From: Chitinophagia bacterium
Lineage (GTDB): Bacteria; Bacteroidota; Bacteroidia; Chitinophagales; Chitinophagaceae
Assembly (NCBI GenBank): GCA_021324175.1
Contig: JAJPJP010000113.1
Coordinates: forward strand, 1 to 51,777
Direction: 5' to 3'
DNA length: 51,777 nucleotides
Shown here: one piece after another, positions 1-51,777 of the stretch
How the letters are laid out: each line of letters starts with the position of its first letter
Numbering within the stretch: position 1 is the stretch's first letter
Notes under the pieces: model-generated
Seen by the model: the letters and a program-made list of their open reading frames with translations, nothing else
Told to the model about the DNA's origin: nothing
The model's database searches: none
Position numbers and translations under genes: made by a program

Positions 1-2125
1 CCATATAAAGGAGACTGGCTTCGTCTTTTGCAACCAGGTAATGTCTGTCGCGGTTGTCAGCATCGCTATGATAAAGAAAGGTTTCCACCCAGTCCGGGAC
101 CTTTCCGGTAACATCCTTGTAATAGAAACTGGGTCCGTTGATTCCGTTCGGATGGCGATTCATTGATTGGGGACGCCCCTTCAGGTAAGGAAGTATAACC
201 GGTGCAACCTGGTAATAATAATTGATCATGTCCCTTTTAGTCACTTTTTCTTTGGGCCAGTATATTTTGTTGAGGTTGGTAAATTTCAATTCGTGGTTAT
301 TTACCTTTTTTACCTGAGTTTCCTCAGATGGGTTAAGCAGCGTCTTTTGGTCGCTTGACTTTACGGGTCTTAGTTGCATCTTTTCTTTATTTCTTGTGGT
401 AATATTATCGCGCAACTCCTCTTTGATTGGCAAAGATTTTTCCAGTACCACCGAATTTGGACTTTTATCCTCACGCATCCCCTCAAAAGAGGGGTGTCTT
501 AATATGCCATCTGAAGTTACTTCCGCGTAAGAAACTTCGCAAACAAGTTTGGGTTTGAGCCAGAAAACGCGGGCATGTGGCGGGTTGGGTCGAAATCGCG
601 ATGGCTTGTTGACGTCGGGTTCGGTATCAAAGGGAGATTTTTTGGCGGCTTGCGGTTTGAATTTTCTCATCATTTCTTTCTGTTGCCTCTCGTTAAATCC
701 TGTGCCAACCTTGCCGGAATATTTTAGCTTTCCACCCTCGTAGACACCAAGGAGCAGCGAAGAAAACAATTTGCTGGTGTCCTCATTTCGGGTATAGCCG
801 CCAATCACCATTTCCTGGCGCTTATTTGCTTTAATTTTCAACCAGTCATCGGATCGGCATCCTGGGCAATATTCGCTATCCGCTCTTTTGGCTATGATAC
901 CTTCCAGGCCATATTTTTTTGCAGCTTCAAAAAACTCCAATCCCGACTGTTCGAATACATCGCTGATCCTAATGTTTTCGGCAGGGGGGTTCAGCGTGTT
1001 CAGTATTCTTCGGCGCATGGACAGGGGAAGTCCTTTAAGATCCTTTCCATCCTTCCAGAGGATATCGAAAACATAATAAATCAAGTCCCCATCAGCTTCG
1101 CTGCGCCAATTTTGCAAAGCACCAAAATTGGAAACGCCCTTTTCATCAAGTACGACAATCTCTCCGTCGAGGATCGCTTCAAGACGCCATAACTTCAACG
1201 ATTCAGTGACAGGATAGAATTTTTCGTCAAAGATTTTGTCGTTCCGCGATTTGATCACTAGTTCTTTTCCGTGCGCAAAGGAAATGGCACGGTATCCATC
1301 CCATTTGATTTCGAAAAGCCACCCTTCTTTGTCAAAGGGCTTGTCCACAAGGGTTGCCAGCATGGGTTTGAGTGAAGTATAAAATTTCTGGACGGGCGCG
1401 CCTTTGAGAAGCGCAGCAGTTTTGGCGGCTAAATTGTTCTTCAGAGCTTCCGCTCGTGGTTCCATCCTCTTTTTGCTTCTATTTTCTCCAGGGGTGTTTT
1501 TTATTTCTCGACCTGCCTCATAAAAATTGTTGCTTGTCTTTTCTACCTGCGCGATCGTTTTTTTTGATAGGACGGATTTGTCTTTTCTGGTAATATCATC
1601 GACGGAGGCATACTTATCTTTAACCTTGAAAAGTAGCCATTCATTTTCCCCGCGCCCATGAGTTTTGACCATTGCCCATTCACCCTTCATCTTCTTTCCA
1701 TGAAGCAGCACATGGAGTTTACCCTCTCTCAACCCTTTTCGTAGAATTTGATCCTGCTTTTTTTTGTCATCCTGCTCGAACCCCGCTGGTTCATAATACC
1801 CCTCATCCCAGACAATAACTGTTCCCGCTCCATAACCGCTTGGGATAATTCCTTCAAAATTGCGGTAGTCGAACGGGTGGTCCTCCACCATCATGGCAAG
1901 TCGCTTTACATCGGGATCAGTGGAAGGTCCTTTGGGAACTGCCCAGCTTTTTAGAACGCCTTCCATTTCGAGCCTAAAATCATAATGCAAGCGTGTCGCG
2001 TCATGTTTCTGTACGACAAAACACAAGTGGCCAGATGAGGATTTCCCACCCCGCGGTTCGGGGCTTTTGTCAAAATTTCGCTTCTTTTTATACGTGGCAA
2101 GTCCCAAATTACGCTGATTTGTCAT
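1..2125 (-). CDS. ligD: ATP-dependent DNA ligase D (LigD), C-terminus cut by left edge
   Basis: This is the non-homologous end-joining ligase/polymerase, which trims, fills and seals double-strand breaks together with Ku. The frame is open for 708 codons from the ATG at 2125 to the window edge. Residues about 30-170 form the 3'-phosphoesterase domain (HDATRLHYDFRLE, with His41, Asp42, His47 and Asp49). A charged linker follows. The ATP-dependent ligase domain carries the nucleotidyl-lysine motif KWDGYR (Lys274). From about residue 600 the primase-like polymerase domain begins (FTNLNKIYWP, GRPQSMNRHPNG). The visible domain order is PE-Lig-Pol. The remainder of Pol lies outside the window. No ku gene is visible; it may lie beyond the left edge. 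The assignment is very secure. Confidence 0.95.
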   Translation of the reverse strand, partial: MTNQRNLGLATYKKKRNFDKSPEPRGGKSSSGHLCFVVQKHDATRLHYDFRLEMEGVLKSWAVPKGPSTDPDVKRLAMMVEDHPFDYRNFEGIIPSGYGAGTVIVWDEGYYEPAGFEQDDKKKQDQILRKGLREGKLHVLLHGKKMKGEWAMVKTHGRGENEWLLFKVKDKYASVDDITRKDKSVLSKKTIAQVEKTSNNFYEAGREIKNTPGENRSKKRMEPRAEALKNNLAAKTAALLKGAPVQKFYTSLKPMLATLVDKPFDKEGWLFEIKWDGYRAISFAHGKELVIKSRNDKIFDEKFYPVTESLKLWRLEAILDGEIVVLDEKGVSNFGALQNWRSEADGDLIYYVFDILWKDGKDLKGLPLSMRRRILNTLNPPAENIRISDVFEQSGLEFFEAAKKYGLEGIIAKRADSEYCPGCRSDDWLKIKANKRQEMVIGGYTRNEDTSKLFSSLLLGVYEGGKLKYSGKVGTGFNERQQKEMMRKFKPQAAKKSPFDTEPDVNKPSRFRPNPPHARVFWLKPKLVCEVSYAEVTSDGILRHPSFEGMREDKSPNSVVLEKSLPIKEELRDNITTRNKEKMQLRPVKSSDQKTLLNPSEETQVKKVNNHELKFTNLNKIYWPKEKVTKRDMINYYYQVAPVILPYLKGRPQSMNRHPNGINGPSFYYKDVTGKVPDWVETFLYHSDADNRDRHYLVAKDEASLLYM

Positions 2126-2234
2126 CAAATATCCAACAATTAGGGTGCCACTCAGAATCGTTTCCAACAGTTCTTTTTGGAATATGCTTTGATGTTTTAG
2201 CAGCAAGGGGCAATATCGCCTCAATGGTTTAAAG

Positions 2235-2456
2235 ATGCTGGTTATGAAAAAAACAATTGATGAACTTTCGTCGGAAGCGGTCAGCAAATATGCACGGTGT
2301 ATGCAATTGGAAAAGGAGTTTGTTGACAGGGGGGAAGACCATGATGCCAAGGAGCAGCTCGAAAAAGCGGAGTATGAATGGGAAACGGCACATTCGGCCT
2401 GGGAAGAAGGACTTCGCATTTATGGTCGCGAAAAATTTATGAAAGCGCCCGAATAG
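2235..2456 (+). CDS. small acidic hypothetical protein
   Basis: I do not recognise this 73-residue protein. It is rich in Glu, Lys and Ala, has no signal peptide or membrane segment, and most of it could form a single long helix or coiled coil (LEKEFVDRGEDHDAKEQLEKAEYEWETA region). A second ATG nine bases downstream (2244), reading MKKTIDEL, is an equally good start. It is divergent from ligD with a gap of about 110 bases. An 84-residue frame on the opposite strand overlaps it but has poorer composition. It is real only if the coding bias is trusted. Confidence 0.45.
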   Translation: MLVMKKTIDELSSEAVSKYARCMQLEKEFVDRGEDHDAKEQLEKAEYEWETAHSAWEEGLRIYGREKFMKAPE

Positions 2457-2612
2457 CTTATTTTCGGTGAGTGCGAACGACATTGACTAGCGGACTACCC
2501 TTTTGCAAAGCAATGAAACTGGTCAATCCTTTTTATTGGTGCAAATTGAAAAATGCTCTCAATCCTGACTCGGAGTGGTGATCTGTCATGTATTCAATCT
2601 GATCTTTTGTTG

Positions 2613-3860
2613 ATGAAAAAAGTAGTTTGGCTTTTACTTTTATTGCCGCTGATCACCCGGGCTCAAGAAAGAAAGCAGGCTGTGCTTGCTAAAGACGTTC
2701 GCGACAGTCTCCAAGCTGCAAAGGCAGATTCGTTGAGTGTCCCGCAAGTAGACCTATATGACGTGGCACGCAGGAAATTCGGGAAAAAAATTCTTGCTTC
2801 AGGCAAGAACGACACGAATTTTGTCCACCCTGTGATTTCTGTTATCCCGGCTGCCGGCTATACTTTAACGACAAGGGTGGCCTTCACCATATCAGGGAAC
2901 ATGGCATTTCGGTTTGCTCCCGGGCTCAAAGCGTCAACGATAACTGCAAGCGCGGCCTATACCCAGAATAAGCAATTTACGGTTCCAATCGAGTCGAACC
3001 TTTGGTTGCATCATGATCTTTATAACCTGGTTGGTGATTACCGTCTCTACAAATATCCCCAAAGCACCTTTGGCTTGGGAACCGACACCTGGATCGGAAA
3101 CGAAGACCCCATGGACTACCAGTATTATCGATTTTACGAAGTACTGATGAGGCGAATAATTCCCGACTTATATTTTGGTGCAGGGTACATTATTGATCTT
3201 CATGAGAACATCAAAGATGAAGAGGGTATAAAAAATTTTCCACTTGACAGCCTTTCATCATACCTGCTCTATGGGGGCGGAAAAAGGAGTATCTCTTCGG
3301 GGATTACGATCAACGCGCTGTATGATCACAGAGACTATTCAATCAATCCTACCCGCGGGTGGTATTTCAATTTTCAGTACCGAAGCAGTATTATTGCGCT
3401 CGGAAGCACAACTAACTGGCACTCTGTGATCGTTGACCTAAGAAAATATTTCCGTTTTCCTGAACAGTCACGAAATATACTGGCGCTTTGGAGCTATAAC
3501 TGGCTCGTCGTTAAAGGCAATCCGCCCTACCTCGACCTGCCCAGCACGTCCTGGGATCCGTTTTCAAGTACGGGCAGGGGATATATTCAGGGAAGATTCC
3601 GCGGGGCGCAAATGGTTTACCAGGAAGCAGAATACCGTTTTGCGATCACGGCTAACGGCCTCTTCGGGGGTGTAATTTTTGTGAACGGGCAGACCTTTTC
3701 GGCGGCCCAAGGGACGCCCTTGGAAAAACTGCAGCCGGGTATTGGTCTTGGGCTTCGTGTCAAGCTAAATAAGGTATCAGGAACAAACGTTTGTATTGAT
3801 TATGGCTTTGGCACTCAGGGATCGAAAGGCCTGTTCATCAACATCGGCGAGCTATTCTGA
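2613..3860 (+). CDS. BamA/TamA-type outer-membrane beta-barrel protein (surface antigen family)
   Basis: The protein has 415 residues from the ATG at 2613. An earlier in-frame start at 2553 would put 20 extra residues before an obvious signal peptide (MKKVVWLLLLLPLITRAQ), so 2613 is preferred. The mature part has amphipathic strands throughout and a C-terminal half typical of the bacterial surface antigen/Omp85 barrel: NPTRGWYFNFQYRSS, then GRGYIQGRFRGAQMVYQEAEYR, then a final strand ending in Phe. No POTRA domains are present before the barrel, so it is a short Omp85-like protein rather than BamA itself. It probably sits in the outer membrane; the substrate is unknown. The following lipoprotein gene starts 58 bases downstream on the same strand. 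Confidence 0.8.
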   Translation: MKKVVWLLLLLPLITRAQERKQAVLAKDVRDSLQAAKADSLSVPQVDLYDVARRKFGKKILASGKNDTNFVHPVISVIPAAGYTLTTRVAFTISGNMAFRFAPGLKASTITASAAYTQNKQFTVPIESNLWLHHDLYNLVGDYRLYKYPQSTFGLGTDTWIGNEDPMDYQYYRFYEVLMRRIIPDLYFGAGYIIDLHENIKDEEGIKNFPLDSLSSYLLYGGGKRSISSGITINALYDHRDYSINPTRGWYFNFQYRSSIIALGSTTNWHSVIVDLRKYFRFPEQSRNILALWSYNWLVVKGNPPYLDLPSTSWDPFSSTGRGYIQGRFRGAQMVYQEAEYRFAITANGLFGGVIFVNGQTFSAAQGTPLEKLQPGIGLGLRVKLNKVSGTNVCIDYGFGTQGSKGLFINIGELF

Positions 3861-3918
3861 GCGGGTTTTAACTTTTCCAATACAACGGCGACTCGGATTC
3901 AATTGTCCTGAATCAAAT

Positions 3919-4272
3919 ATGCCCAAGACACTTGCAGCGTTTTTTGTATTTGCAATATTTGCCGGCTGCGTTAAGTCTGATCTAATCGCTTCACACTCGG
4001 AGGCAGCGACGATCGTTGGTTGGAACAATGGTAGTTGCCCTTTTTGCGGCGGTTTCTATCTTAACCTTTCCGCGGACACAACCCGGAATGGTAACACTTG
4101 TTATGTCATCAATTATTCGGAGTCATTTAACGGCACGGTCGATTCTCTCTTTGATGAATATGCAAGGACGCAGCGTCCTATTTCTGTCTTGGTTTCCTGG
4201 CAACCGGTTCACGTCACAAACCCTGCATTTGCGCAAAACTGGCTGCATCTTAGCAGCATCGTCCCTCGATGA
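3919..4272 (+). CDS. small lipoprotein, function unknown
   Basis: The protein has 117 residues. I chose the ATG at 3919 because it opens a lipoprotein signal (MPKTLAAFFVFAIFAGC) with Cys17 as the lipidation site; the longer frame from 3796 overlaps the preceding barrel gene. The mature part contains WNNGSCPFCGGFYLNL and two further strands. The spacing suggests a small beta-sandwich with a CxxC pair and one more Cys. The family is unknown to me, though the motif looks Bacteroidota-typical. It may be cotranscribed with the upstream outer-membrane barrel gene. Confidence 0.65.
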   Translation: MPKTLAAFFVFAIFAGCVKSDLIASHSEAATIVGWNNGSCPFCGGFYLNLSADTTRNGNTCYVINYSESFNGTVDSLFDEYARTQRPISVLVSWQPVHVTNPAFAQNWLHLSSIVPR

Positions 4273-4387
4273 GCGTATTCTCGTTTATTCCAGTTCTTTA
4301 ACAGAAGACCTCACACCGGTCGGCAATACCCGACCGTCCAGTGATATTTCGTTGAAAATGCTGGTCTCAAGATGCAATAATTTCACG

Positions 4388-6394
4388 CTAGAAATAGGCC
4401 TTTCGCGTAAACACACGCCTGCCGTTCGCCAGCAGGCTTACAATAACCACGGAACCCCTACGCGTTTCGCTCAACCGGATAGGTATTTCATTTTTGCCTG
4501 CGGCGAGTTGAACCCTTTGGCTGGTCAGGACCAGGCCCGAAGGATCATATACCAGGAGCGTTCCTAATTTGCTTTCATTTATATTGGCGACGAGCGCTAA
4601 ATTTTTTGCGGATCCGGAGCCGGCGATTCCATAACCATCGGCGCCATTCCCTGTTTCATCGGCGTATACGGGATTGAGGACAGATAGAATTACGAAATCG
4701 GCTGCAACCAGTGTGATCTTGGCAGTATCGGTGCAACCATTTCGCTTTTCGGTGACAACAAGTTGGTAGGTTCCCCATACTGTGTCATTGATTGGATTCT
4801 GGATGGTTGAAGAAAAACTGGAAGGCCCGCTCCAACTCCAGGTAAGTCCTTGTGATCCGCCGAAGGGAGTCGGGTAATTGCTTGCTGCGCTGTTGCCACC
4901 ATAAAATTGCAGATGCGCGGCGTCGGCAGTCAACCCCGCCGCAACGGAGGCTACGGGCGGGAAGGTGTCAATTGGCACTACGACCGTGTCCATTTTTGTC
5001 GCGGGACACCCCTCAGCAGGAGATCCGCTAACCACATAAGTCCCCGATTTATTGATATTAACCTGCGAGCTGTCAGAATTCGATCCTGCGATATTGCCGC
5101 TTACTGTCTTCCAGGTGTAATATCCATCAGTTGTCTGGTTGGTAACATTAATTGTTCCCACAGGCCGGTTGCAACGCAGGGTATCGCCGGCAGCGGAAAA
5201 GTCCATGATCGGCTGGCGTGTAAATTGAATTGGCCCAACAAAGTCCTGCATATTGGATACAAACGAATTGGAAGATCGGGACTTAAAGAAAATATCTGAA
5301 AAAAGCGAGCTGCATGGATTAAGCCCTTCAGCCGAATATAATGCTGGGTCAAGGCCGATCCTGGTCAGGTTTAAGCCGATTTCGACCAACTGGAGTGATT
5401 GATATTGAGTGCCCCAATTTTTTGTGGATTGCTCCGTTCCCCATGGAGTAGAATATGTCGTGTCATTTGCAGGAATTGCTGAATAATTGGAAATGCCCGA
5501 GCCAAATGCAGTTGAGCCTGACTTAGAAACAATGGAGGCATATCCGAATTTGGAACCGGCCGAAGCGCCGTTATAGGTTCCGTTGAAATCAAAATAGACA
5601 GGCGTCACATTCGTGAGGGTTGAATCGCTAACCCATATTCTTACATCGGCGACAGGGGCTGAACCGGGGCTAAAGTTTACAGCCACGATCATGTCGCCAG
5701 TCTGCAAAATATTTCCAGACGCGTCAAAAATCCATTGCGTGTGACCGGAGTCTGGGCCAGCAGTCGTAAATAGGCCGGTTGAACTATTGTAGCTGAATGT
5801 ATTCTTATAAAGCTCAATATCAAAATACCGGGAACCAGACGTACCAACGGTCGAGACACCTGAGAACAGCCACAGTGAATCATGCACATCGGTGCCGTCC
5901 CTCCGCATGTGGGCAAATACATCGAGCAAGTCGTTCTTGTCCGGCGTGTTGGAGTTACCTCCGTTCCAAACTGAGGGATTGTCGCCATTCTTGGCGGCTG
6001 TCGTAAATACCGTCGAATCGATGGCAGAATTCGAGGAAATATAGTCCCTGCTATATACAGCATCAATCCAAATCCTGCCGTTGATCTTGGAATACAACGG
6101 AACGGCCATGTGCTTGCTAAATGCTATATTGGCTCCTCCCTGAAGGAGCGCTAGATAGAATGATGCGTTCGAAGTGTCAATAATATTGGTACCTCCCGGT
6201 ATCCCCGAAAACCAGTCATCGCTCGGTATAAGGCCCTCGGAAGGCCCATATTTTACGTAGTTGCTTCGAGTGTCGCCATCGACACCGAAATAGGCGTTGA
6301 TGCCGCCATTCTTTAACTGGCATGTCGCTATAAATGGCGACATAAGGGAAAGAATGAGAATTAGGAAAAGGAAAAGATTTCTCAATGGTTTCAC
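4388..6394 (-). CDS. large secreted protein with Ig/PKD-like modules and type IX-like C-terminus
   Basis: The protein has 668 residues. A strong signal peptide covers residues 1-26 (MKPLRNLFLFLILILSL, cleavage after ATC). The middle is Ser/Thr/Asn/Gly-rich and low in charge, as in surface-exposed Bacteroidota proteins. Residues about 410-570 look like Ig/PKD-type repeats (YTWKTVSG, SGTYVVSGSPAEGC, WSWSGPSSFSS, GTYQLVVTEKRNGCTD). The last 75 residues resemble a type IX secretion sorting domain (LLVYDPSGLVLTSQRVQL, ending VFTRKAYF). It is therefore inferred to be exported through the Por/type IX route and anchored or released. No catalytic motif was found. It stands alone, convergent with the lipoprotein gene. 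Confidence 0.75.
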   Translation of the reverse strand: MKPLRNLFLFLILILSLMSPFIATCQLKNGGINAYFGVDGDTRSNYVKYGPSEGLIPSDDWFSGIPGGTNIIDTSNASFYLALLQGGANIAFSKHMAVPLYSKINGRIWIDAVYSRDYISSNSAIDSTVFTTAAKNGDNPSVWNGGNSNTPDKNDLLDVFAHMRRDGTDVHDSLWLFSGVSTVGTSGSRYFDIELYKNTFSYNSSTGLFTTAGPDSGHTQWIFDASGNILQTGDMIVAVNFSPGSAPVADVRIWVSDSTLTNVTPVYFDFNGTYNGASAGSKFGYASIVSKSGSTAFGSGISNYSAIPANDTTYSTPWGTEQSTKNWGTQYQSLQLVEIGLNLTRIGLDPALYSAEGLNPCSSLFSDIFFKSRSSNSFVSNMQDFVGPIQFTRQPIMDFSAAGDTLRCNRPVGTINVTNQTTDGYYTWKTVSGNIAGSNSDSSQVNINKSGTYVVSGSPAEGCPATKMDTVVVPIDTFPPVASVAAGLTADAAHLQFYGGNSAASNYPTPFGGSQGLTWSWSGPSSFSSTIQNPINDTVWGTYQLVVTEKRNGCTDTAKITLVAADFVILSVLNPVYADETGNGADGYGIAGSGSAKNLALVANINESKLGTLLVYDPSGLVLTSQRVQLAAGKNEIPIRLSETRRGSVVIVSLLANGRRVFTRKAYF

Positions 6395-6582
6395 GGATTA
6401 TTGGTTTTGCCGAAGAATTCCCTGGAGAGGACTTCAGACTGTACGAAAAATAATCAAAAGGAATGTTTTTTGCAAGCAATCTGGATAACTTCTTGCTGAT
6501 ATAAATTACGCACCAAACGGCTTAACTTATTAATAATCAAAAAGGAAGAGAGCCGCATCAATAAATCAATTAAACGACGCGG

Positions 6583-7410
6583 TCATCGCACTTGTCGTGA
6601 TTCTTTCCAGCTACCGATTATGTGCTCAATCGACTCCTTAATGTCATTGACAGGAATGGCGTAACCGTAGCCGGTATAGACTTTATTTGGGGAAACGAGC
6701 AAGGTATTAATACCAATCAGTTCGCCAGCATTATTTACCAGCGCGCCTCCACTATTTCCAAGGTTAATCGCGGCATCCGTTTGTATTAAGTTGGTTAAAT
6801 GATAAGAAACAGGATGTTGCACCGAAAGATGCGTCTTTGCACTGACAATTCCGGCCGTAATCGTTTCGTCGAGGTTCCACGGGTATCCGATCGCCAATAC
6901 CCAGTCACCGACGCGCGCCTCATCACTATTCCCCAATAAAACGAAGGGGAGTTTTGCCTCCCTGATCTTGAGTACGGCAAGATCGTGCAAGGGGTCGGCT
7001 CCCGCAAGCTCAGCAACATAAGAATGCTTATTTGGAAGGGTGACTCTAATTGCAACCGCATCCTTAATCACATGATCGTTAGTTACGATAAATCCGTCAT
7101 CGGTTAGGATGACGCCGCTGGCGCTGGAAAGACTTTCTCTGCCAGAGCCGCCAAAGTTGCGGTCATTTTTTTCGCGAGAGCGAGCGCGCACATGTACCAC
7201 GGCATTGACCGCATCGCAGGCATTTGAAAAATCTGCGGGGCAACCTGGGTTCACTCTTGCAATTCCCGAACTGCCCGCTTCCTTAGACCCGGCGGAATCG
7301 AATGTGGAAAGAATTTTCGCGATGCTCCGGCCTTTCCAAAGCAGGCAGGTCAAAGCGGTCGCTGAACTAACCAGCGCGACCAGAATTCCCCTGGATAGAT
7401 TCATGGGCAA
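6583..7410 (-). CDS. HtrA/DegP-like trypsin-family serine protease without PDZ
   Basis: The protein has 275 residues. A hydrophobic N-terminal segment (residues 8-25) suggests a membrane anchor with the protease in the periplasm. The catalytic triad is visible: His113 (VTNDHVIKDA), Asp143 (DPLHDLAVLKI) and Ser220 (NLGNSGGALV), with the usual GYPWNL and GYGYAIP strands. The chain ends directly after the protease fold, so there is no PDZ domain, unlike DegP or DegS. The start could be the ATG at 7410 or the one two codons on. Such single-domain S1C proteases act in envelope protein quality control or in specific processing; the substrate is unknown. Confidence 0.88.
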   Translation of the reverse strand: MPMNLSRGILVALVSSATALTCLLWKGRSIAKILSTFDSAGSKEAGSSGIARVNPGCPADFSNACDAVNAVVHVRARSREKNDRNFGGSGRESLSSASGVILTDDGFIVTNDHVIKDAVAIRVTLPNKHSYVAELAGADPLHDLAVLKIREAKLPFVLLGNSDEARVGDWVLAIGYPWNLDETITAGIVSAKTHLSVQHPVSYHLTNLIQTDAAINLGNSGGALVNNAGELIGINTLLVSPNKVYTGYGYAIPVNDIKESIEHIIGSWKESRQVR

Positions 7411-7723
7411 CTTTTTCTTTTACAATTTACCAATACCAACAGGGCGCAGAAGTGAATTAACAAGTATTTCACGAATATTTTCGTAGACTGGCCGCCGCTG
7501 AAGGTTAATGCGACCTCCTCACTATACCGCCAGCATAGCTTGCAAAGAATATCGTCACGGGCTGATAATGTGGGTAACATAACTTTTGAAAAGCTCACAG
7601 GCCATCCTTGCGATAGGCTTTTCTCGGATGCAATCCAACTGCCATTGATATGAGACCAAAAATTAGCCTGAAGTCGCGCAAGGCCCTGTTCAAAAGAAAG
7701 GCGAAAGCAAGGAAGACGAACGG

Positions 7724-8155
7724 CTACTTGAATATGTCTGCATCCTTATAAATCGCTTTTGTTATGGTGAAACCGGCCATGCTGCGGCCTTTCTCGTCAA
7801 CCTTCATGTAGACTCCAATCGAGCAAGGATAAAGAGTTATCCTATATCGCTGATAGTGCAGTTGTTCTTTTTGGTTTTCTTTCAGGGAGAATGCCTTTTT
7901 TACGCTGTCCATAAATCCAGCGGCCTCCGACCGCCTTGTAAATAAGATGTATCGTTCATCCGGCCGCCCGGCCAATTGGTTCTGATAAGAAAAGGAATGC
8001 CGACCATCTTTGTAGACAGTAATTCCCAATTTGCCGCCCGGATTGGTCAATCCGATGTCCGGAGATGATACAACCAGCGACGGCTGACAGATGGCTGCGA
8101 GGGAGTAAACGGTAAACAGTAGGGTGAAAATCAGTTTTGTATAAATGATTGACAT
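7724..8155 (-). CDS. secreted hypothetical protein
   Basis: The protein has 143 residues with a signal peptide (MSIIYTKLIFTLLFTVYSLAAICQ). The mature part is a mixed alpha/beta domain of about 120 residues with basic and aromatic patches (KDGRHSFSYQNQLAG, YILFTRRSEAAGFMDSVKKAF). No catalytic motif or known family was recognised. It is monocistronic, with about 310 bases separating it from the next minus-strand gene. It is probably periplasmic. Confidence 0.6.
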   Translation of the reverse strand: MSIIYTKLIFTLLFTVYSLAAICQPSLVVSSPDIGLTNPGGKLGITVYKDGRHSFSYQNQLAGRPDERYILFTRRSEAAGFMDSVKKAFSLKENQKEQLHYQRYRITLYPCSIGVYMKVDEKGRSMAGFTITKAIYKDADIFK

Positions 8156-8261
8156 ACTCTCAATTTTGCAAAGGATATACCAAACTGTGACATTTGCATT
8201 TGTAGATAACCGTTATAATTTCAGTTGTTATTTATCCTGGATCACCTGAAACAACAGGGGT

Positions 8262-8302
8262 AAAAAAAATTGCGCCTTCCTGCAAAAAAAGGATGGCGCA
8301 AT
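8262..8302 (-). terminator. intrinsic terminator (minus strand)
   Basis: The arms TTGCGCC (8270-8276) and GGCGCAA (8295-8301) pair perfectly. One more A-T pair sits outside, and a short inner TCC/GGA extension surrounds an A-rich loop. On the minus strand the hairpin is followed by eight Ts (the A run at 8262-8269). It lies about 165 bases downstream of the two small minus-strand genes at 8466-9011 and probably ends their transcript. The rest of the 8156-8465 gap shows nothing clear. Confidence 0.7.
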
Positions 8303-8465
8303 CAATCTGGAGTCTTCATGTGCCGGGCTTCCAGTTTTTCAACCCGGTCAAATCATTTACCTGTTTTCTTTTTGAGTCTGCTTATATACGAGCAAGAATC
8401 AATCCGGATTCACTGATTCGCCCGGGCAAATTAAAAAAAGCGATTTCAATTTATGAAAGTTAAGT

Positions 8466-8717
8466 TCAGGAAAGTTGGAGTTCGTGATCTGCCATTCGCC
8501 TTACTTCTTCGAATTCATGTTCGTCTACTTTGTTGTGGTATTTGTTATGAATTTTCTTGAAGGCGTCACTGACGGTCGAATAAATATCCATCTTCTTGAA
8601 AAATGGATATTTTTTTTCCAGATCGAGCATGATGTGGGTCAATTTCCTTTGCTCCTGATTGTCCATTGTAATAGTGATTGGTCCGACCCAAAAATGCGAT
8701 TTTTTTATCAATGGCAA
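8466..8717 (-). CDS. small hypothetical protein
   Basis: The protein has 83 residues as drawn; an internal ATG giving MDNQEQRKLTHIM (66 residues) is an attractive alternative start because the first 17 residues look unlike the rest. The chain is predicted helical and charged (LEKKYPFFKKMDIYSTVSDAFKKIHNKYHNKVDEHEFEEVRRMADHEL). It has no signal peptide or cysteines. It lies 18 bases after the Lys-rich gene at 8736-9011 and just upstream of a terminator, so the two are likely one transcript. The family is not recognised. Confidence 0.55.
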   Translation of the reverse strand: MPLIKKSHFWVGPITITMDNQEQRKLTHIMLDLEKKYPFFKKMDIYSTVSDAFKKIHNKYHNKVDEHEFEEVRRMADHELQLS

Positions 8718-8735
8718 AGCGGTGGAAATTTTCCA

Positions 8736-9011
8736 TTAATTCGAGGATACCGTATCGGGCCTGAGTGGGGCAGACTGCGCCGTCTTCTTGATTTTGGAGC
8801 TTTTTTTCTTCTCTTTCTGCTTGGGACCGTCTTTTTTCTCAGACAGTTTGGCAATGGTCGATGCAAATAACTTGCTGGCTCTTTTTAATTTAGCTCTAAA
8901 TTTTTTGGGCTTAATGTCCTTTTGAAACTCTGACAGTGCAGTTTCCAATTTGTGATAAACCAAGGCTTTTGCGTCCTTTTTTGACATCGATTTTCTGTTC
9001 TGAGTGGTCAT
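8736..9011 (-). CDS. small lysine-rich basic protein
   Basis: The protein has 91 residues. The N-terminal half is a helical domain (KKDAKALVYHKLETALSEFQKDIKPKKFRAKLKRASKLFASTIAKL region). The C-terminal tail is a Lys/Ser-rich disordered stretch (KQKEKKKSSKIKKTAQS). The net charge is strongly positive, so a nucleic-acid association is possible but unproven. It is the first gene of a probable two-gene unit with 8466-8717. Confidence 0.6.
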   Translation of the reverse strand: MTTQNRKSMSKKDAKALVYHKLETALSEFQKDIKPKKFRAKLKRASKLFASTIAKLSEKKDGPKQKEKKKSSKIKKTAQSAPLRPDTVSSN

Positions 9012-9286
9012 TTAGTAATGATTTGATAACATAAAATTAATGCAAACTTAACATGCCCAATATTAAGTTTTTGGTTGAAGAGATATGCGCCTTCGAGATC
9101 AAATTGGATGAATTCGGGCGCGATTAATGTCGTAAGTCATATGATATCAAACTATTACACGTATTAGATGGCAGGTCATTTTCCATGATCTTCTGGTCGG
9201 CGAACCAAATATGTACTCTATTGTTTTGAAAACAAGACTCCTTCGAAGGGGCATTCATTGAGAATTATTAATTAAAAGGTTAACCT

Positions 9287-9550
9287 ATGCCCGACGAATT
9301 CTATATCACTATAAGCCACGGGAAGGCCTTTCGGTTAAAAATAAAAAAGATTTTGCTGAGCGATGATATGGAAATCTACCAGGTTCGTGCGCGGAACAAA
9401 ACATTCGCAGTTCAGTCTGACAGACCACTATTAAGAACAAGGGGAATTAAGAATCAGGAGCCGACCTGGATTCTCAATGCGGGATTGATATCAAGCACCG
9501 AAGTTTTTGATAAGATCTGCGCCGCAATTATGGAAATTGTCGATCAATAG
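9287..9550 (+). CDS. small hypothetical protein
   Basis: The protein has 87 residues, starting MPDEFYITISHGKAFRLKIKK. It appears to be a compact beta-rich domain (strands ITISHG, MEIYQVRAR, KTFAVQSD) ending in a helix (TEVFDKICAAIMEIVDQ). It has no signal peptide, membrane segment or cysteine motif. The family was not identified. The gap of about 275 bases upstream holds no other gene. Confidence 0.55.
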   Translation: MPDEFYITISHGKAFRLKIKKILLSDDMEIYQVRARNKTFAVQSDRPLLRTRGIKNQEPTWILNAGLISSTEVFDKICAAIMEIVDQ

Positions 9551-9635
9551 GGATTTACACTTATGTTGAAAGCGTTCTTCTTGCCCCGATTGGAAATCGA
9601 GAATTTCCCAAATTTCACCAGATTTATTATATTAG

Positions 9636-9950
9636 CAGAAGGATCAGATAAACCTTTTCTTTGAATCGCATCTACCTTCTGAAGAAAACCAGGATCAGAC
9701 CCCAATCAAATACATTATCTACCATTACAATTTTCCAAGGGTGAACCAAGTATTGCCAGGCGCTATTTCAAACGATCTTGTTGCATGCAAACTGTTGAAG
9801 AAGATCGATCGTTATGAACAGTTTGCGATTATGTATCCTATTGATACTGGTCTGCTTAACCGTCTCATGGAAGTTGCCGTTCTTAATGAGGAATATGAGA
9901 TCTGCCAGGTAATCAAGGAATTGCTTGATGAAAGAAAAATTACGGGCTAA
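9636..9950 (+). CDS. small helical hypothetical protein with uncertain start
   Basis: The only conventional start in frame is the GTG at 9741, giving 69 residues (ISNDLVACKLLKKIDRYEQFAIMYPIDTGLL and onward). However, the frame is open back to 9636, and the extra 35 codons read like protein (NLFFESHLPSEENQ, then PIKYIIYHYNFPRV). The coding-like sequence upstream of the GTG suggests either a rare start codon near 9648 (an AAGGA lies just before an ATA) or loss of the original start. The product is predicted to be a soluble helical protein of unknown family. It is convergent with dnaE2, 27 bases away. Confidence 0.5.
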   Translation, partial: QKDQINLFFESHLPSEENQDQTPIKYIIYHYNFPRVNQVLPGAISNDLVACKLLKKIDRYEQFAIMYPIDTGLLNRLMEVAVLNEEYEICQVIKELLDERKITG

Positions 9951-9977
9951 GCGGGCATTGACGTTTCAAGCAAATTT

Positions 9978-12900
9978 TTATCTAAAGTTTCTCCCTTTCG
10001 GGAACAGGTTGTCATCTGCTACGTTGCCAGCAACTGATCTTTTGATGTTAGGCGCATAAACTGGCGAAATAGTTTCATCAGCCCGAGACAGAGTTAGGAG
10101 CGGCAGGTCTTCTTTTTTGGTTTCAGTTAGGTTACGTAGCATCCCGGAAAGATCATGGCAGCGATTTACTATCACATGAATTACTTCGCCTTCCCGTTGT
10201 AACCTTCCTTCTGCCATTAAGAGGCGCGATCGAAGTATTTCTTTTCGGAACGTATCAAATAAATTGGCGAATACCACGAGGTTGGCGACGCCGGCCTCAT
10301 CTTCAATCGTAATAAAACATACACCACCGGCTGTGCCCGGACGTTGTCTGACCAACACAAGTCCTGCAACTTTTATCCATGCTCCATCTTCTGTAGATCT
10401 AAGCATGCGTGTAGGAACTACGCGCAAAAGTTCAAGTTTTTCCCTCACGAAGCTTACAGGGTGAGCCTTGAGAGAAAGTGAAGACGACGCATAATCGTTT
10501 ACCACGTGTTCAGAAAGAGGCATTTCAGGCAGCACGATTTTTTCCATCCCTATTTCGGGGACTGCCTGTCCGCGGAATATCCCGGTATAATGATCCTGGC
10601 ATGCCGCGATCTCCCAAAGTGCCTGACGACGGTCCAGCCCGATCGATCTAAAGGCATCGGCATCAGCAATCCTTTCAAGAGTTGATTTTGATATTCCCGC
10701 ATTGAGTAGTTCGTGAATACCTGAATAGGGCAACATTCTTGATTGAACCAGAATTTTCATGTCTTCTTCCCTTAGGCCCTTTACTTGCCGAAAACCAAGT
10801 CTAATCGCTCGAAATTTTCCTGACTGGTTTTCCAGGCAATTGTCCCAAAGCGAAAAGTTGATATCAACAGGTCTTACCTCCACTCCATGATTTTGTGCAT
10901 CGATTACAATTTGAGCAGGTTGGTAAAATCCCATCGGCAGGCTATTAAGCAGGGCGCAGGCAAATACATCTGGATAATACCATTTCAGCCAGGAGGAAAC
11001 ATAAACCAGTAGTGCAAAGCTGGCTGCATGGCTTTCAGGGAATCCATAACTTCCAAAACCTTCTAATTGCTTAAAAACGCGGCAGGCATATTCTCTGTCA
11101 TAGCCTCGTTTCATCATGCCATAGATGAGCTTATCCTCGAATTGCTTGACCTGTCCTTTTGCCTTGAATGTTGCCATGCTTCGCCTGAGCTCATCTGCTT
11201 CAGACGGGGTAAAGCCAGCGGCGACTATGGCAATTTTCATTGCCTGTTCCTGGAAGAGCGGAACTCCCAGTGTCTTGCCAAGGATTTCTTCCAATTCCTT
11301 CGATGGATATTCGATCGGCTCTTCTCCGTTCCGGCGCTTCAGATAGGGATGTACCATATTTCCCTGTATTGGCCCTGGCCGTACGATTGCGACCTCAATG
11401 ACAAGATCATAAAAAGTCCGCGGTTTTAGCCGGGGAAGCATCGATTGCTGTGCGCGGCTTTCTATTTGGAAAACCCCAATAGTATCCGCATGGCAAATCA
11501 TTTCGTAAACCGCATGATCGTCCTGAGGTATATTGGCAAGCGTAAGTTCCAAACCGTAATGAAGCGTAGCAAGATCAAATGCTTTTCTTATACAAGTCAG
11601 CATGCCGAGAGCAAGTACATCGATCTTTAGAAATCCCAGTGCATCGATATCATCCTTGTTCCATTCGATGCATGTCCTGTCAGCCATGCGCGCATTCAAG
11701 ATGGGACAGCAGTCAGAAAGTTTCCCTTGTGTGATGACGAAGCCGCCCGTATGCTGACCCAACTGCCGGGGAAAACCCATCAATTGCCCGGTAAGCTGAA
11801 GAACTTTTTTTAATAAGGGGTCATCGATATTAAGTCCCTGTTCAGCCAGTTTTTTCCCTTCGAACCATTCGTCAGTAAATTCCCAGATTGATGAGGAGAG
11901 GCAATTTATGGTGTCCGCTGAAAGCCCCATGACTTTCCCGATATCGCGCACTGCGCCTTTTTGCCGCTCCTGTGTCACGGTAGCAACAATTGCAGCCCGG
12001 TCTCTTCCATATTTTTGATAGATGTACTGAATCACTTCTTCCCTGCGTTCGTGTTCAAAGTCAACATCAATATCCGGAGGCTCATTACGCGCTGACGAAA
12101 TGAAGCGTTCAAATAAAAGGTCAAATTTGGTAGGGTCGACCGAAGTAATTCCCAGACAAAAACAAATGGTCGAATTGGCTGCTGATCCTCTACCCTGGCA
12201 AAGGATGCTATTCTTTCTTGCAAAGCTCACGATGTCATAAACAGTTAGAAAATAACTGGCATAATTCATTTTGTCAATAAAATCCAGTTCATGGCGAATG
12301 GTTGCTGCAGTTTTCTCGGATATGTTGCCGAAAATTTCTTTAGCCCCCTTCCAGACCAGCACAGTGAGTTCTTCCTGGGGGTTTCTGCCGTCGGTTGTAA
12401 GTTCCTCAGGGTAATTATATTGGAGTTCGCCAAGCGAAAAGCTACAGACATCTACAATTTCATCAATTCTTTCTATGACTGCCGGAAAATGCCTGAAAAG
12501 ACGATTCATTTCATCAATAGTTTTCATATAACGTTCTGCGTTTGGGTAGAGGCGGAAGCCTGCTTCCTGTATGGTACATTTTTCCCGAATGCAGGTCAGC
12601 GCATCCTGCAACTCCCTTCTTTGGGGAACATGATAGTGGATATCGTTTGTCGCGACCATGGGGACTTCGTAATCTGACGACAATGCATTAAGTCTAAAAA
12701 GCCATTTGGCATCATCGCCACTGTACCGCCTGCACGCCGCAAGGTAAAGGCCCTTACCAAGTGCATTACGGTATTCTCGTAGCGTAGTCTCAAAATCAGG
12801 TTCGAAATCGAAATTGAGGTCCAGCGATAAAGGAGGCACCATGAGAAATTTGATTGCTGACCCTGAAAGCTCAAATGCGTCAGATTTATACAATAGACAT

Positions 12901-13208
12901 TTTCCCTTTTCAGTTCGAAGATTTCCTTTGGTAATAAGAGCAGAAAGCCGTGAATATGTATTCTTTGTGGATGGATAGGCGAGTAGAGAAGGTCCGTCCT
13001 GAAAGTCAAGTCTACAGGCAGGGATGAATCGGATTTTTTTTGCTTTAGCAGTTTCATGGGCGCGTACGATTCCAGCGAAACTATTGCGATCGGTAATGGC
13101 GATCGCTGCATAGCCTAACATGGCCGCCTGCTCTACCAGTTCTTCCGGGTGTGATGCGCCATCAAGGAAAGAAAAATTAGAAGTAACCTGCAATTCGGCA
13201 TATCCCAT
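9978..13208 (-). CDS. dnaE2: error-prone DNA polymerase III alpha subunit DnaE2
   Basis: The protein has 1076 residues, the DnaE2 size and shorter than replicative DnaE. The N-terminal PHP domain is present (ELQVTSNFSFLDGASHPEELV). The polymerase active site appears as PDIDVDFEHERRE near residues 377-389. A later block reads SYGFPESHAASFALLVY. The C-terminal OB fold lies near residues 935-980 (VAGLVLVRQRPGTAGGVCFITIEDE). It is translesion polymerase, acting with ImuA and ImuB, that makes damage-induced mutations. It follows imuB by 18 bases in the order imuA-imuB-dnaE2, the standard mutasome layout, so one damage-inducible transcript is likely. No frameshift was seen. Confidence 0.95.
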   Translation of the reverse strand: MGYAELQVTSNFSFLDGASHPEELVEQAAMLGYAAIAITDRNSFAGIVRAHETAKAKKIRFIPACRLDFQDGPSLLAYPSTKNTYSRLSALITKGNLRTEKGKCLLYKSDAFELSGSAIKFLMVPPLSLDLNFDFEPDFETTLREYRNALGKGLYLAACRRYSGDDAKWLFRLNALSSDYEVPMVATNDIHYHVPQRRELQDALTCIREKCTIQEAGFRLYPNAERYMKTIDEMNRLFRHFPAVIERIDEIVDVCSFSLGELQYNYPEELTTDGRNPQEELTVLVWKGAKEIFGNISEKTAATIRHELDFIDKMNYASYFLTVYDIVSFARKNSILCQGRGSAANSTICFCLGITSVDPTKFDLLFERFISSARNEPPDIDVDFEHERREEVIQYIYQKYGRDRAAIVATVTQERQKGAVRDIGKVMGLSADTINCLSSSIWEFTDEWFEGKKLAEQGLNIDDPLLKKVLQLTGQLMGFPRQLGQHTGGFVITQGKLSDCCPILNARMADRTCIEWNKDDIDALGFLKIDVLALGMLTCIRKAFDLATLHYGLELTLANIPQDDHAVYEMICHADTIGVFQIESRAQQSMLPRLKPRTFYDLVIEVAIVRPGPIQGNMVHPYLKRRNGEEPIEYPSKELEEILGKTLGVPLFQEQAMKIAIVAAGFTPSEADELRRSMATFKAKGQVKQFEDKLIYGMMKRGYDREYACRVFKQLEGFGSYGFPESHAASFALLVYVSSWLKWYYPDVFACALLNSLPMGFYQPAQIVIDAQNHGVEVRPVDINFSLWDNCLENQSGKFRAIRLGFRQVKGLREEDMKILVQSRMLPYSGIHELLNAGISKSTLERIADADAFRSIGLDRRQALWEIAACQDHYTGIFRGQAVPEIGMEKIVLPEMPLSEHVVNDYASSSLSLKAHPVSFVREKLELLRVVPTRMLRSTEDGAWIKVAGLVLVRQRPGTAGGVCFITIEDEAGVANLVVFANLFDTFRKEILRSRLLMAEGRLQREGEVIHVIVNRCHDLSGMLRNLTETKKEDLPLLTLSRADETISPVYAPNIKRSVAGNVADDNLFPKGRNFR

Positions 13209-13226
13209 AATTTTTCATTTTTATGA

Positions 13227-14729
13227 TCAGGCAAAAAAGCCATGAATAAACCATTGAGGGCTGCTGCAAGTAACATAGTGTCCCAGCCTGAAAAGCCAGT
13301 ATCGGCATCCCTCCTCATCCTCCACCATGTAGTAGTCACGGTGTTCTCCTTGCTCGAGCCACCATTCAGGTTCGATGCGCTCAGGACCATCTGCTTTTTC
13401 GATTCGGTGTAATTTCCCACGATGGCGGAAAAGCATCGGGGGATAGTCGGGAATTGGAGCTGTTACATCAATGCGCTCGGGTTTATGCAACAGATGTACT
13501 GGCCTGGGCCTATTCAAAGGCCATTTTTCAATAATTGGTTCGTCCAACGTGACAGCTGGTCTAAAAGTACGTTCGGGCCAATAACGTTGTGTGGGAAGGA
13601 AACGAGTGATTTGATTTTGTCCGATTCTGGAGGCAATCCGATCCAGGAATTCGGAAAACCGTTCGTCCTCTATACTTGATCGGGTAATCCATATTTTTTT
13701 TTGCCTGGGATAAAGATTTTCCACTACCACCGCCTCGAGCATAAACAACTCGATTCCGAGGGCGGGCTCAATGGTCTCAATATTGGGTTCGAAAAGTTTA
13801 AACAGATGAGTAACATGCACGGTTGGACTATTGGTGTTCAACTTTAGCTGCTGGAGTTTTCCATCAACACGATAACAGCTGAATATTGCCATTCGTATTC
13901 CTTTTTCTTCAGCAGAAAGTCGACGGCATAGTTGATCCAATAAGGTCCTCAGTGCAATTTCGATTCCTTTTGCTGTCACAATCGGATCGAGGGCAGGGAG
14001 TCTTTCTTGCCACGTTCGAGCGAGTTCAACCGGCTCAAGAAATTCTTCATCTTTTCCCAATGCAAGTCTAAGTCTCTTCGTCAATTCTTCTCCAAAGCGC
14101 CTCCGAAGTGTAGAATGTGGTATTTGCATCAGTCTTCCAATATCCCGGATGCCAAGTTTAAAAAGAAGTTCGAGCTTGTCAATGGAAAGCCGTAGCGCTG
14201 CGGGTTGTAAATGTTTCAGCGCGTCAGCCTCTTTTCCGCAAGGCACGATCATTTTCTCCTTTTCAAAATGGGCGACCGCCCAGGCAACTGCATGTGTGCT
14301 GGCGATTGCTATGCGCGTATCATACCCAAGTCTGGAAAAACGATTGCGAATAGCTGCGATATAGTTCTCTTCACCACCCCAAAGATGTGGGCATCCAGTC
14401 GCATCAAGAACTATACCTTCAGGAGGGTCAATACAAGCGACAGGGGAAAACCGAATACACCATCTTGCGATATTCTCCAGCAACTTGCCACTGGGTTCAG
14501 GTTTATCAGAAATATTTTTCAGTTCAGGAACGATCGCCTTTGCATCAGCCAGCGCCATGCCAACAAAAATTCCCAGTTTTTGTGCAAATGCATTGGTCGA
14601 AGATATGACTACGCGACCATGATCTGCAAGCGTTAATACGAATGGTGCTTCGCTGAACATTGGCTTCCGAAGGCTTACCCAATCAGTTTTGAGGTGTCGA
14701 AACCAAATCGAAACAAAACGCTTTGCCAT
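13227..14729 (-). CDS. imuB: ImuB-type Y-family polymerase homologue
   Basis: The protein has 500 residues. It resembles the UmuC/DinB fold but lacks the N-terminal catalytic Asp (the first strand reads FVSIWFRHLKTDW). In place of the Y-family catalytic motif it has LDATGCPHLWGGEE, the DxTGxxHLxGGE signature of ImuB. A helix-hairpin-helix-like part follows (LFKLGIRDIGRLMQIPHSTLRRRFGEE), then the little-finger region and a C-terminal tail. ImuB is the catalytically dead hub that binds the beta clamp, ImuA and DnaE2. Its ATG shares one base with the imuA stop codon, indicating translational coupling. It is 18 bases from dnaE2. Confidence 0.92.
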   Translation of the reverse strand: MAKRFVSIWFRHLKTDWVSLRKPMFSEAPFVLTLADHGRVVISSTNAFAQKLGIFVGMALADAKAIVPELKNISDKPEPSGKLLENIARWCIRFSPVACIDPPEGIVLDATGCPHLWGGEENYIAAIRNRFSRLGYDTRIAIASTHAVAWAVAHFEKEKMIVPCGKEADALKHLQPAALRLSIDKLELLFKLGIRDIGRLMQIPHSTLRRRFGEELTKRLRLALGKDEEFLEPVELARTWQERLPALDPIVTAKGIEIALRTLLDQLCRRLSAEEKGIRMAIFSCYRVDGKLQQLKLNTNSPTVHVTHLFKLFEPNIETIEPALGIELFMLEAVVVENLYPRQKKIWITRSSIEDERFSEFLDRIASRIGQNQITRFLPTQRYWPERTFRPAVTLDEPIIEKWPLNRPRPVHLLHKPERIDVTAPIPDYPPMLFRHRGKLHRIEKADGPERIEPEWWLEQGEHRDYYMVEDEEGCRYWLFRLGHYVTCSSPQWFIHGFFA

Positions 14730-15460
14730 TATACGACTTTTAGTTTCTGACCAACCAAGGTCATTTCATCCGGAACATCCAATAACCTAAAATTTCCCTT
14801 TGACCATTCCAGGTTCCAAGTGCCAGGCCTTCCATTCCGCATTTTAACCAATTTAACCTGCCAGCGAGGAAAACCAACACCAGGAAGGTTATGCGGAGCG
14901 CCGCTGGGAAGTTGAGAAATCTCCCACCTCGCTGTGCAGGCATTGACCGAATATTTTTGCTGGCTGCTCATTAGCATACCTGTTACGCGACTTTTCTCCA
15001 CTGCCAGCTGGAATTTCCTGGATGAGATAAAATTGATTTCGTGTAATTCAGCTACAACCGCTGATAAACCTTCGCAGGCAAGTGCTTCCTCTGTTATCCA
15101 TAAGGAGTCTTTCTCAGTCGTTGCATTTATAAAAATGATACGCTCCGGTGCAACCCCAAAACCTGTTAGCGCCGGGGGAAATACTGTTCTACCCGAATGT
15201 ATCCATACCGAGATACCTTCCGTCTTCATTATCCTTGAAAGAATGCATGATACAAAACCTAATGTGGCAGATTTGCTCTCAGGATTGGCGCTCTTAAATT
15301 CATGGACGGCTGCAAAAGGGAACGTCTGCCTTGGAAAAGAACTGCAGATGCTACCCAGGCCGAGATCAGTTTTTTGCTCCTCGACCGGCTGCCTGAAGCC
15401 CTGCAGAGAAAGGATTTCCTTTTCAAGGTTTGAAAAAATATTTGCTTTTAATGAGAACAT
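14729..15460 (-). CDS. imuA: ImuA-family RecA-like accessory protein
   Basis: The protein has 243 residues and is the first gene of the imuA-imuB-dnaE2 cassette. The core resembles a RecA/SulA-type fold (FPFAAVHEFKS, then GFVSCILSRIM, SVWIHSGRTVFPPALTGFGVAPERIIFINA, ALACEGLSAVVAEL), but the Walker A lysine is not obvious. That is usual for ImuA relatives, which bind ImuB and RecA. The stop overlaps the imuB ATG by one base. Regulation is probably damage-dependent: a 17-bp palindrome lies about 47 bases upstream. The N-terminal 40 residues are poorly conserved-looking; the ATG at 15460 is the only sensible start. Confidence 0.85.
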   Translation of the reverse strand: MFSLKANIFSNLEKEILSLQGFRQPVEEQKTDLGLGSICSSFPRQTFPFAAVHEFKSANPESKSATLGFVSCILSRIMKTEGISVWIHSGRTVFPPALTGFGVAPERIIFINATTEKDSLWITEEALACEGLSAVVAELHEINFISSRKFQLAVEKSRVTGMLMSSQQKYSVNACTARWEISQLPSGAPHNLPGVGFPRWQVKLVKMRNGRPGTWNLEWSKGNFRLLDVPDEMTLVGQKLKVV

Positions 15461-15506
15461 TAAACAGGGTTTTCTAAAAATTACCTTATCTGAATAAATA
15501 GCAAAA

Positions 15507-15523
15507 TACTAAATAATTTAGTA
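15507..15523 (-). promoter_or_regulatory. palindromic operator candidate upstream of imuA
   Basis: TACTAAAT-A-ATTTAGTA is a perfect inverted repeat of 8-base arms around one central base, 47 bases before the imuA ATG. On the imu strand it runs directly into TTTTG, so it would overlap a near-match to the Bacteroidota -7 element. A dimeric repressor is expected to bind here. Because the cassette downstream is the SOS mutasome, a LexA-like or S24/XRE-type repressor is the likely owner, but that gene is not in the window. Confidence 0.65.
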
Positions 15524-16001
15524 AAATCTCATAAACAATTGCTTAAATATTATGCATGTTCCAGACCTTTGATATCTAAAGCTTAATGATTTGATTCCGG
15601 TGGGTTTTTATCAATTTCAGGTAGAAACAAATTCAATGCTTATCAATAAATTGCCGGAATTTCCAATGAACATGATAAGCCATGGCTGTTGTACCTTTTC
15701 AAGATTTAATCCGAGGAAGTCATTCCTAATTCATGAAATGACTTCATGTGATTAGCCAATACGATGTTCTTTAATACTGGCTTTGGATAAGTAAGAACGC
15801 GTTGAAGATGAGGCCAAAACAAAAAAATTTTCAACTCGAAATCTTATTTTAAAAAGACTGCTTAAACCATATAGGTGGAACTACGTAGATAATTAATTTT
15901 CGCGCTCGAAAAAAAATAAAACCTACATTTATTTGAGCCCTTCTTTAAAATCCTTTCAAAATTCGCTGTGAATTACCTCATTATTCACTCCTATTTTTTT
16001 T
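15524..16001. other. AT-rich intergenic region with one hairpin
   Basis: About 480 bases lie between the imuA operator and the next plus-strand gene. No convincing gene was found; the longest plus-strand frame (about 41 codons, from ATGCTTATC) has no coding character. One inverted repeat stands out: GAAGTCATT at 15716-15724 and AATGACTTC at 15737-15745, a perfect 9-base stem with a 12-base loop and no T run. It is therefore not an obvious terminator. Confidence 0.4.
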
Positions 16002-16226
16002 ATGTTCGTTACCGGTTGCACGATCGATGGTATCAGCTACAGGCTGGATTACCAGAAAACGCTTGATGAAACTGGACCTGAATATTCCGGGATTCTTCAT
16101 ACCAAAAGTCCGCTGGTATTTACTTACGATGATTTTTCTTTCGCACCAACCATCAGCGAGTTAAACGAGAAAGCGATCCGAAGCGCCATTGAACTCGATG
16201 AGGCCTCCCAAAAAATTGTCTATTAG
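16002..16226 (+). CDS. small hypothetical protein
   Basis: The protein has 74 residues. Its sequence has normal coding composition (GISYRLDYQKTLDETGPEYSGILHTKSPLVFTYDDFSFAP, then a helix ELNEKAIRSAIELDEASQKIV) but no recognised family. It has no signal peptide in the usual sense, although the first residues MFVTGC could pass for a very short lipoprotein leader. A T-rich run directly precedes the ATG. It stands alone, 130 bases before the ArsR promoter. Confidence 0.45.
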   Translation: MFVTGCTIDGISYRLDYQKTLDETGPEYSGILHTKSPLVFTYDDFSFAPTISELNEKAIRSAIELDEASQKIVY

Positions 16227-16354
16227 TTGATTTGCTAACCTGGGATACCCACAACGAACGGGTATTTAATAAAAAATATTCTGCTCAAATACAGGTGACG
16301 CTTGCAGTCGCAATTTGAAGGCATTCTTTTTGCATTCAGCAGATCTAAAAAAAA

Positions 16355-16401
16355 TTTGCGCAAGCAAATCCTTGCATATATATTTGCAAGTAAATACTTG
16401 C
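16355..16401 (+). promoter_or_regulatory. Bacteroidota promoter buried in an ArsR half-site array
   Basis: TTTG at 16355-16358 and TATATTTG at 16379-16386, spaced 20 bases, match the Bacteroidota -33/-7 consensus (TTTG, TAnnTTTG) exactly. The same stretch is packed with TTGC/GCAA half-sites: TTGCGCAA (16356-16363), GCAAG-N6-CTTGC (16360-16375) and GCAAGTA-AA-TACTTGC (16386-16401). The last palindrome would cover the transcription start, only a few bases before the ATG at 16407. This is the layout of a self-repressing ArsR-family regulator. Confidence 0.75.
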
Positions 16402-16406
16402 ATAAT

Positions 16407-16742
16407 ATGGACGCACGCCGAGATGTTTTCCAGGCAATAGCCGATCCAACGCGAAGACAGATCATTGGGCTGATCGCCAAACGCCCACTCAATCTGAACA
16501 CCATCTCTGAAAAATTTGACGTCACACGCCAAGCTGTATCACTACACGTCAAAATTCTGGAAGAATGCGGGCTTGTCATCATCAGGCAGCACGGAAGGGA
16601 AAGATTCTGCGAAGCAAGGCTTCAAGGACTGGGCAGAGTGTCTGACTGGCTTGAACAGTATCGCAGACTTTATGAACAGAAATTGGACTCCCTGGAACGT
16701 TACCTTGAAAAAATTCAAAAAACAAAAAAATATGGAAAGTGA
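16407..16742 (+). CDS. ArsR-family winged-helix transcriptional regulator
   Basis: The protein has 111 residues from the ATG at 16407. A longer frame from 16302 would run through the promoter and is rejected. The HTH is clear: VFQAIADPTRRQIIGLIAKRPLNLNTISEKFDVTRQAVSLHVKILEECGLV, then the wing (IIRQHGRERFCEA). It lacks the ELCVCDL metal site of SmtB/ArsR metal sensors, so the inducer is probably not a metal. It belongs to the ArsR subgroup that travels with SRPBCC proteins. Its last 11 bases overlap the next gene. It is probably autorepressing through the half-site array directly upstream. Confidence 0.9.
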   Translation: MDARRDVFQAIADPTRRQIIGLIAKRPLNLNTISEKFDVTRQAVSLHVKILEECGLVIIRQHGRERFCEARLQGLGRVSDWLEQYRRLYEQKLDSLERYLEKIQKTKKYGK

Positions 16743-17205
16743 ACAAAATAAAATGACCGGTCGAGAATTAAAGATATCGCGTATTCTCAATGCACCAATC
16801 GAATTGGTCTGGGAAGTCCTGACAAATCCGGACCACGTCAAAAACTGGTGGGGGCCCGATGGTTTTACCAACTCGATCTCTGTTATGGATGTACATCCTG
16901 GCGGCAAATGGGACCTGATTATGCACGGTCCGGATGGACGTGACTACGAAAATCATAGCGTTTTCCGGGAAATTGTCAACTATAAGCGAATAGTTTTCGA
17001 ACATCTGAGTTTTCCAAGAATCATCTTTACAATTGAGTTTGAAAAGATAGGCAGCAAAACCCGACTCAACTGGCATATGCTATTTGACAGCGTGGAGATT
17101 ATGAATCTAGTTGTCAGGGAGAACAACGCTGCTGAAGGATTGAGACAAAATATTGAAAAATTAAGCATCTACTTATCCAGGCAATTCCAGGATATTCAGA
17201 ATTAA
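16732..17205 (+). CDS. SRPBCC (AHSA1-like) protein
   Basis: The protein has 157 residues from the ATG at 16732, which overlaps the arsR stop; the longer upstream frame simply runs through arsR. The helix-grip fold is seen in SRILNAPIELVWEVLTNPDHVKNWWGPDGFTN, HPGGKWDLIMHGPDG, and a C-terminal helix (RENNAAEGLRQNIEKLSIYL). AHSA1-type SRPBCC proteins bind hydrophobic ligands; the ligand here is unknown. Translational coupling with ArsR and the 1-base gap to the hydrolase gene indicate a three-gene operon in which the regulator may sense the SRPBCC/hydrolase substrate. Confidence 0.88.
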   Translation: MESEQNKMTGRELKISRILNAPIELVWEVLTNPDHVKNWWGPDGFTNSISVMDVHPGGKWDLIMHGPDGRDYENHSVFREIVNYKRIVFEHLSFPRIIFTIEFEKIGSKTRLNWHMLFDSVEIMNLVVRENNAAEGLRQNIEKLSIYLSRQFQDIQN

Positions 17206-17206
17206 C

Positions 17207-18100
17207 ATGAAACAAAAGATCTATGGCTTCGCAATGGCCATAATATTCTCCTATTCATGCCAAAATAGAACAGATCAGGCAATGAACGAAAATGCGAGTC
17301 AATCTGCGACCGGTCAGGACGGTCCGACGACCACTACCAGTGGCTATTCCAAAGTGAATGGTCTCAATATGTACTACGAAATTCGAGGTCATGGCCAACC
17401 ACTTGTTTTGATCCATGGGGGAGGGTCGACGATATTCACCAGTTTTGGGAGAATTGTTCCGGCGCTGTCACGTCATTACCAGGTAATCGCCGTCGAATTG
17501 CAGGGACACGGCCACACGCCGGATCTTGAACGACCCGAAAGCTTTGACCAGGATGCCGACGATGTGGCTGGATTGATGAAAAACCTGAACGTCAATCAGG
17601 CCGACTTTCTTGGATTTAGTAACGGCGGAAATACCACGCTAAAGATTGCCATGAAGTACCCTGAAATTGTAAGAAAGTTGATCATTGTCTCTGCTTTTTA
17701 CAAACGCGAAGGAATGACCGCGGGATTTTTTGACGGCATGAAAAAAGCTACTTTAATGGATATGCCGCCGCAGCTTCAGGAAGCATATAATAAAGTCGCG
17801 CCGGATACCAGCCATCTGATCAACATGTTTGAAAAGGACAGGAGCCGGATGATCAATTTTGTCGATTGGAGAGACGAGGATTTGCGATCTATCCAGGCAA
17901 ATTCACTTATTTTGTCCGGAGACCACGACGTGGTGCGTCCAGAACATGCAGTTGAGATGTACCGACTCCTTCCGCATGCCGAATTGGCAATTTTCCCTGG
18001 GGTGCACGGTCAGTGCATTGGTGAAATCACCACGCTTTCTGGCAGGCAAAAAGACAGTATTCTTGCCTTGCCTCTGATTCTTGATTTCCTAAACGAATGA
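17207..18100 (+). CDS. alpha/beta hydrolase, lipoprotein-anchored
   Basis: The protein has 297 residues. The leader MKQKIYGFAMAIIFSYSC ends in a plausible lipobox (Cys18), followed by a Thr/Ser-rich linker, so the enzyme is probably anchored in the envelope. The alpha/beta-hydrolase signs are the oxyanion motif HGGGS (70-74), the nucleophile elbow GFSNGG (Ser138), the acid in SGDHDVVRP (Asp241) and the base in GVHGQC (His267). The substrate is unknown; the fold covers esterases, lactonases and epoxide hydrolases. It begins one base after the SRPBCC gene, as the third member of the ArsR operon. Confidence 0.88.
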   Translation: MKQKIYGFAMAIIFSYSCQNRTDQAMNENASQSATGQDGPTTTTSGYSKVNGLNMYYEIRGHGQPLVLIHGGGSTIFTSFGRIVPALSRHYQVIAVELQGHGHTPDLERPESFDQDADDVAGLMKNLNVNQADFLGFSNGGNTTLKIAMKYPEIVRKLIIVSAFYKREGMTAGFFDGMKKATLMDMPPQLQEAYNKVAPDTSHLINMFEKDRSRMINFVDWRDEDLRSIQANSLILSGDHDVVRPEHAVEMYRLLPHAELAIFPGVHGQCIGEITTLSGRQKDSILALPLILDFLNE

Positions 18101-18576
18101 TCATACCTAATTATCACATACATATTTCTACTTAAACTGTCATAAGACCGTGCTGCGATAAAATTCTTTATTGTTTACCTCGAAAAAGTAGTTAAGCTTA
18201 ACAGGAGTTGAGTGATTCAAAATTCAATTTTAGCGCCGTTGGTTAAAACCTGATTGAACTCTACATTCTGTGGCATTTCCATAGAAAAAGAATTTCACAG
18301 GCTGATCCGAATTCGTGTAATTTTTACACGATGGCACGTCATTTTTTATTTGAGTGTCGGAGAATTTTATTGTGGCATTTAGTCCTCATCAGATAAGGAT
18401 GTACTTAGGGATTAGAACAAAGCAATTGTTTGCATTCAGCTTAGCGATGTCGTCGTTATTTTCTGCTTTTTCGAACGCAAAATGACTTTTTTGTTAAAAG
18501 ACCGTATCTATATTTCGGAAATGATTTGTTGCATAATTTTTGCTGCAATTATTACTGCCTCATAAATGAAGTCCAC
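18101..18576. other. intergenic region with a 19-bp palindrome
   Basis: No gene was found in these 475 bases. TCGTGTAA-TTT-TTACACGA at 18313-18331 is a perfect 8-base inverted repeat with a 3-base centre. It has no T run to make it a terminator, and no gene starts within 200 bases on either side. It could be an operator or a hairpin of the transcript that runs out of the hydrolase gene. Confidence 0.4.
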
Positions 18577-18756
18577 ATGAATAAGCCTATAAAATCCGGT
18601 GAACCAGAAAGGGAAAAAATTCCTTCTCGCCAACATTTGACGGTTGTCCACAGACAGATAGAAAGCAAAAAAGAAACTAGTAAAAAGGACAAAGGGTATC
18701 TTATGCCGCCCGAACCTGAGAGGTATATTAAACCAAAAAAAAATGATCCGCTTTGA
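18577..18756 (+). CDS. short Lys/Pro-rich hypothetical peptide
   Basis: The predicted product has 59 residues from the ATG at 18577 (MNKPIKSGEPEREKIPS to the end KPKKNDPL). It is highly charged, Lys/Glu/Pro-rich and probably disordered. The frame continues upstream to 18526, but those codons are Cys/Tyr/Asn-rich and look non-coding. No family is recognised. Treat it as tentative. Confidence 0.35.
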   Translation: MNKPIKSGEPEREKIPSRQHLTVVHRQIESKKETSKKDKGYLMPPEPERYIKPKKNDPL

Positions 18757-18776
18757 TGCGGTCTGTGATACCAAGT

Positions 18777-18998
18777 CTAGCTGCTGCGGGTCTTATCGGG
18801 AAGGTGTGGTATTTTTTTCCATGTTGAAACATTAAACTCCTCATATCTTTGTTGGAACACGGTACGAGAGGCATTAGTTATCTCAGACTTTCGAGTCGAT
18901 CTTCGGACCTTATCGGTTTTGGCGCACTTACGATAAGCCTTAATCGTAGAGAACAATGATTCATCGTCGACAAATTTTGATATCAGTTTTGCGGGCAA
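18777..18998 (-). CDS. doubtful small basic open frame
   Basis: The open frame has 73 residues, rich in Lys, Arg and Ser (ISKFVDDESLFSTIKAYRKCAKTDKVRRSTRK). The composition is compatible with a small protein or with the decayed end of one. No ribosome site or family was recognised. It lies downstream of the outer-membrane protein gene at 19059, in the same direction, with a 60-base gap. Confidence 0.3.
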   Translation of the reverse strand: MPAKLISKFVDDESLFSTIKAYRKCAKTDKVRRSTRKSEITNASRTVFQQRYEEFNVSTWKKIPHLPDKTRSS

Positions 18999-19058
18999 GT
19001 GGGTAACCGTTGCGCTTCCCCAGGCGCAGCCGAAACCTATATTCGGTAGGACTTTAGC

Positions 19059-19820
19059 TCAGGTTTTTTTCTTCTTGCAAATGATAGCCATCTGATAGCC
19101 AATGTGGATCGTAGCAGCTCCCGTATAATTGGTTCCATCGGCTGCGTATTTCTGTATGTTGATAAAACCATAATTTCCCCCTGCTTCAATAAAAATTTTG
19201 CCATGCCCGCACATATATGCAAAGCCGACAGATCCGGCAAACCCAAGGTTAAATGAATGAATGCTGCTTTTTATATTTTGCGTATTATCGAAATTGACTG
19301 CATTGGAATCCACTTCCTCTTGCCCCTTAGGATCGGCATAAATGGGGCTCATTCCCGACGACACAATTTTTGCCGAAAGCAGGAAACCTGCAAAAACTCC
19401 AGCGTCCATAAAAAATTCCCACTTTTCAGCCAAAGGCAGCGTGCCTTTAGCCAATATGGGCAAAAGCAGGTAATTTAACCTAGCCTGGTTCTTGAAATTC
19501 GCATAAAAATAGGGAGGATTTGAACCAAAGGGGTCGGTTATCGCCTGGAGACCATTATGCTTACCCCCTTGGGCTGAATAGTCCACTTCGAATTGGAGTG
19601 AAAACCAATTGTTGAAAAAATGCTCTCCGAAAATTCCAAAATCTGGTCCGGTTCGCGAACTAAATCCATTAGAAAGTGGATTTTGATTGTTTGAGCCCGA
19701 AGTCAGATTAGGTATGCTCAGACCTCCTTTCACCCCAATGAAATTTGGGGCCTGCGCACTTATGGTTCCTGAAAGGAGACAAACGATTGGGAGTGCCAGT
19801 AAGCAGTTATAATATTTCAT
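19059..19820 (-). CDS. outer-membrane beta-barrel protein (PorT-like family)
   Basis: The protein has 253 residues from the ATG at 19820, which gives a clean signal peptide (MKYYNCLLALPIVCLLSGTISAQ); an ATG seven codons earlier is possible. The mature part has the GVKGGLSIPNL opening and paired amphipathic strands (FSLQFEVDYSAQGGKH, ARLNYLLLPILAKG, WEFFMDAGVFAGFLLSA, GFAYMCGHGKIFIEAGGNYGF) typical of 8-stranded Bacteroidota barrels annotated as PorT or outer-membrane-beta-barrel family. The end is basic (KKKKT), unusual for a barrel terminus. Its function is unknown. Confidence 0.75.
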   Translation of the reverse strand: MKYYNCLLALPIVCLLSGTISAQAPNFIGVKGGLSIPNLTSGSNNQNPLSNGFSSRTGPDFGIFGEHFFNNWFSLQFEVDYSAQGGKHNGLQAITDPFGSNPPYFYANFKNQARLNYLLLPILAKGTLPLAEKWEFFMDAGVFAGFLLSAKIVSSGMSPIYADPKGQEEVDSNAVNFDNTQNIKSSIHSFNLGFAGSVGFAYMCGHGKIFIEAGGNYGFINIQKYAADGTNYTGAATIHIGYQMAIICKKKKT

Positions 19821-20125
19821 GACCGTTGTTTTAGTAAGCATAAAATTAATGGATTTCAGCCGTTAGGGAATCTGTCGGATATTCGATATCGTTATATCAA
19901 TGTTATTGTCACCTCGAGGTAAATGCAAACATTGGTCACTTGCCTTGGATATCTACTCTTCTCAGAAATTTGAAGAACTGACTATTCGCTGATTCGAAAT
20001 GTTCAGAGCGAAATGTTATGCAGGAAACGTTATTTTTCGTCATTATTTAAAACCTTAAATCAGGTTATTTAAAGGCTGAATCTCTTTGAACAAATTTTGT
20101 CGCCATTCGATAATCATTAAATATC

Positions 20126-20698
20126 ATGTGCGAACTTGAATGGCTGATACATATTTCGCTTGATGGCTTTGTCGCCGGGAAACTTGGGGAACTTGACGGT
20201 TTTGACGCGAGCGAAGAAAATCTTGGATTTGTTTGTGACCTTACTGAAAAAGCTGACACCGCAATAATCGGACGAAAATCTTTCCAGTTGCTTGAAAGCT
20301 TCAGGCCAACTGCAAAGGACAGGCAGGGCGCAACAAAAAATGAGATTCGTTATAGCAAATGGTACAATTCCGCGAGAGTGTTTGTCGCTTCGAATTCGAT
20401 GGAAAGTTCCGACAGGGTAACGGCTATAAATGGGGGTATTGTTGATGAAATCAGGAGGATTAAGCATAACGGTAGAAAGAATCTACTCCTTTTTGGCAAT
20501 CCGAGTGTCGCTAGGGGTTTAACTGATGCTGATTTAATCGACAATTTCTGGATTTTCGTCAACCCGGTAATTTTTGGAGATGGGATTCCTCTGTTCAACG
20601 GCGTAGTGGCAAAGAAAAGGTTGAAACTCATAGATACGAGGAAATTTATAAATGGAGAAGTTGCATGTAAATACGTTCTACGATCAGATGGAAATTAA
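20126..20698 (+). CDS. dihydrofolate-reductase family protein (RibD C-terminal-like)
   Basis: The protein has 190 residues. It has the family landmarks: the N-terminal strand with ISLDGFVAG, ADTAIIGRKSFQLL, then KNLLLFGNPSVARGLTDADLIDNFWIFVNPVIFGDGIPLF near the end. These proteins use NAD(P)H for reductions and are often called YyaP/YqjY-like; the true substrate is generally unknown. It is not canonical FolA. The CDS stands alone; 283 bases upstream contain no other gene. Confidence 0.85.
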   Translation: MCELEWLIHISLDGFVAGKLGELDGFDASEENLGFVCDLTEKADTAIIGRKSFQLLESFRPTAKDRQGATKNEIRYSKWYNSARVFVASNSMESSDRVTAINGGIVDEIRRIKHNGRKNLLLFGNPSVARGLTDADLIDNFWIFVNPVIFGDGIPLFNGVVAKKRLKLIDTRKFINGEVACKYVLRSDGN

Positions 20699-20786
20699 TT
20701 GCGGTCGTGGAATCTCAAATAGCCGTATCGTAAAATTTTCAGCTTCGACGAATAACCGATCGAATTTATGCAACGATTTTGGGCTG

Positions 20787-21539
20787 TTATTTAATGTGGT
20801 ATTCCCTCTGCAACAGCGAAATTAAGTTCCTAGCCTTTTCCTCATATTGTTTTTCAAAGCCGACACAGGCTGAAAGCTGGCCTCGTTGGAACCTTATGGA
20901 TGTATAAAGTTCTTCCAAGAGAATCGTGCTGTATTGTATAAGAACCTTGCCCGAGCTGGCGACTGCTGGAACTATGGTATCATAGAATGGTAGGGTCGCG
21001 TCAGGCAACTTGATCACTTGTTCGGCAATGTCAACCGTCTTCTCGTATGATTTCGAATAGTATTCGGAATTCATTTTTACGTAAGATTCATAATAAAAGT
21101 CCAGGTCATTGATCGAATCAATTATCTTCTCGTCATTAAATACGCCAAATCCCCCGGCATTCTTCAGTTGGGTCATGGTATTATTGGTTGGTATGAAGAT
21201 CCAGAATTCTGAGTAGACGGGAGCAAGGCTCTGGTATAGTGAATCCTGGATAGCCGGTTGACGGAGTGCTTCAACCGGCAATCCCAGAACCTTGGTCATC
21301 TTCGAGATGAGAAAAAATTGCGCGCGATAGCTTTCAGCAAGATCGGTTGTATCTTTCTTTAAGTCAGCGAGGAGGCTCTCAACGTAGTGCTTTTCCTTTT
21401 CTTGATTGATGATATTTTCCCGGAGATTTTCGGCGAGAAAGCCAAAAAAAACCGCCAAAAATAGCATGAAGAACTCGAAGAAATAGTGCTTCAAGCCATG
21501 CCCCGGGGCCTTATGCAGGTCCTGCGCGTGAGTCTCCAT
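20787..21539 (-). CDS. single-pass membrane protein of a Bacteroidota-specific family
   Basis: The protein has 250 residues. The N-terminus METHAQDLHKAPGHGLKHYFFEFFMLFLAVFFGFLAEN gives a His-rich cytoplasmic stub and one transmembrane helix (about 21-40). The remainder is a helical domain rich in Tyr, Ser and Asp with no catalytic motif. The N-terminal signature (MExHxxxxHxxPGxxxxHYxxEFFMLFLAV) is one I associate with many paralogues in this phylum; their role is unknown to me. A truncated relative of the same signature appears at 40085. Confidence 0.6.
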   Translation of the reverse strand: METHAQDLHKAPGHGLKHYFFEFFMLFLAVFFGFLAENLRENIINQEKEKHYVESLLADLKKDTTDLAESYRAQFFLISKMTKVLGLPVEALRQPAIQDSLYQSLAPVYSEFWIFIPTNNTMTQLKNAGGFGVFNDEKIIDSINDLDFYYESYVKMNSEYYSKSYEKTVDIAEQVIKLPDATLPFYDTIVPAVASSGKVLIQYSTILLEELYTSIRFQRGQLSACVGFEKQYEEKARNLISLLQREYHIK

Positions 21540-21803
21540 ACAATGCTATTGAACGTTGGAGGGTGAATATAGAGATTTAAATAATCCAATATCCCGACAA
21601 TCAAAATTCGGTAAGATGAGAAGTGCTCTTTGACTTGTGGGCATGTACGTCCAAATTGAATATCCTCACAAATCAGGATTCGGATGCAAACATTGCGATG
21701 GTATTCGCTCAGCCAATACCAAGGGGTCCGCAGGAACCACTTCATCATCTTGTCAACATAAATCCGAATAAGAGTTCTTTTTGTGACAATTTTAGCATAC
21801 TTT

Positions 21804-21844
21804 ATGTAAAGTTTATTTTACATTATGAATCATATGCTTTACAT
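21804..21844 (+). promoter_or_regulatory. ATGTAAA/TTTACAT operator candidate before the XRE pair
   Basis: ATGTAAA (21804-21810) and TTTACAT (21817-21823) form a perfect inverted repeat with a 6-base spacer. A third TTTACAT half-site sits at 21838-21844, exactly 21 bases from the second, so on the same helix face. A -7-like TAATTTTG follows at 21853-21860, only four bases before the ATG at 21865, which would make the message nearly leaderless. The XRE regulator encoded two genes on is the natural candidate ligand. Confidence 0.5.
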
Positions 21845-21864
21845 TTGATTTCTAATTTTGAAAA

Positions 21865-22338
21865 ATGAATACAAGATTTCTTTTCCCGCATGCATGCAAA
21901 GCCATCGGTTTTGTGCTCGCGATTCCGGCATTTATCCTGATGATTTTCAATATCCATTACGGCTTCGAATTCCCCTTTCTCGAATACCATGCGAAGGCTG
22001 ATCACATCTCATTGGATAATGGCTTATTATTTAATATCCAGTCAAACAATTTCACCGATGAACTTGGTGGCGTGACACTGATCATTGGTCTTCTTCTGAT
22101 AGCGTTTTCGAGGGAGAGGCAGGAAGACGAGCGGATTCAGAAGCTCCGTCTTGAATCGTTGCTTTGGGCGGTCTATGTCAATTCCATATTTCTCATTATT
22201 TCCATTATTTTCTTTTACGGTAACGTATTTCTGAATATTATGGCCTATAACATATGTACGCCCTTGATTCTTTTCATCGCGCGGTTTACCCTGCTGATGT
22301 ATCGCGAAGAGAGAAGTCTCAAAAATGACAATTTATGA
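21865..22338 (+). CDS. multi-pass membrane protein partnered with XRE regulator
   Basis: The protein has 157 residues with four predicted membrane helices (about 14-30, 69-82, 98-120 and 124-144) and a short charged loop (SRERQEDERIQKLRLESLL) between the second and third. No enzyme motif was seen. Its last four bases (ATGA) overlap the start of the XRE gene. Such membrane-protein/HTH pairs are common in Bacteroidota; the membrane partner may tune or sequester the regulator, but this is inference. Confidence 0.7.
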   Translation: MNTRFLFPHACKAIGFVLAIPAFILMIFNIHYGFEFPFLEYHAKADHISLDNGLLFNIQSNNFTDELGGVTLIIGLLLIAFSRERQEDERIQKLRLESLLWAVYVNSIFLIISIIFFYGNVFLNIMAYNICTPLILFIARFTLLMYREERSLKNDNL

Positions 22339-22535
22339 AAAACACTGTTCGCGTCGAGCGCGCCATCCTCAATATTACGCAGGCCGAGCTGGCTGATAAA
22401 ATCAACGTATCGAGGCAGACCATTAATGCAATTGAAAGCAACAAATATGTCCCTTCGACCATACTGGCGCTGAAAATCGCCAGAGTATTCAATAAGAAAG
22501 TGGAAGAGATTTTTACCCTTGAAAATAATGACTAA
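22335..22535 (+). CDS. XRE-family helix-turn-helix regulator
   Basis: The protein has 66 residues, essentially one HTH domain: VERAILNITQAELADKINVSRQTINAIESNKYVPSTILALKIARVFNKKVEEIFTLE. It resembles the small YozG-type Cro/C1 regulators. It is translationally coupled to the membrane protein before it through an ATGA overlap. Binding at the inverted repeat at 21804-21844 would make the pair self-regulating. Confidence 0.9.
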   Translation: MKNTVRVERAILNITQAELADKINVSRQTINAIESNKYVPSTILALKIARVFNKKVEEIFTLENND

Positions 22536-22623
22536 AATGATCCGACAAAGCCAAAATGGTCATTGTCCATCAATTTGCGAAGAAGACATATTCGTATTAT
22601 CAAATCAATTAAAATGAAAGAAG

Positions 22624-23106
22624 ATGCAAGGAAATCGTTTATCCAATCGAGATTCAACAATCGTCGTTATGTTCGGGGCGCTTTTTGGCCTGGCACTCTT
22701 TTGCCCATGCGGGAAAACCACCACAGATTTGAAGACCGACAATACAGCGACAATGGAAAGAATTGCAGACCTGCTTGAAGGCAACCGAATTTGTGGATCG
22801 ATTCGTTCTTCCGAGAATATAAGCCAGTTAGTTCTGAATTATCAAAATGGAACCAAACTGATCATCATTGATAAACTGCCTTCTGTTGATGAGGAATATA
22901 TCAGTAGAGTGCAGGCTGCCGATCTAATCATATCCAAATGTGGGGTTGTCTTAAGAGATCTGAGCAATAATACCCTGATTCTCATGGAAAACAATGATTC
23001 AACAAGTATTGCGCGGTTTAACAGTGTAAGGTCAATAATATCCGACAATTACACAAGCACTAGAATATTTGGTGTGACGACCGTCAATAAAGACAATTCA
23101 TACTGA
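22624..23106 (+). CDS. hypothetical envelope protein
   Basis: The protein has 160 residues. The N-terminus has a hydrophobic stretch (TIVVMFGALFGLALFCPC) after a polar start, compatible with a lipoprotein signal whose Cys is in the FCPCG motif. The mature domain has alternating strands and a helical part (VQAADLIISKCGVVLRDLSNNTLILMENND). The family was not identified. It follows the XRE gene by about 90 bases and may be in the same transcript. Confidence 0.55.
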   Translation: MQGNRLSNRDSTIVVMFGALFGLALFCPCGKTTTDLKTDNTATMERIADLLEGNRICGSIRSSENISQLVLNYQNGTKLIIIDKLPSVDEEYISRVQAADLIISKCGVVLRDLSNNTLILMENNDSTSIARFNSVRSIISDNYTSTRIFGVTTVNKDNSY

Positions 23107-23286
23107 CGATCTCGCAAATTGGTGCTCCTCCGGGTTTTCAATTTTCCCGGCGGAATTTGTATTTGTTAAAAATGGCATTCGACAGATTTCCTTCAATTTA
23201 ATCAGATACCTTCAAGCAACTCGGCTCATTTTTTGATCGTAGCAAGGTCTGGACAACTGAAATCACTGGAAAAACTGGTTTAATAC

Positions 23287-23733
23287 ATGAAGTCGCCATT
23301 TCGGGCATATATTATTTTTTTCTTTGTATTTTTCTCCGCAACGAGCTGGCATAACGACCTAAAAGAAGCTGAACAAATCGCAAAAAAGGAGCACAGACAC
23401 ATTCTTTTGAATTTTTCGGGGTCGGATTGGTGTGGCCCCTGCATCCGGCTCAGGCAGGAGGTTTTTGATAGCGAGAGCTTTAAGAAACTCGCCGATTCGT
23501 CGCTTGTGCTGGTCAACGCAGATTTCCCCAGAATGAAAAAGAACCGGCTTCCGCAAAAACAGCAGGAATTGAACGATGCTATGGCTGATCAGTATAATTC
23601 AAAGGGCAAATTTCCATTGACGCTCTTGCTTGACAGTGACGGTCGCGTCATTAAACAGTGGGAAGGATTCCCTGAAGGAACAATTGATCATTTTATCACA
23701 GAAATTGAAGATGGAATCAACACTGATAAATAG
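23287..23733 (+). CDS. secreted thioredoxin-fold protein
   Basis: The protein has 148 residues with a short signal peptide (MKSPFRAYIIFFFVFFSATSW). The active-site motif WCGPC is at residues 48-52 in FSGSDWCGPCIRLRQEVFD, and the usual cis-Pro strand follows (GKFPLTLLLDSDG). It is an envelope disulfide/redox protein of the DUF255/thioredoxin-7-like type. Its stop lies inside the apbE gene (23-base overlap), making it the first gene of a trx-apbE-DUF4266-DUF3570 unit, so it is likely to service the flavin-transfer module. Confidence 0.88.
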   Translation: MKSPFRAYIIFFFVFFSATSWHNDLKEAEQIAKKEHRHILLNFSGSDWCGPCIRLRQEVFDSESFKKLADSSLVLVNADFPRMKKNRLPQKQQELNDAMADQYNSKGKFPLTLLLDSDGRVIKQWEGFPEGTIDHFITEIEDGINTDK

Positions 23734-24670
23734 ACGTTCTAAGGGCAAGGCGGTATTTGACCGTTCCTTGAAACTCATGGGTAACCGTTTCCAAATTACG
23801 GTCGTGGCAGATGAGGAGTCGTTCGCGAACCGCGCAATTGATGCTGGCGTGGATGAAATCCGGCGTATCGAAGCCCTGCTGACTACATTTAGTGAAGAAA
23901 GCGAGACCAACCTGGTTAACAAAAATGCCGGGATTTCACCGGTTCGCGTAAGCAGGGAGACGTTCGAACTCATTCACCGGTCGTTAAGAATCTCGAATGT
24001 AACCCAGGGTTCATTTGACATCAGCTATGGTTCGATAGACAAGCGGCTGTGGAATTTCGATACCACCATGAATTCGCTTCCCGACAGCGACACGGCGAAG
24101 AAAATGGTTCGGCTAATCAACTACAAGAATATTATCCTGGATCATGATGGCTGCACCGTTTTCCTTAAGGAAAAAGGTATGCGAATCGGATTTGGCGGAA
24201 TTGGTAAGGGATATGCGGCGGACCGGGCGAAACTGGTTATGCAAGGAATGGGTGTCGCAAGCGGAATTGTTAACGCTTCCGGCGATCTGATTACCTGGGG
24301 GAGCCAACCTGACGGAAAACCCTGGACAATCGGCATCGCCAATCCCAATGCGGCCGGTCAGATCTTTTCTTATATGAATGTTTCAGATATGGCTGTCGCT
24401 ACTTCGGGCAATTACGAAAAGTATATTGTGATCGATGGTAAAAAATATTCGCACACCATCAATCCAAGGACAGGCTTTCCCGTAACTGGTATCAAAAGCG
24501 TGACGGTCATTACGCGATTTGCGGAAATTGCTGATGCCATGGCAACCCCCATCATGATAATGGGCATTAATGCGGGGTTGGATATGGTCAACCAGATCTA
24601 TGACATTGAGGCAATTCTTGTTGATGAAAACAATAGCGTATATACATCAAAAAATATCAGGCTCAGCTAA
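23711..24670 (+). CDS. apbE: FAD:protein FMN transferase (ApbE)
   Basis: The protein has 319 residues from the ATG at 23711, inside the thioredoxin gene; a longer frame from 23630 is rejected as it only overlaps trx. ApbE landmarks are LMGNRFQITV, LWNFD, GFGGIGKGYAADRAKLVM, IVNASGDLITWG, MAVATSGNYEKY, HTINPRTGFPV and AEIADAMATPIM. The enzyme uses FAD to attach FMN to Thr/Ser of envelope proteins. No signal peptide is visible at the chosen start, which is odd for an exported ApbE; a leaderless or cytoplasmic form is possible. It is followed after 7 bases by DUF4266. Confidence 0.9.
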   Translation: MESTLINRRSKGKAVFDRSLKLMGNRFQITVVADEESFANRAIDAGVDEIRRIEALLTTFSEESETNLVNKNAGISPVRVSRETFELIHRSLRISNVTQGSFDISYGSIDKRLWNFDTTMNSLPDSDTAKKMVRLINYKNIILDHDGCTVFLKEKGMRIGFGGIGKGYAADRAKLVMQGMGVASGIVNASGDLITWGSQPDGKPWTIGIANPNAAGQIFSYMNVSDMAVATSGNYEKYIVIDGKKYSHTINPRTGFPVTGIKSVTVITRFAEIADAMATPIMIMGINAGLDMVNQIYDIEAILVDENNSVYTSKNIRLS

Positions 24671-24677
24671 AACAATA

Positions 24678-24905
24678 ATGATGAAAAGACAATTGCTTAT
24701 GCGATTTTGCGCCATTCCCGTCGCGGGCCTGGTCTTGGTGTCATGTGCTCATGTCAAGGAGTACCAGAAAAGCCGCCTCAATGATTCTGAAATGATTCTT
24801 GCAAATCGAAAGGTGGAAAAAAACGAATTGAATGCGCAAACATACAGAGAAGGATCTTCGGGCGCAAATGGCGGGAAGACCGGGGGAGGCTGCGGCTGCA
24901 ACTGA
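24678..24905 (+). CDS. DUF4266 lipoprotein
   Basis: The protein has 75 residues. The signal MKRQLLMRFCAIPVAGLVLVSC gives a lipobox Cys. The short mature chain (HVKEYQKSRLNDSEMILANRKVEKNELNAQTYREGS) ends in GKTGGGCGCN, the Cys-Gly tail of the DUF4266 family. EGSSGANGG comes close to the flavinylation consensus (S/T-G-A-T/S) but has Asn at the last place. The gene lies between apbE and DUF3570 with short gaps. Two ATGs (24678 and 24681) are equivalent. A flavin or metal role for the tail is a guess. Confidence 0.85.
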   Translation: MMKRQLLMRFCAIPVAGLVLVSCAHVKEYQKSRLNDSEMILANRKVEKNELNAQTYREGSSGANGGKTGGGCGCN

Positions 24906-24950
24906 AATTAAAATCGATAAAAACGAACGCTCACCAAGAGCCTGCAATAC

Positions 24951-26252
24951 ATGAAGAAAATCTGTCTCACGGTAATCGGAATGTACCTGTTGATGGTTCA
25001 GGCATTTTCTCAGTCGACACCAACGGATTCTTCCATCTATAAAGGGAGAAAACTTAAGCTCGATGAAGTTAATATCGTCTCAAGTTACTATGATCAGACG
25101 GCGGACAAATCCGCAGTGATGGGTGGAAGGCCCGATGCCAAAGGCATTGGCAACGTGACGGATCTTGCTAACGGATTTGACATTAGATTTATTAGCTGGG
25201 ATGGAAAAGGGAGAAAAAACTCTCTCACAGGCGGCCTTGGAATTGACTATCATACCGCCGCATCACAGGCTTTTGTCGATTCTAACGGACACGCCAAAAG
25301 AAACGGTACCAGAATCTATCCAACAATCGACTGGTCTATCGAAAATGAGCAAAAGGGAACAGAATTCGGAATTGGAGCTTACTATTCGGCTGAACACAAA
25401 TACTATCATTCCATTGGGTTGAACACTTCCTGGTCAAAGAAAACAAAAAATAATGGCGAGTTCACTACTAAGCTGACAAGCTATTTTGACAGGATAAAAA
25501 TGATCATTCCATCAGAATTTGTGCCAGTGGACTCAATCAAAAATGTTAACGCCGGCGGAGACAGCATTGTTTATGTTACGACGGCCAGCGGCAGGACGGA
25601 GGCCCTGAGCTACGGCACCGGCCAACTGTTGGATAAAGGAACGCCGGTTCATACGCCTTCCCGCGCAAGAGATACATATACTGCATCTTTCTCCTTTGCG
25701 CAAATCATCAATTCGAGAACCGATGCCAGCATAGCACTTGACCTGGTATATCAAAGTGGCTATTTGGGGCTCCCGTTCCACCGCGTATTTTTTAATACCG
25801 GTAAGGATACTATCGAAAATCTGCCTGGCCAGAGATTTAAAATTCCAATAGGGCTTCGCCTGAATTATTTTCTGGGCGACCGGATAATTCTAAGAACTTA
25901 CTACCGATTTTATATTGACAATTGGGGCCTAAGGTCGCATACGGCGGAATTAGAAGTGCCGATCAAGGTCACGCCATTCTTTTCAATATCCCCGTTTTAC
26001 CGCTATTATATTCAGTCGGCAGTTGATTATTTTGCGCCATACGCGCAGCACTCGCCGGATGATAAATATTACACAAGCAACTATGCGCTAGCGGCCTTTA
26101 CCAGCCAGTTTTATGGCGCGGGACTTCGCTTGGCACCTCCCAAAGGCATTTTGATGAAAAGCCTTGCTGCCATTGAGGTCCGCTATGGCCATTACACTCA
26201 GACAACAGCCCTTAACTCCGATATCATTTCGCTCAATCTTAAATTTAAATGA
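24951..26252 (+). CDS. DUF3570 outer-membrane beta-barrel protein
   Basis: The protein has 433 residues with a signal peptide (MKKICLTVIGMYLLMVQAFSQ). Long amphipathic strands dominate (FDIRFISWDGKGRKNSL, EFGIGAYYSAEHKYYHSIGL, TYYRFYIDNWGLRSHTAELE, FFSISPFYRYYIQSA), ending in an alternating strand TALNSDIISLNLKFK typical of an outer-membrane barrel. DUF3570 proteins recur next to DUF4266 and ApbE. It is plausibly the outer-membrane component of an extracellular redox module. It is convergent with the PepSY gene, 38 bases away. Confidence 0.88.
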   Translation: MKKICLTVIGMYLLMVQAFSQSTPTDSSIYKGRKLKLDEVNIVSSYYDQTADKSAVMGGRPDAKGIGNVTDLANGFDIRFISWDGKGRKNSLTGGLGIDYHTAASQAFVDSNGHAKRNGTRIYPTIDWSIENEQKGTEFGIGAYYSAEHKYYHSIGLNTSWSKKTKNNGEFTTKLTSYFDRIKMIIPSEFVPVDSIKNVNAGGDSIVYVTTASGRTEALSYGTGQLLDKGTPVHTPSRARDTYTASFSFAQIINSRTDASIALDLVYQSGYLGLPFHRVFFNTGKDTIENLPGQRFKIPIGLRLNYFLGDRIILRTYYRFYIDNWGLRSHTAELEVPIKVTPFFSISPFYRYYIQSAVDYFAPYAQHSPDDKYYTSNYALAAFTSQFYGAGLRLAPPKGILMKSLAAIEVRYGHYTQTTALNSDIISLNLKFK

Positions 26253-26290
26253 GTGGCAACGACTTTATGAGGAATGAGGTTCTTGTTCGA

Positions 26291-26926
26291 TTATTTGATC
26301 CAAATCGAATAAACGAGCCATCCAAGCAACAGCCCGCAAGCAGCCACAATTAAACCGCTTGCCCGTTTTCTTTTGATAAAGAAAAGCAAAAGCAGGCCGG
26401 TAAGAGATACCAGTGCAAGAAGGACCGCTGAAATGTCAATAAACCAAGACCATGATTTTCCAGTGTCCCGCCCTTTGTGCAGATCGTTGATGATCGCGAC
26501 AAAACCTGCATTTGTAATCGTTAGCTCGTATTCGCCATTTTGGCGGTTCACAAAAGCGTCTGCCGCATATCCAGGGCCCTTAAATGAGACGGTTACCTGC
26601 ACTTCATCAATTCTGAAATCGCTCACCGCGGCAGTTATATGGTAATTCTGCCTTATGTATTCGACGATTGCCAGCTTGTTAATATGCGAAGTATCAGGCG
26701 ACCTTACCCACGATGTGTCGAGGCGGCCTTTTTCATCAACACTGCGCATCTGGTTGGTAAAACGATCGGCATGATTTAGCGTGAGGCCCGTTATTGCAAA
26801 GAAAAAGATGATCGCAAAACTTGCCATGGAAAGGTAGATATGCAGCCAACGCGCAAGCATCGCCATTCTTCTTTTCCAGGCGACCCGTCTTACGGTATGG
26901 CCGGTAAATGCCTGTTTGAAATCCAC
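26291..26926 (-). CDS. PepSY-associated transmembrane protein
   Basis: The protein has 211 residues. Helix 1 (about 25-50, RWLHIYLSMASFAIIFFFAITGLTLNH) is followed by a periplasmic PepSY-like domain, then INDLHKGRDTGKSWSWF and two more helices (about 160-185 and 190-208). The HIYLS and LHKGRDTG motifs are shared with PepSY_TM proteins implicated in trans-membrane electron transfer to flavoproteins and ferric reductases. It starts 4 bases after the ApbE-DUF2271 gene, so the two form one unit. Confidence 0.85.
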   Translation of the reverse strand: MDFKQAFTGHTVRRVAWKRRMAMLARWLHIYLSMASFAIIFFFAITGLTLNHADRFTNQMRSVDEKGRLDTSWVRSPDTSHINKLAIVEYIRQNYHITAAVSDFRIDEVQVTVSFKGPGYAADAFVNRQNGEYELTITNAGFVAIINDLHKGRDTGKSWSWFIDISAVLLALVSLTGLLLLFFIKRKRASGLIVAACGLLLGWLVYSIWIK

Positions 26927-26930
26927 CTGG

Positions 26931-28457
26931 TTAATTGCTGGTTTTTTTGCGATAGTCTATAGATGCAGAAGCAATTTCCACATTTCCGTCAAGATTGAAT
27001 GTTTTTGGGATTTCGTCGCACATTATTTCCTGCCTCATTAGCTGATAAGTGCCATGTTCCCTTGAAGCCTCAATCTTTATTATATATTTTCCGGGTTTGA
27101 CCAGGTTACCCTCATCGTCCTTTCCGTCCCATTTGACGGTGTATTTGCCTGCCGAGCGGGTTGCGCTGGTTACCGAACTGTTGAAATGACTATCAGAATG
27201 ATATCGGTCCCTGTATTTCAGATACCATGATTTGAGTTCCGGCATGTATCTATCGCTGCCATGCCATACTGTAATCGTCCTGACCGGGGCATGATTTTCA
27301 TCTTCGACCCAGATCGCAACATAGGGACGCTTGACATTTCCCTGTTTTTGCAGGTTAATTTCGAGATTGACCATTAGTTCAAAATCGTCGGGCCAGGTTT
27401 CATTTCCTTTACCCACAGGGATGACTGGCTGCGCGCCAGGCTTATTTTCAGAACGTCCTGGCCAGCCGCGGCTTTCGATGTGTCGGCCTTCGCGGGTAAT
27501 AATCAGGTATTCTACACCGGGCATTTCAGCTGCAAGCTTTTCGCTTTCCGAAGGATCAAGGACGTTAAATACAGTCGCCAGTGCTCCGGCGTCTGTCGCG
27601 CTGGGTGCAACCACGGTAGCGCTTATCACCTCACCTGCGGGAATGCCTGTACGGGGATCGACGATATGGGAATACCAGCTGCCATTGATCAATTCGCCCC
27701 GGCGGTAGCTGCCGCTGGTTGCCACAGCCCTGTCTTTCAGCTCAAGATCAGCGATTGGAGGATCATTCTCCGCATCTGCCTTAGGATCACGGACTACCAC
27801 ATTTTCGGCGCGATCACCACGGATCACGAGATCCCCTCCAATATTTACCACAACCGACCCAATATGCACATTGCGAAGTACAGCTTGTGCCGCATTTTGG
27901 ATAATATAGCTTTTTACAAAGGAATTGAGCATCAAAGGTGCGTCGCCAAGATGAATGGCAGTACGCGTTTTTTCATCGAGCGTCCAGTGCGGTTCCTTTA
28001 CCTCCTCCACAGCTCTGTCCAATTCGTCGCGGCTTGGAATTGCATGCGCTGCTGCAGCCTGCTTCCAAAGTCGGGTTATTATTTCTGCAGAAGCATCAAG
28101 GGCACCTCCTGAGCGCAGTCGCCAGATATCAAACAGACGAAGGACTTCAAAAAGGTCTTCGGATACCGGGACTGGTTGATTTTTTGTCTTGAGCCAGTGG
28201 TTAAATTCACTGTCGGGATCATAACCGCTAAAGATTTTCGACAGTCGACCAATCTCCATCAATGCGGTTCGCTCTGCCTTGGCCGCCTCAACCTTCGTTT
28301 CGGCAGACACTTTCAGCTCCATGGAAGTTCCAAGGACATTTTCGTACTGCGAGATAAAAATTCGTTTGCGACCGCCATCTTTTTTGGCTATCGGCTTAGA
28401 TGGGGCTGCAAAGGTGGACAAGCTGGCAGCGACGAGAATGCAAGTGAGAAACTTCAT
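26931..28457 (-). CDS. ApbE-DUF2271 fusion protein
   Basis: The protein has 508 residues from the ATG at 28457 with a signal peptide (MKFLTCILVAASLSTFAAP); an upstream in-frame start at 28508 would destroy it. Residues about 35-330 are an ApbE domain (GTSMELKV, LNSFVKSYIIQNA, VVNIGGDLVIRG, AVATSGSYRRG, HIVDPRTGIPAG, ATDAGALATV). Residues about 365-490 form DUF2271 (PYVAIWVEDENHAPVRTI, KYTVKWDGKDDEGNLVKPGKYIIKIEASREHG). ApbE would transfer FMN. DUF2271 is a small beta-sandwich often fused to or beside ApbE. This is the second ApbE within 5 kb. It is operonic with PepSY. Confidence 0.9.
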   Translation of the reverse strand: MKFLTCILVAASLSTFAAPSKPIAKKDGGRKRIFISQYENVLGTSMELKVSAETKVEAAKAERTALMEIGRLSKIFSGYDPDSEFNHWLKTKNQPVPVSEDLFEVLRLFDIWRLRSGGALDASAEIITRLWKQAAAAHAIPSRDELDRAVEEVKEPHWTLDEKTRTAIHLGDAPLMLNSFVKSYIIQNAAQAVLRNVHIGSVVVNIGGDLVIRGDRAENVVVRDPKADAENDPPIADLELKDRAVATSGSYRRGELINGSWYSHIVDPRTGIPAGEVISATVVAPSATDAGALATVFNVLDPSESEKLAAEMPGVEYLIITREGRHIESRGWPGRSENKPGAQPVIPVGKGNETWPDDFELMVNLEINLQKQGNVKRPYVAIWVEDENHAPVRTITVWHGSDRYMPELKSWYLKYRDRYHSDSHFNSSVTSATRSAGKYTVKWDGKDDEGNLVKPGKYIIKIEASREHGTYQLMRQEIMCDEIPKTFNLDGNVEIASASIDYRKKTSN

Positions 28458-28779
28458 GTTAGTTGTAATTTGTTGTGAGACAATTTTTAAGTAGCTGGAT
28501 AGAACCAAATAAAATTCAACAAATCTATTGCGACAGGCATTTGGTTCCGAATTTCAAAATGCTAATTTTTGGTTAAGTTGATTCCTGGGCCGTTACAGTC
28601 TGACAGATGACCTTTACCGGAGAACCTCTGGGGTAATCACTTCTGCCACGATTCGATCCGCTTTTTTCACGCTCTGGTCAGCATATTTCGCAATTCAAAC
28701 CACTGCATGCAGGGCGTCTCTCAAAAATGGCTAATATTTGGACAGCGGAAATAGCTAATCTACTTAAAAAAAAATTGCT
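28458..28779. other. intergenic region
   Basis: About 320 bases lie between the divergent ApbE-DUF2271 and SRPBCC genes. I see no gene. One 27-codon minus-strand stretch (stop at 28614) reads like protein but has no start, so it may be chance. The region should contain the promoters for both flanking genes; I could not identify a clear TAnnTTTG element. Confidence 0.35.
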
Positions 28780-29283
28780 ATGAAACCCGTCGATGTTGTT
28801 TCAGAAATTCTAATTGAGCGGCCAAGGAAAATAGTGGCAGAATGGTCAGCTGATCCTGAAAACGCGAACTTATGGCAGAGACATGTCCGATCGGTGGACC
28901 GTGACAGAGAAGGGCCGCTCAAAGCAGGAACCAGGGTTTCTTTTAACTCGCGCTTTCTCGGAAGAAGAATCTCCAACATTTATGAAATCCTGGAGTATGC
29001 GCCAGGAGAGAAACTGGTCATGCGTACTAACCAATTACGACCAACTATGGAAACGACCTATTCATGGGATATCGTCAATCTAAAGATGACTCTGATGACA
29101 GTTCGCACCCGTGGAAAGTTGGCAGGTTTTGCCGAAATAACAGCGATTTTTAAGACCCGGCTGATGAAGATGAATCAGGTAAATCAACTTCGCCGTCTGA
29201 AACAGATCCTGGAAGCAATATCGGAGGAGATCGAATTCGCCACGCAAAAGAATGACAGGAATCTTTGGCAAAGGCTTGGATAG
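28780..29283 (+). CDS. SRPBCC-family protein
   Basis: The protein has 167 residues. It opens with an SRPBCC N-terminus (VSEILIERPRKIVAEWSADPENANLWQRHVRSVD), the usual GTRVSF and YAPGEKLVMRT strands, and a long C-terminal helix (MNQVNQLRRLKQILEAIS). It binds a hydrophobic ligand of unknown nature. It is the second of three SRPBCC proteins in the window (also 16732 and 40943); they are not obviously close paralogues. Monocistronic. Confidence 0.8.
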   Translation: MKPVDVVSEILIERPRKIVAEWSADPENANLWQRHVRSVDRDREGPLKAGTRVSFNSRFLGRRISNIYEILEYAPGEKLVMRTNQLRPTMETTYSWDIVNLKMTLMTVRTRGKLAGFAEITAIFKTRLMKMNQVNQLRRLKQILEAISEEIEFATQKNDRNLWQRLG

Positions 29284-29409
29284 GCATCGTGAATTGGACA
29301 AAAAGAAACCTGGAAGCAAAGCAGTTTCTGGCATGTAACGCGGTAATTAAGCCAGGGTACAATTTCCTGATTGTAGCCAAGTTCACTATATTTATGCGAG
29401 TCAATACAC

Positions 29410-30006
29410 ATGGGACTTTTAGGTAAAGTATTTGGCAACATGGGGCGCAGGAATACGCTTGGCAAGACATCGGAACTGCTGGACGAAGATTTCTACTGGA
29501 GCATTATCGCGGAAAGCTTACAAAAAACGGACAATCCCAACGACCAGGAGCGTTATCTGATTCATCGTATTCAGAAACTGACTCCGAAGGAAATCATTGG
29601 TTTCCGACTCCGAACAGATAAGTTGCTGAATGAATGTTACACTCCTGCGATGTGGTGTGCCGGTTATATCATGAATGACGGATGCTCGGATGATGGCTTC
29701 GAATTTTTCAGGAACTGGGTAATTTCTAGAGGTAAGGAGGTGTACTACCGGGCAAAGGGAAATCCAGACACCCTAGTCTCGGAGATTGATGAAGAGTTGG
29801 AGGGCTACGATTTTGAAGGTTTCTGGTATGTCGCCGATAAAGCCTTTAAGTATAGAACAGGGAAAGAACTGGAAGAATTTATTGATGATGGCAATGACCA
29901 GACAGGTGGCGCTTCGGTTGAGATGGAATTGACCTGGGAGGAGGGAAATCCCGATTCTATGCGTCAAATCTGCCCTGAACTATTTGCTCAATTTTGGAAC
30001 GAATAG
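29410..30006 (+). CDS. DUF4240 protein
   Basis: The protein has 198 residues. Residues about 20-160 match the DUF4240 pattern: EDFYWSIIAESLQKTDNPNDQERYLIHRIQKLTPKEIIGF, MWCAGYIMNDGCSDDGFEFFRNWVISRGKEVYYRA and SFEIxEELEGYDFEGFWYVADKAF-like ending. These soluble proteins are often near toxin/immunity genes in other bacteria, which allows an immunity role, but no toxin is next door here. No signal peptide. Confidence 0.75.
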   Translation: MGLLGKVFGNMGRRNTLGKTSELLDEDFYWSIIAESLQKTDNPNDQERYLIHRIQKLTPKEIIGFRLRTDKLLNECYTPAMWCAGYIMNDGCSDDGFEFFRNWVISRGKEVYYRAKGNPDTLVSEIDEELEGYDFEGFWYVADKAFKYRTGKELEEFIDDGNDQTGGASVEMELTWEEGNPDSMRQICPELFAQFWNE

Positions 30007-30079
30007 GTGTTTTTTGCCAATATAAGACAGCTTTCACGACACATTCGTTGGGACCTCATGAATATGCAACCAATTCATT

Positions 30080-31426
30080 ATGGAAAGAAAAAGATTTCTT
30101 TGCCTGTCGACCGGAATTTTAACTACTCCCTTATTTTCACAGGCAATGCGATTTATTCAAGATGACCGGCTTAAGAACTGGGCTGGAAATTTTGAATTCA
30201 GCACATCGAATGTATATTATCCTAAATCGACAGCAGATGCCTCCCGGCTTATAAAAAACAAAAGATCTCTTCGTGCATTGGGAACCAGACACTGTTTCAA
30301 CCGGGTCGCAGACAGCAGCGCTAACCTGGTTTGCTCTTCCACGATGAACCGGTTTATTTCCCTGGACGTAAAAAATAGGAGGGTTATCGTGGAAGGCGGC
30401 ATAAAATACGGCGAATTGAGTCCCATATTAGATCAGAAAGGCTACGCCCTGCACAATCTCGCTTCGCTACCGCATATTTCCATTGCCGGTTCAATTTCAA
30501 CCGGGACGCACGGCTCTGGGATACATAATGGTAATCTTTCAACAGCAGTAGAAGCGCTGGAATTAATACGTGCGGACGGCAGCATTCGACATATTTCGAG
30601 GGAAAAAGACGGCGAAGGGTTTCTTGCATCTGTTGTGGGGCTGGGGGCATTGGGGTGGATTAGCAATGTGGAACTCAAAGTTATTCCTCGCTTCGACATG
30701 AGGCAGTTTGTCTTTGAAAACCTGGCGATATCCAGACTTGGCGATGACTTTGATAAAATTATGGCGGCCGGTTACAGCGTAAGTCTTTTCACAGACTGGA
30801 ATGGGCCTGAAATTAATGAAGTCTGGATCAAGTCGCGCCTTGACGAACATCCAGACTACAGCAAGCAACCGGAATTCTTCGGCGCGTCGGCAGCAGCAAA
30901 AAACATGCATCCCATTGCGAGTCTTTCCGCGGAAAACTGCACCCCGCAAATGGGCGTGCCAGGACCGTGGTATGAGCGCCTGCCTCATTTCAAGATGGGT
31001 TTTACTCCGAGCAGCGGAAAAGAACTGCAGTCAGAATATTTCGTACCCCACCGCCATGCCGTGGAAGCTATTTTGGCCATGCAGCGCATGGGAAGCAAAA
31101 TCAGCCCTCTATTGCAGATCACTGAAATTCGCAGCATCGCGGCAGATCATCTCTGGCTTAGTCCCTGTTTTAACCGTGATTCAATAACCATCCATTTTAC
31201 ATGGAAGCCTGAATGGGACAAGGTTCGCGAGATATTGCCAATAATCGAAAAAGAGCTTGCGCCATTCCACCCAAGGCCGCACTGGGGTAAATTGTTTACC
31301 CTGTCGCCGCAAGTCCTCGCATCCCGGTATGAAAAAATGGAGGATTTCAAAAAGATGGTTACAGCAGAAGACCCGACAGGCAAATTCCGCAATGACTTTA
31401 TGAATCAATATATCTTCAGGACCTGA
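30080..31426 (+). CDS. FAD-linked alditol/lactone oxidase-like protein
   Basis: The protein has 448 residues. It has a hydrophobic leader (MERKRFLCLSTGILTTPLFSQA) and a PCMH-type FAD domain: LRALGTRHCFNRVAD (the His of RALGTRHxFN is the usual covalent FAD site), VEGGIKYGELSPILDQKGYALHNLASLPHISIAGSISTGTHGSG, then the D-arabinono-lactone/alditol oxidase C-terminal domain (PLLQITEIRSIAADHLWLSP, PRPHWGKLFTL). It oxidises polyols or aldonolactones with O2. The native substrate is not deducible. Downstream on the same strand lies only decayed sequence. Confidence 0.85.
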   Translation: MERKRFLCLSTGILTTPLFSQAMRFIQDDRLKNWAGNFEFSTSNVYYPKSTADASRLIKNKRSLRALGTRHCFNRVADSSANLVCSSTMNRFISLDVKNRRVIVEGGIKYGELSPILDQKGYALHNLASLPHISIAGSISTGTHGSGIHNGNLSTAVEALELIRADGSIRHISREKDGEGFLASVVGLGALGWISNVELKVIPRFDMRQFVFENLAISRLGDDFDKIMAAGYSVSLFTDWNGPEINEVWIKSRLDEHPDYSKQPEFFGASAAAKNMHPIASLSAENCTPQMGVPGPWYERLPHFKMGFTPSSGKELQSEYFVPHRHAVEAILAMQRMGSKISPLLQITEIRSIAADHLWLSPCFNRDSITIHFTWKPEWDKVREILPIIEKELAPFHPRPHWGKLFTLSPQVLASRYEKMEDFKKMVTAEDPTGKFRNDFMNQYIFRT

Positions 31427-31441
31427 GTCCAATCAGATTTC

Positions 31442-31765
31442 CTATTCCGTCCGCAGGCTTCTTACCGGATTCTGAATCTCGACGATTTTCCCGACAGCAT
31501 TCGTTGTTCCAAATATTTTTCCGCCGACTCGTCAGTTATTACAACAGAATTGATATCCGCCAATACTGTCTTTCGAGTTCCTTGGGTGAGCGGGAATGAA
31601 AAGACGCCAAAAGAATTATTGTCCTCATAGAGTACGTCCTGGTTAAAAACCTGGCTTCGGGCGCGAACCACGTATTCCCATTTACTAATCCGTTAGGCAT
31701 CTTGGATTTCCGGCAGGTATTGCTTAAGGGTCGGATCCTGCATCATTCCCGATTTACCTGTTTTG
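31442..31765 (-). pseudogene. ABC transporter permease relic (MacB/FtsX type), deleted
   Basis: Translating the minus strand gives MMQDPTLKQYLPEIQDA, a TAA stop at 31695-31693, RISKWEYVVRARSQVFNQ and LADINSVVITDESAEKYLEQ. These are pieces of the MacB periplasmic domain. The sequence then jumps directly, in another frame, to KIVEIQNPVRSLRTE followed by TAG at 31444-31442, the family's C-terminus. Hundreds of codons between these points are missing, and a nonsense codon and frameshift are present. No start codon or TM1 remains. Confidence 0.8.
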
Positions 31766-31966
31766 AAACCCTCGTTTCCTTATTCATCCAGCCTGCGCGC
31801 CGTAAGTTCGTACGCGAATGAACAATGCAATGTTCGGTTTTGATACTGGTCAGGTTTTGTATCTCCTCACGGGAAGAATATCACAACGCGAGCTGGTTCT
31901 CTCTCACCGCCATAGCTTTGTGAAGGAACAAACCATATCTTCGTGAGTCCAGGAAATCAGTACAAA

Positions 31967-32437
31967 TTAAAGATGTGCCCGGAGCATCCAGGCCATCTTT
32001 TCGTGGGTTTCCATGATTCCCGTCACAAAGTCAGCGGAACCGGAATCCTTGTATTTCTCCTGAAATTCATCAACGGTTGCGCGCATACGAATTATCAATT
32101 CATCATGGTCACCCAACAATGAATGGATGAAACCGAGGCTGTTGTTTTCTTCGTTCGATTTTTCTGTGAAATGAGTTAGTTTGAGGTAGTCCGCCAGGGT
32201 TCCAGGTGCATAATGGCCGAGTGAGCGAATGCGTTCGGCTACCTCGTCAATAATCTCGCTAAGCTCCTTATATTGACTTTCAAAAAAAAGATGCTTGCTG
32301 TGAAAATCAGGTCCTTCGACGTTCCAGTGGGCATTGAGTGTCTTGACGTACAAAACAAACTCGTCAGCAAGAAGAATTGATAATTTTTCTGCTACTTGCG
32401 CACGATGTGGCGCATTGATTCCGATCGCTGTGTTCAT
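31967..32437 (-). CDS. dps: Dps-family ferritin-like DNA-protection protein
   Basis: The protein has 156 residues, the usual Dps length. The family signature TLNAHWNVEGPDFHSKHLFFESQYKELSEIIDEVAERIRSLG carries the inter-subunit ferroxidase ligands (His37, Asp64 and Glu68, approximately). It oxidises Fe(II) with H2O2 and stores iron while coating DNA in stress. A matching promoter lies at 32482-32511. It is a live gene between two permease relics. Confidence 0.95.
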   Translation of the reverse strand: MNTAIGINAPHRAQVAEKLSILLADEFVLYVKTLNAHWNVEGPDFHSKHLFFESQYKELSEIIDEVAERIRSLGHYAPGTLADYLKLTHFTEKSNEENNSLGFIHSLLGDHDELIIRMRATVDEFQEKYKDSGSADFVTGIMETHEKMAWMLRAHL

Positions 32438-32481
32438 GAGATTGAAGTTTTATTAGACAATTCTACAAAATCTAACTATTA

Positions 32482-32511
32482 CAAAATTAAGCGCTGTGCG
32501 GCTTTATTCAA
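32482..32511 (-). promoter_or_regulatory. dps promoter candidate
   Basis: Reading the minus strand, TTG (32511-32509) is followed after 19 bases by TAATTTTG (32489-32482), a good match to the Bacteroidota -33/-7 pattern. The ATG of dps is about 45 bases further on. The -33 element falls inside the end of the upstream permease relic. A second AT-rich TTAGATTTTG lies closer to the gene. No OxyR-like site was recognised. Confidence 0.6.
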
Positions 32512-32821
32512 TTCTTCGGCTTCGAACAGGATTCGCTAAAGCTGCTTTGATCGCCTGGAACCCTACGGAGGCCCGGGCAATTGCCAAAGCATCGCAAGAC
32601 GCGACAATAAAAATACACGATCCGATGTGGATGCGGTAAGTTAGATTTTCAAGCCGCTTATTCGCCAGGAGTTGATATCGGTCGAAGCTGAATTCATTCC
32701 GGATCATCAAAATGAAAACAGCTGCAGTCATGCCAATTGCCACGCCAAAAATGTTGATGAGATTCGTTGAACTATTTTTTAACAGGCTTCTCGGGGCAAT
32801 TTTGAATTGGTTCACCCTCAT
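32504..32821 (-). pseudogene. ABC transporter permease relic with N- and C-termini fused
   Basis: The frame starts at the ATG at 32821 and reads NQFKIAPRSLLKNS, NLINIFGVAIGMTAAVFILMIRNEFSFDRYQ, which is the MacB-type N-terminus. Then it passes directly into ANKRLENLTYRIHIG, FQAIKAALANPVRSRRIE, the C-terminal end. About 700 internal residues are missing. Conserved residues near the C-terminus are changed (SCIFIVASCDALAIAR where relatives have tryptophans and long hydrophobics), which suggests decay without selection. About 100 codons remain. Confidence 0.85.
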
Positions 32822-32969
32822 GGCCAACAAGAATTGGGAAACTATGAAAATTCTTAAAAAACAAAGATAAAGTTTAGTCAAAAGAAGAGTAAAGAATGTG
32901 AGGAGCGGTGAGTAACGGTAAAAATAAATTGAGATGAATTCGCTTCTTAATTCAATCCTGCATTATCAA

Positions 32970-32977
32970 TAAATTTG
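32970..32977 (+). promoter_or_regulatory. -7 element candidate (TAAATTTG)
   Basis: TAAATTTG at 32970-32977 matches TAnnTTTG exactly and lies 25 bases before the ATG of the ABM-domain gene at 33003. A clear -33 TTTG is not seen at the right spacing, so this is only half of a promoter. Confidence 0.4.
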
Positions 32978-33002
32978 GCCTTTCCATTAAAAATATCATA
33001 TC

Positions 33003-33380
33003 ATGAAAATTCTGATAATCTTTATGGCCGCCACGCTATTTTGGGTAAATGCGCTTGCCCAGGAACCAAATCACATTATCCGCATTGCGCGATTAGTGAT
33101 CGATTCTGCGCTTCTCACCCAATATAATGCTGCGCTCAAAGAGGAAATCGAAACAGCTGTCCGGGTTGAACCTGGTGTTCTTACATTATATGCACTGGCG
33201 GAAAAAGAAAATCGAACGCATGTAACGATCTTTGAAATTTATGCCAGCACGGACGCCTATAGGTCCCACATCCAAACTGCCCATTTCAGAAAATACAAAT
33301 CAATAACCAAAGACATGGTGAAATCGTTAATCTTGTCTGAAGTGATCGCTATTGGGTTAGAATCCAAATTGAAGCAATAG
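33003..33380 (+). CDS. secreted antibiotic-biosynthesis-monooxygenase (ABM) domain protein
   Basis: The protein has 125 residues with a signal peptide (MKILIIFMAATLFWVNALAQ). The mature part matches the ABM fold: IARLVIDSALLTQYNAALKEEIETAVRVEPGVLTLYALAEKENRTHVTIFEIYASTDAYRSHIQTAHFRKY. These dimeric ferredoxin-like proteins are quinol monooxygenase/YgiN-type. Periplasmic location is unusual for that family but is common in Bacteroidota. Substrate unknown. Confidence 0.8.
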   Translation: MKILIIFMAATLFWVNALAQEPNHIIRIARLVIDSALLTQYNAALKEEIETAVRVEPGVLTLYALAEKENRTHVTIFEIYASTDAYRSHIQTAHFRKYKSITKDMVKSLILSEVIAIGLESKLKQ

Positions 33381-33545
33381 GATGATAATTACAAGATCAA
33401 GCACGCGATGCTTATCAGGATCGAATCTGTTAATAAGCATGTGTTGCCGCCGTATGATAGTGGCACGGCCTCGGAGGAAATCCTCGACTGATGGATGAAA
33501 TATTGGAAATTACTTTAACCCTGTTGTTCACTTTTTAGTCGGGTT

Positions 33546-34688
33546 TTACTTTCCCGGTCTACTGAGATAAAAGTAGGCGACAGCCGCGTAGTCATCCGAG
33601 CGATAAAAATTGACCCATCCATCGGGAAATTGGGGATCAGCCAGGTTCACAGGGTAATCAACCAATCGCAGAAAAGCCTTCCCCGAGATAGATATAGGTT
33701 TTAATGGCACTCGACGTGCCTGAAGTGATCTGACAGTCTGGAGATCTCCACCGCCAATTTCCTGGATCACAACCTTGCACGAAGAGTTAAAAAAAATCGG
33801 GTCAGGTATATGAAGCCGATAGAAAGCGTAAAATCTTTTTGCGTCATCCGCTACCGTGCAACCTGAATATTGAGTAATAAATCTTCCCATTCCCCAACCA
33901 GTGCCAGCATAATCTTCTGATCCGGTGCCGCATATGGTAGGAAAGATACTATCGCCGTCAAGCCAGACTTTTACTTCTCCTTCGCCCCACCAGGTATGGC
34001 CATATGCTGAATCGGCCTTAACACAGATATACGTTCCAAGAAACCTTCCCTTCCCTTTCGCCACTTCGAGAATCGCGAAGTCGTGCCCCGGTTCAGTTTT
34101 TGGCAGGTGAGTCCATGTCGCATGAAAGTACAGCGCGTCGGCAGGAACAATGTCCGTCGTCGTAAAGTCAATATCATAAAACACCAGAGGTTGATCCCGA
34201 TTACTTTCGTTGGTTAGGATAACTTTTGCGCTTTCGGCAAATGGCATTTGTATATAGCTGATAAAACTTCTCCCTTCCGGGTTCGCAAAAAGAGCTGATT
34301 GGAAGGCGATAGGCCCTCCGTCCCCTCCCGCACAAAAGAAATCGCCGAATGGCACGTCAACTGCCGGTTCCTGGTCACCATCCCAATAGATTCGCAGATG
34401 CATTGACCGAAGCATATCGGGTGAACGGTCACTGACGGTGCACCAAATCCGGTTTATAATTCCAGGCCGGGTGGATTCAAGCAGAATCTTTGATTCGCCT
34501 GCTTTGAGCGATTCAAAAGCGTTCCCTTTTGCACCATGGTTTGTTTTTCCAGCAGAGCCCGCAATTCCATTTGGATTTTCAAAGCTGCCTACTCTCGATG
34601 ACACGCCTTGTGGCATCTCGTAAAGGTTCTGCGCAAAAGAAAGCTGGCTGCCAAAAATGGCGGTGACCAGGAGCCAGGTTTTTCTCAT
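33546..34688 (-). CDS. GH172 (DUF2961) glycoside hydrolase-like protein
   Basis: The protein has 380 residues with a signal peptide (MRKTWLLVTAIFGSQLSFAQ). The family signatures are present: PGIINRIWCTV, LRIYWDGDQEPAVDVPFGDFFCAGGDGG, IQMPFAESAKVILTN, EGEVKVWLDGD, and CGTGSEDYAGTGWGMGRF, where the Glu is the likely catalytic acid/base. GH172 enzymes act on fructofuranosyl or arabinofuranosyl linkages. With no SusC/D or PUL genes nearby, the polysaccharide target is not inferable. Gene ends at 33546 (minus strand). Confidence 0.85.
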   Translation of the reverse strand: MRKTWLLVTAIFGSQLSFAQNLYEMPQGVSSRVGSFENPNGIAGSAGKTNHGAKGNAFESLKAGESKILLESTRPGIINRIWCTVSDRSPDMLRSMHLRIYWDGDQEPAVDVPFGDFFCAGGDGGPIAFQSALFANPEGRSFISYIQMPFAESAKVILTNESNRDQPLVFYDIDFTTTDIVPADALYFHATWTHLPKTEPGHDFAILEVAKGKGRFLGTYICVKADSAYGHTWWGEGEVKVWLDGDSIFPTICGTGSEDYAGTGWGMGRFITQYSGCTVADDAKRFYAFYRLHIPDPIFFNSSCKVVIQEIGGGDLQTVRSLQARRVPLKPISISGKAFLRLVDYPVNLADPQFPDGWVNFYRSDDYAAVAYFYLSRPGK

Positions 34689-34792
34689 TGGTTTTTTTAC
34701 AAAGGTATTTGAAGCTTGAGATAAATTCCTTCACCTTGAGAATCAATTGCTCGAAAGTCGAAAATCTTGCGCAAATTCATAACTTACATGAT

Positions 34793-35278
34793 ATGAGGGC
34801 ATGTTTAATTATTTTGATATTAATTGGCGGGATCGCTTGTACGACGACACCAATTTCCAATACATCCAACGACCAGGATGTCCACGTGCGAGATAGTGTT
34901 AGGGCGATGATGGACACCATCTCCAGGGTAATTTCACGTGAAGGGCCAGTCGGCTGGCTGCGATTCTTCGAGAATTCCGCCTCTTTTTATATGGTGTCCG
35001 ACGGCATTCTTGTTTTCCCTAACTATGATACTGCAAAGAGTTTCATTTCCAATGTTCTGGTTAAGAATATAAGGAGCATGAGCTTAAACTGGAACGATGT
35101 GCAGATCGATCCCATAAGCGGGAACTTTGCTGACGTGTCGGCTGCGTTCCAGGAGAAAATCACCGATACGTCCGGTAAAACAAAACAAACTGGCGGTTAT
35201 TTTACAGCGCTTGCTCACCAAAGCGGCGGAGGCTGGAAACTGCATAATGCCCACTGGTCCGAAATTTCCAAACCGTAA
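34793..35278 (+). CDS. lipoprotein with nuclear-transport-factor-2-like (SnoaL) fold
   Basis: The protein has 161 residues from the ATG at 34793, which opens a lipoprotein signal (MRACLIILILIGGIACTT); the frame from 34688 begins in non-coding sequence overlapping the GH172 start. The mature chain (DTISRVISREGPVGWLRFFENSASFYMVSDGILVFPN, DVSAAFQEKITDTSGKTKQTGGYFTALAHQSGGGWKLHNAHWSE) has the SnoaL/NTF2 layout. Ligand binding or a scaffold role is possible. Divergent from the GH172 gene. Confidence 0.75.
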   Translation: MRACLIILILIGGIACTTTPISNTSNDQDVHVRDSVRAMMDTISRVISREGPVGWLRFFENSASFYMVSDGILVFPNYDTAKSFISNVLVKNIRSMSLNWNDVQIDPISGNFADVSAAFQEKITDTSGKTKQTGGYFTALAHQSGGGWKLHNAHWSEISKP

Positions 35279-35433
35279 GGCGACAGCAGGCTGGGTAGAA
35301 TTTTGGTTACCACGTTAACCGATTAGTATTGCTTTTGTCCAAGATTTTCCTCAGCGGTGCAATGAAAGGCGCGACAACCCGCTTTGGTCCAAAAAGGAAT
35401 CATCTTTGCTGTGTTGTTTGCTTAAACGACCAC

Positions 35434-35637
35434 ATGAAACAACCCGGCAAACGGGACTCTGCAGGCCCAAATATCCAGGCGGCCCAGTTGCAAAAATTCA
35501 ATAGCCGCGTCAATGACTCAATTATAGAAGACGGCGCGGGAATTTATGCGCATGCGGAAAAAGGCCATTTTTCCAAAGCCGGCCATGTGCCCAACGAGTC
35601 TGTCAAAAAGGCCACATCAAGAAAGCAACGGGAATAG
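35434..35637 (+). CDS. small hydrophilic hypothetical protein
   Basis: The protein has 67 residues from the ATG at 35434 (MKQPGKRDSAGPNIQAAQLQKFNSRVNDSIIEDGAGIYAHAEKGHFSKAGHVPN). The upstream extension to 35329 reads as non-coding and is dropped. It is helical-to-disordered, His/Lys/Asn-rich, with no signal. A strong intrinsic terminator 27 bases after the stop supports a genuine short transcript. The family was not recognised with certainty. Confidence 0.6.
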   Translation: MKQPGKRDSAGPNIQAAQLQKFNSRVNDSIIEDGAGIYAHAEKGHFSKAGHVPNESVKKATSRKQRE

Positions 35638-35663
35638 AGCCTCGCCCATAGAATGAGGTTTGG

Positions 35664-35696
35664 AACGGCAGTAAACACTAAACTGCCGTTTTTTTT
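35664..35696 (+). terminator. intrinsic terminator
   Basis: AACGGCAGT (35664-35672) and ACTGCCGTT (35682-35690) form a 9-bp perfect stem with a 9-base loop. It is followed by an uninterrupted run of Ts through 35696. It ends the transcript of the small gene at 35434. Confidence 0.85.
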
Positions 35697-35880
35697 GACC
35701 GGTCCCAATTTTAGGTCTGGTACTTCGTTCCCTCACTATCAGGGCATGTCCCCATGCAACAAGTCTAAAGATTTGGCGACAATATATTGGCCGAAGGTTG
35801 GTCCTGACTGTAACTTTGCTGGTTCTGTCTTCGTCAAACTCTTCTATTCCGCTTTTTTTCCAACTGTCAAATCAAACCAT

Positions 35881-38289
35881 ATGTTCAGGAATTATCTAAA
35901 AACTGCCTGGAGAAATCTCTGGAAAAACAGATTCTATTCTGCAATCAATGTGTTTGGATTAGCGATCGGACTTACTGCCTGCCTGCTAATCGGAGTATAT
36001 ATAGACCAGGAATTGAGTTATGACAAGTTCAACGCCAACGCTAACCGGATCGTTCGGGTGACGATGGAATACATGCATGCAGGCACTGTAAGCACTACGG
36101 AAGAAACGGGAACCAAGGTTGGACCCCAATTCAAAAGGACATTCCCATCGGTCCAAGCGTATGCGAGGACTTACATCAGGGAAGCTATCATAAGAGCAGG
36201 CGATAAGGTTTTCGACGAACCACGAGTCTTATACGCCGATCCCGCTTTTTTCCAGATGTTCTCCTTTCATATCGTCGCGGGAAATGCGGCTTCAGCTCTT
36301 GACGCGCCTGGTAAGGCCGTTTTGACCCAATCGATGGCAAAAAAGTATTTTGGCATGGAAGACCCGATCAACAAGAGCCTGAAATTTGGCAACCTGGTCC
36401 TGACTGTCTCGGCAATATGCGAAGATGCTCCTCAGAATTCCCAGATCAAATTCGATTTTGCCACACAGTTCCTCAATCTCGGGAGTTTCGTTCAGGAAGA
36501 AAATTACTGGAATGCGAACTGGATTACTTACCTCCTTCTCAAAAATGAGAGAGACATTATGCCCTTGCGGGAGCAGATCTCAGCCTACATGAAAACTTCC
36601 GAGCCCAAAAGTTCAGCCCATATTGAGGGGGGTGATTACCTCACTTATCACCTTGAACCGTTGACTCGCGTACACCTTTACTCGCAATTGGGTGGATTTG
36701 AGCCAAACGGAAGTATTTCCTATATATACATATTTGGTCTGATTGCATTGACGATCCTAGTCATTGCCTGTGCGAACTATACCAACCTGGCGACAGCGCT
36801 TTCTTTCGGGAGAGGAGGGGAGATTGGAATGCGGAAAGTCATGGGCGCTTCCAGAAAACAGGTTTTCTTCCAGTTTATCGGAGAATCTGCTATTGTAACT
36901 TTTGCGGCGGCCTGCGTGGCCTATATTTTAGCGCTGATGCTCATACCGTCATTTGACTTTATCACCGGCAGGCAATTTTCGATTTCGGTTTTATTCAGCT
37001 TAAAGCCTGTTTTGGCACTGACCATTTTTTCAATCGTTGTGAGCTTTTTCGCGGGGATCTATCCTGCATTGGTTCTTTCAGGAATGGAAATCATGAATGT
37101 TTTGAAAAAGGGATTCCGTTTTACCGACGGAAGTAACCTGCTGAGAAAAGGACTTATTGTGATGCAGTTTGGCATTTCAGTTTTTCTTATCATCTACACA
37201 ATCATAATTATTCAGCAGACGCGCTTTCTACACAACAAAGATCTGGGGTATGAAAAAGAGCACGTACTTGATCTTCCGATTGGCGGTCATATGCTTGAAA
37301 AATTTCAATCCATCAAAGATGCGTTGCTTCATGTTAGAGGGGTCGAATGCGTAACTGCCGCTTACGATGCTCCTGATTACGTCTTATGGGGCGACGGAGT
37401 GGTGTCCAACGATGAAAAAGGCAGGCATGAAGTGTCAATACATGCGTTGCCGACTGACCTTGATTTTATCAAGACAATGAATATGAAAATGGCCGCCGGA
37501 CGAGATTTTCAGGCCACAGATTTAGCCAGCATGGATACGGCTAACAAGACTGCAAAATATAGGTCATTTTTTATTCTCAACGAGACCCTGGCAAAAAAGC
37601 TGGGCTGGACCGCCGAACAGGCGCTGAACAAGATCGTATCAAAAGGCGATGGTAACCCGCCCGGCCCCGTTGTAGGTGTGGTCAAGGACTTCAATTTTAC
37701 AAGCCTTCACGAACAAATCGGGCCTCTGTTAATATTCCTGGGCAGGGATTTTTCAAGGCGGTTTCTGGTTCGAATCAGTGGTGGCGATATTCAGGGAACG
37801 CTATCCCGTTTGGGAGCGACTTGGAAGGACCATATCGCTGACCGGCCCTTCAGCTTCAAATTCCTGGATGAGAGTTATGATCAGCTATATATTTCCGAGC
37901 AACGCTCTACCATACTTTTTTCTGTAGCTGCAGGAATAGCGATCATTCTGGCATGCCTCGGCTTGTTCGGCCTGGCGGCACTAATAACACTCCAGAGAAC
38001 GAAGGAGATAGGAATTCGCAGAGTACTCGGTGCAGGGACGGGAACTATCACCGTGCTAATTGCCAGGAACTTTCTTGAGCTGGTGACACTTTCGATACTG
38101 ATTGCGGTTCCTTTTGCATGGTGGGCCGGAAATCACTGGCTGGAGGATTTTGCTTTTCGCGTTCACGTTGAAAGTTACATATTCTTTTTGACGGCGATTT
38201 TGACGATAGTCATTGTTCTTGGTACTGTTGGATTCCACGCGCTTCGGGTCACGTTGTTAAATCCCGTCAGGAGTCTAAGACGAGATTAA
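35881..38289 (+). CDS. ABC transporter permease, MacB/FtsX type (intact)
   Basis: The protein has 802 residues from the ATG at 35881; the frame extends to 35653 but that part is not protein-like. Features: N-terminal YLKTAWRNLWKNRFYSAINVFGLAIGLTACLLIGVYIDQELSYDKF (TM1, then periplasmic MacB domain), FtsX blocks after about residue 280 (IYIFGLIALTILVIACANYTNLATAL, MRKVMGASRKQVFFQFIGESAIV) and near the end (LACLGLFGLAALITLQRTKEIGIRRVLGAG), then LLNPVRSLRRD. It is the intact member of the family whose relics lie 3 kb upstream. No ATPase gene is adjacent. Confidence 0.92.
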   Translation: MFRNYLKTAWRNLWKNRFYSAINVFGLAIGLTACLLIGVYIDQELSYDKFNANANRIVRVTMEYMHAGTVSTTEETGTKVGPQFKRTFPSVQAYARTYIREAIIRAGDKVFDEPRVLYADPAFFQMFSFHIVAGNAASALDAPGKAVLTQSMAKKYFGMEDPINKSLKFGNLVLTVSAICEDAPQNSQIKFDFATQFLNLGSFVQEENYWNANWITYLLLKNERDIMPLREQISAYMKTSEPKSSAHIEGGDYLTYHLEPLTRVHLYSQLGGFEPNGSISYIYIFGLIALTILVIACANYTNLATALSFGRGGEIGMRKVMGASRKQVFFQFIGESAIVTFAAACVAYILALMLIPSFDFITGRQFSISVLFSLKPVLALTIFSIVVSFFAGIYPALVLSGMEIMNVLKKGFRFTDGSNLLRKGLIVMQFGISVFLIIYTIIIIQQTRFLHNKDLGYEKEHVLDLPIGGHMLEKFQSIKDALLHVRGVECVTAAYDAPDYVLWGDGVVSNDEKGRHEVSIHALPTDLDFIKTMNMKMAAGRDFQATDLASMDTANKTAKYRSFFILNETLAKKLGWTAEQALNKIVSKGDGNPPGPVVGVVKDFNFTSLHEQIGPLLIFLGRDFSRRFLVRISGGDIQGTLSRLGATWKDHIADRPFSFKFLDESYDQLYISEQRSTILFSVAAGIAIILACLGLFGLAALITLQRTKEIGIRRVLGAGTGTITVLIARNFLELVTLSILIAVPFAWWAGNHWLEDFAFRVHVESYIFFLTAILTIVIVLGTVGFHALRVTLLNPVRSLRRD

Positions 38290-38344
38290 GAAGAAATCAG
38301 AATCGAGTCTATTTCAGTTTGTAACTTGCTGGTCAAATTCATTC

Positions 38345-38500
38345 ATGCGCAGGCTTTTCCAGATCTGGTTTTTGATCTTGTTGCTCATTGGCTTTGGCTA
38401 CTTCCTTTGCACAATGCTGGACCGGAAAGTCCCTCCAAAAAAACCACTACCGAAAGGCACAGCATTTCTCCGCATTGCTCCTTGGGAAATGTCAATTTAA
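38345..38500 (+). CDS. 51-residue single-pass membrane peptide
   Basis: The product is MRRLFQIWFLILLLIGFGYF then LCTMLDRKVPPKKPLPKGTAFLRIAPWEMSI. It has a basic start, one TM helix (about 5-24) and a Pro/Lys-rich tail. No ribosome site is obvious. It follows the intact permease by 55 bases and is convergent with the gene at 38505. Confidence 0.45.
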   Translation: MRRLFQIWFLILLLIGFGYFLCTMLDRKVPPKKPLPKGTAFLRIAPWEMSI

Positions 38501-38504
38501 AGAA

Positions 38505-38741
38505 CTAACGAACAGCAATCGATTCTTTCCATCGAACCATAAAATTGCCAGATTCGCCTCCAGGAAATTTGAAATTATAAAATTTTGCGCTTGTCCTGGG
38601 TTCATCAAAATTGATCTCGACGCTTCCGCCCTTTTCTTCGAATTCATCTCGCAAAGATCCCAGACGACGTATGCACGCCCTTCTCGCCTCTTCAATTTCA
38701 TTAATGGGAGGCAGGTTTTTACCCGAGTAGTAAAAAATCAT
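38505..38741 (-). CDS. small hypothetical protein
   Basis: The protein has 78 residues: an N-terminal helix (INEIEEARRACIRRLGSLRDEFEEKG) and a C-terminal strand region (SVEINFDEPRTSAKFYNFKFPGGESGNFMVRWKESIAVR). The composition is protein-like and it has no shadowing ORF on the other strand that looks better. The family was not recognised. Convergent with the 51-residue membrane peptide, 4 bases apart. Confidence 0.5.
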   Translation of the reverse strand: MIFYYSGKNLPPINEIEEARRACIRRLGSLRDEFEEKGGSVEINFDEPRTSAKFYNFKFPGGESGNFMVRWKESIAVR

Positions 38742-38874
38742 GGTGACGCATTAGATTTTAATCAAGAACCATAAATCTCAAAAGGTGCAGGAACCTTGTA
38801 AAAGGGTTTAGCAAAAATAAGAAAAACTAATCGCGCCTGTTCATTTTTTTGGAATTCCCTCGTCGAGCGCTATG

Positions 38875-39369
38875 TCATCCAGGTTCGTGATTTCTGGCAA
38901 TCTTGCCCCGATTTTTTAAGAAAAAGGAGCGGCCGAAGACAAGACCAAAATTGACAAATTTTAGCAGTCTTTGCCTGGCGCCTGGTGACCCACAGTTATC
39001 AACTTCGGCCTGGATTTCATTTTTCCAATATTTGGAAATGGCTCGATTTTTGGTTTCAGTAGAATTCATAAATATTTCTTCTATATACACTTGGATTACG
39101 AACGGGATTGATAAAACTGCGAATCTAAGTACTTTGAACACGATAAGAAGGCCTGCACCATCTTCTAAAGTTGGTGCATTCTTTTTTCGTAGATCTACGT
39201 GATCCGGTGTAATTACCGCTGCCAATAAATTGGGCAGATCCTCTCTTTTTTTGCGCTTGATCACCGAGTATGTTTGTATTGTCAAGCTGATGATTAAAAA
39301 GGGTCGCCCCAATATCCAAAACCAATCACAGTATCCGTTTAAAACCAAATCCAAGTCCAGAAAAACCAC
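38875..39369 (-). CDS. uncertain membrane protein open frame (GTG start)
   Basis: The open frame has 164 codons beginning with GTG. Two hydrophobic stretches (WFWILGRPFLIISLTIQTYSV and LLIVFKVLRFAVLSIPFVIQVYIEEIF) could be TM segments, with a basic C-terminal tail. No family is recognised and the N-terminus (VFLDLDLVLNGYCDWF) looks odd. It may be a real gene or a fragment in a decayed area. Confidence 0.4.
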   Translation of the reverse strand: MVFLDLDLVLNGYCDWFWILGRPFLIISLTIQTYSVIKRKKREDLPNLLAAVITPDHVDLRKKNAPTLEDGAGLLIVFKVLRFAVLSIPFVIQVYIEEIFMNSTETKNRAISKYWKNEIQAEVDNCGSPGARQRLLKFVNFGLVFGRSFFLKNRGKIARNHEPG

Positions 39370-39496
39370 GCGACCGGTTTAATCACCAAGACTGACAAGA
39401 AAAAATTCGTATCCGTTATCTAACGGAAGCCTTCGAAAACTCGAACAGCAATTTGATGAGCGATTAAATTGTTTACAGTACGTTCCAAAACACTTT

Positions 39497-39523
39497 GAGC
39501 CCCGGTAATGGGGCTCTTTTTTT
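39497..39523 (+). terminator. orphan intrinsic terminator (plus strand)
   Basis: GAGCCCC (39497-39503), loop GGTAAT, GGGGCTC (39510-39516), then seven Ts. This is a strong plus-strand terminator with no plus-strand gene before it; only a 23-codon tail-like stretch (QEKIRIRYLTEAFENSNSNL, stop at 39465) remains upstream. It may mark a lost gene. The rest of the 39370-39666 gap holds nothing clear. Confidence 0.75.
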
Positions 39524-39666
39524 ATTAATTGCGAAAAAACTCCCTTCCAGCCAAGGATTCTTGCCATCGATTCGTTCCGTGCCAGATGCCCAGCGCGTCC
39601 GTGGCATTCCAGCACGATTCCACAAGAATAATTTTCTTTCATTGGTTTTATTCGGGCTACCGAACG

Positions 39667-39960
39667 ATGACAACGGATTCCATTCTTCAAAACATTTTAA
39701 AGCATATCGATCTCGACCAGGGCGAGACGGATTATTTTTTTTCTTTGCTCCAATGTAAAAAAGTTCCCAAAAAGAACTTATTGCTGGGGTGGGACAAAGA
39801 CCTGCCTGTCCCTTTCGAGCGGGATGAAGTCCCAGATGCATTCAAAGAGAATTCATCAAGGCATATTATGGATCATCGGCTGCCTGGACTATTACGATAC
39901 CTTCCAACCATTTCCAGCATGGAATCCTGCTTGAAAAATATCCGTCTCAAGCGCGATTAA
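39667..39960 (+). pseudogene. truncated Crp/Fnr-family regulator
   Basis: Residues 1-40 read MTTDSILQNILKHIDLDQGE, then TDYFFSLLQCKKVPKKNLLL, the N-terminus of Bacteroidota Crp/Fnr cyclic-nucleotide-type regulators. After LLL the frame leaves the family and runs through unrelated residues (GWDKDLPVPFERDEVPDAF) to a stop at 39960. Another frame in the same stretch holds family-like traces (FIKAYYGSS, LLEKYPSQARL). The cyclic-nucleotide-binding core and the HTH are not there. It is a decayed gene. Confidence 0.65.
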
Positions 39961-40084
39961 GGGGATTTTAGGTGGTCTCAAGATGAAATAGCGGCCCTCT
40001 TGAAAAACTGCGTCTTTCTCAGCCTCTGTTTTGTGACAAATGCACTCAAAATCCCTATCTTCAAACCCTGATCAATCGTTTGAA

Positions 40085-40324
40085 ATGGAAGTGCATCGCC
40101 ACCCAGAGCCGGCAAGGAAAGGGTTCAAGGGGTATTTCCTGGAATTCCTGATTTCTCATCAATTTGAGCACGTAACGATGGACCCTTTTCCCGCTCTCAG
40201 TGAAAGAGAGCGCAGATTTATTGCCTCATATTATCGTATTCAGACATCAGCCGACGCCATATTATTTATGGAAACGATGAACAATCCTAACTCGAACCTG
40301 GTATCATTTGTCGAAGAAGAATGA
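40085..40324 (+). pseudogene. truncated relative of the MExHxxxPxxK membrane family
   Basis: From the ATG at 40085 the frame reads MEVHRHPEPARKGFKGYFLEFL, matching the N-terminal signature of the 250-residue membrane protein at 20787. The TM helix that should follow is missing; instead it reads ISHQFEHVTMDPFPALSERERRFIASYY and ends VSFVEEE. The second half looks coding but unrelated, so this is either a truncation-fusion or a short separate protein. An earlier in-frame ATG (40040) adds 15 non-conserved residues. Confidence 0.45.
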
Positions 40325-40356
40325 ATAAACTAAAATCTACACATTAATTTGATCGC

Positions 40357-40797
40357 ATGAAGACCATATTTGAAGACCAATCGAGACAAGATCTGCTAGC
40401 GAGGATCATGAAACTTGACCAGCAAAGCCAACCAAAATGGGGAAAAATGAATGTGTATCAAATGATCAAACATTGTTCTTTGTGGGAGGAAATGGTTCTG
40501 AGTAAAAGGCAGTTTAAGAGGACGTTCTTGGGGAGGATCTTCGGAAAAGTGGCTTTAAAGGATATACTGAAGGACAAACCTATGAAACGCAATGTTCCAA
40601 CGGTTCCGGGGTTCAAAATTCAAGGGGATGGTGATATCACCGTTGAGCAAAGATTGTGGATCGATCTGATTGAAGAGCATGCCCGGTCTCATCATGTGAC
40701 CTACCCGCATTCATTTTTTGGAAATATGACAAGGGAAGAATCCGGCAGACTGGCTCACAAACATATCGACCACCACCTTCGTCAGTTTAACGTGTAG
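40357..40797 (+). CDS. DUF1569 protein (DinB-like four-helix fold)
   Basis: The protein has 146 residues. Typical landmarks: IFEDQSRQDLLARIMKLDQQSQPKWGKMNVYQMIKHCSLWEEMVL at the N-terminus, PTVPGFKIQGDGDI, and SHHVTYPHSFFGNMTREESGRLAHKHIDHHLRQFNV at the end. The His residues (MIKHC, KHIDHHLRQ) are positioned as a DinB-type metal site. Enzymatic role unknown. Soluble. Confidence 0.85.
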   Translation: MKTIFEDQSRQDLLARIMKLDQQSQPKWGKMNVYQMIKHCSLWEEMVLSKRQFKRTFLGRIFGKVALKDILKDKPMKRNVPTVPGFKIQGDGDITVEQRLWIDLIEEHARSHHVTYPHSFFGNMTREESGRLAHKHIDHHLRQFNV

Positions 40798-40881
40798 CAC
40801 AAAAGGAAACTGTGCGGGTGACGGCGATTCCTTTGTAATCCATAGCGATGGGGATAATAGCCCGGAATTTTAGAGTGATTG

Positions 40882-40889
40882 TACTTTTG
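40882..40889 (+). promoter_or_regulatory. -7 element candidate (TACTTTTG)
   Basis: TACTTTTG is an exact TAnnTTTG match, 53 bases ahead of the ATG of the SRPBCC gene at 40943. I see no TTTG at the -33 spacing. Confidence 0.4.
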
Positions 40890-40942
40890 CAGGTAAAATC
40901 GCTTATAGCGACAACTATTCAATAAAACTAAAACTAACCGTT

Positions 40943-41470
40943 ATGATTGCTTTGATCATTATCGCCACAGTTATTATTATCGTCCTTCTTATTGCTGCAA
41001 TGGGTAACAAAGAAATGAACATCGGCCAGGAAACTACCATAAAAAAGCCGATAGCAGCAGTCTTCGAGTATGTAAAGCTGCTCCGGAACCATGAAAATTT
41101 TAGTGTCTGGGCAAAGATGGATCCCGACATGAAAAAGGAATACAAAGGTACAGATGGCCAACCCGGTTTTCTATTTTCATGGGATAGTCAGAAAAAGAAA
41201 AACGTCGGTATGGGCGAGGAAGAGATTAAGCACATCGTCAACCAGAAAAGTATTGAATACGAATTGAGATTCTTTAAACCCAGGCAGGATCAAGCTTCTG
41301 CGGAATTAAATTTTTGGCCGGTTGACGCGCAACAGACAAGAGTCAGGTGGAGTTTCCACAGTCGAATGAAATTCCCTGGTAACCTGATGAAAGGTATGAT
41401 CAGCAAAATGTTGACAAGGAGCCTGGCCGAGGGCTTGGCGAATTTGAAGGCTGTTCTTGAAAAGGCTTAG
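40943..41470 (+). CDS. membrane-anchored SRPBCC (polyketide cyclase-like) protein
   Basis: The protein has 175 residues. The N-terminal helix MIALIIIATVIIIVLLIAAM is a membrane anchor. The SRPBCC domain follows (IGQETTIKKPIAAVFEYVKLLRNHENFSVWAKMDPDMKKEYKG, GFLFSWDSQKKKNVGMGEEEI, TRVRWSFHSRMKFP, ending in a helix ALAEGLANLKAVLEKA-like). This arrangement is common in Bacteroidota. Ligand unknown. It is convergent with the next gene (4-base overlap). Confidence 0.85.
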   Translation: MIALIIIATVIIIVLLIAAMGNKEMNIGQETTIKKPIAAVFEYVKLLRNHENFSVWAKMDPDMKKEYKGTDGQPGFLFSWDSQKKKNVGMGEEEIKHIVNQKSIEYELRFFKPRQDQASAELNFWPVDAQQTRVRWSFHSRMKFPGNLMKGMISKMLTRSLAEGLANLKAVLEKA

Positions 41471-41811
41471 TTTCGCCTTATCGTATCTTGATCGATGCTT
41501 GCGATTTCTGTCAGGACACTGCTCTTACCTGCGTGCCTGCCGCTAATCTTCTGAAGATAAACAAAGAACTTGTTTTGCTCGTTCCGACCAAACTTGATAA
41601 CCTGATAATGCGTTTCGCCAATTCTTATGGAATCACTGTTTTCATTGACGGAGAAGCTGACAAAGCTGTTTGCATGGCAGCGATAAACCAGGCCTACATC
41701 GGTTGTCGCAGGATGGCTGAACCTGAAAAGTTCACCGGATTCCGAAGTCCATGAGAACTTCTTAACGGCGAGAATATCCAGGATCTCGTTCCATTGTTCT
41801 TTTGTGATCAT
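41467..41811 (-). CDS. small hypothetical protein
   Basis: The protein has 114 residues. An N-terminal helix (MITKEQWNEILDILAVKKF) is followed by strands (GELFRFSHPA, LVYRCHANSFVSFSVNE, IRIGETHYQVIKFGRNEQNKFFVYLQKI). The composition is protein-like, with no signal or membrane part. The family was not recognised. It lies downstream of the metallo-beta-lactamase relic on the same strand. Confidence 0.55.
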   Translation of the reverse strand: MITKEQWNEILDILAVKKFSWTSESGELFRFSHPATTDVGLVYRCHANSFVSFSVNENSDSIRIGETHYQVIKFGRNEQNKFFVYLQKISGRHAGKSSVLTEIASIDQDTIRRN

Positions 41812-41944
41812 GGGGGGGCTGTTTTCCTTATAACACGATCTCTTTGAATTTATTGCGGGCAGAGAGTCAAGTTGAGCCTGTTTTCAGCCTTCAGGAAGGG
41901 TTTTGTTGACGGCTGTCCCGGTAAAAAAGTTGTCGAGCATGGGG

Positions 41945-42118
41945 CTTTTAACCTGGATATTTTTATACTGAATTGTCGATGGAGGTCTGTGACTTGGGTC
42001 ATCTTTGTCCGTCCTCACGAATATACTGTCTGTCGTCAAGGCAAATGGGGCATAATTCCAGCGTTGATTGGAGGGGGAAATAGGTGACGCAGGTGCTACA
42101 AATGATTTGTTTATTCAT
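41945..42118 (-). pseudogene. metallo-beta-lactamase-fold relic (zinc-ribbon end only)
   Basis: From the ATG at 42118 the frame reads IICSTCVTYFPLQSTLELCPICLDDRQYI (39 residues), a four-Cys ribbon (Cys7, Cys10, Cys23, Cys26) followed by REDGQR. This is the N-terminal ribbon seen on a group of MBL-fold hydrolases, which continue GQxWT. Here the TGG is reduced to TG, giving TGA at 42001; in the next frame TQVTDLHRQFSIKISRLK continues the family pattern. The catalytic MBL body (HxHxDH) is absent. It begins overlapping the decarboxylase stop. Confidence 0.75.
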
Positions 42119-43550
42119 ATGGTGATGGCTGGCTTGATAAGGCTTCATCAATTTTTTCGCTGATCATTTGCAGTGCAAGATCAATTTCAAAACGATGGGT
42201 TCGATGACAGATGATAGCGCATCGCAGCCAAAGCCTTCCATCGATCACAGTTGATGACAAGAAGACTCTCCCATCGGAGTGGACTAGTGCGATGAGTCTC
42301 TGGTTGACCGAGTTGTCTTTGTCCGCCGGCCACCTAAAAACTGAAATCGATAATTCGGGTGAGACTGCGGTCTCGAAGCCAAGCCTCCTTATTTGTTTAT
42401 CAAAGTACTCGCATAATAGCAGCTTCTCCTCCAGCGCGGCCCTCAAAGGTCCGATTCCGTAAAGCTGCAGCGGGAGCCACATTCTAAGAGAGCGGTTATG
42501 TCTACTAAGTTCGATACCTGTATCGGCGGGATTGATCTCTTCGACGTCGAAAGTGTCCTTCATGTAGTTGGCCCTGTAAGAATTGGATGCCAGCAGAATA
42601 TTTCTGTCGCGCAACAGGACGGCTCCGGATCCAAAAGGAATAAACATGGTTTTGTGCGGATCCAGTACGATTGAATCTGAGCGTTCAATTCCCTTTAGCT
42701 TTTTTTTCATCGAATCGACAAGCATAAAAAATCCGCCATATGCGACATCGACGTGAAACCAGATTTTTAATTTCTCACAGACGGAGCCAATTCGGTCCAA
42801 AGGATCTATAGCTCCGGTATCGGTAGTGCCTGCCGAGGCAATAACCAGAAATGGCGCAAGACCGTTCGAATCATCTTCCAGCACCTGGGTTTCCAGCTCG
42901 TCAGCGTCCATTTGAAATTTTCCATTCATTGGGATCAGGTGCAGCTCAGCTTCGTGCAACCCGGTCGTGTGAATTGCTTTGTGAACGCAATGGTGCACTT
43001 GCTCGGTCATGTATATAACCGCTTTGGTTATATTTCCGGAATTTATTTTCCGATGATCTCTCGCCGCTTTGATGGCGATCAAATTTGCGGTCGATCCACC
43101 CGAGGTCAGGTTGCCATAGGCGTTATCCGGATAACCTATAACCGAAACCATCCATTTTATTACGTGGTCTTCGATCTTTACTGCACCAGGACTGGAAAAC
43201 GCTATGCCGGCATACCTGTTTGTAATTGCCGCCAGCTGGTCTCCGATGGAACTCGCCCATAGGCCTCCCCCTGGTATGTATCCCAGATGACGCCCAGATG
43301 CAGGATTGATCCCGATCCTGTCCACTTCAGAGGCAAGTACGTCAAGGATGCTGTCTATTGATTTTCCGCCTTCCTCAATCTGGAATGATTCCAGTTTTTC
43401 CAGGCGACCAGTCGAATATCCATGCATTTGAGGGAGGTTTTGCAGGAAATCGTCGATATAGGCATCTGCTTTTTCTCTTGCTTCGCGGCGCTGATTCATG
43501 GATGATTCCAAAAGTCTCGCCAATTGTTCCAGCTTATTAATTCTTTCCAT
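42111..43550 (-). CDS. PLP-dependent group II amino-acid decarboxylase-like protein
   Basis: The protein has 479 residues. The PLP lysine is in LDPHKTMFIPFG (Lys300), with HVDVAYGGF (Asp268, pyridine N partner) and NLTSGGSTANL (phosphate loop) in the usual order. It is closest in look to aromatic-L-amino-acid or L-2,4-diaminobutyrate-type decarboxylases. N-terminal helices are as expected for the family. Substrate is not inferable. The MBL relic starts within its last codons, so the two may once have formed an operon. Confidence 0.9.
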   Translation of the reverse strand: MERINKLEQLARLLESSMNQRREAREKADAYIDDFLQNLPQMHGYSTGRLEKLESFQIEEGGKSIDSILDVLASEVDRIGINPASGRHLGYIPGGGLWASSIGDQLAAITNRYAGIAFSSPGAVKIEDHVIKWMVSVIGYPDNAYGNLTSGGSTANLIAIKAARDHRKINSGNITKAVIYMTEQVHHCVHKAIHTTGLHEAELHLIPMNGKFQMDADELETQVLEDDSNGLAPFLVIASAGTTDTGAIDPLDRIGSVCEKLKIWFHVDVAYGGFFMLVDSMKKKLKGIERSDSIVLDPHKTMFIPFGSGAVLLRDRNILLASNSYRANYMKDTFDVEEINPADTGIELSRHNRSLRMWLPLQLYGIGPLRAALEEKLLLCEYFDKQIRRLGFETAVSPELSISVFRWPADKDNSVNQRLIALVHSDGRVFLSSTVIDGRLWLRCAIICHRTHRFEIDLALQMISEKIDEALSSQPSPYE

Positions 43551-43756
43551 TAATCCAATGATTTAATTTGTAATTATTCAGGAATCATGTGCACCGCTAC
43601 AGCGATCCTGATCCAACCGTTGATTATCAGGGTTTGATATGGCCGACACGAGCGATAACTCAATTCAGATGGAAGCTGCCTCACCCAACTTAAAAAGCAG
43701 GGAAGACATTGAGCATTTTGAAAGAGGCTTTTCAGATTTTGGCCTTAACCAAATAT

Positions 43757-44242
43757 TTACTGGCAAAGGCTGAGCTCGTCAGTATTTTTTGTGCTGAATT
43801 GGATTACCTTGACCTTACCCGCAGCATAATGCAAAACAAGTGTGCCATATTGGGTTTGGAATGCATCCCAATCGGGATCCTTAATTTTCGGGTTGCCAAG
43901 CCATTTAAAAAGTGTTTCCCTGTCTGCGCCCATCAGGGGGATGCTTAATTTGCCCTTAAAATTTGGCCCCAATTCAATGTATTGCCGCTTTACAAAAAAC
44001 TTGACGTCGCGGTCTTTGAAGAAAAGTGCATCGCCACAAGCAGAATCTCCTTTCGTCTCCCCTGTGAAGCAAGGCAAATTTTCTTTAATCTCCGGCATTT
44101 TAAAATTTGGCTTAAGATTGTTTAGTGTGCCGTTAAGGATGTCAACCGAAAAAACCCCGCAAGTCGGTTTGGCGGTCAGCTGTGCATTGGTGCGCGGAGT
44201 GAAGAAAAGCACTAACAGAGAAAGTACAAGCAATTTTTTCAT
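43757..44242 (-). CDS. secreted hypothetical protein
   Basis: The protein has 161 residues. It has a signal peptide (MKKLLVLSLLVLFFTPRTNAQ). The mature chain has four or five Cys (TCGVF, LPCFTG, SACGDALFF, the terminal LCQ) that could form disulfides, and strands such as YGTLVLHYAAGKVKVIQFS. No known family. Monocistronic. Confidence 0.65.
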   Translation of the reverse strand: MKKLLVLSLLVLFFTPRTNAQLTAKPTCGVFSVDILNGTLNNLKPNFKMPEIKENLPCFTGETKGDSACGDALFFKDRDVKFFVKRQYIELGPNFKGKLSIPLMGADRETLFKWLGNPKIKDPDWDAFQTQYGTLVLHYAAGKVKVIQFSTKNTDELSLCQ

Positions 44243-44390
44243 AAACTTAATTTAGGATACGTTGTCAACACGTGCGAATATTGGTCTAAAGTTAAAAATA
44301 ATGCAGTATTCCCCAACGGGGTTGGCTCAAATATTGTTTGGACGAAGGTGAATATTGTTCCAGGAATCATTCAGTTAAAATTAATCCAGC

Positions 44391-45122
44391 ATGAAATTGC
44401 AAGGCAATAAAATTCTGATCACAGGCGGCGCAACAGGGATCGGATTGGGCCTCGCAAAGCGATTTATTGAAGAAAAGAACTCGGTGATCATTTGCGGGCG
44501 ACGTGAACAGGTCTTAAAGGAAGTTGCAGACAGCCTACCTCACGTTATTACGATGACATCCGATTTGTCGATCGAGGAAGAACGATATGAATTATATAAC
44601 AGGATACGGGAAAATCATCCCGATCTTGACGTCCTGGTCAATAATGCAGGCATTCAGCAATGGATGAACATTACTGATAGCGACTTTTATGCGCGTGCTA
44701 AGGAGGAGATTATTACAAACGTAATTGCACCGGTTCACCTCACGTCATTGTTTGTAAATCTGAAATCGTTTAAAACCATAATCAATATAACTTCTGGCCT
44801 TTCTTTCGCGCCTATGGCAAAGGTTCCGGTTTATTGTGCGACGAAGGCTTTTTTTCATTCATTTACGCTGTCTGCACAATATCTGCTAAAACCCCGCAAT
44901 ATCGAAGTAATTGAAATTATTCCACCCGCGCTCAATACCGATTTGGGGGGGAAAGGAATCCACGATTTTGCCCCGCCTGTCAGCGGTTTTATCGATTCGG
45001 TATTTGAACAATTAAAACAACAGAAATTCCAGATTGCATACCAGTCCAGCGAAACAAGACTGAATGCGAGTGCGCAGCAGTTGAGGGAAGCATTCAATAT
45101 GATGAATCCACCTCAAAACTGA
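44391..45122 (+). CDS. short-chain dehydrogenase/reductase (DltE-like)
   Basis: The protein has 243 residues. The Rossmann motif TGGATGIG (residues 11-18), NNAG (84-87), active-site Ser135 (INITSGLS) and YxxxK (Tyr148/Lys152 in VYCATKAFF) are all present, so it should be a working NAD(P)H oxidoreductase. DltE-type SDRs of unknown substrate look similar. The frame ends at an unremarkable C-terminus (NMMNPPQN). Confidence 0.9.
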   Translation: MKLQGNKILITGGATGIGLGLAKRFIEEKNSVIICGRREQVLKEVADSLPHVITMTSDLSIEEERYELYNRIRENHPDLDVLVNNAGIQQWMNITDSDFYARAKEEIITNVIAPVHLTSLFVNLKSFKTIINITSGLSFAPMAKVPVYCATKAFFHSFTLSAQYLLKPRNIEVIEIIPPALNTDLGGKGIHDFAPPVSGFIDSVFEQLKQQKFQIAYQSSETRLNASAQQLREAFNMMNPPQN

Positions 45123-45409
45123 ACTTGCAGCCATAAAAGATTTATCCTGCTTCTTTGTAGTTACAGCATGCTTTTTGGTTTGTGCTTTCCTTTGTCGCAT
45201 TCGGAAACTTGCGATACCAATTAATGAAAAGCGATATGAACCGGCATTGCCTTTTTTCGAGGTCTGGTCATTTCTCTGTTCTCAGCCCATAACCTCCCCG
45301 GTCCTCCATTGGCCAATCATTCTACAATGAGCATAAAATTTGAAGCGTACCTTTATTTAGAAGGTCTCTATGGCCGCGACTTTGAATTTAGATCTGCAAT
45401 AGATTGATC

Positions 45410-46945
45410 ATGGATGAGGAATTTTCTTCTCAGGAAAGATTCGGGTTTAAGCGTCCGACCTATTGGCTCACCCGCTTTATGATCCTCAGGTTGCTGGGCA
45501 TCGTTTATTCCGTCGCATTTCTAGTTGCTATAAACCAAATAGTGCCTTTAATCGGCGCGAACGGACTGCTTCCTGTTGGCGTTTTTCTCAAGAATGTTAC
45601 GAATGCCTACGGATCTTCTACGGCAGGCTTTTTTCACCTGCCTTCTGTCTTTTGGATCTCTCATTCTGACGTTTTTCTGTTGACGATTTCGTGGATCGGG
45701 TTTTTGCTATCCGTTGTGGTGGTCGTCGGGTTGGCGAACATGCCGATTATGGTCATTCTTTGGTTTCTGTATATGTCGATCGTTCATGCAGGCCAGGACT
45801 GGTATGGATACGGCTGGGAAATTCAGCTGCTTGAAACGGGTTTTCTCGCCATTTTCCTATCTCCGGTGGTTGACTGGCGTCCATTTCCTAAACAGGCACC
45901 CTCTTTTCTCATTATTACTCTTTTTCGTTGGCTGATTTTTAGAATCATGTTGGGATCAGGGCTAATAAAGATCAGGGGCGATGAAGTGTGGCGCAACGGG
46001 ACGGCACTCTATTACCATTTCGAGACTCAGCCGCTGCCAGGTCCTCTTAGCCGCTGGTTTCATTTCCTCCCAAGGTTTTTTTTGCGAGCGGGTGTCTGGT
46101 TCAACTATTTGGCTGAGCTGGCAGCGCCTTTTTTCATTTTTTGGCCTCGGATCACGCGGCATATTGCCGGTGTGATCATTGTCCTACTGCAACTTGTCCT
46201 GATCATTAGCGGGAACCTGTCGTTTCTGAACTGGCTGACGATTGTTCCGGCACTCGCTTGCTTCGACGACAGATTCTGGAGAAGAATCCTGCCTAAGGCT
46301 CTTGTCCGTCGGGCCGAAAAGGCTGATTCAGAAGCTGCACATTCGCGGGCGATACAAATAAGGTCATGGATCGTTGTGATCGTCATTGCAATTCTAAGCG
46401 TCCAACCTGTCCTCAATATGCTTTCGCCGCACCAAGTCATGAACACTTCCTTCGACCCTCTCGAACTTGTCAACACTTATGGTGCATTTGGATCCGTGGG
46501 CGGGGAAAGAATGAACGTCGTGTTTGAGGGAACATGGAGTGATTCCACCGCGGACAGCGAGGACTGGAAGGAGTATGTTTACAAGGGATTACCAGTTTCG
46601 CTAAAAGATCGCCCCCCCCAGGTTGCTCCCTACCAGCTGCGATTGGACTGGCAGATGTGGTTTGCCTCAATGTCGACATACGACGAATATCCGTGGACAT
46701 TGAATCTTGTTTGGAAGCTCCTTCATAACGATCCCGGCATCCAAAGCCTGTTCAAAACAAATCCTTTTCAGGAAAAGCCACCAAGATTTATCCGGGCGGT
46801 TCTCTATCGATACAGCTTCGCAAAAGCGGGAAATGCTCGTGGTGAATATTGGAAAAGGGAGCGGCTCGGTTTGTGGCTACCACCATTTTCCACCAATGAT
46901 TCAAGTCTGGTGGAATTCCTGAAAACAGAACGATGGATACAGTAG
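45410..46945 (+). CDS. lipase maturation factor family membrane protein
   Basis: The protein has 511 residues from the ATG at 45410 (a TTG two codons earlier is less likely). Features: N-terminal RPTYWLTRFMILRLLGIVYSVAFLVAINQIVPLIGANGLLPV, many TM helices up to about residue 340, and the conserved soluble part (NTYGAFGSVGGERMNVVFEGTWSDSTADSEDWKEYVYKGLP, PPQVAPYQLRLDWQMWFAS). This matches the LMF1/LMF2-like family, known in eukaryotes as ER lipase chaperones; the bacterial role is unknown. No lipase gene is next to it. Confidence 0.88.
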   Translation: MDEEFSSQERFGFKRPTYWLTRFMILRLLGIVYSVAFLVAINQIVPLIGANGLLPVGVFLKNVTNAYGSSTAGFFHLPSVFWISHSDVFLLTISWIGFLLSVVVVVGLANMPIMVILWFLYMSIVHAGQDWYGYGWEIQLLETGFLAIFLSPVVDWRPFPKQAPSFLIITLFRWLIFRIMLGSGLIKIRGDEVWRNGTALYYHFETQPLPGPLSRWFHFLPRFFLRAGVWFNYLAELAAPFFIFWPRITRHIAGVIIVLLQLVLIISGNLSFLNWLTIVPALACFDDRFWRRILPKALVRRAEKADSEAAHSRAIQIRSWIVVIVIAILSVQPVLNMLSPHQVMNTSFDPLELVNTYGAFGSVGGERMNVVFEGTWSDSTADSEDWKEYVYKGLPVSLKDRPPQVAPYQLRLDWQMWFASMSTYDEYPWTLNLVWKLLHNDPGIQSLFKTNPFQEKPPRFIRAVLYRYSFAKAGNARGEYWKRERLGLWLPPFSTNDSSLVEFLKTERWIQ

Positions 46946-47089
46946 GATGCTTCCTCGGAACCGAACTACTCAAAAACATGTCTGTGGCAGTTACTGCTGT
47001 TAAATTATCAAGAAGGAAGACAACGGTTTCAAAACTTTGCTAAATTTATTACTCTAAATTTTCATTCACTAACGCACAAATTTTGCACC

Positions 47090-47575
47090 ATGGCAAAGTC
47101 AGGAAAAAAGGCTTCTAAAAAGCCATCCAAAAAAGATTCAAAAAAATCAACAAAAAAAGCCGAAAAAAAGGCGGAAAAAAAGGCAGTGAAAAAGGCGGCT
47201 AAGAAAGCTGCGCCGACAAAAAAACCTGCGAGCAAGAAATTTCTTGTAATTTATCATGCACCCTTTGATGCAATGGCAAGGATGTCAGACGATACGCCTG
47301 AGCAGCGGGCTGCAGGTATGGCCATGTGGAGGGCCTGGGCAGACCGCGTAGGGAAAAAGTTGACGGACCTTGGGGCGCCGCTGATGAATGGCAAGCGCAT
47401 CGGAACAGATGGCAAGCAATCACCAAGCAGTAAAGAAGTAGCGGGTTATTCGTTATTGCAGGCGGAAGACCTCGCCGAAGCGCTCGGACTCTTGGAAGGT
47501 CATCCGCATATTTCGGGGTGGCATCCGGATGCTACGATTGAAATCCACGAAACAATGCTCTTGCCGGGGATGTGA
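47090..47575 (+). CDS. YCII-domain protein with lysine-rich N-terminal tail
   Basis: The protein has 161 residues. Residues 1-50 form a histone-like Lys/Ala tail (AKSGKKASKKPSKKDSK, KKAEKKAEKKAVKK), then a YCII-related domain (FLVIYHAPFDAMARMSDDTPEQRAAGMAMWRAWADRVGKKLTDLGAPLMNGKRI and SLLQAEDLAEALGLLEGHPHI). YCII proteins are putative enzymes of unknown activity. The tail is unusual and suggests DNA or nucleoid association. Such K/A tails elsewhere are H1-like. Confidence 0.82.
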   Translation: MAKSGKKASKKPSKKDSKKSTKKAEKKAEKKAVKKAAKKAAPTKKPASKKFLVIYHAPFDAMARMSDDTPEQRAAGMAMWRAWADRVGKKLTDLGAPLMNGKRIGTDGKQSPSSKEVAGYSLLQAEDLAEALGLLEGHPHISGWHPDATIEIHETMLLPGM

Positions 47576-47609
47576 TGTCTTTCTCTTACCGGAACCGGAA
47601 TTTAAGTTT

Positions 47610-47641
47610 CCTGTCGAACGAATCGTAACCCGTTCGACAGG
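47610..47641. repeat. 11-bp inverted repeat between convergent genes
   Basis: CCTGTCGAACG (47610-47620) and CGTTCGACAGG (47631-47641) pair perfectly with a 10-base loop. It sits between the YCII gene (plus) and the caspase gene (minus), where both transcripts end. No T run follows on either strand, so it may act as a hairpin 3' end or a protein site rather than a simple terminator. Confidence 0.6.
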
Positions 47642-47678
47642 TCGGCGTTGCGCAAAAGGGGAAATAGAAATGTTTAAA

Positions 47679-48905
47679 TCAATAATATAGCCGGGTCTTT
47701 TTTCGCTTCGGGTCGCAGTAGAAAGTGGGAGTCTGGCTTTTATGATAGCTGGCCATATCGGCATTGACAGCTTCAAAGATCTTCTCAGCTGGCGTATTTT
47801 CGGGCATCTTACTCGCCACCCGCACAAGCGAAGCGGTAAAAAGGCTTCTATTTACTCCTTTGGGATCATTAAATTCAACGGCTTTTTGCAAATCAGTCGT
47901 CGCCGACATAAAAAGAAACATGGAGTTCTTTCGGTAAACGGGCCGTTGAATCGTGTCGGCTTCAGTGACCGTGGGCACAAAAGAAGCACTAAACGATTTT
48001 TCCTGCACTTCAGCCGGGACCTTTATCCCCTGTTCTGCGGAATCATATCGATTTAATCTGTCGCGAATCAAGATCTTGATGATGTCCTCCGGGCAACGGC
48101 CGACCCCATCCGAATCCACTGGGAGGCATTCCTTCATGGTATATCTTTCCTTGTCCCGGCAGTCAGGTACGCCGTCACCATCTGCATCGGCCAAGGTGTT
48201 CCGCCCGCTGGTATCCGTAGGGCATCCTGCCGGGACCGGAGTGGGGACTCCGGCAACACTGTCCATCCACAATTGAAAGTTGGCTTTATTCTTTGCGACG
48301 ACACCGAGGATGTCATCGAGGTCGACTGATTTTGTATGTTCGGACAAGTCCGCGTTGGCACCCGCCATGGCCAGGCTGCCGCTGAAACAACAGTCAAACA
48401 GTGATGTCAAAACGACTTTTTTGTCTATGAACCGGTTGAACCATTGTTTTAGCGTAAAATCCCTCAAAAAACATTTCATGTGGTCATCAAAATCATAGAG
48501 ATCGCTGGTTAGCATGGCCTGGTTCATTCCCTTTTTCACCGGATCTCCAACCTCGTCGTCATTTTTTAACCAGACCCCATGGCCTGAATAATAAAATAAC
48601 ATGGCGTCGCCCGATTTGCATTGTGCGAGTTTTCTTTTCAAGCCGCCGACGATATTGTCACGGGTCGCATTCCCATTGTAAATCGTATCAACATGAGAGG
48701 GAAGGAAGTGATATTTTTTAATCAGCAAATTCCGTATTGAATTAGCGTCATTGACGCATCCACTCAGGCTCACCTCGCTTTTGACACCTTTTGCTTCGTA
48801 GTAGTCATTGATGGCCACCAGGAGTGCCCACTTGCCCTGGCCCGTAGCCGCATTTATCAACAAAACCATCACAATCGCTCCAATGTGATGTTTTAGATTA
48901 GGCAT
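47679..48905 (-). CDS. secreted caspase-like (C14) peptidase with thrombospondin-3-like insert
   Basis: The protein has 408 residues with an N-terminal hydrophobic leader (MPNLKHHIGAIVMVLLINAATGQ). Catalytic residues: His109 in YYSGHGVW and Cys173 in LFDCCFSGS (the caspase DxCxSG pattern). LSGCVNDANSIRNLL is the usual opening. Residues about 229-272 carry DTSGRNTLADADGDGVPDCRDKE and LPVDSDGVGRCPEDI, which look like thrombospondin type-3 Ca-binding repeats inserted before the last part of the fold. Export implies it acts in the envelope. It is divergent from the histidine kinase, 51 bases apart. Confidence 0.85.
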   Translation of the reverse strand: MPNLKHHIGAIVMVLLINAATGQGKWALLVAINDYYEAKGVKSEVSLSGCVNDANSIRNLLIKKYHFLPSHVDTIYNGNATRDNIVGGLKRKLAQCKSGDAMLFYYSGHGVWLKNDDEVGDPVKKGMNQAMLTSDLYDFDDHMKCFLRDFTLKQWFNRFIDKKVVLTSLFDCCFSGSLAMAGANADLSEHTKSVDLDDILGVVAKNKANFQLWMDSVAGVPTPVPAGCPTDTSGRNTLADADGDGVPDCRDKERYTMKECLPVDSDGVGRCPEDIIKILIRDRLNRYDSAEQGIKVPAEVQEKSFSASFVPTVTEADTIQRPVYRKNSMFLFMSATTDLQKAVEFNDPKGVNRSLFTASLVRVASKMPENTPAEKIFEAVNADMASYHKSQTPTFYCDPKRKKTRLYY

Positions 48906-48956
48906 GAAATCGCGATTAAAGCTTAATTTGTCCGTACAATTTAATCAATCTGCCAG

Positions 48957-50930
48957 ATGGCAATGAAATTAATTTCATTGTTCGCAATCCTCCTGTTGAC
49001 CTGCCTCCGGCCCAATGCCCAGGATAGGGCAATTGACAGCCTGCAAGAGATTTTGCGAAAGGAAAAGTCCGATACTGGCAAGATAGTCCTGATGATAGAA
49101 ATCAGCAGCCTCTATCAAAAATCGCGGCCTGATTCAGCACTTGCCCTTGCGCAGACGGCTTATTTTGAGGCTAAGAAAAAAAAGTTTCTGAAAGGACAAT
49201 CCTGGGCTTTGGCTCAGATGGCGAACGCCAACGCAAGCATGGGCAATTACCCAAACGCTCTCCAGTATAACTTTGAGCAATTGGATGTCGAAAAGGTTAG
49301 GGGATATGATCCCTTAAACATTGCTATCATCTATCTGAATATCGCGCTGCTTTACGAAAGTGTCGATGAGTTTTCCAAAAGCGTGTCCTTCGGCCTCGGC
49401 GCCGATTCCATCACGAGGGCAAATAAGCTGGACAATCTTTTACTTTATAGCCTGCTTGATCTGGGTGATATATATGAAAAGAAAAATGTACTTGATTCAG
49501 CAGTTTCGTATACCAAAGCATGCCTGGCCGAATCCCGCCAACAACGTAACCTGCTTATGCAGGCCAGCGCTCAGAACAACTTGGGAAATATTTATTTCAA
49601 AATGGGCGACCGCGTCAACGCGCGAAAATCCTATGATTCAGCGCTTCCTAGACTTCTTGCGCTGCAGGATTATTCCAACGCATCTGAAAGCTTTTTGGGC
49701 CTTGCGAGATTATTCGCACTCGATCACCGCTTCGATTCCGCCATATCCTACGCTAGGAAGTCTTTTGCGATTTCAAGGGATAACAGTTTTCTTACCAAAT
49801 CTGTGGATGCCGGCAATTTGCTGGCAACGCTATATAAAGAAAGTCGCAATGCCGACAGCGCGCTGTTTTACGAAGGAGCGGTCATGTCGCTCAAGGATTC
49901 GATTGACAGCCGTGAGAAGATCAATGAGTTTCAGAGCATCGCATTTAGTGAGCAGCTCAAAGTAAAGGATCTCGAGGAACAGCAGATACGCGTACGCGGC
50001 AATATCCGGTCTATAGCCTTGTTGGCTGGGATCGCAGTTTTTATGGTGATCGCGTTCCTATTATATCGAAATAATATGGCAAGGAAAAGGACGAACCTTG
50101 TTCTGGAAACCCAAAAAAAGGAGCTGCAGGAGACTCTGCAGGAACTCAACAATGCACAGAAACAGTTGATCCAGACCGCAAAGATGGCATCCCTGGGCGA
50201 GTTGACAGCAGGGATCGCCCATGAGATTCAGAACCCGTTGAATTTTGTCAATAATTTTTCTGAGGTGAGCTCCGAATTGCTCGAAGAAATGAAAGCAGAA
50301 ATAAAACAAGGGAACACCGAGGACGCAATTAGCATTGCCGGCTACATTGGACAAAACCTGGAAAAGATAGGCCAGCATGGCAGGCGGGCGGATAGTATCG
50401 TAAAAAATATGCTCCAACACTCCTTGAAAACCTCGGGGCACAAGGAGCCGGTTGATGTGAACAAGCTTGTGACTGATTACCTGCAATTGGCCTACCATGG
50501 CATGAAAAATAAAGACCGGCAGTTCGAAACGCTACTGAATACGAACCTGGACAGTTCGGTTGGACGAATAAATCTGATTCCTCCGGAAATTGGGCGTGTG
50601 CTCCTCAACCTGTTCAATAACGCATTTTATGCCGTTGAACAAAAGAAAAAATCGTCTGCAAAAAAAGGAATGACATTCGAGCCAATCGTTTCCGTCATCA
50701 CGCAAAAGCGCGGAAAGAACGTGATTATATCAGTAGCAGATAATGGGGATGGCATCCCTAAAAATATCACGGATAAAATTTTCCAACCTTTTTTTACGAC
50801 CAAGCCGGCCGGCCAAGGGACCGGTCTTGGGTTGTCATTGAGTTATGATATCATCAAAGCTCATGGCGGCGAACTGGCCCTGATTCAAAATGATGGCTCG
50901 GGTGCTCAATTTGATATCATATTGTCCTGA
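48957..50930 (+). CDS. TPR sensor histidine kinase
   Basis: The protein has 657 residues. Signal peptide to about residue 21. Residues about 25-310 are TPR-like helical repeats outside the membrane ([52 protein letters not shown]). One TM helix lies near 350-371. Then a coiled linker, H-box [22 protein letters not shown] (His422), N-box [12 protein letters not shown] (about 551), G1 ADNGDGIP (about 594) and G2 [12 protein letters not shown]. All kinase motifs are intact. No response regulator is adjacent, so it is an orphan kinase. Confidence 0.93.
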
Positions 50931-51028
50931 GCAATATCGCAAGCCGTTCTTTCACTCGAAGGCAATAAAACCTCTTCCGGACAACCAGTAGACTCCAGTC
51001 GACTTCCATTCAGATAGCCAAGTTTCTC

Positions 51029-51274
51029 TTAGTGTCCCGGAGGGGCGGGCTGGCCGCCTTTGCTTCCTGTATCAGTTGCTTTCTTAGTCGTGTCCATCAT
51101 TTTCTTGGTGGTGTCTGAGGACATTTTCGAAGAGGTATCAGTCGCGGTGGTTGAAGAGGAGTCTTTGCTAGCCGAGGAGCCGGAGCCGTTACAACTGAAT
51201 ACAGAGATAACAACAACTGCACAAAGGGCAAATAGGAGCGTAAATAGTTGGTTGCTCTTTTTAAGGGGTGTCAT
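51029..51274 (-). CDS. small Ser/Thr-rich lipoprotein
   Basis: The protein has 81 residues. The signal ends in VISVFSC (lipobox Cys). The mature chain is low-complexity (DSSSTTATDTSSKMSSDTTKKM, DTTKKATDTGSKGG), with a Pro/Gly end. Likely a flexible envelope lipoprotein. Function not inferable. Confidence 0.65.
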   Translation of the reverse strand: MTPLKKSNQLFTLLFALCAVVVISVFSCNGSGSSASKDSSSTTATDTSSKMSSDTTKKMMDTTKKATDTGSKGGQPAPPGH

Positions 51275-51347
51275 AAAAGAAATATTTTTTCCAATATAAG
51301 ATTATTTTCCCGCCGTTCCACAAAATAAATTTATTGGGGGGCCAGGC

Positions 51348-51777
51348 TTATTTGTTGTCCGTCGCCTGGTTTATCAGACTGGTGAGTCGTGCAAGAAGAT
51401 CGTTGTCATAGCGAGGATTTAGGTATTTTTTCAACGCATCACTCGCCGCAGCGGGATTTTTTTGGGCAACCAGGATACCGATAAGCCTTTCCAGATCCTG
51501 GTCGCGCGTAAAAGACGGAGTCCCCAATGCGAATTCATAATATTGCCTGGCGCTGGCCAAATCTTTTTTGTCATAGTAGAAATCGGCTATGGTGTGACAA
51601 ATGTCATGAAACCTGTCGGGGTCAAGGGTCACCGCCCTGCCATAGAAGTACATCGAACTGTCCTTCGATTGGTCTTTCAGGCCGTAAAGTTTGCCCAGGT
51701 TGTAATAAACGTATGACAAGGTTGAATCCATTTTGAGCGCAGATTGGTAATAAGCGATAGCCCGCGGATAGTCGGAC
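51348..51777 (-). CDS. TPR-repeat protein, N-terminus cut by right edge
   Basis: The frame is open to the window edge: it enters as DYPRAIAYYQSALKMDSTLSYVYYNLGKLYGLKDQSKDSSMYFYGRAVTLDPD and ends QATDNK at 51348. At least three tetratricopeptide units are visible (NLGKLYG, AVTLDPDRFHDICHTIADFYYDKKDLASARQYYEFALG, RLIGILVAQKNPAAASDALKKYL). The internal ATG at 51731 is not the start because the frame reads on upstream. Likely a periplasmic or cytoplasmic scaffold. Confidence 0.75.
   Translation of the reverse strand, partial: SDYPRAIAYYQSALKMDSTLSYVYYNLGKLYGLKDQSKDSSMYFYGRAVTLDPDRFHDICHTIADFYYDKKDLASARQYYEFALGTPSFTRDQDLERLIGILVAQKNPAAASDALKKYLNPRYDNDLLARLTSLINQATDNK

What the first reader, a model, noticed from the sequence alone, without database searches (positions are those of the whole stretch)
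15507..15523. Perfect 17-bp palindrome before imuA-imuB-dnaE2: candidate SOS operator
TACTAAAT-A-ATTTAGTA has 8-base perfect arms and lies 47 bases ahead of imuA, running into a -7-like TTTTG on that strand. The cassette it precedes is the SOS mutasome. Bacteroidota often lack a classical LexA box, so the operator sequence of this lineage is of real interest. The palindrome is seen directly; the SOS role is inferred.
Basis: partly seen in the sequence, partly recalled or inferred. Interest (0 to 1): 0.75.

Follow-up and report, generated by a model that had tools for sequence, protein, structure and literature searches.

The report
SOS operator before mutagenic polymerase genes
The short palindrome is very probably the on/off switch (an SOS box of a kind already described in Bacteroidota) that keeps an error-prone DNA polymerase cassette silent until DNA is damaged; in some relatives the same cassette has apparently been taken over by a different repressor and a different switch sequence.

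Summary
The palindrome is real (15507-15523, 46 bp from imuA), but as a bare 17-mer it is no rarer than chance. It contains CTAA-N5-TTAG, the operator of the non-canonical LexA repressors of Bacteroidetes, for which imuA-imuB-dnaE2 was already a predicted target (PMC8565304). TACTAA-N5-TTAGTA occurs 4 times in the 5.1 Mb draft genome (0.06 expected), before imuA-imuB-dnaE2, dinB, umuDC and a second dnaE-like gene; CTAA-N5-TTAG also precedes recA and an HTH+S24 repressor gene. In family relatives the box precedes imuA in 27 of 29 readable loci of genomes with close homologues of this repressor and 0 of 9 without; at recA 14 of 14 against 0 of 16. The fresher result lies in relatives: in Taibaiella, Dyadobacter and others a sister repressor with another recognition helix sits beside imuA, whose operator is then TGTTA-like or otherwise changed but keeps the 5-base gap. 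Two genomes hold both, recA with one box type and imuA with the other. Binding and induction are inferred.

The parts
15507..15523 (.). 17-bp palindrome TACTAAAT-A-ATTTAGTA: SOS operator (extended CTAA-N5-TTAG box)
   Evidence: sequence; 4 exact TACTAA-N5-TTAGTA in the genome, each before a TLS polymerase gene; box before imuA in relatives
15509..15521 (.). CTAA-ATAAT-TTAG core, the published dyad of CTAA-group non-canonical LexA proteins
   Evidence: motif from PMC8565304
15501..15508 (-). TATTTTGC: putative -7 promoter element sharing its TA with the operator; one base short of the TAnnTTTG consensus and fitting TAnnTTGY (both from PMC9723704, flavobacteria)
   Evidence: in 57 named loci with the box TTTG lies within 13 nt on the imuA side in 20, on the mirror side in 1; exact TAnnTTTG abuts it in 8 against 0
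14729..15460 (-). imuA (243 aa)
   Evidence: NF033429 E 5.8e-15, below cut-off; homologues in 41 of 147 family genomes, own included
13227..14729 (-). imuB (500 aa, Y-family-like)
   Evidence: Pfam IMS E 1.1e-9
9978..13208 (-). dnaE2 (1076 aa, error-prone DNA polymerase)
   Evidence: PRK05672 1355 bits, over cut-off; Pfam DnaE domains

Best explanation
The palindrome is the operator through which a non-canonical LexA protein represses the imuA-imuB-dnaE2 mutasome operon. A dimer of the genome's HTH_3+S24 repressor (251 aa, G000:C208, L027:1366-2121 minus) binds one CTAA half-site per subunit, with the gap fixed at 5 bases, and covers the -7 element that begins in the right half-site, so RNA polymerase cannot start imuA. 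After DNA damage, RecA filaments make the repressor cut itself at Ala101-Gly102 with Ser138 and Lys177 (L027 numbering), and imuA, dinB, umuDC, a second dnaE-like gene, recA and the repressor gene are switched on together. Shown here: the box, its placement in the genome, its conservation, the repressor's presence, domains and catalytic residues, and the co-occurrence of box and repressor across genomes. Inferred: binding, promoter covering, RecA-triggered cleavage and induction.
For: Exact TACTAA-N5-TTAGTA at 4 places: 46 bp before imuA, 17 bp before dinB, 30 bp before a dnaE-like gene, 17 bp before umuD-umuC. CTAA-N5-TTAG also 66 bp before the recA ATG and 2 bp before the repressor ATG. The repressor has HTH_3 (E 8e-10) and Peptidase_S24 (E 3e-8); Ala-Gly, Ser and Lys are invariant in 16 aligned rows, own included. 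The predicted fold has an all-helical N-domain, a LexA/CI-like C-domain and a C-terminal helix, as PMC8565304 describes. The box lies within 30 bp of the ATG in 30 of 30 closest repressor genes, own included. Box before recA: 14 of 14 chosen genomes with this repressor type, 0 of 16 without. Box before imuA: 27 of 29 loci in genomes with it, 0 of 9 without. 80 named imuA loci: 74 boxes in 23,736 bp upstream against 7 in 411,127 bp elsewhere. PMC8565304 reports EMSA binding to CTAA-N5-TTAG, its loss on dyad or spacer change, and mitomycin C induction in Pontibacter actiniarum.
Against: No binding or induction data for this organism. The bare palindrome is not rare. 18 of the 33 CTAA-N5-TTAG sites of the genome lie inside an open frame of 70 aa or more, and some intergenic ones (C28, C199, C358) have no SOS gene near. 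11 of 38 family imuA loci and 23 of 80 named ones lack the box. The genomes compared are related, so the p-values are too small. The -7 element here is one base short of the consensus. The genome is a draft (88% complete, 450 contigs), so another repressor may be missing; one search also counts a second, unlisted match to the repressor in it.
Confidence: 0.93

Rival explanations
1. The palindrome is an operator, but of another dimeric regulator (a GGA-N5-TCC type SOS regulator, another XRE protein, or a stress regulator unrelated to DNA damage).
For: Many regulators bind short AT-rich palindromes. No binding was tested.
Against: The site has the CTAA-N5-TTAG dyad and no GGA/TCC. Its company in the genome is DNA-damage genes. 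The S24 search finds one HTH+S24 protein, the other hit being UmuD-like, and the HTH+S24 gene carries the core itself. In the loci read, the box at imuA and recA is seen only in genomes with this repressor type.
Confidence: 0.04
2. Chance palindrome in an AT-rich intergenic region, without function.
For: As a bare 8+1+8 palindrome, 1.05 are expected per window and 1 is seen.
Against: Placement before four TLS polymerase genes with 0.063 expected genome-wide, and presence at imuA in relatives whose ImuA proteins are 36-52% identical to this one.
Confidence: 0.01
3. A transcription terminator or RNA hairpin of the imuA leader, not a protein-binding site.
For: Inverted repeat followed by a short T run on the imuA strand.
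Against: The stem holds a single G-C pair and could hardly terminate (sequence reading; not folded here). What is conserved across loci is the CTAA and TTAG letters with a fixed 5-base gap and a varying centre, and the same box stands before other genes and next to the repressor's start codon.
Confidence: 0.02

Closest known systems
CTAA-N5-TTAG operator and CTAA-group non-canonical LexA proteins of Bacteroidetes (Sanchez-Osuna et al. 2021, PMC8565304; abstract, sections 12-16, part 1 of section 17, and section 20 read; supplements not read)
   Same: Dyad letters and gap; target genes (imuA-imuB-dnaE2, umuDC, dinB, recA, the repressor's own gene); HTH_3+S24 repressor with Ala-Gly and Ser-Lys; extra C-terminal helix.
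   Different: This copy has a longer perfect palindrome. Candidate targets in this genome not seen named in the sections read: uvrA, a 2'-5' RNA ligase-like gene, an Nmad2-like gene, a tnpB-type element.
Elizabethkingia anophelis regulator with TTAC-AAATT-GTAA and a divergent error-prone polymerase gene (same paper, section 16)
   Same: Same layout as the type B pairs found here in relatives: paralogous repressor, divergent TLS polymerase gene, changed dyad with 5-base gap.
   Different: The dyads here are TGTTAT/TGTCAC-N5, TTGATAC-N5 and TTATTGATAT-N5 types and stand at imuA in Chitinophagaceae and Dyadobacter.
Classical LexA / SOS box (E. coli, B. subtilis; recalled)
   Same: Works alike: S24 repressor on a palindrome before SOS genes.
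   Different: N-terminal domain is an all-helical CI-type HTH in profile and model, not the LexA winged HTH; the box letters differ.

Membership tests
CTAA-N5-TTAG SOS operator of Bacteroidetes | CTAA-N5-TTAG dyad with exact 5-base gap | tested here: met
   15509-15521
CTAA-N5-TTAG SOS operator of Bacteroidetes | stands before SOS genes in the same genome | tested here: met
   imuA, dinB, umuDC, dnaE-like, recA, repressor gene
CTAA-N5-TTAG SOS operator of Bacteroidetes | found upstream of the same gene in relatives that hold the repressor | tested here: met
   imuA 27 of 29 loci, recA 14 of 14 chosen genomes
CTAA-N5-TTAG SOS operator of Bacteroidetes | bound by the cognate repressor; induced by DNA damage | not testable with these tools
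   needs EMSA and RT-qPCR; reported for Pontibacter actiniarum in PMC8565304
CTAA-group non-canonical LexA protein (L027) | CI-type HTH (PF01381) plus Peptidase_S24 | tested here: met
   all-helical N-domain and LexA/CI-like C-domain in the model
CTAA-group non-canonical LexA protein (L027) | Ala-Gly scissile bond and Ser-Lys dyad | tested here: met
   A101-G102, S138, K177 invariant in 16 rows; cleavage itself not tested
CTAA-group non-canonical LexA protein (L027) | own promoter carries the box | tested here: met
   CTAATTAATTTAG 2 bp from its ATG; 30 of 30 closest genes, own included
CTAA-group non-canonical LexA protein (L027) | falls in one clade with the tested protein of P. actiniarum (WP_025606010.1) | not tested
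   that sequence was not at hand
Classical LexA | winged-HTH LexA DNA-binding domain | tested here: not met
   hmmscan of L027 gives HTH_3, HTH_19, HTH_31 and Peptidase_S24 only
GGA-N5-TCC SOS operator (Flavobacteriaceae type) | GGA-N5-TCC dyad | tested here: not met
   the palindrome has no GGA or TCC

The most novel reading that the evidence does not exclude
The imuA mutasome cassette changes repressor and operator during evolution while recA stays behind. In Taibaiella, Dyadobacter and other genera a sister clade of HTH+S24 repressors (type B) with a different recognition helix (xRxKLxA in place of KRSLLGAY) sits divergently beside imuA or beside dinB-like genes, and the shared region has mostly tandem TGTTAT-like (or, in Dyadobacter, TTGATAC- or TTATTGATAT-like) dyads that keep the 5-base gap. 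Two genomes (G018, G055) hold both repressors: recA keeps CTAA-N5-TTAG and imuA carries the changed dyad. That would be a split SOS regulon caught between the steps of the duplication-and-takeover model, with mutagenesis controlled separately from recA.
Probability: 0.7. Interest if true: 0.6.

Novelty: new member of a known kind. Interest (0 to 1): 0.42.

Why it matters
For the window itself it settles, as far as sequence can, that the mutagenic cassette of this lineage is under an already described type of SOS control, and it names the repressor gene to test. The wider comparison gives a natural experiment: related genomes that share the cassette but differ in repressor type differ in operator in step, and two hold both. 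That makes two questions testable with a few promoter-repressor swaps: how SOS repressors change their binding sites, and whether mutagenesis can be uncoupled from the rest of the SOS response.

Tried and rejected
Bare palindrome rarity as evidence: rejected, no excess over shuffles. Genome-wide excess of the 8-letter core: none (33 against about 50 expected); only the extended form and the placement inform. The backward-pattern counts printed by the search (187 against 33, 57 against 17, 678 against 105) show no excess either; I do not lean on them, since the backward words have another composition.

TnpB lead: two cores 24 bp apart stand before an IS605-type tnpB (C402), a similar pair is at the edge of C64, and one core is before a truncated copy (C46). 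Two other tnpB-like places of the own genome (L211, L212) have none, and 23 of 23 tnpB-like places in five other family genomes have none within 250 bp (one search was a misplaced run of the same check and is not used). SOS control of this element is unproven; the cores may be part of its end structure.

TGTYAY-N5-RTRACA as a large second regulon: in 12 type B genomes the pattern has 66 sites against 57 for its backward control, so if real, that regulon is small. No match with up to 1 mismatch lies within 350 bp before recA in the 16 genomes lacking type A. The type B operator label covers several variants: L132, L134, L139 and L140 have perfect dyads with arms of 6 or more, most others imperfect ones, and for L142 and L143 the match is poor. 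On the tree I labelled all 12 plus 5 named genes together, so the one-clade result (100/97) shows that the proteins form a clade, not that each operator is proven. Genes beside type B other than imuA were called dinB-like or Y-family by eye from their N-termini. In 7 of the 17 named loci with neither motif I saw no long palindrome (L282, L283, L308, L315, L317, L321, L322), so their control is unknown.

Fold search: nothing concluded from families not listed. Literature: of the papers listed by three searches (20 of 30, 15 of 49, 15 of 266; titles and abstract starts seen), PMC8565304 is the only one on this operator that I recognised; its supplements (Table S10, diverged palindromes) could not be read and may already list type B dyads.

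Full report
Observation. The palindrome TACTAAAT-A-ATTTAGTA is at 15507-15523, 46 bases before the ATG of imuA (15460, minus strand), and runs on the imuA strand into TATTTTGC. It is the only match in the window with up to 3 mismatches. As a bare palindrome it is unremarkable: one perfect 8+1+8 repeat in the window, 1.05 on average in 60 dinucleotide shuffles.

Placement in the genome. The first genome scan showed sites sharing TACTAA...TTAGTA with a free centre. TACTAA-N5-TTAGTA occurs exactly four times in the 5.11 Mb draft genome, 0.063 expected from a first-order model of the window. The four stand before imuA-imuB-dnaE2 (window), dinB (C141), a dnaE-like gene without imuA or imuB directly before it (C184, cut by the contig end) and umuD-umuC (C228). 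The core CTAA-N5-TTAG occurs 33 times, no more than chance (about 50 expected). I looked at all 33. Intergenic cores close to a start codon stand before recA (66 bp from its ATG), the HTH+S24 repressor gene (2 bp), an Nmad2-like gene (41 bp; Pfam hit below cut-off), a 2'-5' RNA ligase-like gene (26 bp), tnpB copies and, further off, uvrA (171 bp from its first possible start). 18 of the 33 lie inside an open frame of 70 aa or more, among them the dinB site (in an opposite frame without a Pfam match) and one tnpB site; the others of these look like chance. Three more (C28, C199, C358) have no DNA-damage gene near.

The repressor. A Peptidase_S24 search of the genome gives two proteins: a UmuD-like one and a 251-aa HTH_3+S24 protein on C208. 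The latter has A101-G102, S138 and K177, invariant in 16 aligned rows that include 3 type B proteins. Its predicted structure (mean pLDDT 71.5, pTM 0.47, linker poor) has five N-terminal helices without a wing, an S24-like beta domain and a C-terminal helix 229-250; the N-domain aligns with P22 c2, SinR and ImmR, the C-domain with LexA and lambda CI. These are traits that Sanchez-Osuna et al. 2021 (PMC8565304; abstract, sections 12-16, part 1 of 17 and section 20 read) give for the non-canonical LexA proteins of Bacteroidetes. That paper reports CTAA-N5-TTAG as the operator of one of their two groups, names imuA-imuB-dnaE2 among the targets with evidence in several species and Chitinophagaceae among the families with large regulons, and reports EMSA and mitomycin C data for Pontibacter actiniarum. 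So the reading 'SOS operator' fits and the operator class is known.

Presence at imuA. ImuA homologues were found in 41 of 147 family genomes, own included. The upstream region could be read for 38 of 41 relatives' imuA places (29, 9 more; dropped: G124 at a contig edge, G123 and G114 short fragments). CTAA-N5-TTAG is present in 27 of 38, twice in 7 of these, 22-24 bp apart. A named set from public genomes (the best 80 of 417 relatives; it overlaps the unnamed set: contig lengths of Pinibacter soli, Segetibacter aerophilus, Taibaiella koreensis and others agree) gives 57 of 80 with the box, 6 with a TGTYA dyad (up to 1 mismatch), 17 with neither; density 74 boxes in 23,736 bp upstream against 7 in 411,127 bp elsewhere. 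In the 57, TTTG lies within 13 nt on the imuA side in 20 and on the mirror side in 1; TAnnnTTG abuts the box in 18 against 0 and exact TAnnTTTG in 8 against 0. The box thus often overlaps the expected -7 element (TAnnTTTG of flavobacteria, PMC9723704, two passages seen), which fits repression by covering the promoter, though 37 of 57 loci do not show TTTG there.

Repressor and box go together. Close homologues of the repressor (type A, 51% identity or more) are in 112 of 147 family genomes, own included (my count; one of them has an in-frame stop). 30 of 30 closest genes, own included, carry the box within 30 bp of their ATG. Of 38 imuA loci, the box is present in 27 of 29 in genomes with type A and 0 of 9 (8 genomes) without (Fisher 3e-7). 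recA was read, 350 bp upstream, in 30 genomes that I chose by repressor type: box in 14 of 14 with type A, 0 of 16 without (Fisher 7e-9). The genomes are related, so these p-values overstate independence, but there is no exception at recA, where the box is not beside the repressor gene.

The exceptions point to a second system. The two type A genomes whose imuA lacks the box (G018, G055) have a second HTH+S24 gene (type B) directly and divergently beside imuA; their recA keeps CTAA-N5-TTAG. 0 of 12 type B genes carry CTAA-N5-TTAG within 200 bp; instead one sees mostly tandem dyads such as TGTTATCAATAATAACA and TTGTCACCAATGGTGACAA, again with a 5-base gap. In named Dyadobacter loci the imuA dyads vary further: TGTTAT-like, TTGATAC-N5-GTATCAA, TTATTGATAT-N5-ATATCAATAA, several with a divergent S24 gene. 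Type B proteins form one clade (17 rows, 100/97; the Pfam S24 match of the three scanned is weak or absent, but the Ala-Gly, Ser and Lys are there in the three type B rows). The recognition helices differ in step: KRSL(L/I/V/M)GAYEE(E/Q)RA(E/D)PR in all 39 rows of the main type A clade, xRxK(L/V)xxxE in type B. This looks like the duplication-and-takeover model of PMC8565304 (section 20) in progress, at the mutasome first. It is unproven by experiment, and the TGTYAY pattern is not in clear excess in the 12 genomes tested (66 sites against 57 for the backward control), so any type B regulon would be small.

Verdict. The finding is real and correctly read, but ordinary in kind: a new member of a published operator class. 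The part worth a specialist's time is the operator and repressor exchange at imuA in sister genera.

Noticed in passing
L026:1423-1869 (G000:C228), umuD-like gene: The UmuD-like protein before umuC lacks the S24 active site by alignment to solved UmuD (1umu, 8gmt): GDSM reads GNAM (Ser to Ala), the KK of TVKKL reads RR, and the Cys before the scissile Gly is Thr. It may be a UmuD that cannot cut itself, under the same box.
   Followed up: partly
G000:C402:305-343, C64:3-43, C46:757-773: CTAA-N5-TTAG cores (pairs 24 bp apart on C402 and C64) just upstream of copies of an IS605-type tnpB (the C64 gene itself lies beyond the contig edge); possibly a mobile element under SOS control, or part of its end structure. 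Not seen at 23 tnpB-like places of five other family genomes.
   Followed up: partly
G000:C184:1-1223 (L003): A second PHP/DnaE-like polymerase gene (cut by the contig end, no imuA/imuB directly before it) with an exact TACTAA-N5-TTAGTA box 30 bp before its ATG.
   Followed up: partly
G000:C61:2679-2695 and G000:C284:2990-3006: Cores 41 and 26 bp before an Nmad2-like gene (below Pfam cut-off) and a 2'-5' RNA ligase-like gene: unexpected candidate SOS targets.
   Followed up: partly
window 19658-19674: A second CTAA-N5-TTAG site in the window (AACTAAATCCATTAGAA) lies inside an open frame (19059-19841 minus, outer-membrane-protein-like by eye) and is probably chance.
   Followed up: no
L264, L278, L311, L298, L299, L305, L312 (Dyadobacter imuA loci), with L247, L249, L276: Within one genus the palindrome upstream of imuA has at least three different arm sequences, all with a 5-base gap.
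   Followed up: partly
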